From assembly GCF_025056915.1 (NCBI RefSeq), contig NZ_JANWVH010000029.1:1-32841 (forward strand): 32,841 bases of DNA, read 5' to 3'. Of the stretch, positions 1 to 32,841 are shown piece by piece (within the stretch, counting starts at the first letter, position 1; every line of letters begins with the position of its first letter). Both the position numbers and the translations under genes were made by a program. The DNA comes from Meiothermus sp. Lineage in GTDB: Bacteria > Deinococcota > Deinococci > Deinococcales > Thermaceae. Below the pieces are notes generated by a model. It worked only from the letters and a program-made list of their open reading frames with translations, did no database searches and had not been told where the DNA came from.

Positions 1-225
<225 letters not shown>

Positions 226-226
<1 letters not shown>

Positions 227-294
227 TTCGCCGCAAAAGGCGAATCTGAGTAGACCTGTGTCGAAGGTCTTTCCCGTTTAAAGCGTCCGGGAAA
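226..294 (-). other. pre-16S leader with three consecutive hairpins
   Basis: Between the rRNA promoter and the 16S 5' end the leader contains three perfect stems: ATTCGCC/GGCGAAT (226-232 with 239-245), AGACCT/AGGTCT (252-257 with 265-270) and TTTCCCG/CGGGAAA (270-276 with 288-294). They touch one another and would stack on the nascent RNA. Such leaders usually hold processing stems and antitermination signals. A TTGACAAAG stretch near 326-334 on the minus strand loosely resembles a boxA, but I cannot confirm it. Confidence 0.55.
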
Positions 295-361
295 ACGACG
301 TTTGGTACGTGTTTCTGCTGATCTTTCTTTGTCAAGGTGCTTGGCTACCTCGCGGCAGCGC

Positions 362-397
362 AACGAGAAGTGTACCGACTACCCCCCAAGCTGTCAA
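362..397 (-). promoter_or_regulatory. 16S rRNA promoter (TTGACA-N17-TACACT)
   Basis: On the minus strand TTGACA (397-392) is followed by exactly 17 nt and TACACT (374-369), nearly the sigma-70/SigA consensus, with transcription expected to start near 362. It lies directly after the stop codon of the site-2 protease gene and about 140 nt before the 16S 5' end, so the rRNA gene has its own strong promoter. Confidence 0.85.
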
Positions 398-400
398 GCC

Positions 401-1543
401 CTACCTGGCGGGGGGGCTGGGGCGGTCGAATAAGCTCATCTGTGCGGCCCGGAGTTGCAGGGCCCGCAGCAGGTCGGTTTTGCTCAGGATGCCCACCAGG
501 TTGCCCTCGGCGTCGGTGATGAGCAGCCTCGAGAACCCCTGTTCGGCCATACGTTGCAAAGCCTCGAGGGCCTCGGCGGTTTCGTTGACCTGTAGAGGAG
601 GGCGCATGCGCTCCATCACCCGGGTTTGCGGCGAGGCTCCTTGCAGGTCTTCCAGGCTGATCAGGCCCAGGAGCCGCCCCTCTTCCACCACCGGGTAGCC
701 CACGTGCCGCTCCTGCATCATCTTTTCCAGGAGCTCGGCCACGCTCAGACCGGGTGGCACGGTGCTGACCTGGCGGGTCATCAGGTCTTGCACCCGCAGA
801 CCCTCGAGGGTGCGGTTCAGCACGGCTTGTTCGGCCTCGGCGCTGGCGGCCATGAAGACAAAAAACGCTATCAGGAGCATGAAGAGGTTGCCCACCAGCA
901 AACCCAGCAAGCCCAGCCCAAAAGCCAGCACTTTGCTGGTGGTCACGGCGGTGCGGGTAGCGACGAGGTAGGGCTGGTAAAGCGCCAGCAGGCTGCGCAG
1001 AATGCGCCCGCCGTCCAAGGGCAGGGCCGGGAGCAAGTTGAACAGGGCCAGGCTGAGGTTGATGAAGCTCAAATAGCCCAGCAAGAACTGCCCTTCGGCG
1101 GCGGCAGCGGGAAGTAGGCTGCGCAGCAGACCAAATAGCCCCGAAAGCAGCACGCTTACGATGGGGCCGGCAATGGCAATCACCGCTTCGGCGCCACGGG
1201 CGCGGGGTATTTGCTCGAGCTGCGCCACCCCTCCCAGAAGCCACAGGGTAATCTCGCGGGTCTGAACCCCGTAGGCCCGCGCGGTGAGGGCATGCCCGAG
1301 CTCGTGAACGAGCACGCTCAGGAAAAGGCCCAAGGCTGCCAGCAGGCCCAGCAGGTAGGGGGTGGGGCCTTGTAACAGTTCCGGCGGCGCGCTGATTTGC
1401 AGCAGCCGCAGGTAGACCGGAAGCTGGCTGCCAATCAGGAAGGCAAACAAAGGGAGCACGATCAGGAAGCTCAGGTCGAGCGAGACCGGGATGCCCAGCA
1501 CTGAAAAGGGAAGTCGGATTCCACGCGAGAACATATTTCCCAT
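401..1543 (-). CDS. Site-2 protease family (M50) membrane metalloprotease with two CBS domains
   Basis: The product is an intramembrane zinc protease of the SpoIVFB/Rv2869c type, which cuts membrane substrates such as anti-sigma factors. The zinc motif HELGH is at residues 80-84 inside a hydrophobic segment. The third-ligand region, with the family pattern N-x-L-P-x-x-P-L-D-G-G-R, is at about 169-180. Several membrane segments cover residues 15-235, and a CBS pair, probably a nucleotide-sensing regulatory module, spans about 252-362. The length of 380 residues is usual. The first ATG overlaps a good -10 box (TACTAT, 1547-1542), so the true start may be the second ATG at 1534, which lies 7 nt after that box. 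Substrate unknown. Confidence 0.9.
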   Translation of the reverse strand: MGNMFSRGIRLPFSVLGIPVSLDLSFLIVLPLFAFLIGSQLPVYLRLLQISAPPELLQGPTPYLLGLLAALGLFLSVLVHELGHALTARAYGVQTREITLWLLGGVAQLEQIPRARGAEAVIAIAGPIVSVLLSGLFGLLRSLLPAAAAEGQFLLGYLSFINLSLALFNLLPALPLDGGRILRSLLALYQPYLVATRTAVTTSKVLAFGLGLLGLLVGNLFMLLIAFFVFMAASAEAEQAVLNRTLEGLRVQDLMTRQVSTVPPGLSVAELLEKMMQERHVGYPVVEEGRLLGLISLEDLQGASPQTRVMERMRPPLQVNETAEALEALQRMAEQGFSRLLITDAEGNLVGILSKTDLLRALQLRAAQMSLFDRPSPPAR

Positions 1544-1547
1544 AGTA
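1542..1547 (-). promoter_or_regulatory. -10 box TACTAT of the site-2 protease gene
   Basis: TACTAT ends 7 nt before the second ATG of the gene (1534), the spacing seen at many genes here and typical of leaderless transcripts. If it is real, the upstream ATG at 1543 would not be transcribed. It sits at the degenerate right edge of the MITE-like copy at 1547-1788. Confidence 0.4.
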
Positions 1548-1788
1548 GCGCTTAGGGGACAGGCCTGCCGCCCGCGAAAACGAGCCCATCTCTGGGACGA
1601 GACCCATGTTTTTGTGGCCCCGGTTCTGTTCGAGACAAAGCTTTCTTGAAGTCAGATGGCCATATCGCGCTCTTCGCAGACGTGGCCACCCATCCAGGCC
1701 GTTACTGTTTTGTTCAGAACCAGGCTTTTTCGAACTCGAGTGGCTCATAATATGTGAAGAGCGCTCTAAGACTGTGAAGGGTGTTCTA
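1547..1788 (-). mobile_element. MITE-like element, older long-form copy, interrupted by a nested copy
   Basis: Read on the minus strand, the left end TAGAACACCCTTCAC (1788-1774) matches the family terminus TAGAGCGCTCTTCAC at 12 of 15 bases. After the nested copy it resumes with body sequence shared with other copies: AAGAAAGC, then GAACAGAAC, then AAAAACATGGGTCTCG with its hairpin, then TTTTCGCGGGCGGC. The right end is decayed and its limit at 1547 is uncertain. It fills the whole divergent intergenic region between rsmI and the protease gene. Confidence 0.6.
1663..1768 (-). mobile_element. MITE-like element, short form (102 bp) with TA flanks, nested
   Basis: The body is 1665-1766 and is flanked on both sides by TA (1663-1664 and 1767-1768). 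The ends, with TA, are TAGAGCGCTCTTCAC and GCGAAGAGCGCGATA, which are inverted repeats of each other. The body carries the family core AAGCCTGGTTCTGAACA, followed by a GGCC-loop-GGCC stem. It has exactly the same body length (102 bp) as the copy after pfkA. It splits the older copy at a TA. No coding capacity is convincing. Confidence 0.75.
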
Positions 1789-1792
1789 GACT
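1787..1792 (+). promoter_or_regulatory. -10 box TAGACT of rsmI (leaderless spacing)
   Basis: TAGACT is followed by exactly 6 nt (GAGAGG) and the ATG of rsmI. The TA of this box is also the terminal TA of the older MITE-like copy. The purine stretch could alternatively act as a Shine-Dalgarno sequence placed very close to the start. Confidence 0.45.
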
Positions 1793-1798
1793 GAGAGG

Positions 1799-2611
1799 AT
1801 GCGGCTGGTGCTGGTTCCAACGCCCATAGGCAACCTCGAGGACATCACCTTGCGGGCTATCCGCACACTTCGGGAGGCCGAGGTAGTGGCCTGCGAGGAC
1901 ACCCGGCGCACCGGTGTTTTGCTCAAGCACCTGGGCCTCTCCAAACCCCTGGTGCGGCTCGACCAGCACACCGTGGGCAACGCCAAGCGGCTGTTGGAGG
2001 GCTACGAGCAGGTGGCTTACGTGACCGATGCCGGCACGCCGGGTATCTCCGACCCGGGCGCCGAGCTGGTGGCCCTGGCCTTGAAGGAAGGCTGGCAGGT
2101 GGAGGTGTTGCCCGGCCCCACGGCCCTGATTCCGGCCCTGGTGGCCTCGGGCCTGCCCACCGCGCGCTTTACCTTTGAGGGATTCCTGCCCCAGAAGCGC
2201 TCGGAGCGCCGAGAGCGGCTGGAACAGGTTGCGGTGGGCCGCACCGTGGTGCTCTACGAGGCCCCCCACCGCTTGCAGGAAACCCTGCTTGACCTCCTCC
2301 AGGTCTACGGCCCCGAACACCCGGTGGCCATTGCCCGCGAAATTTCAAAGCTGCACGAGGAATTCTGGCGGGGTCGCCTGGGCGATGCGCGGGAGCATTT
2401 CAAAGAGCCCCGGGGCGAGTTCGTGCTGGTGTTGGGGCCAAAGATGCCGCAGGCCGAAGGCCCAAAGCCCAGAGCCGAAGATTTGCTGGCGCTGCTCAAG
2501 GAGCGGGGACTCAAAGGCAAGGAGCTGGTCAAAGCCTTGACCGAGGCGGGGGTTCCCCGCAACCAGGCCTATGCACTGGCCCACCTGCCGGAGGCACCGA
2601 AAAACCGATGA
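1799..2611 (+). CDS. rsmI: 16S rRNA (cytidine(1402)-2'-O)-methyltransferase
   Basis: RsmI uses S-adenosylmethionine to 2'-O-methylate C1402 in the decoding centre of 16S rRNA. The tetrapyrrole-methylase fold signatures are clear: VPTPIGNLEDITLRA at 6-20, CEDTRRTGVLLKHL at 32-45, the cofactor loop VTDAGTPGISDPG at 75-87, and LYEAPHRLQETLLDL at 152-166. At 270 residues it is close to the usual family size. The start is fixed by the conserved N-terminal strand and by TAGACT 6 nt upstream. The linker coded around 2451-2480 carries a copy of a short repeat also found between genes, so this C-terminal part may have been altered by repeat insertion. It is transcribed divergently from the protease gene. 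Confidence 0.95.
   Translation: MRLVLVPTPIGNLEDITLRAIRTLREAEVVACEDTRRTGVLLKHLGLSKPLVRLDQHTVGNAKRLLEGYEQVAYVTDAGTPGISDPGAELVALALKEGWQVEVLPGPTALIPALVASGLPTARFTFEGFLPQKRSERRERLEQVAVGRTVVLYEAPHRLQETLLDLLQVYGPEHPVAIAREISKLHEEFWRGRLGDAREHFKEPRGEFVLVLGPKMPQAEGPKPRAEDLLALLKERGLKGKELVKALTEAGVPRNQAYALAHLPEAPKNR
2451..2480 (+). repeat. Short GCCGAAGGCC-type dispersed repeat inside rsmI
   Basis: GGCCGAAGGCCCAAAGCCC here is nearly repeated between genes at 18115-18141 and, inverted and degenerate, at 2668-2694. Part of it also occurs at 30281-30298 (GCCGAAGGCCGATAGCC). In rsmI it encodes the stretch QAEGPKPRAED before the C-terminal helices. Confidence 0.4.
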
Positions 2612-2667
2612 GATGGTGGGTCGGGTGTCTTGAACCTCGTTTTGAGGCATGTCGCAAGCCAGCGTGC

Positions 2668-2694
2668 TTTCGGCCTTCAGCCTTGGGCTTTGGG
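2668..2694 (-). repeat. Short GCCGAAGGCC-type dispersed repeat, intergenic
   Basis: On the minus strand this reads CCCAAAGCCCAAGGCTGAAG, continuing with GCCGAAAG. It is a degenerate relative of the copy inside rsmI, and lies between rsmI and pfkA. Nothing else stands out in this 190-nt gap except a weak possible promoter (ATGACA, 19 nt, TAAACT at 2731-2736). Confidence 0.35.
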
Positions 2695-2803
2695 CATTAC
2701 CAGGAATGACACAAAACAGACCATTCTGAGTAAACTAACAGGCAGTTTTTGGCTGGCGGCCCTAAGGTTTTGGTGAGGGGGTTCTGCACGTGGAGTTTTT
2801 GGG

Positions 2804-3772
2804 ATGAAACGAATTGCGGTTTTTACCAGTGGAGGCGATGCCCCTGGCATGAATGCGGCCATTCGCGCGGTGGTGCGTACCGGTGTGGCCCACGGCCTGG
2901 AAGTGATAGGCATACGCGGCGGCTACCAGGGCATGATCGAGGGCGACTTCGTCCCGATGGGGCCCCGGGACGTGGCCAACACCCTGCAGCGTGGCGGCAC
3001 GATTTTGCTGACCGCCCGCAGCAAGGAGTTCATGACCCCTGAAGGGCGGGCAAGGGCGGCGGAAAACCTGAAGAAAGCAGGAATAGACGGGGTAATTGCG
3101 ATTGGCGGCAATGGAACCTACACCGGCGCTTCCAAGCTCATCGCCGAGCACCACTTTCCGGTGGTGGGGGTGCCGGGCACCATTGACAACGACCTGTACG
3201 GCACCGACTACACCATTGGTTTTGACACGGCGGTGAACACGGCTTTGGACGCCATAGACCGGATCCGCGACACGGCGGCCAGCCACTCGAGGGTCTTTTT
3301 CATCGAGGTGATGGGGCGGCATGCGGGCTTCATTGCCCTCGAGGTAGGTATTGCAGGTGGAGCCGAGGTGATCGTCATTCCTGAAATCCCCACCAGTGCC
3401 CAGGAATGTGCAGAAATCATCAACAAATCGGCAGAGAAGGGCAAGCGTTCCTCCATTGTGGTGGTGGCGGAGGGCGGCTATGAGGGCGGGGCTGAACAGC
3501 TGGCCAGGGATGTGCGGCAGTTCTCCGGTTTTGAGGGCCGGGTGACGGTGCTAGGCCACATCCAGCGCGGCGGCAGCCCCACCGCCAAAGACCGGGTGCT
3601 CGCCAGCCGCCTGGGGGCCGCGGCGGTGGAGGCGCTTTTGAGCGGGGCCAGCGGGGTGGCCATCGGCGAGGTCAACGGTGAAATTCGCCTCACGCCCTTC
3701 AAAGAGGCCATTGAAAAGCGCAAGGACATCGAGCGCAAGAAGCACGAGCTAGCCAGCGTACTGGCCCTGTAG
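2804..3772 (+). CDS. pfkA: 6-phosphofructokinase
   Basis: PfkA phosphorylates fructose 6-phosphate to fructose 1,6-bisphosphate, the committed step of glycolysis. Seen are the nucleotide loop TSGGDAPGMNAAIRA (8-22), the catalytic segment PGTIDNDLYGTDYTIGFDTA (124-143, catalytic Asp128), the substrate loop EVMGRHAGFIAL (168-179) and the HIQRGGSPTA motif. Gly104 points to ATP rather than pyrophosphate as donor. One oddity is that the usual GGDG magnesium/ATP loop reads GGNG (101-104), with Asn103 at the place of E. coli Asp103. The 322-residue length is normal for the bacterial ATP-dependent enzyme. GGAG lies 9 nt before the ATG. The stop codon TAG is formed together with the end of a MITE-like element. 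Confidence 0.95.
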   Translation: MKRIAVFTSGGDAPGMNAAIRAVVRTGVAHGLEVIGIRGGYQGMIEGDFVPMGPRDVANTLQRGGTILLTARSKEFMTPEGRARAAENLKKAGIDGVIAIGGNGTYTGASKLIAEHHFPVVGVPGTIDNDLYGTDYTIGFDTAVNTALDAIDRIRDTAASHSRVFFIEVMGRHAGFIALEVGIAGGAEVIVIPEIPTSAQECAEIINKSAEKGKRSSIVVVAEGGYEGGAEQLARDVRQFSGFEGRVTVLGHIQRGGSPTAKDRVLASRLGAAAVEALLSGASGVAIGEVNGEIRLTPFKEAIEKRKDIERKKHELASVLAL

Positions 3773-3875
3773 AGCCCTCTTCACACCTCATGCGCCATTC
3801 GAGTTAGAGAAAGCCTGGTTCTGAACAGAACAGGGGCCGCCTGGATGGGCGGCCACGTCTGTGAAGAGCGCGATA
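3770..3875 (+). mobile_element. MITE-like element, short form (102 bp), fused to the pfkA stop codon
   Basis: The body 3772-3873 is flanked by TA at 3770-3771 and 3874-3875. The ends TAGAGCCCTCTTCAC and GTGAAGAGCGCGATA are inverted repeats. The body contains AAGCCTGGTTCTGAACAGAA and a perfect hairpin GGCCGCC-TGGATG-GGCGGCC. The first TA plus the first G of the element make up the pfkA TAG stop, and the sequence after the second TA would also have given TAG, so insertion kept the reading frame end intact. Confidence 0.8.
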
Positions 3876-3903
3876 GAAAAGGGAGTCCCTTTCCGGGGCT
3901 CCC
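3876..3903 (-). terminator. Rho-independent terminator of the lipoprotein gene
   Basis: On the minus strand a 9-bp stem GGGAGCCCC/GGGACTCCC (one G-U type pair, 5-nt loop) is followed by TTTTCT. It lies 20 nt after the lipoprotein stop codon and just outside the MITE-like copy. Confidence 0.75.
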
Positions 3904-3922
3904 TCTGGATATGGGAAAAAAC

Positions 3923-5200
3923 TTATGGGACGACGAAATCACCGGATGTGCTGGCGGTTTTGTACTCGAGGCCCCCGACTGCGGCAAATCCAAGACCGAA
4001 AATAGCTTCCTCGCTCAAGAGCGCGGGGGCCGTGGAGAGCAGTTCGCTCAGGGTTTTGTTTGAAGTGACGGCCCGAACCAGCCATTCCACGCTCTCCCCG
4101 CTAAAGGGTTTGGCCGAAAAGCCGCCAAGGGCCGTAAGGTCGGGAAAGCTGTAGCTGGTGCTGCTACCCAACCAGCCTTTGCTGACAGTGGCGGCTAAAA
4201 ACCCAACTGGGCTCCAGGCAATCAACATTTGGTAGGCCCTGAACTGAGGGTCGCTGGCCAGGTGCGTCAGGTTGTTGAAGGTTGGAAGGGCTGCGGGGTT
4301 CACGCTGTATCCGCCGGGCCATTCTGCAGGCAGGCTAAAGCTCAGGGCCGCTGGGGTCGAAAAGCTTCGAATGTGGGCTACCTCACGACCCAAACTGCTG
4401 GCCCAGCCAAGTGCAAAGTAAAGGTCTTCGGCGCCCGCGCCGGGAAGCGCTGCATAGCTGCCACCAGCGGATGTACCGCTGCCCACGCGTGCGTATGCAT
4501 TGTTCTTGCTACGGAACCGAACCGAGTAACTGCCCGTAAAACCGGCGGGTGGTGTGAAGGCGTTGACCGTTTGGCTGGTTACAGCATCGGAGGCCGTCAG
4601 GGTGAAATTCTGGCCCGTCAGGTTGCTGCTGGCATTGAGATTGTGAACGATGCGGGCCCGTTGCAAGGTGGAGCTGCTGTTGAAGCCCAGCACAAGGAGA
4701 TCCTGGCCGGAGCTCGAGGGGATATTGATGCTGTAGGAGCCGCCGTTGGCGATATCGGTGCCTTCCGAAATGAAGGCGCTGACACGGTAAGCACTCCCGG
4801 CCCCCAGGCCGGTGTTCACCGTGCCCTCCACCCGCGACAGATTTCCGTTCAGAGACCCACACATCACGCTGATCTTGGTGGTTTCCGCAATGGAGAGCTG
4901 GTAAATGCGGGCAAGTTGAACCGCACCCAGACCCAGGCCCAGTGTGAAGGGGCACGAGATAGCAACCCCGTAACGGGTTTCTCCGGAGGGCACGGTAAGT
5001 TTGAGCTGCCCTGTGGCGCTAGGCAACAGAGGCTGCCACGCCCCATTGCCAGTCTGAGCGGCAGCGGCCAGAGGATTAATGGGATTGTTGGCCAGGTCTA
5101 TTACGCTGATCTCGACGATTGTGCCTGAGGGGCCACCCCCTCCACAGGCGGCTAAAATTGCACTCAGGGAACCATACAGAAAGAGCCTTTTTGCTGGCAT
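3923..5200 (-). CDS. Secreted lipoprotein of unknown function
   Basis: I do not recognise a family. The N-terminus is a lipoprotein signal: KR, a hydrophobic core, then LAAC with the lipidated Cys at residue 19, followed by GGGGPSG. The rest (425 residues) is rich in Ser, Gly, Ala and Asn, low in charge and Cys-free after the lipobox. It looks like a surface beta-rich protein, with possible repeated segments of the type SYS(I/V). AAGGAGG lies 6 nt before the ATG, the strongest Shine-Dalgarno site in this part of the window. The gene stands alone, is divergent from msrA, and has its own terminator. The role is unknown. Confidence 0.75.
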   Translation of the reverse strand: MPAKRLFLYGSLSAILAACGGGGPSGTIVEISVIDLANNPINPLAAAAQTGNGAWQPLLPSATGQLKLTVPSGETRYGVAISCPFTLGLGLGAVQLARIYQLSIAETTKISVMCGSLNGNLSRVEGTVNTGLGAGSAYRVSAFISEGTDIANGGSYSINIPSSSGQDLLVLGFNSSSTLQRARIVHNLNASSNLTGQNFTLTASDAVTSQTVNAFTPPAGFTGSYSVRFRSKNNAYARVGSGTSAGGSYAALPGAGAEDLYFALGWASSLGREVAHIRSFSTPAALSFSLPAEWPGGYSVNPAALPTFNNLTHLASDPQFRAYQMLIAWSPVGFLAATVSKGWLGSSTSYSFPDLTALGGFSAKPFSGESVEWLVRAVTSNKTLSELLSTAPALLSEEAIFGLGFAAVGGLEYKTASTSGDFVVP

Positions 5201-5447
5201 TCAAACCTCCTTGCCCAGTGGTTTTCTGTTCGATGGCTTTGGTTGAGTTTGTTGTGGAAACCAAGAAATCTCCCTGCCCAAAACACGAAAACCAATCAAG
5301 GCGTCCAAACCCTACAAGCTTCAGCGTTATGTTTGCGTTACTTTGGGATAAGCCAAGCCGACCCGACCTGTTTAGGGGTTGAAGAACCGAGCCTTGGGTT
5401 TTAGCCTGCGCCACAACTACTTGGGGCCGAGGTGGCATCATGGGGAC

Positions 5448-5990
5448 ATGAAAGATCTCGAGGTCGCTACCCTGGGAGGTGGGTGTTTTTGGTGCTTGGA
5501 GGCCGTTTACAACGAGCTGAAAGGCGTAGCCAAGGTGGTGTCGGGGTACTCGGGGGGGCACGTCCCCAACCCCAGCTACGAGCAGGTCTGCGGCCAGCAA
5601 ACCGGCCATGCCGAGGTGGTTCAGGTGACCTTTGACCCCCGTGTGGTTTCGTACCGCGAGATTTTAGAGGTGTTTTTCACCATTCACGACCCCACCACCC
5701 CCAACCGCCAGGGCAACGATGTGGGGCCGCAGTACCGCTCGGTCATTTTCTACCACTCAGCCGAGCAGAAGGCCGTGGCCGAAGAGGTGATGAAAGCCCA
5801 GCAGGAGGTGTGGGAAAACCCCATCGTGACCGAGCTGGTGGCTTTTGAGCGGTTTTATCCTGCCGAGGGCTACCACCAGCAATACTTCAAGCGCAACCCC
5901 GACCAGCCCTACTGCGTATTTGTGGTCGGCCCCAAGGTGACCAAGTTTCGCAAGCAATATTCTGACCGGCTGAAGAGCGCTTGGGCCTGA
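5448..5990 (+). CDS. msrA: Peptide-methionine (S)-S-oxide reductase
   Basis: MsrA repairs oxidised methionine (S-sulfoxide) in proteins using thioredoxin as reductant. The active-site loop GGGCFWCLEAVY is at residues 10-21, with nucleophile Cys13. Also present are GVxxVxSGYSGG (29-41), YEQVCGQQTGHAEVVQV (45-61, with another Cys that may resolve the disulfide), FFTIHDPTTPNRQGNDVGPQYRS and a C-terminal FYPAEGYHQQYF. The 180 residues starting at MKDLEV match the family. The reading frame stays open 23 codons further upstream, but that extension has no family features, so the inner ATG is preferred. The reversed MITE-terminus sequence GAAGAGCGC near the 3' end is probably chance. Confidence 0.94.
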   Translation: MKDLEVATLGGGCFWCLEAVYNELKGVAKVVSGYSGGHVPNPSYEQVCGQQTGHAEVVQVTFDPRVVSYREILEVFFTIHDPTTPNRQGNDVGPQYRSVIFYHSAEQKAVAEEVMKAQQEVWENPIVTELVAFERFYPAEGYHQQYFKRNPDQPYCVFVVGPKVTKFRKQYSDRLKSAWA

Positions 5991-6032
5991 TGGGGTTCGG
6001 TGCGCCGGTAGGGTTTTATCTGCATTCTGCGG

Positions 6033-6038
6033 TACACT
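6033..6038 (+). promoter_or_regulatory. -10 box TACACT of the RNase H gene (leaderless spacing)
   Basis: TACACT is separated from the ATG by exactly 6 nt (CCTGAC). No Shine-Dalgarno sequence is present, so the mRNA probably starts at the start codon. No good -35 box is visible. Confidence 0.5.
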
Positions 6039-6044
6039 CCTGAC

Positions 6045-6674
6045 ATGGCCCAGGGGCAGAGCAAAAGCAAGTATTACGTGGTCTGGAAGGGCCGCCAAAC
6101 CGGCATCTTCTCTTCCTGGCCCGAAGCCGAGGCGCAGGTCAAGGGTTTTGTGGGGGCCCAATACAAGGCTTTTGGCAGCCCGGATGAGGCCCGGCGGGCC
6201 TTCGCTGGAAAGTTCGAGGATTACAGGGGCCAGAAAGCCAGTCAGGAGAGGCTTTTAGAGGTGCCACCCCCGCTCACCCCCAGCTACTGTGTGGATGCAG
6301 CCTGTAGCGGCAATCCGGGTTGGCTCGAGTACCGCTGCGTGGACACCCAGACGCGCAAGGAAATCTTTCGCCGGGGGCCCTTTGCCCAGGGCACCAACAA
6401 CGTGGGGGAGTTTTTGGCCCTGGTGGAGGCCCTGATGTGGTGCCAGCAGAAGGGCTATGCATGGCCCATCTATTCGGACTCGGTGAATGCGATAGCCTGG
6501 GTCAAAGCCAAGCAAGCCCGCACCCACCTGAGGCGCACCCCTGAGAATGCCGAACTGTTCGAGCGGATAGCTCAGGCCGAGGCCTGGCTGCGCTCCCACC
6601 GCTACCCCAACCCGGTGCTCAAATGGCAGACCGAAAGCTGGGGAGAAAACCCCGCCGATTTTGGCCGCAAGTAG
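6045..6674 (+). CDS. Ribonuclease H with N-terminal viroplasmin-type hybrid-binding domain
   Basis: The enzyme cuts the RNA strand of RNA-DNA hybrids during replication and R-loop removal. Residues 8-55 (YYVVWKGRQTGIFSSWPEA, then V-x-G-F-x-G-A-x-Y-K-A-F) form the caulimovirus viroplasmin/RNase H1 hybrid-binding domain. Residues 80-209 form the RNase H fold with the four expected acidic residues: Asp84 (VDAACSGNPG), Glu122 (NNVGEFLAL), Asp145 (YSDSVNAIAW) and Asp205 (ENPADFGRK). At 209 residues it is complete for this two-domain type. It is leaderless by position of its -10 box. Its TAG stop is fused to a MITE-like element. Confidence 0.9.
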   Translation: MAQGQSKSKYYVVWKGRQTGIFSSWPEAEAQVKGFVGAQYKAFGSPDEARRAFAGKFEDYRGQKASQERLLEVPPPLTPSYCVDAACSGNPGWLEYRCVDTQTRKEIFRRGPFAQGTNNVGEFLALVEALMWCQQKGYAWPIYSDSVNAIAWVKAKQARTHLRRTPENAELFERIAQAEAWLRSHRYPNPVLKWQTESWGENPADFGRK

Positions 6675-6799
6675 AGCGCTCTTCGCATGTTTTTTCCAGA
6701 AAGCTCTGTCCTGAACAGAACGAGGGCCGCGAAAATATGCGCCTCGGATTAGACGCCTGCCCATTTTCGTAGGCGGCCACGCCGGTGAAGAATGCGATT
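6672..6799 (+). mobile_element. MITE-like element, long form (124 bp), fused to the RNase H stop codon
   Basis: The body 6674-6797 begins after TA (6672-6673), which with the following G makes the TAG stop of the RNase H gene. The left end is TAGAGCGCTCTTCGC. The right end GTGAAGAATGCGATT has a decayed TT in place of TA. Relative to the 102-bp form it carries an insert that extends the inner hairpin: GGGCCGC...GCGGCC outside, GAAAAT...ATTTTC inside, and GCGCCT...AGACGC at the tip. Confidence 0.75.
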
Positions 6800-6804
6800 G
6801 GGGC

Positions 6805-7290
6805 CTAGGGGTGGTTGACGGATGGCAACAAGGCTGCCCTGAGGATGGGGTTCGCCGAGGCCCAGTCGAACAGGGGGCGGGCGAAGGGACTGCTCACGAT
6901 GCCATCTTTGATGCCAGTGGGCATCTGTTCGGAGGGGTAGCGCAAGGCCCCGGTGGAGGCCACAAACTCGCTGGGGAAGCTGACCCAGATGGTGATGGCC
7001 AGGAACAGACCCCACAACAGCCCGCCAAAACCGCCCACAACGGCCTCGGCGGTGGGGGTCAAACGGGCGAGCGGAATGAGGTGGGTGACGTAGGCCATGC
7101 CCAGGCCCAGAACCAGTGCCAGCAGCGGCAGGACAAAATTGGGCACCCAGGGGGTGACCACCGGAGCCAGCAACACATACAGCACCAGCGCCGGGAGCAC
7201 CGCCAGGGTAAAGGGAGCCCCCTGGCGGATGCCCACCGCCAGGGCTGCCGCGAGAACAAAGAGGGCCATCAGATCGAGCCAGCTCAACAT
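6805..7290 (-). CDS. CvpA-like integral membrane protein
   Basis: This 161-residue protein is strongly hydrophobic, with about four membrane segments (roughly 5-22, 26-45, 50-72 and 82-105) followed by a soluble tail. The start (M-x-x-x-D-x-x-x-L followed by a G-I-R-x-G turn at about 20-24) and the later GGFGGLLWGLFLAI segment resemble the CvpA family, whose E. coli member affects colicin V export and envelope robustness. Assignment is by pattern only. A TATACT box lies 8 nt before the ATG, and the gene is divergent from the small gene at 7373. It could instead be an unrelated Thermaceae membrane protein. Confidence 0.6.
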   Translation of the reverse strand: MLSWLDLMALFVLAAALAVGIRQGAPFTLAVLPALVLYVLLAPVVTPWVPNFVLPLLALVLGLGMAYVTHLIPLARLTPTAEAVVGGFGGLLWGLFLAITIWVSFPSEFVASTGALRYPSEQMPTGIKDGIVSSPFARPLFDWASANPILRAALLPSVNHP

Positions 7291-7372
7291 TGATTTGCAG
7301 TATACCCGAGGCGCACCCCCCCGCAGCGCGTTTTTGACCCAGACCTGGCCAAACTGCGCTACTATAACGCTT

Positions 7373-7630
7373 ATGAAGGAGCGCTTTTGCGAGGATGGAC
7401 GGAGCCGCCTCGAGGCCCACCCGGACTACCAGGCCGAGCGGAAAGCCCGTGTGGAAGCCATCAAGGCCGAGTACGCCCCCCGGCTGGCGCAGGCGCGTGG
7501 CTTTCAGCGTTTGCGCCTAAAGTGGCAGATGTGGCAGGCCATCCGCCGGCTAGGCCCTTCGGAGGCGTCGCTGTGGGGGGCTGCGGGCGTCAGCGCCGAA
7601 TGGCGAAGCCCTGCTGCTCCAGAGCAGTGA
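7373..7630 (+). CDS. Small basic conserved-looking protein of unknown function
   Basis: The product has 85 residues, is helical and rich in Arg, Lys, Glu and Trp (LKWQMWQAIRRLGPSEASLW near the centre). No family is recognised. TACTAT lies 7 nt before the ATG and TTGACC lies 20 nt further upstream, so it has its own promoter. Its 3' end overlaps the convergent pheT 3' end by 41 nt, which is unusual in this compact region. The overlap may mean that the last residues are not under strong selection. Function unknown. Confidence 0.6.
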   Translation: MKERFCEDGRSRLEAHPDYQAERKARVEAIKAEYAPRLAQARGFQRLRLKWQMWQAIRRLGPSEASLWGAAGVSAEWRSPAAPEQ

Positions 7631-9941
7631 TGATGCTTTGCATGAAGGCGTCGGTCTCGAGGTCGGTCAGGGTGCGCTCGGGGTGGCGGAAGGTGAGGTG
7701 AAAAGCCAGGCTCTTTTCGCCCTCCCGGAGCGGTTTGCCCCGGTACACATCGAAGATTTCCAGCTTCTCCAGCCGTTCGCCGGCGCTGCTGCGGATGATG
7801 CGCTCAATTTCGGCATAGGGGGTGCGCTCGGGGGCGACCACGGCCAGGTCGCGCATGGAGGCCGGGTATTTGGCGATGTCGGTGAAGGTGCCGGGGCCTT
7901 TGCGCAGAGGCAATGCGAGCTCGAGCAAGAACACCGTCGGCAGTTCCAAAGCGGCGGCGATGGCCGGGTGCAAAGCCCCGATGTGGCCTGCTTTCTGGTC
8001 GTTCCAGTAAACGGCCCCGCTGATGCCGGGGTGCAGGTAGGGCGCGACCTCCTGCTCGACCCGCACCCGGCTGCCCAGGTTCCGCGCGGCGGCCTCGAGC
8101 AGCCCCTTGAGGGCGAAGAAACCCCCGCCCAGGCCCTTCTGCCAAAGCCCCGGCACCGCATCGCCCAGAAGCAAAGCCGAGAGGCGGGGGGTTTCGGCCT
8201 GGTTGAAGACATTGCCGACCTCAAAAAGGAGGAAAGGCCCCTCTTCGCCCTGGGCCAGGGCGGTTTGCAGGTTCTTGAGCAGGCCGGGGTAGAGCGCGGT
8301 GCGAAGGGCGGTGCGCTCGGGGGTCTGGGGGTTTTGCATATAGACGCTGGGGGCTGGCGCCCGCATCAGCTCGCACTCCTGGGGCGACGACCAGGCGTAG
8401 TTCAACACCTCCTGGAAACCCAGCCCGGCCATCACCTGCTTAAGCCGCTCGGTGGCCTCGTAGGGTGCGTCCACGCCCAGGTTGTCGGGGTGAGGGAAGA
8501 AGCTGGGCAGGGTGGTGGGAATCTGGTCGTAGCCCACGATGCGGGCTATCTCCTCGATCAGGTCTTCCTCGAGGCCGAGGTCTACCCGGTGGCTGGGCGG
8601 CGTGACCTCCCAGACCCCTGACTGGACGGAAGGCTGCACGCTGCAACCCAGGCGCTCTAGCACCTCGCGCTGGGTGGCCTCGGGGTAGTCCATGCCCACC
8701 AGCCTCGAGGCGTAGCTGGGACGGAAGGAAATGGGCTGAGGGGGCCGGGTGTGGTTCAGGTCGAGGCGTTCCTGGGCCACCTCGACCCCCTCGCTCCAGG
8801 ACTGCAAAAGCTCCATGAAGCGGTCGGCGGCCCGCGGCGGCCCCTCGGGGTCCACCCCGCGTTCGAAGCGGTAAGAAGCCTCGGTCTTGAGGCCCTGGCG
8901 CTTGGCGGTGCGGCGCACCCGCACGGGGTCGAAGTGGGCGACCTCGAGGGCCACCTCGGTGGTGCCCTCGCGGATCTCGTCCTCGGCCCCGCCCATCACC
9001 CCGGCCAGCCCGGCGGGGCGGGTCTGGGAGCCTTCCTTGACCGCAATGAGCAGGTCGCGCTCGTCCAGGGTGCGCTCCACCCCGTCCAGCGTGACCAGCT
9101 TCTCGCCGGGGCGGGCCCGGCGCACGACCAGCCCTTCGCCGATGAATGCGGCGTCGTAGGCGTGCATGGGGTTGCCAAGCTCGAGCATGGCGTAGTTGGT
9201 GGCGTCCACCACGTTGGAGATGGGGCGCATCCCGGCAGCGTACAGGCGGCGCTGCACCAGGAGCGGGCTGGGGCCTACCCGCACCCCCCGCGCATAGGAG
9301 AGGGTGAAGCGGTCGCAGCCCTCGGTGTCTTCAATCCAGACCCCAAAGGGCAGGGCCAGGGGGGTGGTTTTGGGCTTGGGGTGGGGCCTGACCAGGCTCA
9401 GGCCCAGGGCGGCCAGGTCGCGGGCCACCCCGTACACCGAGAGCCAGTCCGGGCGGTTGGGGGTAATCTCGATTTCGATCACCTCGTCGGGGCCCCAGAC
9501 CTCGGCCAGGGGGGTGCCGGGGGGCAGGGCCTCGGGGGCGAACTCCAGGAGGCCGCCGGCATACTCCCCCAAGCCCAGCTCCTTGGCCGAAAGGGCCATG
9601 CCATAAGACTCGAGTCCGGCAATTTTCCGCACCCCCAGCTCGGTTCCGTCGGGCAACACTGCCCCCGGCAGGGCCAGCGCCACCCCCATCCCGGCCCTGG
9701 CGTTGGGCGCGCCGGAGACCACCTGCACCTCCCGCCCGATGTCCAGCACCAGCCGGCGCACCTCCTTGCCTTCCAGGTTGTCGGCGGCCAGCACCCGGGC
9801 AAACACGATGCGGCTGTGTGGAGCGGTCAGGCCAGTGATGGACTCGGTCTCGAGGCCCAGCCCGGCCAAAAGCTCTTCCAATCGCGCGCTGCCGGGCGCA
9901 TCGGGCAGGAATTCCTTGAGCCAGCTATAGACGATTTTCAT
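7590..9941 (-). CDS. pheT: Phenylalanyl-tRNA synthetase beta subunit
   Basis: PheT forms the alpha2-beta2 enzyme that charges tRNA-Phe; the beta chain binds tRNA and edits mischarged Tyr-tRNA. In order are the tRNA-binding (EMAP/OB) domain at about 38-148, the B3/B4 editing domain at about 205-365 (with HAYDA and GVMGG), the B5 domain at about 395-475, a catalytic-like core that has lost the class II motifs at about 480-670, and the C-terminal anticodon-binding FDX-ACB domain at about 690-783 (YPASMRDLAVV...LTFRHPERTLTD). The 783 residues match Thermus PheT. CGAGG lies 6 nt before the ATG. pheS is 112 nt upstream on the same strand, so the two are likely co-transcribed. Confidence 0.97.
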   Translation of the reverse strand: MKIVYSWLKEFLPDAPGSARLEELLAGLGLETESITGLTAPHSRIVFARVLAADNLEGKEVRRLVLDIGREVQVVSGAPNARAGMGVALALPGAVLPDGTELGVRKIAGLESYGMALSAKELGLGEYAGGLLEFAPEALPPGTPLAEVWGPDEVIEIEITPNRPDWLSVYGVARDLAALGLSLVRPHPKPKTTPLALPFGVWIEDTEGCDRFTLSYARGVRVGPSPLLVQRRLYAAGMRPISNVVDATNYAMLELGNPMHAYDAAFIGEGLVVRRARPGEKLVTLDGVERTLDERDLLIAVKEGSQTRPAGLAGVMGGAEDEIREGTTEVALEVAHFDPVRVRRTAKRQGLKTEASYRFERGVDPEGPPRAADRFMELLQSWSEGVEVAQERLDLNHTRPPQPISFRPSYASRLVGMDYPEATQREVLERLGCSVQPSVQSGVWEVTPPSHRVDLGLEEDLIEEIARIVGYDQIPTTLPSFFPHPDNLGVDAPYEATERLKQVMAGLGFQEVLNYAWSSPQECELMRAPAPSVYMQNPQTPERTALRTALYPGLLKNLQTALAQGEEGPFLLFEVGNVFNQAETPRLSALLLGDAVPGLWQKGLGGGFFALKGLLEAAARNLGSRVRVEQEVAPYLHPGISGAVYWNDQKAGHIGALHPAIAAALELPTVFLLELALPLRKGPGTFTDIAKYPASMRDLAVVAPERTPYAEIERIIRSSAGERLEKLEIFDVYRGKPLREGEKSLAFHLTFRHPERTLTDLETDAFMQSIITALEQQGFAIRR

Positions 9942-10053
9942 GGAAACCTCGTTTTAGGCAAAGGCAACTTACATCTGGTTCTGTCGGCCCGGATTCTTTC
10001 AAGGCGTCACATGTCGCAGGTCTTTGATGGTTGGCTGCGGGCAGGCGCCATAG

Positions 10054-11427
<1,374 letters not shown>

Positions 11428-11814
11428 ATGACCTACGAGGCCTTTGTCGAGACCGCCGAGCGATTGTGGGAGGAAATCCCCGCCGAGTACAAGCGCGGGC
11501 TTCACGGCATTCATATACTGGAACAGCTCAAACCCGACCCCGACGAACCCGAACTGCTGCGCCTGGGCGAGTACCACGACCCCGGCTACCCTTCGGTGCT
11601 GGGGGGCTACGAGGGCATAGGCCGGCACATCGTCCTTTACTACGGCTCGTTCGCGGCCCTGGCCGCCCATGACCCCGATTTCGACTGGGAGGGGGAAATC
11701 TGGGAAACCCTGCTGCACGAGCTTCGCCACCACCTAGAGTCGCTGGCCTGGCGGGACGACCTCGTTCGGGAGGACATCCAGAACCTGCGGCAGTATCGAG
11801 AACGGCAGGAGTGA
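11428..11814 (+). CDS. Minimal zincin-type metallopeptidase family protein
   Basis: This 128-residue acidic protein has one zinc signature HELRHHLESLAW (97-108), in which His97, Glu98 and His101 are the expected ligands and catalytic residue. It matches the short stand-alone metallopeptidase family of actinobacteria and Deinococcus-Thermus that has just one zincin domain, often with HExxHH. An earlier hydrophobic segment, IGRHIVLYYGSFAAL (64-78), would be the strand before the zinc helix. The substrate is unknown, and some family members may not be active peptidases. The start is at MTYEAF, because the frame upstream encodes nothing family-like. It is a single gene, divergent from pheS. Confidence 0.75.
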   Translation: MTYEAFVETAERLWEEIPAEYKRGLHGIHILEQLKPDPDEPELLRLGEYHDPGYPSVLGGYEGIGRHIVLYYGSFAALAAHDPDFDWEGEIWETLLHELRHHLESLAWRDDLVREDIQNLRQYRERQE

Positions 11815-12022
11815 CCGGAGCTGTGTGTCTGTGTGCAACGATAAACCAGATTCGCTTGGTTTGTGAGGCAGAAGCCAGCCCTGCCGTGGTTGTCCGTGCA
11901 AAAAATACTGCCCCGAAGTGCTTCGGGCAAACCGGCCAGAGGGAGTTTCCACCCACGCGCCCCAAAAGGTGCTGGTCTGCCCAAAGCTGGCGTGACCCAT
12001 TTCAGGCCCGGTTCGGTCTGCG

Positions 12023-12028
12023 TATGAT
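12023..12028 (+). promoter_or_regulatory. -10 box TATGAT of the GidA-related gene (leaderless spacing)
   Basis: TATGAT is followed by exactly 6 nt and a GTG start codon, again without a Shine-Dalgarno site. The 220-nt gap before it (11815-12034) shows two small hairpins, AAACCA/TGGTTT and CCCGAA/TTCGGG, and no gene. Confidence 0.5.
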
Positions 12029-12034
12029 TTTTCC

Positions 12035-12733
12035 GTGGACTACGAGGTACTCATCGTGGGTGCGGGGTTTGCCGGTTCCGAAGCTGCGTATGCCCTGGCT
12101 AAGCGAGGGGTGCGGGTGGGGCTGGTGACCACCAGCCTGGACTCGGTCTTCCTGCCCTTCACCCCCATCCAGCCTCCCTTCCCCCAGGGTTCGCTGCTGG
12201 CCGAGGTGGGCCAGGACGGGCTTAGGGGCTGGGAGTTGCACAGCCGGGCCAAGTATCGCCTGGAAAACCAGCCCAACCTGCACCTCCTGCAACTCTCGGT
12301 CACCCGTTTGCTGCTGGAAGGGCCGGGGGTGGTGGGCATCCAGAGCTGGGAAGGCCCGCGCAAGACTGCGCCCAAGGTGGTTCTGGCGGTGGGGAGCTTT
12401 CTTTCGCCCAGGCTCTATATAGGCAGCGTGGCCGAGGAGGCCGGGCGGCTCTCGGAGGTGGCCTACCCCGACCTGTACGAGCACCTTCAGCAGCTTGGTT
12501 TTGCCTTCACCACCCAGGAGGCCCAGGTGGCCGAGCAGGGCGGAACCCCCGGCTACCGGGTGGAGTACCGGGTTTTCGCCGAGGGCGAGTGGGATCGGGC
12601 CACCTTCCGGCTTTGGCGCTTGGAGGGGCTGTACGCGGTGGGCCTGTGCGTGCTGGGGCAGGGGAGTTATGCTCGGATGGCCGAGGAAGGGATGCGGCTG
12701 GCGGAAAGCCTCCGGCCAGGGGCTGAGAGCTGA
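12035..12733 (+). CDS. GidA-related small FAD-binding protein
   Basis: The N-terminus VLIVGAGFAGSEAAYALAKRG (5-25) is a dinucleotide-binding fold for FAD. The chain resembles MnmG/GidA and TrmFO in its N-terminal FAD domain and in the closing glycine-rich VLGQGSYARMAEEGMRLAES, but lacks the large tRNA-interacting insert. At 232 residues it corresponds to the stand-alone small GidA-related protein known from Thermus thermophilus, for which I recall a crystal structure; the biochemical role is not settled. It starts with GTG. It converges on mutY, about 100 nt away. It could be a tRNA-modification accessory flavoprotein, which is inference. Confidence 0.8.
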   Translation: MDYEVLIVGAGFAGSEAAYALAKRGVRVGLVTTSLDSVFLPFTPIQPPFPQGSLLAEVGQDGLRGWELHSRAKYRLENQPNLHLLQLSVTRLLLEGPGVVGIQSWEGPRKTAPKVVLAVGSFLSPRLYIGSVAEEAGRLSEVAYPDLYEHLQQLGFAFTTQEAQVAEQGGTPGYRVEYRVFAEGEWDRATFRLWRLEGLYAVGLCVLGQGSYARMAEEGMRLAESLRPGAES

Positions 12734-12759
12734 CGCAAGAAGAGGGGTAGGTCGTAAGT

Positions 12760-12803
12760 CCACAGTCAACACTCCCTGGTGGAAAGTCGAAAGTGGACTG
12801 TGG
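12760..12803. terminator. Possible bidirectional stem between convergent genes
   Basis: CCACAGTC (12760-12767) pairs with GACTGTGG (12796-12803), and an inner CACT/AGTG can extend the stem past a small bulge. It lies between the GidA-related gene and mutY, which point toward each other. There is no good T tract, so terminator function is only suggested by position. Confidence 0.3.
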
Positions 12804-12839
12804 GGGGGATGTTTGCGGGCCGAGGGGCGCCACCTGCGG

Positions 12840-13817
12840 CTACAGAAGCCGTTGGGATTTGGCTTCAACCAACTCGAGTATTTTTCTGTCCAGCCGCGAC
12901 AAGGGGCGGTGTGCGGGGTTTTCCTGGGCCGCCCAGGGGGCCCGGTAGACCCGGATGCTGAGCTTGCGGTGGGTGAAGTCGTGGCGCAGGGCGCCCACCG
13001 GCTCGGCTGTTTCCAGCCCGAAACGGGCCAGAAGACGCTCCAAAGCCCCCGGGCCTTCCTCCATGGGAACCCCCCACAGCCCGCCCAGCACCCGGCCCCG
13101 GCGCTGCTCCAGGAAGATGCCCCCAGGCCCCTGCAAGACCAGGGCGGCGACCTCGAGGTTCTTCTGCTGGCGCCTCCTGGGGGCAGGGTAGCGCTCGGGG
13201 TGGGCTTTCCCCCGGCAAAAGCCGGCCAGCGGGCAGCCTCCGCAGCCTGGGTTCTGGGGGGTGCAGACCGTGGCCCCCAGCTCCATCAGAGCCTGGTTCC
13301 AGTCGCCGGGCCGGGCTCCGCTGCCCAATAGCCCCGCCATCAGGGCATCGGCAGCGGCCTGAAGCGCTTTGGGGGTCGGGTTTTCCCAGGCATACAGGCG
13401 CGACAGCACCCGCCGCACATTGCCATCCACGGCTGCCACTGGCTCGCCAAAGGCAATGGAAGCCACCGCTGCGGCGGTGTAGGGGCCAATGCCGGGCAGG
13501 GCCCGCAGCTCTGCATACGACCGGGGCAAGGCCGTGACCTGCTGGGCCAGCCGGTGCAGGTGGCGGGCCCGGGCGTAGTAGCCACAGCCCTGCCAGGCCC
13601 TCAAAACGGCCTCGAGGTCGGCCTGGGCCAGCGCAGCCAGGGTGGGAAACTGCTGTAAAAAACGCCGGTAGTAGGGGATGGCCTGCTCAACCTGGGTTTG
13701 CTGCAACAGCACCTCCGAGAGCAGGATCCGGTAGGGGTCGGCCTCGCCTCGCCAGGGCAGCTTGCGCTGGTGGCGCCGGTACCAGGTCAGCAAGAGGCGG
13801 TGCAGGTCGCCGGGCAT
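12840..13817 (-). CDS. mutY: A/G-specific adenine DNA glycosylase
   Basis: MutY removes adenine mispaired with 8-oxoguanine. Present are the catalytic Glu35 in SEVLLQQTQV (34-43), the helix-hairpin-helix LPGIGPYTAAAVAS (107-120), catalytic Asp131 in VDGNVRRV, and the iron-sulfur cluster Cys185-x6-Cys192-x2-Cys195-x5-Cys201. Residues about 220-325 form the NUDIX-like domain that reads 8-oxoG. The 325 residues are complete. It is the last gene of a minus-strand cluster and starts 25 nt after the CoA-binding gene, with AAGGAGAGG upstream of the ATG. Confidence 0.95.
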   Translation of the reverse strand: MPGDLHRLLLTWYRRHQRKLPWRGEADPYRILLSEVLLQQTQVEQAIPYYRRFLQQFPTLAALAQADLEAVLRAWQGCGYYARARHLHRLAQQVTALPRSYAELRALPGIGPYTAAAVASIAFGEPVAAVDGNVRRVLSRLYAWENPTPKALQAAADALMAGLLGSGARPGDWNQALMELGATVCTPQNPGCGGCPLAGFCRGKAHPERYPAPRRRQQKNLEVAALVLQGPGGIFLEQRRGRVLGGLWGVPMEEGPGALERLLARFGLETAEPVGALRHDFTHRKLSIRVYRAPWAAQENPAHRPLSRLDRKILELVEAKSQRLL

Positions 13818-13842
13818 TTGGGGTGGGGCCTCTCCTTGGGGC

Positions 13843-14250
13843 CTAGCCTTGCGAAACCAGTTGCCGGTGCACCACCATCAAGCACCGATCCTGCACCACC
13901 CTAATCCCGGCCTGCTGCAGGGTTTCGGCGAAGGCGTGGTTCACGATTCCCGATTGCAGCCAGACCAGCCGGGGCCGGGCGGCCAGAATCTCTTCCAGGT
14001 GCTCGGGCAAGGCATCGCTGCGGCGGAACACGTCCAGGATGTCCGGGGCTTCGCCCAGGTCGGTCAGCCGGGCCACGATTTTGCGGCCCCACAGCTCCTG
14101 CCCGGCATAGGCGGGGTTGACCGGAAGCAGGGTATAGCCCCGCTGCCTGAGGTAGTCGGGCACGTAGAAAGCCGGTTTGCTGGGGTTGGGGTGGGCACCC
14201 AGAACGGCCACGGTGCGGGCCTGAAGCAAGAACTCACGCAGGTTGTCCAC
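13843..14250 (-). CDS. CoA-binding (YccU-type) protein
   Basis: This 135-residue single-domain Rossmann protein has TVAVLGAHPNPSKPAFYVPDYL (13-34), LLPVNPAYAGQELWG (41-55), DVFRRSDALPEHLEEILAARPRLVWLQSGIVN (73-104) and a C-terminal VVQDRCLMVVHRQL. These match the CoA-binding family of short acyl-CoA-synthetase-like NAD/CoA-binding proteins. The cellular role is not established. Its start overlaps the end of the ankyrin gene by 17 nt, so translation of the two is probably coupled. Confidence 0.88.
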   Translation of the reverse strand: MDNLREFLLQARTVAVLGAHPNPSKPAFYVPDYLRQRGYTLLPVNPAYAGQELWGRKIVARLTDLGEAPDILDVFRRSDALPEHLEEILAARPRLVWLQSGIVNHAFAETLQQAGIRVVQDRCLMVVHRQLVSQG

Positions 14251-14806
14251 CCTGGCCTCCTAAAAGCGCGATTATCTCGCCAAACCCGGCCTCCTCGGCG
14301 ACTTGCAGGGGGGTTTTGCCCTGGAAGTCGGGCTTGTTCAGGTCGGGGTGGGCGTGCTCCAATAGCCAGCGCACCACCTCGGTGTGGCCCCGCCGAACCG
14401 CCAGGCTCAAAGCCTGCTGCACCCCTGCCCGGGCCCCCTGCCCCCAGACCAGCTCGAGCATCTTTGGCAGCCCCGAGAGCGCCGCGTGGGGCAGCAGGGG
14501 GATGCCGTGGGCGCCTTTGTACTGGGCTAGGGCCGGGTTTTGCTGAAGCATCCCCCGCACGCGGGCCAGGTCGCCCAGCATGGCGGCGGTTGTGATTTCC
14601 AGGGGCGCTCCCTGGGCCAGCAGGTACTCTGCGATGGCCCGCTGTCCGGTGTGGGCCGCTGCTTGGATGGCGGTCTCGAGGTCGCCGGGCCGCCACTCGG
14701 CGGCCAGGTTCAAAAGCTCGGGGGTTTCCCTGAGCAAAGCCTGCACCTCGTTCAAATCGCCGTGGGCGGCCATCACAAACGCGCGGATGCGTTCGGGGGT
14801 GGGCAT
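14234..14806 (-). CDS. Ankyrin-repeat protein
   Basis: The 190 residues consist largely of ankyrin repeats, for example GDLNEVQALLRETPELLN (16-33), LETAIQAAAHTGQRAIAEYLL (43-63), and RRGHTEVVRWLLEHAHPDLN with FQGKTPLQVAEEAGFGEIIALL near the end. No signal peptide is seen, so it should be cytoplasmic and act as a protein-binding scaffold. The partner is unknown. It lies 9 nt after the phosphoesterase gene and overlaps the CoA-binding gene, so it is an inner member of an operon. Confidence 0.85.
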   Translation of the reverse strand: MPTPERIRAFVMAAHGDLNEVQALLRETPELLNLAAEWRPGDLETAIQAAAHTGQRAIAEYLLAQGAPLEITTAAMLGDLARVRGMLQQNPALAQYKGAHGIPLLPHAALSGLPKMLELVWGQGARAGVQQALSLAVRRGHTEVVRWLLEHAHPDLNKPDFQGKTPLQVAEEAGFGEIIALLGGQGGQPA

Positions 14807-14815
14807 ACCCTAAGC

Positions 14816-15730
14816 CTACCGCAGAAAGCGCTCGGGGTGGGTGGCCTGGTAGAGCCGCCAGGTATCCCAGTCCCGCGGCAGATTCCGGCCCTCCGCCCAG
14901 CTCCAGAAGTTCATCAGCATCGAGCGGGCGGTGCGGGTCTCGTGGTAGAAGATGTCGGCCCCCAAGCCCCCCTCTTCCATCAGGCCCGAGTCGTAGTAGG
15001 CTTGCAGCGCCGCCTGCAGGTTGTAGGGTATCTGGCGGAAGTCCACCTGGACGTGGTTCTCGCCGACCTCCACCACCACGTACTGGGCCCGCACGTCCCC
15101 GTTGAAGGGGGCCCCCACCGCCCCGCTGTTGATGACCAGGGCCTCGCCCAGCGGGTACATGAAGGGGCGGTGGGTGTGCGAGCCGACCAGGAGGCGGGCC
15201 GGGTAGTCCTCGCAAATTTGGGTGAGGGTGTCGGGGGCCTGGTGCTCGTCGTAGCCCTCCCGGTAGTGGCGGGGCGAGCCGTGGGTAACCCGTATAAGCA
15301 CGCTTTCGCCCAGTCCTTCGGCTTTATCCAGCCCAAACACCCGCTGGGGCAGCTCCGCGATGGCTACCTGGAAGGGCAGGGTGCTCAGCCAGTCCAGGTG
15401 GGCCTGGGGGAGCCGGGCGACCGACCAGGCGGTGGGCTCGAACAAGGGGTCGTGGTAGAGGTTGGCCAGCGAGGGGTCGCGCCGGGCCCACTTCACCAGC
15501 AGGTCGTCGTGGTTGCCCAGGGTGAACCAGAAGCCCTGGGGGGCCAGGGTGCGCTGCTTGGAAGCAGATAAGTCCAGCAGGCGCTCCAGTACCTCGCGGT
15601 TGGAAGGCCCCCGATTGACCATGTCGCCGTTGACCACGACCAAATCGGCCCGCACCTCTTGCAGGTCGCTCAGGACGGCCTCGAGGGCCGGAAGGTTGCC
15701 GTGGATATCCGACAGGATGGCTACACGCAT
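14816..15730 (-). CDS. Calcineurin-like metallophosphoesterase
   Basis: The metallophosphatase motifs are complete: SDIHGN (7-12, Asp8 and His10), VVNGDMVNRGPSN (33-45, Asp36), GNHDD (72-76, Asn73 and His74), VTHGSPRHYREGYDE and VGSHTHRPF (two-metal His ligands). The protein has 304 residues. The substrate cannot be read from sequence; relatives act on nucleotides, diadenosine polyphosphates or phosphoproteins. The start at MRVAILSDIH lies 1 nt after the TAG stop of the small membrane protein gene (TAGTATG), so it is probably translated by re-initiation. Confidence 0.88.
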   Translation of the reverse strand: MRVAILSDIHGNLPALEAVLSDLQEVRADLVVVNGDMVNRGPSNREVLERLLDLSASKQRTLAPQGFWFTLGNHDDLLVKWARRDPSLANLYHDPLFEPTAWSVARLPQAHLDWLSTLPFQVAIAELPQRVFGLDKAEGLGESVLIRVTHGSPRHYREGYDEHQAPDTLTQICEDYPARLLVGSHTHRPFMYPLGEALVINSGAVGAPFNGDVRAQYVVVEVGENHVQVDFRQIPYNLQAALQAYYDSGLMEEGGLGADIFYHETRTARSMLMNFWSWAEGRNLPRDWDTWRLYQATHPERFLR

Positions 15731-15731
15731 A

Positions 15732-15950
15732 CTAGTTTCCGGGCAGGAAGGGGCTGCCTTGAAGGGAGACGATGCCGGTCGCAAGGGCCACCAGGGCCAG
15801 CAGGCTGACCAGGCTCAGAGCCTGCAAAAACAGCCAGAAAAACTCGCGCAGGCCCCACAGCGGCGAGGTTTTGGGGGTCTGGCGCAGCCACAAAAAGCCT
15901 GCCAGGGCAATCGCCCACAAAAAAGCCAGGACAACCAGCGCTCTACCCAC
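15732..15950 (-). CDS. Small membrane protein of unknown function (GTG start)
   Basis: This 72-residue peptide has two predicted membrane helices (about 4-22 and 36-60) separated by a polar loop with Lys and Arg. No family is recognised. Its stop codon is 1 nt from the start of the phosphoesterase gene, and this tight coupling is the main evidence that it is a real gene. TACCCT lies 9 nt before the GTG. It would be the first gene of the operon ending in mutY. Confidence 0.55.
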   Translation of the reverse strand: MGRALVVLAFLWAIALAGFLWLRQTPKTSPLWGLREFFWLFLQALSLVSLLALVALATGIVSLQGSPFLPGN

Positions 15951-15989
15951 ACCGTCTTAAGGGTAGCAGCTGGCCCCGGTTCAAAACTG

Positions 15990-16039
15990 CAAGGTTTCCA
16001 CCTTTTGGCCAGCCTGCTGCAATAGCCTCGCTAGAGGCC
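15990..16039 (-). terminator. Possible terminator of the dockerin-like lipoprotein gene
   Basis: Two short perfect hairpins follow the lipoprotein stop on the minus strand: GCCTC-loop-GAGGC (16026-16039) and AAGGT-GGAA-ACCTT (16003-15990), the latter followed by GCAGTTTTG. Stems of only 5 bp make this weak. Confidence 0.3.
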
Positions 16040-16072
16040 GCTCTGGGCCGTTGCTGTTTGGCGGGTGCTTTT

Positions 16073-17356
16073 TTACCGACCCCCCTCGCCCGAATCCGAG
16101 CTGGTGCCTGAGCCAGGGATTCCGCTTCGCGGGTTGGGGGCTTGTCCGGCGTTCACGCTGGCCCAGGCGTAGGAAGAGCGCAGCAAATCCAGGTCTTTCT
16201 GATCCACCACGCCATCGCCGTTGAGGTCGCCTTCCAGTTTGGGGGCCGGGGGGGTGGGCGCAGGCTGGCCCTGGGTGGGGGTTGGGCCGGGTTGGGTTGA
16301 CGGCGGGGTGGGTTGCGTCGGCTCGGGTTGTGAAGCCTGTGCTTGCTCCGGTTGGGGTGGCGGGGCTTGGCCAGGTTGGGGTGGCTGCGCTTGTTCAGGT
16401 TGTGTGGGCTGCGCTTGTTCAGGTTGCGGTGGCGGGGCTTGTTCAGGTTGTGTGGGCTGGGCAGGGCTTTGGGGTGCGCTGGCAGGGGTTGTGGCTGCCT
16501 GGCTTTCGGCGGGGGCTGCCGGGGCGGGGGTGGGGTTGTTGGCAGGGGCCTGGGCTAAGCGGCGGCCCCAGTTGCGGGCAAGGGCCTCGAGGTCGCTGTA
16601 CTTGTAACGCCCCTGGGTGCTCAGCCGTTCGATGGGCTGGGCATTGCCGGCCAGCTTGCTGTTCTTGTCGTAGAAGGCCACCCTGGTCTCGCGGAAGCTC
16701 GCCTCGGGCCGGACTTTTTTCTCGGGCAGGGGGGTGGCGGTAAAGCGGAAGACCTCAAAGTCCTTGCGGGGGCCGGTAAAGGCCGCGTCTATGTCCACCA
16801 CGCCCTTTTCCTCGTCGTAGCGAAGCACATAGAGCACGCCGGAATCGGCCTTGAAGCTGTCCAGGGCGGCTTTCAGGTCCTTGAGGGCAATCTGGGCGTG
16901 GAAGCCCCGGGCCTCGCGGTCGCGTACCCGGAACAGGTAGGGGAAGGGGTCGGTGACCTCGGCCAGGGGAAAGACCTGATCGAGCCGGGGGGGCGGGGTT
17001 TCGCCAATGCTCAGGGTCACCTTCTGGGTGCGGCTGGACAGGTTGGCGTCCTCCACGCTTACGGTCAGCTCGAATGTGCCCTTCTCCTGGGGGGTGCCGC
17101 TGATGCGCCCGCTGCTGTAGCTGAGCCCTTTGGGCAGGTTGCCCTCGAGGCTGAACCGGTAGGGCCGGATGCCGCCGTCGGCGGTGAGGGTGACGTTGTA
17201 GGGTTCGTCTACATACCCTGGGTCGAATCGCAGCGTAAGGCGCAGGGGTTGTCGGCTTTGATTGGTTTGGTTATCGGAACCACAAGATGCAAGCAGAAGG
17301 CTGGCGGCCAGGAGCAAACCCGGCCAGACCACTCCCCACGCGACAAACCTGGGCAT
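16073..17356 (-). CDS. Lipoprotein with Ig-like domain, Pro/Gln linker and single dockerin-like repeat
   Basis: The 427-residue protein is exported: hydrophobic 8-23, then LLASC with lipidated Cys25. Residues about 45-118 resemble a putative Ig/cadherin-like (He_PIG) domain (LPKGLSYSSGRISGTPQ, then G-T-F-E-L-T-V). Residues about 125-265 are an unassigned mixed domain. Residues about 270-372 are low-complexity Pro/Gln/Ala with PEQAQP repeats. Residues 376-395 (GDLNGDGVVDQKDLDLL) form one calcium-binding dockerin-type loop with Asp377, Asn379, Asp381 and Asp388. Dockerins normally come as two loops, and no cohesin is seen here. TAAACT lies exactly 6 nt before the ATG. It is probably a surface-anchored adhesion or scaffold protein. 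Confidence 0.8.
   Translation of the reverse strand: MPRFVAWGVVWPGLLLAASLLLASCGSDNQTNQSRQPLRLTLRFDPGYVDEPYNVTLTADGGIRPYRFSLEGNLPKGLSYSSGRISGTPQEKGTFELTVSVEDANLSSRTQKVTLSIGETPPPRLDQVFPLAEVTDPFPYLFRVRDREARGFHAQIALKDLKAALDSFKADSGVLYVLRYDEEKGVVDIDAAFTGPRKDFEVFRFTATPLPEKKVRPEASFRETRVAFYDKNSKLAGNAQPIERLSTQGRYKYSDLEALARNWGRRLAQAPANNPTPAPAAPAESQAATTPASAPQSPAQPTQPEQAPPPQPEQAQPTQPEQAQPPQPGQAPPPQPEQAQASQPEPTQPTPPSTQPGPTPTQGQPAPTPPAPKLEGDLNGDGVVDQKDLDLLRSSYAWASVNAGQAPNPRSGIPGSGTSSDSGEGGR
16330..16465 (-). repeat. Tandem repeats coding for the Pro/Gln linker
   Basis: On the plus strand, units like GCTTGTTCAGGTTG followed by TGTGGGCT or CGGTGGCG recur several times, coding PEQAQP(T/P)Q on the minus strand. 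The array probably varies in copy number between strains by slippage. Confidence 0.7.
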
Positions 17357-17362
17357 ACCTTC

Positions 17363-17368
17363 AGTTTA
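17363..17368 (-). promoter_or_regulatory. -10 box TAAACT of the dockerin-like lipoprotein gene
   Basis: TAAACT followed by GAAGGT and ATG gives the same 6-nt leaderless spacing as rsmI and the RNase H gene. GAAGGT could also act as a weak Shine-Dalgarno site. Confidence 0.45.
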
Positions 17369-17549
17369 GGCGCCAAGATGAAGCTTCGTTGTGAAAATGG
17401 CCCTGGTGCCTTTGACCCCAGGGTGCGCAGCGCCCGGTCTATGGGCCCCGCTCATCCCGACCCTGAGGTCCAGAAATGGCCTGGCGTGCAGACTCCAACC
17501 GCGACTTTGGCTCGCCTGCACGGGCGGCTCAGGCTTTCCTCATCCCTTG

Positions 17550-17555
17550 TATAGT
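17550..17555 (+). promoter_or_regulatory. -10 box TATAGT of dcd (leaderless spacing)
   Basis: TATAGT is 7 nt before the dcd ATG. The intervening bases are all G except the last, so this is not a classic ribosome site. Confidence 0.5.
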
Positions 17556-17562
17556 GGGGGGC

Positions 17563-18111
17563 ATGAGCGTCAAGCCCGACTGGTGGATACGGGAAAAAGC
17601 CAAGCAAGGCATGATTGAGCCGTTTGAGGAACGCCTGGTGCGTGAGGGGGTGATTAGCTATGGGCTCTCGAGCTTCGGCTACGACCTGCGCGCAGCCCGC
17701 GAGTGGAAAATTTTCGCCAATGTATTTCACACCATTGCCGACCCCAAGGGCCTGGACCCCAAGAGCTTTGTGGACTACGAGGGCGACGAGGTCATCATCC
17801 CCCCCAACTCCTTCGTGCTGGCCCGCAGCATGGAGTATATCCGCATGCCCGATAACGTGCTGGCCATTGCCATCGGCAAGAGCACCTATGCGCGGGTGGG
17901 CATTGTGGCCAACATCACCCCGCTGGAGCCGGGCTGGGAGGGGCACGTGACCCTCGAGTTCTCCAACACCACCCCCCTGCCGGCCAAGATGTACGCCGGG
18001 GAGGGTGTGGTGCAGCTGGTCTTCTTCGAGGGCGAGCGCCCCGAGGTGACCTACAGCGACCGCAAGGGTAAGTACCAGGGCCAGCGGGGCATTACCCTGC
18101 CGAGAATATAA
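17563..18111 (+). CDS. dcd: dCTP deaminase
   Basis: Dcd converts dCTP to dUTP, the source of dUMP for thymidylate synthesis. Motifs include [10 protein letters not shown] (30-39), the catalytic-site helix [10 protein letters not shown] (Ser and Arg at the positions of E. coli Ser111 and Arg115), the general base Glu in HVTLEFSN, and the closing [10 protein letters not shown]. The 182 residues are family length. The start [20 protein letters not shown] is the usual N-terminus; the frame remains open upstream but is not family-like. A bifunctional dCTP deaminase/dUTPase cannot be excluded without alignment. Confidence 0.93.
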
Positions 18112-18114
18112 GGC

Positions 18115-18141
18115 AGGCCGAAGGCCCAGGGCCCAAAGCCA
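18115..18141 (+). repeat. Short GCCGAAGGCC-type dispersed repeat, intergenic
   Basis: GGCCGAAGGCCCAGGGCCC with AAAGCC after it closely resembles the stretch inside rsmI. It directly follows the dcd stop codon. Confidence 0.4.
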
Positions 18142-18201
18142 GAAATCACTGGCCGCTGCGCTCAACGCTCGAGCCTGCTGGTATGTTCTCATCCGGGCCG
18201 G

Positions 18202-18207
18202 TAAACT
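18202..18207 (+). promoter_or_regulatory. -10 box TAAACT of the cyclophilin gene (leaderless spacing)
   Basis: TAAACT is 7 nt before the ATG (GGGGCCG between). It has the same pattern as the preceding gene dcd. Confidence 0.45.
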
Positions 18208-18214
18208 GGGGCCG

Positions 18215-18862
18215 ATGCGGGTTGCGCTGATGGTGGCCATCTTGCTGGCGCTGGCTGCTGCTGCTTACGTGCTGTGGCAGGGAGGCAGCCCGGAGCCTGG
18301 TTTTGGAGGAAACATGGAAGCCCTGCCCTACAAGTCCGACAAGCCCGTGACCAAGTTTGCCAAACCCGAGCAGGTGATTGATGCGGCCCGGTTCGACTAC
18401 TTCGCCGAAATCGAGACCAGCAAGGGGAAAATCGGCATAGACCTGTACGAGACCGAGGCCCCCAACACGGTGAACTCGTTCGTGTTTCTGGCCCTGCACC
18501 GCTACTTCGAGGGCATCGTGTTTCACCGGGTGATTCCGGGGTTTGTGGCCCAGACCGGCGACCCCACCGGCACCGGCATGGGCGGCCCAGGCTACCAGTT
18601 TGGCCTCGAGGTGACCCCCAGGCTCAACTACGACAGAAAAGGTGTGCTGGGCATGGCCCGCACCATGGACCCCAATTCCAACGGCAGCCAGTTCTTCATC
18701 ACCTACGGCCCCACCCCCAACCTCAATCAGCAGTACACCATTTTCGGCCAGGTGACCCAGGGCATGGAGGTGGTGGAGAAAATCAACCCCACTGAAGGCC
18801 CCATGGCCAAACCGGAGCGCGACAAGATTCTGTCGGTGAAGATATTTGCCAGAAGCAAATAG
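18215..18862 (+). CDS. Membrane-anchored cyclophilin-type peptidyl-prolyl isomerase
   Basis: The enzyme speeds cis-trans isomerisation of Xaa-Pro bonds and should act outside the cytoplasmic membrane. Residues 3-21 are an uncleaved-looking signal anchor without a lipobox Cys. The cyclophilin domain covers about 63-214 with [59 protein letters not shown] and [14 protein letters not shown]. The catalytic-type Arg in FHRVIPGF is present. The 215 residues are complete. Downstream hisZ begins 34 nt later and may share the transcript. Confidence 0.92.
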
Positions 18863-18896
18863 GCCCACCGTCCATCGCCGATAGCTTCCGGCCTGC

Positions 18897-20009
18897 ATGA
18901 TTCCCGAAGGCACCCGCTACTTTCTGCCGCCCGAGGCCCGTCTGCGTCGCGAGATGGAGGAGCGGCTGTTTCGGCTTTTGTTCGGCTGGGGCTACGAGCC
19001 GGTGGAGCTGCCGGCCCTGGAGCTTTACGACCCCCAGCACACCCTGGCCGAGCGGGCCTTCAAGCTGGTGGACAAGACCGGCGAGGTGCTGGCCTTGCGC
19101 TCGGAGTTCACCACCGCCGTGGCCGGGCTGTTGCAAAGCCACGGCCTGAGCACCCCCGGCCAGCCGGTGCGCGTGCAGTACGCCGGAACCCTCTGGCTCA
19201 GGGAGGCCAACGCCGAGCTGGGGCGCAGCCGCGAGTTTCGGCAGGTGGGGGCCGAGCTGGTCGGCGTCAGCAGCCCCCAGGCCGATGCCGAGGTACTCGA
19301 GCTGGCCTGGGAGGCCCTTCAGCTTATCGGCTTCCCGGAGGCCAAAATCGAGGTGGGGCTGCCCGCGCTGGTGCGGGACTTGCTGGAGGCCACGGGCCTC
19401 TCCGCAGCGCAAAAAGAACACCTACGGCAGGCCATCCACCGCAAGAACAGCCCCGAGCTGGAGTTTCTGCTGGGCCACTACCAGGTGCACCCCGGCCTGC
19501 ACGAAGCCCTGCGGGCTTTGCCCGACCTGTACGGCGGGCGCGAGGTGCTGGCGGAGGCCCGCAGGCTGGCCCTCTCGGCTCGGGCCCAGGCCGACCTGGA
19601 CTGGCTCGAGGCCGTTTTAGCCCTGCTGCCCGAGGTGCCGCTTCTGCTCGACCTGGGCCGGGCCCGCCTGCTTGGCTTCTACACCGGCCTCAACTTCCAG
19701 GCCTACACCCCGGACTTTGGCCTGCCCCTGCTGGGTGGGGGGCGTTACGATGGGGCCCTGTTGCCCTACGCGGCGGGCTTTGCCCTGGGCCTCGAGCGGG
19801 TGATGGAGGCCCTGCGCCTGCCCCTTGCTGAGACCCCTCCCGAGGTGCTGGCCCTCGACCGGGCCCTGGCCCGTAAGCTGCGGGAAGAGGGTAAGCGGGT
19901 CGAGCTGGCCTGGACAAATAGCCTGCGGGAGTTAAGGGAGTATGCCCTGGAAAAAGGCATCCGCTGGCTCGCGGTGGAGGGGCGATTGGAAGAAGTATCT
20001 TCGCGGTAG
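18897..20009 (+). CDS. hisZ: ATP phosphoribosyltransferase regulatory subunit
   Basis: HisZ is a histidyl-tRNA-synthetase paralogue that binds short-form HisG and mediates its feedback control by histidine. The N-terminus [20 protein letters not shown] (2-21), the class II core with [11 protein letters not shown] (67-77) and [12 protein letters not shown], and the C-terminal [31 protein letters not shown] match HisZ. The 370 residues lack the HisRS anticodon-binding domain, which favours HisZ over HisRS. No hisG or other his gene lies in the window, so its partner is encoded elsewhere. TAGCTT lies 9 nt before the ATG. Confidence 0.88.
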
Positions 20010-20013
20010 TGAA

Positions 20014-20043
20014 GAGAGGCCCTCCCGCCAGAGAGTGCCTCTC
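20014..20043. terminator. Possible bidirectional terminator between hisZ and psrC
   Basis: A perfect 7-bp stem GAGAGGC/GCCTCTC (20014-20020 with 20037-20043) with a 16-nt loop fills the 44-nt gap between two convergent genes. There is no clear T tract on either side. Confidence 0.4.
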
Positions 20044-20053
20044 CCGCAGGATT

Positions 20054-20845
20054 TCAAAGCCCCGGTGACTGGAACTGCCCCACCATTACCAGTACCCAGC
20101 GCAGCCCCACCGCTCCGGCCAGGCCCAGGGCCGCTGCCCAGCGGGGGTTGCGGAAGAGCAGGGCGGCTACCGCGATGAGCAATCCTGCCAGGGCGTATCC
20201 CAGCAAGCCTTCGTGCAACAGGTGCGTACGGGCGGCTTCGGGTAGCGTGAAGGGATAGGCCACCAGCAAGCCCAGACTGAGCACGGCGGCCCAGCTTTCC
20301 CAGCGCCTGGCCCATTCGCTGCCCAGGAGCAACGCCACCGCCAGCACCATCAAAAGGGCGGTGATGGGGAAGAGGAAGAGCATCATGCTGTTCCACAGGG
20401 GCCGGGTGGTGTTGACGGCCAGCGCAAAGCCGGGGTAGGCCAGGGCCACCAGGCTGCCCAGCAGGAGGAGCAGGCCGGGTAGTTGCTCAGGAATGCGCCG
20501 CAGGAAGCCCACCCAGGGCTTCAGCACAACAGCCAGTGTGGCCACCAGAGAAAGGGCCAGCCCCCAGGCTCCCCACCAGATGGGTGCGCTGGGGTGCAGG
20601 CCCAAAAAGAGCCAGACATGGCTAAAGCGCCAGCGGGCGGGCGACTCGGCCCAGAGCACGAACAGGTCGAGCACAATCAGCAACGCTGCCAGCCACAAGT
20701 AGCGGTTGCGCTCCGGGTGCTGCCGCAGGGTCAGGATGGCTGCCAGCAGGGCCATCCCGCCCGCCAGTCCCACCAGCACAAAGTGCAGGGCATTGGTCCA
20801 GTGCCAGAACTCGCCGGTGTTGGGCAAGCTGTAAAACTCAGTCAT
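20054..20845 (-). CDS. psrC: Polysulfide reductase membrane subunit (NrfD family)
   Basis: PsrC is the quinol-oxidising membrane anchor of the Psr complex. The 263 residues are almost wholly hydrophobic, with about eight helices. The first carries the NrfD-type WHWTNALHFVLVGLAGGMALL (14-34), which holds residues near the quinone site in Thermus PsrC. Later segments include SPARWRFSHVWLFLGLHPSAPIWWGAW (about 68-94) and NTTRPLWNSMMLF. Length and order match the Thermus thermophilus PsrABC set whose structure is known. Its start overlaps the psrB stop by 8 nt (ATGACTGA), so the two are translationally coupled. Confidence 0.9.
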   Translation of the reverse strand: MTEFYSLPNTGEFWHWTNALHFVLVGLAGGMALLAAILTLRQHPERNRYLWLAALLIVLDLFVLWAESPARWRFSHVWLFLGLHPSAPIWWGAWGLALSLVATLAVVLKPWVGFLRRIPEQLPGLLLLLGSLVALAYPGFALAVNTTRPLWNSMMLFLFPITALLMVLAVALLLGSEWARRWESWAAVLSLGLLVAYPFTLPEAARTHLLHEGLLGYALAGLLIAVAALLFRNPRWAAALGLAGAVGLRWVLVMVGQFQSPGL

Positions 20846-21422
20846 GGCGGGTCACCTCCTGGGTGAGCCCTTTTTTGCTGGGGGCGTTCAGATAGATTAC
20901 TTTGGGCCGGGTGCCCATCTCGGGCCGCAGTACGTCCTGGCGACCGGCAGCCTTCAGGGTTTTGGAGATTTCGCTGTTGGGGTCGTCGAGGTCGCCGAAG
21001 ACCCGCGCATAGGTGGGGCAGGTCTCCACGCAGGCGGGTTGTTGGCCCTTGGCGATGCGGTGGCTGCAGAAGGTGCACTTATCGGCGTAACCTTTTTTGT
21101 TGATGTAGCGGGCATCGTAAGGGCAGGCCGCCACACAGGCCCCGCAGGCAATGCACTTGTTGTAGTCCACCTGTACCAACCCATCTGGGGTCTGGTAGCT
21201 GGCCCCCGTAGGGCAGACCGGTACGCAGGGGGGGTTCTCGCAGTGGTTGCACTGCTCGGGCCGAAACTCCACGGTAAGGTTGGGGAAGGTGCCCACCTCG
21301 CGTTCGCGAATCCAGAGCCGGCTGGCCCCAGCGGGCACCTGGTTTTCCATCTTGCAGGCCACGGCACACGCTGCACAGCCCACACAGGCTGAAAGGTCAA
21401 TCAGCATTCCCAGACGTGCCAT
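20838..21422 (-). CDS. psrB: Polysulfide reductase iron-sulfur subunit (four [4Fe-4S] clusters)
   Basis: PsrB carries electrons from PsrC to the molybdenum site. Its 194 residues contain 16 Cys in ferredoxin patterns: CVGCAACAVAC (13-23), CNHCENPPCVPVC (58-70), CIACGACVAACPYDAR (about 90-105) and CTFC with CVETCPTYARVFGD further on. This is typical of the DmsB/NrfC/PsrB family with four cubane clusters. There is no signal peptide; it would be exported with the Tat-signal-bearing PsrA. Its ATG directly follows the psrA TAG (TAGATG), with GGAGGG upstream inside psrA. Confidence 0.93.
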   Translation of the reverse strand: MARLGMLIDLSACVGCAACAVACKMENQVPAGASRLWIREREVGTFPNLTVEFRPEQCNHCENPPCVPVCPTGASYQTPDGLVQVDYNKCIACGACVAACPYDARYINKKGYADKCTFCSHRIAKGQQPACVETCPTYARVFGDLDDPNSEISKTLKAAGRQDVLRPEMGTRPKVIYLNAPSKKGLTQEVTRHD

Positions 21423-23720
21423 CTAGGCCCTCCTTTCCTTCAGGATCTGCACCACGCTCTTGAGCCTGGGGGCGGGGGCTTTTTCCAGCTTCACGTAGTT
21501 GTTGCGGAGGCCCGCCCCACCCGAGATGGGGTCCAGCGTGTAGCGGGTCTGGAGGTAGCTGTCCGAGGCCCCGCGCCCGTTGGCCAGGCTCATGCCTTTG
21601 GCTTTGTGGCCGAAGCCGTGGGTGATGTAGACCGCGTCCTTGCGGATGCGCTGGGTTGCCTTGACCCGCACCGGCCCTTCGCGTACCCCGTCCTGATTGA
21701 CCAGGTAGGCATAATCGCCGGCCTTGAAGCCAAGCCGCTGGGCCTCTTCGGCGTTGAGCCAGACGCTGTTGGAGGGCTCCATCTCCATGAGCACCGGGTT
21801 GTTCTGGGTACGGGCGAAGGTGTGCACCGGGCTGCGCCCATAGAGCAGGCGGTAGAAGCCTTCTGGGGCTGCTTCGGGGGGCTCGTACACCGGTAGGGGG
21901 TCGAAACCGGCCTTGGCCAGAGCCTCGGAGTAAAGTTCAATCTTGCCGGAGAGGGTGCCAAAGGGCAGGGTGTTTTCCTTCTCCCAGTCGGTGAGCCAGG
22001 GCTTGCCGTTTTGCACCATGGTACCCATCTGCTTCATGGTCTCGAGGTCGAGCCCCACCGATTGCAACCGGGTATCGAGATACTCCTCGATGTCCTTCCA
22101 GGGGAAGAACTGTTCTAGGCCCAGCCGCTTGCCCAGCTCTTTGGCAATCCACCAGCCGGGCTTGGTGTCCCACAAGGGTTCGTGGGCGGGCATGCGAAGC
22201 TCTATGAAGGGGGTTTTGTGTGCCACCGCCACCAGGTCGTCGTAGCGCTCGAGGTAGGTGGCCTCGGGCAGGATCACATCGGCCCACATCACGTGCTCTT
22301 GAGGCAATACGTCAATTGCCACGTACAAGTCGAGCTTGCTCAGGGCCTCCTTGGTGCGGGGCACGTTTGGGATGGCGTGGAACAGGTTGATGCCGTAGGC
22401 GAAAAGCCCCTGGATGGGGTAAGGCTTGCCCGTAATCATGGGCTCAATGAGTTCCTGGATGGCAGTGGACTTAGCCAGGAACTTGCCCTTGTCGGCCCTG
22501 GGTTTGTAGCCCTCAGGCTCGCTCTCGGCCTTGGCCGGGCCCGAGCAGCCCCCGGCGTTGGGCTCGAGCGGCAGCGGGGGGGTGGGGTACTTCTCCAGGT
22601 ATGGTGGCATGGCAATGTAGAAACCGCCCTCGCGCCCGTAGTTGCCCAGAAGTGCGTTCAGGATGTACAAAGCTCGCATCCGCTGGGTGTCGTTGCCGTA
22701 CCAGACGGTGTGTCGGGTGGGGGGCAGCACCGCTTTGGGTTTGTGGCGGGCCATTTCGCGGGCCACCTCGCGGATGACCTGGGCCGGAATCTCGGTCTCC
22801 TTCTCGGCCCACTCGGGGGTGTAGGGCTTGACATGGGCCGCAAGTTGCTCGAAGCCCACCGTGTACTTCTGAACGTAGGCCTTGTCGTAGAGGTTTTCGG
22901 CAATGAGCACGTGCATCCAGGCCAGCAGCAGGGCGGTGTCGGTGCCCGGCTTGATGGGCAGCCAGCGGTCGGCCTTGGCGGCGGCAGTGGAGAAGCGCGG
23001 ATCCACCACCACCAGTTTGGCCCCGTTTTTGCGAGCCTGACTCCAATCCTGCAACTGGGTGTTGTGGGTGTCCTCGCCGATGTGGTGCCCGATCAGGACG
23101 ATGTAGCGGGTGTTGGGCCAGTCTATGGGCTCGTGCCCGCCGATGGCCCGGCCAAAGGTATACTGGGCTGCCACCTCGCGGGGGGCCGTGCACAGCGAGA
23201 CCGAGGGCTTGGCGGCGTTGGGGCTGCCCCAGGCGGCGGGCAAAAAGTCCACAAACCAGCCGTCGCCGGTGCCGTGCCCGAAGAAAGCGATGCTCTCAGG
23301 GCCGTACTGTTCTTTGAGGCTCAGCATCTTCTTGGCGATATAGTCCAGGGCCTCTTCCCAGGTGGCCTCGCGGTACTGGCCCGCACCCCGCTCACTGCCC
23401 TCCACCCGGATCAGGGGCTTTTTGAGCCGGTCGGGGTCGTAGGTCTGGGCGGGTGCGCCCTGCCCGCGGGGGCAGAGCATGCCCCGGCTTTTGGGGTTTT
23501 CCTTGTAACCCTCGACCTTGTAGACCCGGTTGCCTACCACGCTGGCCTTAATGCCGCAGCGCCAGAAGCAGTTTTCGCAGATGCTAAAAACCTGCCGAAC
23601 CTCCTGGGTGTACCAGGGGGCAGCCTTGGCGCGGCTGACCAGGGTGGCCGCTCCGCCCACACTCACGGCCCCGACGGCGGCTGCCGAGAGTTTAAGGAAG
23701 CTGCGCCGCTCTAGTTTCAC
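21423..23720 (-). CDS. psrA: Polysulfide/thiosulfate reductase catalytic subunit (molybdopterin)
   Basis: PsrA reduces polysulfide (or thiosulfate) to hydrogen sulfide on the outer face of the membrane at a bis-molybdopterin-guanine-dinucleotide centre. Residues 1-33 are a Tat signal (RRSFLKLSAAAVGAVSVGGA). A [4Fe-4S] cluster is held by Cys48-x2-Cys51-x3-Cys55-x27-Cys83. The molybdenum ligand is Cys177 in SVSLCTAPREVA. The cofactor-binding domain near the C-terminus has NAEEAQRLGFKAGDYAYLV. The 765 residues agree with the Thermus enzyme as I recall it. Thiosulfate reductase (PhsA) is the main alternative, since both share the fold and the Cys ligand. The first 29 nt overlap the end of torD. 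Confidence 0.92.
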   Translation of the reverse strand: MKLERRSFLKLSAAAVGAVSVGGAATLVSRAKAAPWYTQEVRQVFSICENCFWRCGIKASVVGNRVYKVEGYKENPKSRGMLCPRGQGAPAQTYDPDRLKKPLIRVEGSERGAGQYREATWEEALDYIAKKMLSLKEQYGPESIAFFGHGTGDGWFVDFLPAAWGSPNAAKPSVSLCTAPREVAAQYTFGRAIGGHEPIDWPNTRYIVLIGHHIGEDTHNTQLQDWSQARKNGAKLVVVDPRFSTAAAKADRWLPIKPGTDTALLLAWMHVLIAENLYDKAYVQKYTVGFEQLAAHVKPYTPEWAEKETEIPAQVIREVAREMARHKPKAVLPPTRHTVWYGNDTQRMRALYILNALLGNYGREGGFYIAMPPYLEKYPTPPLPLEPNAGGCSGPAKAESEPEGYKPRADKGKFLAKSTAIQELIEPMITGKPYPIQGLFAYGINLFHAIPNVPRTKEALSKLDLYVAIDVLPQEHVMWADVILPEATYLERYDDLVAVAHKTPFIELRMPAHEPLWDTKPGWWIAKELGKRLGLEQFFPWKDIEEYLDTRLQSVGLDLETMKQMGTMVQNGKPWLTDWEKENTLPFGTLSGKIELYSEALAKAGFDPLPVYEPPEAAPEGFYRLLYGRSPVHTFARTQNNPVLMEMEPSNSVWLNAEEAQRLGFKAGDYAYLVNQDGVREGPVRVKATQRIRKDAVYITHGFGHKAKGMSLANGRGASDSYLQTRYTLDPISGGAGLRNNYVKLEKAPAPRLKSVVQILKERRA

Positions 23721-24240
23721 CGTTGACCTCCTCCAGAACTTTGCTCAGAAAAACCGCGATGCTGCTGTAGAAGCCGGTGGGGTCGGCCTCTTGCAGCACC
23801 GGGGCATAGCGCTTTAGCCAGGGATACAGGTACTCCAGCGCCAGCGTGCGGGCCAGCTCGGGTTTTTCCCCGAGCAGCGCAATGGCCTCCCCAACAGCGG
23901 CCAGGTGGTCGGGCAGGTCGCGCCAGTCGGGCGAGACCTCGAGGCCCGCCAATCGGTACAGTGCCATCAAGCGTTCAAAGCCCAGGCCGAAGAGCCGCTC
24001 GTCCAGCGCCATGCCGACATAGGGAGGGCAGGGCAGCCCGGCGGGGTTGCTCACAAACAGTGAGGTGTGGGCTATTTGAAGCGCCCTCAAGTCGGTTTTG
24101 GGTAGTTTGGGGGGTGCCAGGCCGTAGGTCTTGGCCATCTCGTCCAGGGCGGCCTGCAATGTGCCCGCGAGTAGGTCTTGCTCGAGGGCGGCCTTTGGGG
24201 GTGCAAAGGCCGCGGCGGTAACCCAGCCCAAGAGTTGCAT
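23692..24240 (-). CDS. TorD-family molybdoenzyme chaperone
   Basis: TorD/DmsD-type chaperones bind the Tat signal and the apo-form of a molybdoenzyme until the cofactor is inserted. This 182-residue all-helical protein has the family pattern with HTSLFVSNPAGLPCPPY (about 58-74), an SPDWRDLPDHLAAVGEAIALL segment (the E/D-x-x-D-H signature, about 102-122) and LARTLALEYLYPWL. It is the first gene of the psr operon and overlaps psrA by 29 nt, so PsrA is its evident client. AGGAGG lies 7 nt before the ATG. Confidence 0.88.
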   Translation of the reverse strand: MQLLGWVTAAAFAPPKAALEQDLLAGTLQAALDEMAKTYGLAPPKLPKTDLRALQIAHTSLFVSNPAGLPCPPYVGMALDERLFGLGFERLMALYRLAGLEVSPDWRDLPDHLAAVGEAIALLGEKPELARTLALEYLYPWLKRYAPVLQEADPTGFYSSIAVFLSKVLEEVNGETRAAQLP

Positions 24241-24257
24241 ATTTACCTCCTAGTCCT

Positions 24258-24324
24258 ACCCTAAGTTCAGGCGGGATGTCCTGGGTCAGGGGCTCTCCTA
24301 CACAGTTGTCGGAAGATTTCCTAC
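24258..24324 (-). promoter_or_regulatory. torD-psrABC promoter with GTAGGA/TCCGAC operator half-sites
   Basis: On the minus strand, in order, are GTAGGA (24324-24319), 5 nt, then TCCGAC-N6-GTAGGA (an imperfect 18-bp inverted repeat, 24313-24296), 6 nt, CTGACC, 20 nt, TAGGGT (24263-24258), 17 nt, ATG. Every spacing up to the -10 box is identical to that of the rhodanese gene promoter. The inverted repeat would be centred near -53, a typical activator position. The adjacent NarL-type regulator is the obvious candidate binder; this is inference. Confidence 0.65.
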
Positions 24325-24348
24325 AAAAACCCCCTCGGGTGAGGGGGT
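24324..24348 (-). terminator. Rho-independent terminator of the rhodanese gene
   Basis: On the minus strand a perfect 8-bp stem ACCCCCTC/GAGGGGGT with a 4-nt loop is followed by TTTTTG. It lies just after the rhodanese stop and ends where the psr operator begins, so the two genes are separate transcripts packed end to end. Confidence 0.8.
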
Positions 24349-24368
24349 CGTGGAAAGCTGGGAAAAGC

Positions 24369-24803
24369 CTATTCCTTGACCACAGGGAAGTTGGCCGCCA
24401 CCCAGGCTTTGTAGCCACCCATGATGCTCTTGACGTTGTAGCCCTGGCCCCGCAGGAACACCACCGCCATGGCGCCCCGGTGCCCGATGCCGCAGTAGAC
24501 CAGGATGGGCTTGTCCTTGGGCAGGCTGGTGATTTTGGCGGGCAGGTCGCGGATGGGAATGTTCACCGCGCCCGCAAGGAAGCCTTCCTTGTATTCGTTA
24601 GGCTCACGCACATCCAGCAGGAAGGGCTTGATGGCATCAATCTGGGCCTTGGCCGCCGGGGGTTGTACCCCGTAGAAGTCGGTGGGCAGTGCGGTAAGGA
24701 AGTTGCCGACCTCGCGGATGGTCAGGGCCGAGAAGTTGGTGGAAGAAGCCAGCACCGGAACCAGGGCCAGAAGCACGACCAGCATGAGCTTGTGGGTTTT
24801 CAT
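24369..24803 (-). CDS. Exported single-domain rhodanese (sulfurtransferase)
   Basis: The protein has a signal peptide (1-20, hydrophobic LMLVVLLALVPVLA) and then one rhodanese domain: PFLLDVREPNEYKEGFLAGAVNIP (60-83), the active loop VYCGIGHRGA with Cys104 as sulfur carrier, and GYNVKSIMGGYKAWVAANFP. The 144 residues are complete for a single-domain form. Outside the cytoplasm and next to the psr operon, it could deliver or hold polysulfide sulfur for PsrA, as the unrelated-by-context Sud protein of Wolinella does; that role is inferred. AGGAGG lies 8 nt before the ATG. Its promoter matches the psr promoter in layout. Confidence 0.9.
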   Translation of the reverse strand: MKTHKLMLVVLLALVPVLASSTNFSALTIREVGNFLTALPTDFYGVQPPAAKAQIDAIKPFLLDVREPNEYKEGFLAGAVNIPIRDLPAKITSLPKDKPILVYCGIGHRGAMAVVFLRGQGYNVKSIMGGYKAWVAANFPVVKE

Positions 24804-24821
24804 CTCTAACCTCCTGGCCTC

Positions 24822-24888
24822 AGGCTAAAAGAAGGGGCTGCTGCCGGGGTCAGGGAAGGTCTGACAGCTTCGTCAGAAAAATTCCTAC
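24822..24888 (-). promoter_or_regulatory. Rhodanese gene promoter with GTAGGA/TCTGAC operator half-sites
   Basis: On the minus strand are GTAGGA (24888-24883), 5 nt, then the perfect inverted repeat TCTGACGAAGCTGTCAGA (24877-24860), 6 nt, CTGACC, 20 nt, TAGCCT (24827-24822), 18 nt, ATG. The first half-site overlaps the end of the response-regulator gene. The match to the torD promoter in all spacings makes a shared regulator likely. Confidence 0.65.
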
Positions 24889-25499
24889 ACCAAGCCATGC
24901 TCCCGCGCCCACTGCACCAGCTCGGGCTGGGAGGCCAGGCCCAGTTTGTCCAGGGCGCGGGCTTTGTAGGTAGCGACGGTCTTGACCGAGATGCCCAGCT
25001 TTTCGGCGGCCTGGCTCAGGTTGTAGCCCTGGGCCAGCAGACCGACCACGGCACGCTCCCGCTCCGAAAGGGCCTCGAGGCTGGGCAGGCTGATGTGTTC
25101 GGCCAGACGGGGGGCCAGCAGGGGATGCAAGAAGCGCTCCCCCCGGGCGATGGCCGTTACAGCATCCAGCAAGTCCCGATCTACGGCCCGCTTGGGCAGG
25201 TAGCCACTGGCCCCCCGCGCAAAAGCTTCGGCGATGTACTCGGGCTCCTCGTGCATGGAAAGCACCAGCACCTTACCGTAGGTTTTCAGGATGGGCAGGG
25301 CCTCGAGGCCGGGCATCCCCCCCAGGTTGAGGTCGAGAATGAAAAGCCCCGGCCAATCTTGAAGGGCGGTGCTCTTGCACCAGGCCAGGGCTTCCTCGGC
25401 CCGCCCAAACTCGGCAACTACGGTGTGTTCAACGGACTCCAGCAAGAGCCGCAGCCCGGTGCGGATGAGGGCATGGTCTTCAACTAGAACAATCTTCAT
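24885..25499 (-). CDS. NarL/FixJ-type response regulator
   Basis: Residues 1-120 form a receiver domain with the acidic pocket VEDHA (6-10), phospho-acceptor Asp56 in LFILDLNL, the conserved switch Ser in VLSMHEE and Lys in GYLPKRA. Residues about 138-200 are a LuxR-type helix-turn-helix (LSERERAVVGLLAQGYNLSQ, then AAEKLGISVKTVATYKARAL). The 204 residues are typical. Its start overlaps the sensor-kinase stop by 4 nt (ATGA), so they form one operon. Lying between the kinase and the sulfur genes, it is the best candidate to activate the psr and rhodanese promoters. Confidence 0.93.
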   Translation of the reverse strand: MKIVLVEDHALIRTGLRLLLESVEHTVVAEFGRAEEALAWCKSTALQDWPGLFILDLNLGGMPGLEALPILKTYGKVLVLSMHEEPEYIAEAFARGASGYLPKRAVDRDLLDAVTAIARGERFLHPLLAPRLAEHISLPSLEALSERERAVVGLLAQGYNLSQAAEKLGISVKTVATYKARALDKLGLASQPELVQWAREHGLV

Positions 25500-26548
25500 A
25501 ACGGCAGCACAAAACCGATGCGGGTGCCCTGGCCGGGGCTGCTCTCCACGCTCAGGCTGCCCCCCAGCAGTTCCACCCGCTCGCGCATGCCCACCAGGCC
25601 CACCGAGGTCGGGGTGCGGGCGGGGTCGAACCCCTGCCCATCGTCGGTGATGAGCCCCCGCACCCGTTTGTCCCAGGCCGAAAGGCCCACGTACACCCGG
25701 CGGGCCCTAGCATGGCGGGCGGTGTTGGTCAGGGCCTCCTGGATAACCCGGAAGATGGCAATCTGCTGGCTTTCCCGCAGTTGGGGGCACTCGATCTCGC
25801 TCTCGACCTTCAGGCCGGTGCGCTCCTGGTACTCATGCAGGTAGCGCTCGAGGGCCCTGGCCAGCCCCAGGTCGTCGAGCACGGCGGGGCGCAGCTCGCG
25901 GGAGAGGCGGCGTACCTCCTCCAGGGCCTGAACCACGGCCTTGCGGGCCTCGCCCAAATACTCAGGCCGCTTTTCGGTAATCTGCAAGGCCAGGAGCGCT
26001 GCGGTAAGCTGGCTGCCCACTTCGTCGTGCAGCTCGCGCCCCACCCGGCGGCGCTCTTCCTCCTGGGCAAAAAGGAGCTGATGAATCAGGGTGTTGCGCT
26101 GGGCCTCGCGCCCCCGCAAATGTGCGGCCTCCTGGGAGCGGGACAGCCCCAGTGCGACCACGGCAGCCCCCAGGCTCAAAAAAGCCTCTTCATGCGGCAG
26201 GGGATGGTCTTGCAGGTGAAGCACATACACCCCGTACACCTGGGCCCCGCTCCACAGCGGCAGGGCCACCACCCGTTCTTGCCAGGCGGGCTGGCGGGTC
26301 TGGGCGGCGGTCTGGGCCAGCCCCCTCGAGACCTGGCCCAGGGGGCAGTCCAACTTGCAGTTTTGCAGGTGCTCGAGTTCTGCCTGGCCCTGCCGCACGC
26401 GGTAGATCTCGCCACAACGGGCCTCCAGATGTCTACGCAAAACCTCGAGGCCTGCCCGGAGCAGACCGTCTTCATGCGTACCCTGGGCCGCCGTCTGGGC
26501 CAGCTCGCTCAGGGCCGTACACCAGGGTTCGTTGGCAGGTGCCAGCAT
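25496..26548 (-). CDS. Soluble HisKA_3-type sensor histidine kinase with GAF-like input domain
   Basis: No membrane segments are seen, so the signal is sensed in the cytoplasm. Residues about 10-135 look like a GAF domain and contain a Cys64-x3-Cys68 pair (CKLDC) plus Cys10 and Cys45, a possible redox or metal site. A coiled region leads to the phospho-acceptor His174 in RELHDEVGSQL, then the HATPase domain with QEALTNTARHARA (N box), DDGQGFDP and VGLVGMRERVELLGG. The 350 residues are complete. NreB/NarX-like kinases are the closest type. TAAGCT lies 7 nt before the ATG, with a palindrome CAAACGTTTG upstream. Confidence 0.92.
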   Translation of the reverse strand: MLAPANEPWCTALSELAQTAAQGTHEDGLLRAGLEVLRRHLEARCGEIYRVRQGQAELEHLQNCKLDCPLGQVSRGLAQTAAQTRQPAWQERVVALPLWSGAQVYGVYVLHLQDHPLPHEEAFLSLGAAVVALGLSRSQEAAHLRGREAQRNTLIHQLLFAQEEERRRVGRELHDEVGSQLTAALLALQITEKRPEYLGEARKAVVQALEEVRRLSRELRPAVLDDLGLARALERYLHEYQERTGLKVESEIECPQLRESQQIAIFRVIQEALTNTARHARARRVYVGLSAWDKRVRGLITDDGQGFDPARTPTSVGLVGMRERVELLGGSLSVESSPGQGTRIGFVLPL

Positions 26549-26555
26549 GGACTCA

Positions 26556-26583
26556 AGCTTAGCCTGTGCCCTTCAAACGTTTG
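26556..26583 (-). promoter_or_regulatory. Kinase-regulator operon promoter: TAAGCT box and CAAACGTTTG palindrome
   Basis: TAAGCT (26561-26556) is 7 nt before the kinase ATG. The perfect 10-bp palindrome CAAACGTTTG (26574-26583) is 12 bp further upstream, over the place of a -35 box, where a regulator could block or help polymerase. The binder is unknown. Confidence 0.4.
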
Positions 26584-26591
26584 TCCCTCCC

Positions 26592-27059
26592 TCAGAGCGG
26601 CAGCTCGGTGGTGCTCTTGGACTGCCGCAGCACCGCACTGGAAATGACCGCACTCAGGCCGGGAATGGCCGTGAGGTGGTCGAGCAAAAACTTCTGAAAG
26701 TCGTGCAGGTCGGCCACCATAATCTTGAGCAGAAAATCGTCCTCTCCCATCACCACATGGCACTCGGTGACCTCGGGGTATTTGAGCACCTCCTGCTCGA
26801 AGCGCTCCACATCGGCCCGGCTCTTGTGGTCGAGCTTGACCCGCACAAACACGCACAGGCTGCGCCCCACCTTTTCCGCGTCCAGCAAGGCCACATAGCC
26901 CCGAATTACCCCCAGCGCCTCCAGCCGCCGCACCCGGCGCAGGCAGGTCGAAGGGGAGAGGTTGACCAGCTCGGCCAGCTCGTTGTTGGGGATGTTGCCG
27001 CGGCTTTGCAGGATGTTCAGAATTTTGCGGTCTTTCTTGTCCAGTTCAACGGATGCCAT
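26592..27059 (-). CDS. Lrp/AsnC-family transcriptional regulator
   Basis: Residues 5-65 form the Lrp helix-turn-helix (LDKKDRKILNILQSRGNI, then NNELAELVNLSPSTCLRRVRRLEALGVIRGY). Residues about 70-148 are the ligand-binding RAM domain (VFVRVKLDHKSRADVERFEQ, VTECHVVMGEDDFLLKIMVADLHDFQKFL). The 155 residues are full length. Family members sense amino acids as octamers. It is divergent from the PLP-dependent lyase gene, so it probably controls that gene and itself, through the TTGC repeats between them. No Shine-Dalgarno site is seen. Confidence 0.92.
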   Translation of the reverse strand: MASVELDKKDRKILNILQSRGNIPNNELAELVNLSPSTCLRRVRRLEALGVIRGYVALLDAEKVGRSLCVFVRVKLDHKSRADVERFEQEVLKYPEVTECHVVMGEDDFLLKIMVADLHDFQKFLLDHLTAIPGLSAVISSAVLRQSKSTTELPL

Positions 27060-27063
27060 AAGA

Positions 27064-27131
27064 TTGCATTATTTTATCTTTTTTTGAAATCAGGTTGCTT
27101 TATTAGGGGTTGGAATCGGCGTTATTGCACC
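27064..27131. promoter_or_regulatory. AT-rich divergent control region with TTGC repeats at 30-31 bp steps
   Basis: TTGCATTATT (27064), TTGCTTTATT (27095) and a partial TTGCAC (27125) recur every 30-31 bp, three helical turns, so the sites face the same side of DNA. This is the most AT-rich stretch in the window and lies between the Lrp gene and its divergent neighbour. It fits wrapping by an Lrp-type octamer, though that is inferred. Confidence 0.45.
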
Positions 27132-27186
27132 CACCTGCCGGGGTTGGGGTGCTATCTTGAAACCAACCCACTTCCTGAGGTTGCCT

Positions 27187-28368
27187 ATGAAAATCCGAAC
27201 CCGCGCCGTCCACGCCGGACACCATCCCGACCCCGTCACCGGCGCCCATGTGGTGCCCATCTACAGCACCTCTACCTTTGCTTACGGCTCGTTTGCTCGA
27301 GGGGAGCGGCTTTTTGCCGGGGAGGAGTCCGGCTACATCTATGGGCGCATCGGCAACCCCACTGTGCGGGCCTTCGAGGAAAAGCTGGCCAGCCTCGAGG
27401 GGGCCGAGGACGCGGTGGCCTTTGCCAGCGGGATGGCCGCCATCAGCGCCCTCTGCACCACGCTGCTGGCCCCCGGCGACGAAGTGGTGTACCTGGCTCC
27501 GCTCTACGGCGGAACCGAAGGCTATTTTCTGGAGACCCTGAGCAAGTTTGGGGTGCGCGTGACCGATGCGGGCAGTGTGGAAAACCTGCCCAAGGTGATT
27601 TCACCTTTCACCAAACTGGTCTACCTCGAGACCCCCACCAACCCCACCCTGCGCATCTACGACCTCTCGGCAGTGGCCCAGGTGGCCCGCTCCAGAGGCG
27701 TCCTGACCGTGGTGGACAATACCTTCGCCACGCCCTACCTGACCCGGCCCCTGGAGCACGGCGTGGATGTGGTGCTGCACTCGGCCACCAAGTACCTGGG
27801 GGGGCACGGCGACTGCCTGGCCGGGGTGCTGGCCGGCCCCAAGGAACTTATGGAGGCGGTGCGGGCCGAGGGGCTGCGGCATATTGGCGGCACCCTGGGG
27901 GCCTTCGAGGGCTACCTGATGCTGCGGGGCCTCAAGACCCTGCCCCTGCGCATGGAGGCCCACTGTGCGGGTGCCGCAAAGGTTGCGGAATTTCTTTCCA
28001 AGCACCCCGCCGTCCGGCGGGTGTACTATCCTGGCCTGCCCTCCCATCCAGGCCATGCAGTGGCCCGGCGGCAGATGCGGGCTTTTGGGGGGTTGGTCTC
28101 CCTTGAACTGGAATCGAAACAGGCCGCGGCCCTCTTCCTGGATAGCCTGAAGCTCTTTACCCAGGCGGTGAGCCTGGGCGATGTGGAATCGCTGGCCACC
28201 CACCCGGCCTCCACCACCCACCAGCTTCTGCCGCCCGAAATCCGGCAGGCGCATGGCGTGACCGACACCCTGGTGCGCCTTTCGGTGGGCATCGAAGACC
28301 CCGACGACCTGCTGGCCGACCTCGAGCAAGCCCTGGCGAAGGTCCTGCAGTCCAGGGTGCCCCGGTAG
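27187..28368 (+). CDS. Cys/Met metabolism PLP-dependent enzyme (methionine gamma-lyase or cystathionine gamma-lyase/synthase type)
   Basis: This gamma-family enzyme cleaves or forms carbon-sulfur bonds of methionine, homocysteine or cystathionine. Seen are YIYGRIGNPTVRAFEEKLAS (50-69), FASGMAAISAL (79-89, phosphate loop), LYGGTEGYF (106-114), VVDNTFATPYLTRPLEHGVD (175-194) and the PLP Lys202 in SATKYLGGHGD. The length of 393 is normal. The residue after the active-site YG pair is Gly, not the Cys found in the well-studied Pseudomonas methionine gamma-lyase, so that activity is not assured. TGAGG precedes the ATG by 6 nt. It is divergent from an Lrp regulator; a role in supplying or clearing thiols is likely. 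Confidence 0.87.
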   Translation: MKIRTRAVHAGHHPDPVTGAHVVPIYSTSTFAYGSFARGERLFAGEESGYIYGRIGNPTVRAFEEKLASLEGAEDAVAFASGMAAISALCTTLLAPGDEVVYLAPLYGGTEGYFLETLSKFGVRVTDAGSVENLPKVISPFTKLVYLETPTNPTLRIYDLSAVAQVARSRGVLTVVDNTFATPYLTRPLEHGVDVVLHSATKYLGGHGDCLAGVLAGPKELMEAVRAEGLRHIGGTLGAFEGYLMLRGLKTLPLRMEAHCAGAAKVAEFLSKHPAVRRVYYPGLPSHPGHAVARRQMRAFGGLVSLELESKQAAALFLDSLKLFTQAVSLGDVESLATHPASTTHQLLPPEIRQAHGVTDTLVRLSVGIEDPDDLLADLEQALAKVLQSRVPR

Positions 28369-28472
28369 CCCCTGCCTCGAGGTGGCGCGGCGGCGGTTTG
28401 TAGGTGTGGGTAGCCTTCCGGGACGCCGGCTTCGCAAGGCGTTATGGCCCTTGAAGGTTCGACAGGCTTTCA

Positions 28473-28533
28473 GGGTCAGGGCTGAGGACGCTTGACCCCT
28501 GTGGTCTGGCCCGCAGACCCTGGACTGACCAGG
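28473..28533 (+). other. Three adjacent hairpins downstream of the lyase gene
   Basis: GGGTCA/TGACCC (28473-28498), GGTCTG-GCCCG-CAGACC (28503-28519) and CCTGG-ACTGA-CCAGG (28519-28533) follow one another in a 230-nt gap. None has a T tract. They may end or stabilise the lyase mRNA, or mark a decayed repeat; I see no gene or tRNA here. Confidence 0.4.
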
Positions 28534-28556
28534 CGCTTGAGGCCGTTGGCCCGAAG

Positions 28557-28585
28557 TTGAGGCGGTATACCAAAAAAGGTAGCAT
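28557..28585 (+). promoter_or_regulatory. GntR-gene promoter with GGTATACC palindrome in the spacer
   Basis: TTGAGG (28557-28562), a 17-nt spacer and TAGCAT (28580-28585) make a good promoter, with the start codon 13 nt after the -10 box, so the leader is only about 6 nt. The palindrome GGTATACC (28564-28571) lies between the two boxes. FCD-type GntR regulators such as E. coli NanR bind GGTATA, so autorepression through this site is likely. Confidence 0.6.
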
Positions 28586-28598
28586 ATCCCTCACGCTT

Positions 28599-29240
28599 AT
28601 GCTTGCGCCCCAAACCGAAGAAGCCTACCGTCGCCTGCGCCGAATGATTCTTTCGCTCGAGCTGCGCCCGGGCGAGCCGCTCGTCGAGCGTCGGCTCGAG
28701 GAGCGCCTGGCGGTTTCCCGAACGCCCATCCGGGCGGCCATCCAGCAGCTATTCCGGGAGGGCCTGCTGGAGCGCAAGGGTCGGGTTTACAGCGTAGCGC
28801 CGGTGGATCTGGCCGAACTCGAAGAGGCCTTCGCCTTTCGAAACTGGCTCGAGACCCAGATTGTTCGCACCGCAGCAGGCCGCCGGCCTAAGGCCCGCGA
28901 ACTTCAGGACTTGCTGGCCTCGGTGGAGGCCGACCTCGACCCCGAGGTCGAGCTGGAAAAAGCCACCGACTTTCACCTGGCCCTGGCCAAGCTCACCGGC
29001 AACCGCTTTGTGGTGGCCTCGCTGGCCCAGGTGTTGCAGCGCATCTACCGGGCCCGCTACCTGGAAATCACCCGCCCCCAGGGGGCCGATCAGGCCCACG
29101 CCGACCACCTGACCCTGATTGAGCTGGTGCAACAGGGCCAGGGTGAGGAGGCGGCGGCCTTCATGCAGCAGCACCTCGAGCGCTCCCGCGAAGCTTTGCT
29201 GAAAAGCCTCGAGGGCTCGGCGTTGCTGGCTCGCCCTTGA
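28599..29240 (+). CDS. GntR-family transcriptional regulator (FCD subfamily)
   Basis: Residues about 1-66 are the winged helix-turn-helix (LRRMILSLELRPGEPLVERR, LEERLAVSRTPIRAAIQQLF, REGLLERKGRVYSV). Residues about 72-200 are the FCD ligand domain with RNWLETQIVRTAA, DFHLALAKLTGN and ADHLTLIELVQQGQGEEAAAFMQQHLERS, whose Asp and His residues usually hold a metal next to the carboxylate ligand. The length of 213 is typical. The frame is open upstream of this ATG, but the promoter lies there, so this start is preferred. It directly precedes the carboxylate transporter genes and probably controls them. Confidence 0.9.
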   Translation: MLAPQTEEAYRRLRRMILSLELRPGEPLVERRLEERLAVSRTPIRAAIQQLFREGLLERKGRVYSVAPVDLAELEEAFAFRNWLETQIVRTAAGRRPKARELQDLLASVEADLDPEVELEKATDFHLALAKLTGNRFVVASLAQVLQRIYRARYLEITRPQGADQAHADHLTLIELVQQGQGEEAAAFMQQHLERSREALLKSLEGSALLARP

Positions 29241-29264
29241 CGGCGCTAGAAGACTCGGTACAAT
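29237..29264 (+). promoter_or_regulatory. tctCBA promoter (TTGACG-N16-TACAAT)
   Basis: TTGACG (29237-29242) overlaps the stop codon of the regulator gene and is followed by 16 nt and TACAAT (29259-29264). The start codon of tctC is 36 nt further on with GGAGG. It is one of the few canonical promoters with a normal leader in this window. Confidence 0.65.
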
Positions 29265-29300
29265 CGGGTCATCAAAACCGACGATTAACGGAGGCAAGGC

Positions 29301-30266
29301 ATGAAAAGAGCTTTTTTTGCGGTCTGTCTGGTTGTGCTGGGTGCTGCCTGGGCGCAGTTCACCCCGCGCAACCCCGAGTGCATCGCCCCAGCCGGGGCCG
29401 GCGGTGGCTGGGACTTCACCTGCCGCAGCGTGGCCCAGGTCATGCAAGATTTGAGACTGGTGCCCCAGCCGATCAAGACCACCAACGTAACCGGGGGCGG
29501 CGGTGGGGTGGCCTACGCCAACGTGGTCACCCAGCGCAGCGACGATGCCAACCTGATTGTGGCGGCCAGCCCGGCCACCACCGTGCGCCTGGCCCAGGGC
29601 CAGTACAGCCGTTTCACCGAACGCGACGTGCGCTGGCTGGGTGCCGTGGCCGCCGACTTTGGCCTGGTGGCGGTGAAGGCCGACGCCCCCTGGAAAACCA
29701 TGCAAGAACTGGTCGCGGCCTGGAAGGCCGACCCCTCCAAAATTGCGGTGGGCGGCGGTAGCGCGGTGGGCGGTCAGGATCACATGAAGGTGCTGCTTCT
29801 GGGGCGGGCCGCAGGTATCGAGCCCCGGGCCATCAAGTATGTGCCCTTTGATGGCGGCGGTGAGGCCCTGACCTCGCTTCTGGGTGGCTTTGTCCAGGTT
29901 TTTGCAGGCGACGCCTCGGAGCTGAGGGCCCAGGTGCAGTCTGGCACGGTGCGGGTGCTGGGGGTAATGTCGCCCCGCCGCCTGGGAGGGGTGTATGCCA
30001 GCGTGCCCACCCTTAAGGAGCTGGGTTACAACGTGGAATGGGTGGTCTGGCGTGGCTTTTATGTGCCCAAGAACATGCCCCCCCAGGCCTATGAGTTCTG
30101 GGTGCGGGCCCTGCGCGAAGTTGAGCGCAGCCCGGAGTGGGCCAGGGTGCGGGAGCAAAACGCACTGGGTCAGTTCTTTATGGCGGGGGCCGAGTTCCAG
30201 GTCTTCATTGACCGGCAGGTCAACCAGTTCCGCAACCTCTCCCGCGAGCTCGGCATCATCCGGTAG
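29301..30266 (+). CDS. tctC: Tripartite tricarboxylate transporter substrate-binding protein
   Basis: TctC-type proteins (Bug family) capture carboxylates such as citrate outside the membrane and deliver them to TctAB. The signal peptide ends at about AWA-Q (18/19). Next come IAPAGAGGGWDFTCRSVAQVM (28-48, first ligand-binding loop), a glycine-rich TNVTGGGGGVAYANVV, AVGGGSAVGGQDHM and YVPFDGGGEALTSLLGG (second loop). The 321 residues fit the family. It has two Cys near the ligand loop (C27 and C42), which could form a disulfide. GGAGG lies 9 nt before the ATG. The ligand cannot be read from sequence. Confidence 0.92.
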   Translation: MKRAFFAVCLVVLGAAWAQFTPRNPECIAPAGAGGGWDFTCRSVAQVMQDLRLVPQPIKTTNVTGGGGGVAYANVVTQRSDDANLIVAASPATTVRLAQGQYSRFTERDVRWLGAVAADFGLVAVKADAPWKTMQELVAAWKADPSKIAVGGGSAVGGQDHMKVLLLGRAAGIEPRAIKYVPFDGGGEALTSLLGGFVQVFAGDASELRAQVQSGTVRVLGVMSPRRLGGVYASVPTLKELGYNVEWVVWRGFYVPKNMPPQAYEFWVRALREVERSPEWARVREQNALGQFFMAGAEFQVFIDRQVNQFRNLSRELGIIR

Positions 30267-30286
30267 CGCGTGACCTTGGAGCCGAA

Positions 30287-30332
30287 GGCCGATAGCCAAG
30301 GGTAAGCCCCTGGGGCTACTGGGCCATCGGCC
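30287..30332 (+). other. Hairpin between tctC and tctB
   Basis: GGCCGAT (30287-30293) pairs with ATCGGCC (30326-30332), enclosing an inner TAGCC/GGCTA stem. There is no T tract, so it more likely protects or separates the tctC message than ends transcription. TATAAA 8 nt before the tctB ATG could be an internal promoter. Confidence 0.45.
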
Positions 30333-30354
30333 CCAAGCCTTATAAAGCCTTGGT

Positions 30355-30786
30355 ATGACCGATCGTATCGTGGGTGCGCTGTTTTTCTTGCTGGCGGTGG
30401 GCTATGCCCTCGAGGCCAGCCGGATGCAGGTGGGCTTCCTGTCCGACCCCCTGGGGCCGCGGCCTTTCCCCTACATCATCGCGGTTCTGGTGGGCCTTTC
30501 GGCCTTGTGGCTGCTCTTCAAGCCCGACCCCGAGCCAGATTGGCCCCCACGGCGCTTCTGGCCGGTCTTGGGGCTGGTGCTTCTCAGCCTGGTGGCCTAC
30601 GCTTACCTGATTGTGCCGCTGGGGTTCATCGTCACCACCACCCTCGAGATGACCCTGCTGGCGGTGCTGTTTGGGGCGCGCTGGTGGCAGGGCTTGGGGG
30701 GCGCGCTGGCCTTCACGCTGGGCATTTACCTGTTGTTCACCCAGGGGCTGGGTGTGAGCCTGCCAGCGGGCCGGATTTTTGGGTAG
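30355..30786 (+). CDS. tctB: Tripartite tricarboxylate transporter small membrane subunit
   Basis: TctB is the small integral partner of TctA. The 143 residues form about four membrane helices (roughly 6-22, 41-58, 67-86 and 95-140, the last split by a short charged break). The segment GPRPFPYIIAVLVGLSALWLLF (34-55) with the preceding FLSDPLGPR is typical of TctB. Small size and position between the binding protein and TctA support the call even though the family is poorly conserved. There is no clear Shine-Dalgarno site. Confidence 0.85.
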   Translation: MTDRIVGALFFLLAVGYALEASRMQVGFLSDPLGPRPFPYIIAVLVGLSALWLLFKPDPEPDWPPRRFWPVLGLVLLSLVAYAYLIVPLGFIVTTTLEMTLLAVLFGARWWQGLGGALAFTLGIYLLFTQGLGVSLPAGRIFG

Positions 30787-30795
30787 GGTGAGACT

Positions 30796-32304
30796 GTGGA
30801 CATCCTGCAAGCGCTCCTGAACGGTTTTGGGGTGGCCCTGGAGCCGCTCAACCTGCTCCTGGTGGTGCTGGGCTGTCTGGTGGGCACGCTGATTGGGGTG
30901 CTGCCGGGTATTGGCCCCATCAGCGGGGTGGCCCTGCTGGTGCCCCTCACCTTTGCCCTCAAGATGCCGCCCGAGTCGGCCATCATCCTGCTGGCCGGCA
31001 TCTACTACGGGGCCATGTACGGCGGCTCCACCACCAGCATCCTGCTCAACATCCCCGGCGAGACCTCCTCGGTGGTCACGGCCCTGGACGGCCACAAGCT
31101 GGCCAAGCAGGGCCAGGCCGGCCCCGCGCTGGCCATGGCGGCCTGGGGCTCGTTTATAGCCGGTACCCTTTCGGTGGTGGGCCTCATGACCCTGGGGCCC
31201 TTGTTGGCCCAGTGGGCCATCCGCTTCGGGCCTGCCGAATACTTTGCCCTGATGGTCTTCGGCTTCTCCACCCTCTCGGCCCTGGCGGGCAAGAACCTGT
31301 TCAAGGCCCTGATCGCCACCGGCTTTGGCCTGATGCTGGCCACGGTGGGCCAGGACCCGCAGTCGGGCATCTCGCGCTACACCTTTGGGTTCTTGCAGCT
31401 CGAGGACGGCATGGACTTTCTGGTGGTGGCCATCGGGCTTTTTGCGGTCAGCGAGGTGCTGATGCTCTTGGAGGAGAAAACCCCCGGCGCCGTAAGGGCC
31501 CAGGTGGGGCGCATCTACCTTTCCTTGCGCGACTTCATGGCCTCGCTCCTGACCATCTTGCGCAGCAGTGTGCTGGGCTTTCTGATTGGGGTCTTGCCGG
31601 GGGCCGGGGCTTCCATTGCCAGCTTCGTGGCCTACACCACCGAGAAACGTCTGCTGGGTGCCAAAGCCCGCTTTGGCGAGGGCGACCTGCGCGGGGTGGC
31701 CGCCCCCGAGTCGGCCAACAACGCGGCAGCGGGCGGGGCCATGATTCCCCTGCTGACCCTGGGCCTGCCCGGCAGCGGCACCACCGCCATCATGCTGGGG
31801 GCCCTGATCAGCCTGGGGGTGACGCCGGGGCCGCAGATGTTCCAGAAGAACCCCGAGGTGGTCTGGGGCCTGATTGCCTCGATGTACGTGGGCAATGCGG
31901 TGTTGCTGCTCTTGAACCTGCCGCTGGTGGGCCTTTTTGTTCGGCTTTTGGCGGTGCCGAGTTGGTTTTTGATTCCGGCGGTGCTGGCCATCAGCTTCAT
32001 TGGGGTCTATGCGGTCAACAACAACCCCTTCGACCTGCTTTTAATGGCGGTGTTTGGGCTGGTGGGCTATTTGATGCGCAAGCTCGAGTTCCCCCTGGCC
32101 CCGGTGCTGCTGGGTCTGGTGCTGGGCTACCTGATGGAAATTAACCTGCGCCGGGCCATGACCATCAGCAATGGGGACGTGGGCTATCTGTTCAGCAGCC
32201 CCATCGCCATTGCGCTCTGGGTGCTGGCCGCGCTCTCGCTCTTTGCTCCGGCGCTTATCGCCCGCTTCCGCAAACAGGGGCTGGGAGGCGACGACGAGCT
32301 CTGA
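30796..32304 (+). CDS. tctA: Tripartite tricarboxylate transporter large membrane subunit
   Basis: TctA is the sodium- or proton-driven channel-forming subunit. Family signatures are GVLPGIGPISGVALLVPLTF (34-53), YYGAMYGGSTTSILLNIPGE (69-88), VLGFLIGVLPGAGASIASFV (about 257-276), the loop GVAAPESANNAAAGGAMIPLLTLGLPGSGTTA that follows it, and the late NNNPFDLLLMAVFGLVGYLM. The 502 residues with about 11-12 membrane segments are complete. It starts with GTG, 9 nt after the tctB stop, with GGGTGAG upstream. Gene order tctC-tctB-tctA is the usual one. Confidence 0.94.
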   Translation: MDILQALLNGFGVALEPLNLLLVVLGCLVGTLIGVLPGIGPISGVALLVPLTFALKMPPESAIILLAGIYYGAMYGGSTTSILLNIPGETSSVVTALDGHKLAKQGQAGPALAMAAWGSFIAGTLSVVGLMTLGPLLAQWAIRFGPAEYFALMVFGFSTLSALAGKNLFKALIATGFGLMLATVGQDPQSGISRYTFGFLQLEDGMDFLVVAIGLFAVSEVLMLLEEKTPGAVRAQVGRIYLSLRDFMASLLTILRSSVLGFLIGVLPGAGASIASFVAYTTEKRLLGAKARFGEGDLRGVAAPESANNAAAGGAMIPLLTLGLPGSGTTAIMLGALISLGVTPGPQMFQKNPEVVWGLIASMYVGNAVLLLLNLPLVGLFVRLLAVPSWFLIPAVLAISFIGVYAVNNNPFDLLLMAVFGLVGYLMRKLEFPLAPVLLGLVLGYLMEINLRRAMTISNGDVGYLFSSPIAIALWVLAALSLFAPALIARFRKQGLGGDDEL

Positions 32305-32312
32305 AGTGTAAG

Positions 32313-32328
32313 GGGGGTCACGACCCCC
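32313..32328 (+). terminator. Hairpin after tctA
   Basis: A perfect 6-bp stem GGGGGT-CACG-ACCCCC lies 8 nt after the tctA stop. No T tract follows, so it is a weak terminator candidate. Confidence 0.35.
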
Positions 32329-32342
32329 ACCCCCAAACGCGC

Positions 32343-32348
32343 TACCCT
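32343..32348 (+). promoter_or_regulatory. -10 box TACCCT of the small hydrophobic gene (leaderless spacing)
   Basis: TACCCT is followed by exactly 6 nt (CAAAGC) and ATG, as at rsmI and the RNase H gene. No ribosome site is present. Confidence 0.4.
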
Positions 32349-32354
32349 CAAAGC

Positions 32355-32660
32355 ATGGAACTCCTCGGATGGTCGCTGGTCATTCTGGCGGTTCTGCTGC
32401 TCACGGGTTGGCTGGGGCCCATTCTGGGGGTGGTGCTGGCGGTTGCGGCCCTGCCGGTTCTGGCGGTGCTGGGGGTGGTGCTGCTCCCGCTGCTGCTGGT
32501 GTTGCTGGCTTTGGGCCTGGTGCTGTGGGTGGTGGGGTGTGCCCTGGGGGTGGCGGCGGGCGTGCTGGGGTTCTTGCTCCAGTGGGGGTTGCCCCTATTG
32601 CTGCTGGTGGTCGGGGTCTGGCTCCTGACCCGGATGCGCCGCCCCCGCTTGCAAGCCTAG
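32355..32660 (+). CDS. Small, extremely hydrophobic membrane protein of unknown function
   Basis: The 101-residue product is nearly all Leu, Val, Gly and Ala up to residue 90, with three or four membrane helices (WLGPILGVVLAVAALPVLAV around 19-38, then VLLPLLLVLLALGLVLWVVG). It ends in a basic tail, RMRRPRLQA, that should face the cytoplasm. No family is recognised, and it lacks polar residues in the helices that would suggest transport. Its own -10 box and its position between tctA and a MITE-like element argue for a separate gene. The TAG stop is fused to the element. Confidence 0.6.
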   Translation: MELLGWSLVILAVLLLTGWLGPILGVVLAVAALPVLAVLGVVLLPLLLVLLALGLVLWVVGCALGVAAGVLGFLLQWGLPLLLLVVGVWLLTRMRRPRLQA

Positions 32661-32765
32661 AGCGCTCTTCACTGATGAGCCATTCGAGTTCGAGAAAGCC
32701 TGGTTCTGAACAAAACAGTGGCCGCCTGAAACTCGAAAACATGCGTCTCGGCCCAGACGCATTCT
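32658..32765 (+). mobile_element. MITE-like element, long form, right end decayed
   Basis: The left end TAGAGCGCTCTTCAC uses TA at 32658-32659; TA plus the first G make the TAG stop of the upstream gene. The body shares AAGCCTGGTTCTGAACAAAA with the other copies and carries the long-form hairpin ATGCGTCT-CGGCCC-AGACGCAT (perfect 8-bp stem). The usual GGCGGCC and right terminus are missing, so this copy is truncated or diverged; its right limit is approximate. Confidence 0.7.
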
Positions 32766-32779
32766 CAAGAGATTGAACT

Positions 32780-32799
32780 GTAGTGAAAAGTAGTGAAAA
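32780..32799 (+). repeat. Tandem direct repeat GTAGTGAAAA x2 at the window edge
   Basis: Two perfect 10-bp copies of GTAGTGAAAA stand head to tail, one helical turn apart, upstream of a possible -10 box TAGAAT (32826-32831). They look like a tandem activator site for a gene beyond the window. Confidence 0.45.
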
Positions 32800-32841
32800 A
32801 AGGGCATAAACTTAGGCTGAAAGGATAGAATGCTCGGTCAA

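What the first reader, a model, noticed from the sequence alone, without database searches (positions are those of the whole stretch)
24258..24888. Two promoters with identical operator architecture define a sulfur regulon
Upstream of torD-psrABC and of the rhodanese gene the order is GTAGGA, 5 nt, TCYGAC, 6 nt, GTMRGA, 6 nt, CTGACC, 20 nt, TAGNNT. All spacings are identical, although the bases between differ. A two-component system lies immediately upstream. The predicted operator half-site (GTAGGA/TCYGAC) does not match the NarL heptamer I know, so this may be a new regulator-site pair controlling polysulfide or thiosulfate respiration.
Basis: partly seen in the sequence, partly recalled or inferred. 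Interest (0 to 1): 0.75.

Follow-up and report, generated by a model that had tools for sequence, protein, structure and literature searches.

The report
Twin operators of a polysulfide-respiration switch
Two neighbouring promoters in a Meiothermus genome carry the same paired binding sites, kept by evolution beside one two-component regulator in several related genera, so this is very probably the on-switch for polysulfide respiration; it works like known switches rather than being a new kind.

Summary
It is two 17-bp dyads, GTMRG-N7-CYGAC, 23 bp apart, centred near -65 and -42 of the predicted start.

The half-sites are selectively kept: 95% identical among six Meiothermus promoters, against 42% and 32% for the 6-nt gap and the 20-nt stretch. 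A profile of the element, searched in 111 genomes, gave 12 places at E<1e-3, all near an orthologue of the adjacent response regulator (9 of 12 trained it; it missed 18 of 27 regulator genomes). Ten torD promoters from genomes without the orthologue lack the element.

I conclude that this kinase/regulator pair activates the polysulfide reductase operon (orthologue of T. thermophilus PsrABC, 2VPW) and, in Meiothermus, a separate rhodanese gene. The 'regulon' is only these two promoters. The half-site resembles BvgA, UvrY/GacA and EvgA sites, the recognition helix fits EvgA better than NarL, and the layout is BvgA-like. The signal is untested; three invariant cysteines in the kinase suggest sulfur or redox. 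New regulator-site pair, known kind.

The parts
25496..26548 (-). sensor histidine kinase, no transmembrane segment, GAF-like N-terminal domain (my reading of the model) with Cys45, Cys64, Cys68; HisKA_3 + HATPase_c
   Evidence: Pfam HisKA_3 and HATPase_c, no GAF model matched; predicted fold with DesK/VraS kinase-core neighbours; Cys present in 27 of 27 and invariant in 15 of 15 homologues; hydropathy
24885..25499 (-). NarL/FixJ-family response regulator, proposed binder of the dyads
   Evidence: Pfam Response_reg + GerE; Asp56 (presumed phosphoacceptor) and Lys103 invariant in 13 of 13; recognition helix KTVATYKAR
24872..24888 (-). rhodanese promoter, distal dyad (GTAGGAATTTTTCTGAC), centre about -65; overlaps the stop codon of the response regulator
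   Evidence: conserved in G008 and G004
24849..24865 (-). rhodanese promoter, proximal dyad (GTCAGACCTTCCCTGAC), centre about -42
24822..24827 (-). predicted -10 hexamer TAGCCT of the rhodanese promoter
   Evidence: conserved A and T columns across 9 aligned promoters; no consensus sigma-70 promoter found in 24200-25000
24369..24803 (-). single-domain rhodanese, probably exported, with loop CGIGHR (presumed active site)
   Evidence: Pfam Rhodanese; hydrophobic N-terminus; sequence
24330..24346 (-). terminator-like hairpin after rhodanese, abutting the torD operator
   Evidence: 2 such sites in the region against a mean of 1.1 in shuffles, so weak alone
24308..24324 (-). torD promoter, distal dyad (GTAGGAAATCTTCCGAC), centre about -65
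   Evidence: conserved before torD in 4 genera
24285..24301 (-). torD promoter, proximal dyad (GTAGGAGAGCCCCTGAC), centre about -42
   Evidence: degenerate in the Thermus-type genus g5
24258..24263 (-). predicted -10 hexamer TAGGGT of the torD-psrABC promoter
23692..24240 (-). TorD/NarJ-family chaperone, first gene of the operon
   Evidence: Pfam Nitrate_red_del
21423..23720 (-). PsrA, molybdopterin catalytic subunit
   Evidence: best solved relative 2vpw chain A, E = 0, over residues 3-761
20838..21422 (-). PsrB, 4Fe-4S subunit
   Evidence: Pfam Fer4 families
20054..20845 (-). PsrC, membrane quinol subunit (NrfD_2)
   Evidence: Pfam NrfD_2, 'Polysulfide reductase'

Best explanation
The element is a tandem operator of the adjacent two-component system. 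The soluble kinase (25496-26548) phosphorylates the response regulator (24885-25499). The regulator then binds as two dimers, one per 17-bp dyad, 23 bp (about two helical turns) apart at about -65 and -42. The proximal dimer abuts the -35 position of a promoter that has a -10 box but no consensus -35, and so recruits RNA polymerase. This switches on torD-psrABC (polysulfide or thiosulfate reductase) and, in Meiothermus, the separately placed rhodanese gene. Shown by sequence: the dyads, spacings, conservation and linkage. Inferred: binding by this regulator, activation rather than repression, and a sulfur or redox signal sensed through Cys45/Cys64/Cys68.
For: (1) Exact tandem at both promoters and only there in the own genome. 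(2) Selective conservation: half-sites 0.95 identical among six Meiothermus promoters, against 0.70 for the bases inside the dyads, 0.42 for the 6-nt gap and 0.32 for the 20-nt stretch; within each genome the two copies share 0.88-1.00 of half-sites, 0.40-0.80 of inner bases and only 0.33-0.40 of gap and 20-nt bases. (3) Same place before torD in other genera: with a half-site matrix trained on Meiothermus, the best position lies 44-47 nt before the torD start in 21 of 22 other promoters from genomes that have the regulator. (4) In 111 genomes, 12 of 12 profile matches at E<1e-3 lie within about 0.65 kb downstream of a regulator orthologue; 9 trained the profile, 3 did not (G041, G064, G045). 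(5) Outside family f3, all 25 genomes with psrA have the regulator; 11 f3 genomes have psrA without it at E<=1e-45, and none of the 10 with a scorable torD has the element at that place. (6) Recognition-helix residues K173, T174, T177, Y178, R181 are invariant in 13 of 13; E. coli EvgA shares 5 of 5, UvrY 4 of 5, NarL 1 of 5. (7) The layout matches BvgA: dimers 22 bp apart, the proximal one abutting -35 (PMC7250471, abstract and passages).
Against: No binding or expression data exist here. In the Thermus-type genus g5 the proximal dyad is degenerate: its left half scores below zero in 13 of 17 promoters (in a 14th, G069, the best place is elsewhere), and only 5 of 17 tandem scores beat all 200 shuffles. 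The profile found nothing at E<=0.01 in 18 of the 27 regulator genomes (16 of g5, G042, G019), though most of these carry the weaker element by eye or by matrix. Overall similarity does not single out EvgA: full-length identity is 69, 63 and 51 of 200 to NarL, UvrY and EvgA, and HTH identity 19, 23 and 23 of 67. The dimer pairing (GTMRG-N7-CYGAC or TCYGAC-N6-GTMRGA) is open. Six weaker profile matches (E 0.001-0.01), all in f3 genomes, were not followed; the 1e-3 cut was chosen after seeing the list, and the best of the six, 1.2e-3, lies just above it. Some f3 genomes have more distant relatives of the regulator (G034, 46%; G101, 35%). The -10 and the start site are predictions.
Confidence: 0.78

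Rival explanations
1. The dyads are bound by an unlinked transcription factor (for instance a persulfide-sensing ArsR- or CsoR-type repressor), and the two-component system next door is coincidental.
For: No binding data; palindromes of this length suit many dimeric regulators.
Against: The element was found at E<1e-3 only near the regulator orthologue in 111 genomes and is missing from the 10 scored torD promoters without it. Kinase and regulator sit just before torD (or rhodanese) in g1, g5, g12 and g18. The neighbouring AsnC gene, searched only in the loci, appears there only in g1. A position at -42 without a consensus -35 suits an activator better than a repressor.
Confidence: 0.12
2. The regulator binds but represses, or responds to oxygen, nitrate or general redox state rather than to sulfur compounds.
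For: The kinase core is of the NarX/DesK type and NarX also carries a cysteine-rich stretch ending CPRG in its middle region, so the three cysteines could hold an oxygen- or redox-sensitive cofactor. Related kinases of this order have a similar three-Cys pattern with wider final spacing (4 of 12 with a kinase match, 13 loci examined: L028, L030, L031, L087).
Against: Repression is unlikely from the layout. C-X17/18-C-X3-C is shared by 26 of 27 aligned kinases (the 27th, L007, has a shorter first loop and its genome has no psrA match), and the only targets found are sulfur genes.
Confidence: 0.35
3. The two promoters look alike because of a recent duplication or gene conversion of the promoter region, without regulatory meaning.
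For: In the loci examined of other genera the rhodanese gene follows psrC, while in Meiothermus it lies between regulator and torD, so a rearrangement copied or moved promoter DNA. Bases inside the dyads are also fairly alike between copies in G008 and G004 (0.80).
Against: Gap and 20-nt bases are at 0.33-0.40 identity between the copies while half-sites are at 0.88-1.00; the torD element is shared with g12 and g18 of another family.
Confidence: 0.03

Closest known systems
BvgA at the fha and ptx promoters (Bordetella)
   Same: NarL/FixJ-family regulator (recalled); several dimers about two helical turns apart (22 bp; here 23), the proximal one abutting the -35, which is non-consensus at ptx (PMC7250471); heptad TTTCCTA (PMC4314077) occurs exactly in the torD distal dyad.
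   Different: Two dyads here, not three or six dimers; different targets; soluble kinase instead of a membrane phosphorelay (BvgS recalled).
UvrY/SirA/GacA
   Same: Inverted repeat TGTAAG-N6-CTTACA in the same half-site orientation, and half-site TGTAGGAGA at csrB (PMC4682653); second-best NCBIfam model for the regulator (111.2 bits).
   Different: Below the family cut-off of 280 bits; spacer one base longer here; the inverted repeat lies far upstream of csrB/csrC, here the dyads abut the promoter.
EvgA (E. coli)
   Same: Recognition helix KTVSTYKSR against KTVATYKAR; K-12 emrK-evgA gap holds TTCTTACGCCTGTAGGAT; site consensus recalled, no held paper gave it.
   Different: 77.2 bits against a cut-off of 251; lowest full-length identity of the three E. 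coli regulators compared, 51 of 200; half-sites arranged the other way round about the centre in the recalled consensus.
NarX/NarL
   Same: Same broad families; kinase core aligns to NarX at E 5e-16; best solved relative of the regulator is NarL 1a04.
   Different: No NarL heptamer in either promoter; recognition helix shares 1 of 5 invariant positions; 96.5 bits against a cut-off of 250.
Thermus thermophilus PsrABC (PDB 2VPW)
   Same: PsrA orthologue over nearly the full length; PsrC in Pfam NrfD_2.
   Different: Its regulation did not turn up in my searches of the held papers.

Membership tests
NarL/FixJ-family response regulators | receiver domain plus GerE helix-turn-helix | tested here: met
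   Pfam Response_reg 70.9 bits and GerE 50.5 bits, both above cut-off
NarL (nitrate regulator, equivalog) | NCBIfam NF007935 above cut-off 250 bits | tested here: not met
   96.5 bits
NarL (nitrate regulator, equivalog) | TACYYMT/TACYNMT heptamers in target promoters (consensus recalled) | tested here: not met
   none in window 24241-24340 or 24804-24900, both strands
UvrY/SirA/GacA | NCBIfam NF007018 above cut-off 280 bits | tested here: not met
   111.2 bits
UvrY/SirA/GacA | TGTAAG-N6-CTTACA box | tested here: not met
   no exact TGTAAG in the two promoters; related half-site TGTMRG with a 7-base spacer
EvgA | NCBIfam NF007419 above cut-off 251 bits | tested here: not met
   77.2 bits
BvgA-like layout (function, not membership) | dimers about 22 bp apart, proximal one abutting -35, poor -35 | tested here: inconclusive
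   sequence layout agrees; occupancy not testable here
HisKA_3 (NarX/DesK-type) kinases | HisKA_3 and HATPase_c domains | tested here: met
   42.7 and 52.8 bits, above cut-off; DesK/VraS structural neighbours
GAF-domain sensors | GAF domain before the kinase core | tested here: inconclusive
   no GAF match in Pfam at E<=0.001; order of helices and strands in the model looks GAF-like; the 50 structural matches shown are mostly to kinase cores
Thermus-type polysulfide reductase PsrABC | full-length similarity to 2VPW PsrA and NrfD_2 membrane subunit | tested here: met
Thermus-type polysulfide reductase PsrABC | polysulfide as physiological substrate | not testable with these tools
   the deposited molecule name is 'thiosulfate reductase'; PMC3764938 calls the HB27 enzyme likely involved in polysulfide respiration (passages)

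The most novel reading that the evidence does not exclude
The kinase is a direct cytosolic polysulfide/persulfide sensor: Cys45, Cys64 and Cys68 of its GAF-like domain react with reactive sulfur or hold a sulfur-sensitive cofactor, and it drives a dedicated two-dimer promoter switch for polysulfide respiration found in at least four genera of the order.
Probability: 0.25. Interest if true: 0.7.

Novelty: new member of a known kind. Interest (0 to 1): 0.45.

Why it matters
It gives a concrete, conserved regulator-operator pair for the structurally known Thermus-type polysulfide reductase, for whose control I found no report in the held papers. It also extends the BvgA/UvrY/EvgA type of half-site and two-turn dimer spacing to the order that holds Meiothermus, and points to three invariant cysteines as a testable sulfur or redox sensor.

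Tried and rejected
A wider regulon: rejected; the third-best match in the own genome has E 0.79 (150 of 839 first-look candidates were scored, so weak sites could be missed). Paralogous two-component systems (regulator 43-51% identical; L026-L031): no 23-bp pair with at least one exact dyad. AsnC as the regulator: it had no match in the g5 and g12 loci (L023-L025); g18 was not searched for it. GntR was not pursued. A literature source for the EvgA consensus: none held, so it stays recalled. Literature on the NarX cysteine cluster: none held. Named orthologues by the search for related loci: only one close one among 25 loci, an uncultured Meiothermus MAG contig, so the other genomes are referred to by handle. 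'Meiothermus' for g1 rests on that title, since its contig has the length and match position of G004's; 'Thermus-type' for g5 is my guess from genome size; g12, g18 and f3 are unnamed. Fold comparison of the kinase gave mostly kinase-core matches in the 50 rows shown, so the sensor fold rests on the model alone. The distal element GGACATTTGCC was not explained.

Full report
What is there. On the minus strand the gene order is kinase, response regulator, rhodanese, torD, psrA, psrB, psrC. Its natural unit is a 17-bp dyad GTMRG-N7-CYGAC. Each promoter has two, 23 bp centre to centre, followed by a -10-like hexamer; with the start taken 7 nt after it, the centres fall at -65 and -42 in both. No sigma-70 consensus promoter was found in 24200-25000, so the -35 is poor. 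The rhodanese copy begins within the regulator's stop codon; the torD copy abuts the terminator-like hairpin after rhodanese. The rhodanese gene therefore appears to be its own transcription unit and torD-psrABC another.

Chance. The two-dyad core occurs in 0 of 300 simulated windows. The exact single dyad is no commoner than its control in the genome, 20 and 20 against 38 and 33, so only the paired form is informative;'s list the only pairs 23 bp apart are the two in the window.

Conservation. Regulator orthologues at E<=1e-45 are in 27 of 111 genomes of the order, psrA at E<=1e-200 in 36 of 111. Outside family f3 all 25 psrA genomes have the regulator. The two regulator genomes without psrA at that threshold are G019 (51% identical regulator, beside only weakly PsrA-like genes) and G045 (84% complete). 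Two other genomes of the genus (G008, G004) have both promoters with the same spacings. Genera g12 and g18 of another family have the tandem before torD; their rhodanese upstream regions, seen for two g12 genomes, show none. Among nine aligned promoters 14 of the 17 invariant columns fall in half-sites, one in a spacer and two in the -10. Half-sites average 0.82 identity and all other columns before the -10 0.38. Among the six Meiothermus promoters the bases inside the dyads are also fairly alike (0.70), while the gap and the 20-nt stretch are at 0.42 and 0.32.

Seventeen promoters of genus g5 (two pairs of loci, L004/L039 and L044/L045, have the same promoter sequence) keep the distal dyad as TTAGGA or CTAGGA, 5 nt, TCCGAC (14 of 17 exact in the right half) and mostly the right half of the proximal one as TCYGTC; the left half is mostly lost. 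A matrix trained on Meiothermus half-sites puts its best tandem 44-47 nt before the torD start in 24 of 25 promoters from genomes with the regulator (3 of them in the training set; in G042 torD and regulator are on different contigs). All 200 shuffles were beaten in 8 of 8 promoters outside g5 and in 5 of 17 in g5. In f3, 10 of 11 genomes had a scorable torD; none beat all shuffles and none had its best position at 44-47 nt. G034 of f3 has a 46% identical relative of the regulator elsewhere, and G101 a weakly related kinase and regulator about 3 kb from its psr operon.

A profile of nine promoters (A1, model R1) searched in 111 genomes gave 18 places at E<=0.01 (46 candidates scored per genome, stricter filters). 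The 12 below 1e-3 all lie within about 0.65 kb downstream of a regulator orthologue; nine are training members, and G041, G064 and G045 are not (G041 is nearly identical to a training member). The other six, E 0.001-0.01, are in f3 genomes and were not followed; the cut between the groups was chosen afterwards. The profile missed 18 of the 27 regulator genomes, 16 of them g5. In the own genome the next best match has E 0.79. The switch thus seems to serve two promoters in Meiothermus and one in the other genera.

The regulator and its site. Pfam places the regulator in the NarL/FixJ family; no NCBIfam equivalog among those listed reaches its cut-off (best MctR 120.7 of 300, UvrY/GacA 111.2 of 280, NarL 96.5 of 250, EvgA 77.2 of 251). 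Its recognition helix, KTVATYKAR, keeps five positions invariant in 13 of 13 orthologues; EvgA shares all five, UvrY four, NarL one. Overall identity points the other way: 69 of 200 to NarL, 63 to UvrY, 51 to EvgA. The half-site TGTMRGA resembles what is published for BvgA (PMC4314077, passages) and UvrY (PMC4682653, abstract and passages); the EvgA consensus is recalled, and a match with two mismatches lies in the K-12 emrK-evgA gap. BvgA binds as dimers 22 bp apart with the proximal one abutting -35, and its ptx and fim3 promoters have non-consensus -35 regions (PMC7250471, abstract and passages). The present layout is the same in outline. A short half-site match alone could be chance; the agreement of half-site, helix and layout is what persuades.

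The sensor. The kinase has no transmembrane segment by hydropathy. Pfam found no GAF domain. The predicted fold (mean pLDDT 83.6, pTM 0.48) has a helix-strand-strand-helix-strands order before the long helix, which I read as GAF-like. Cys45, Cys64 and Cys68 are present in 27 of 27 and invariant in 15 of 15 homologues. They sit at the start of one strand and just after its neighbour, so they may cluster; I did not measure distances. NarX has a cysteine-rich stretch of similar style. I infer a sulfur or redox signal but cannot choose.

Targets. PsrA is the orthologue of the T. thermophilus enzyme solved as 2VPW, deposited as thiosulfate reductase. PMC3764938 (passages) treats it as a likely polysulfide reductase. 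The rhodanese follows psrC in the one g5, two g12 and one g18 loci examined and in 9 of 11 f3 loci; in Meiothermus it lies between regulator and torD with its own copy of the operator. The gene moved, yet a matching operator stands in front of it: indirect evidence that the operator matters.

Verdict. The reading as a regulator-site pair is well supported; the claims of an unfamiliar half-site and of a wide sulfur regulon are not. I found no report of this pair in the held library (listings, with passages read in PMC3764938 and PMC3235269). I rate it a new member of a known kind.

Noticed in passing
26576-26587 (-), and upstream of torD in L004, L032-L047, L005, L006, L048: GGGACAAACGTT lies upstream of the kinase gene in three Meiothermus genomes, 14 nt before a TAAGCT/TAGGCT hexamer; the pattern RGGACAWACGTT has one match in the own genome. 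A related GGACATTTGCC (g5, a few variants) or AGGACAWMCGTT (g12) directly abuts the distal dyad of torD. It may be a third dimer site or a second regulator's site.
   Followed up: partly
L033, L034, L036, L037, L039-L042, L046, L004 upstream of torD: Many g5 promoters carry a further GGGACAT-N4-CCC-type inverted repeat (such as GGGACATTCTTCCC) just upstream of that element.
   Followed up: no
L028, L030, L031, L087: Related kinases of the order have a C-X17-20-C-X6/7-C pattern instead of C-X17/18-C-X3-C, suggesting a wider family of three-cysteine sensors; L030 and L031 sit near other PsrA/PsrB-like genes.
   Followed up: no
24369-24803; L023-L025, L096: The rhodanese gene changed place: after psrC in the examined loci of other genera, between regulator and torD in Meiothermus, with its own operator and terminator-like hairpin.
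   Followed up: yes
26592-28368: An AsnC/Lrp-type regulator diverges from a PLP-dependent gene of the cystathionine gamma-lyase type (name by eye, not searched) next to the kinase; in the two g1 relatives this pair keeps its place.
   Followed up: no
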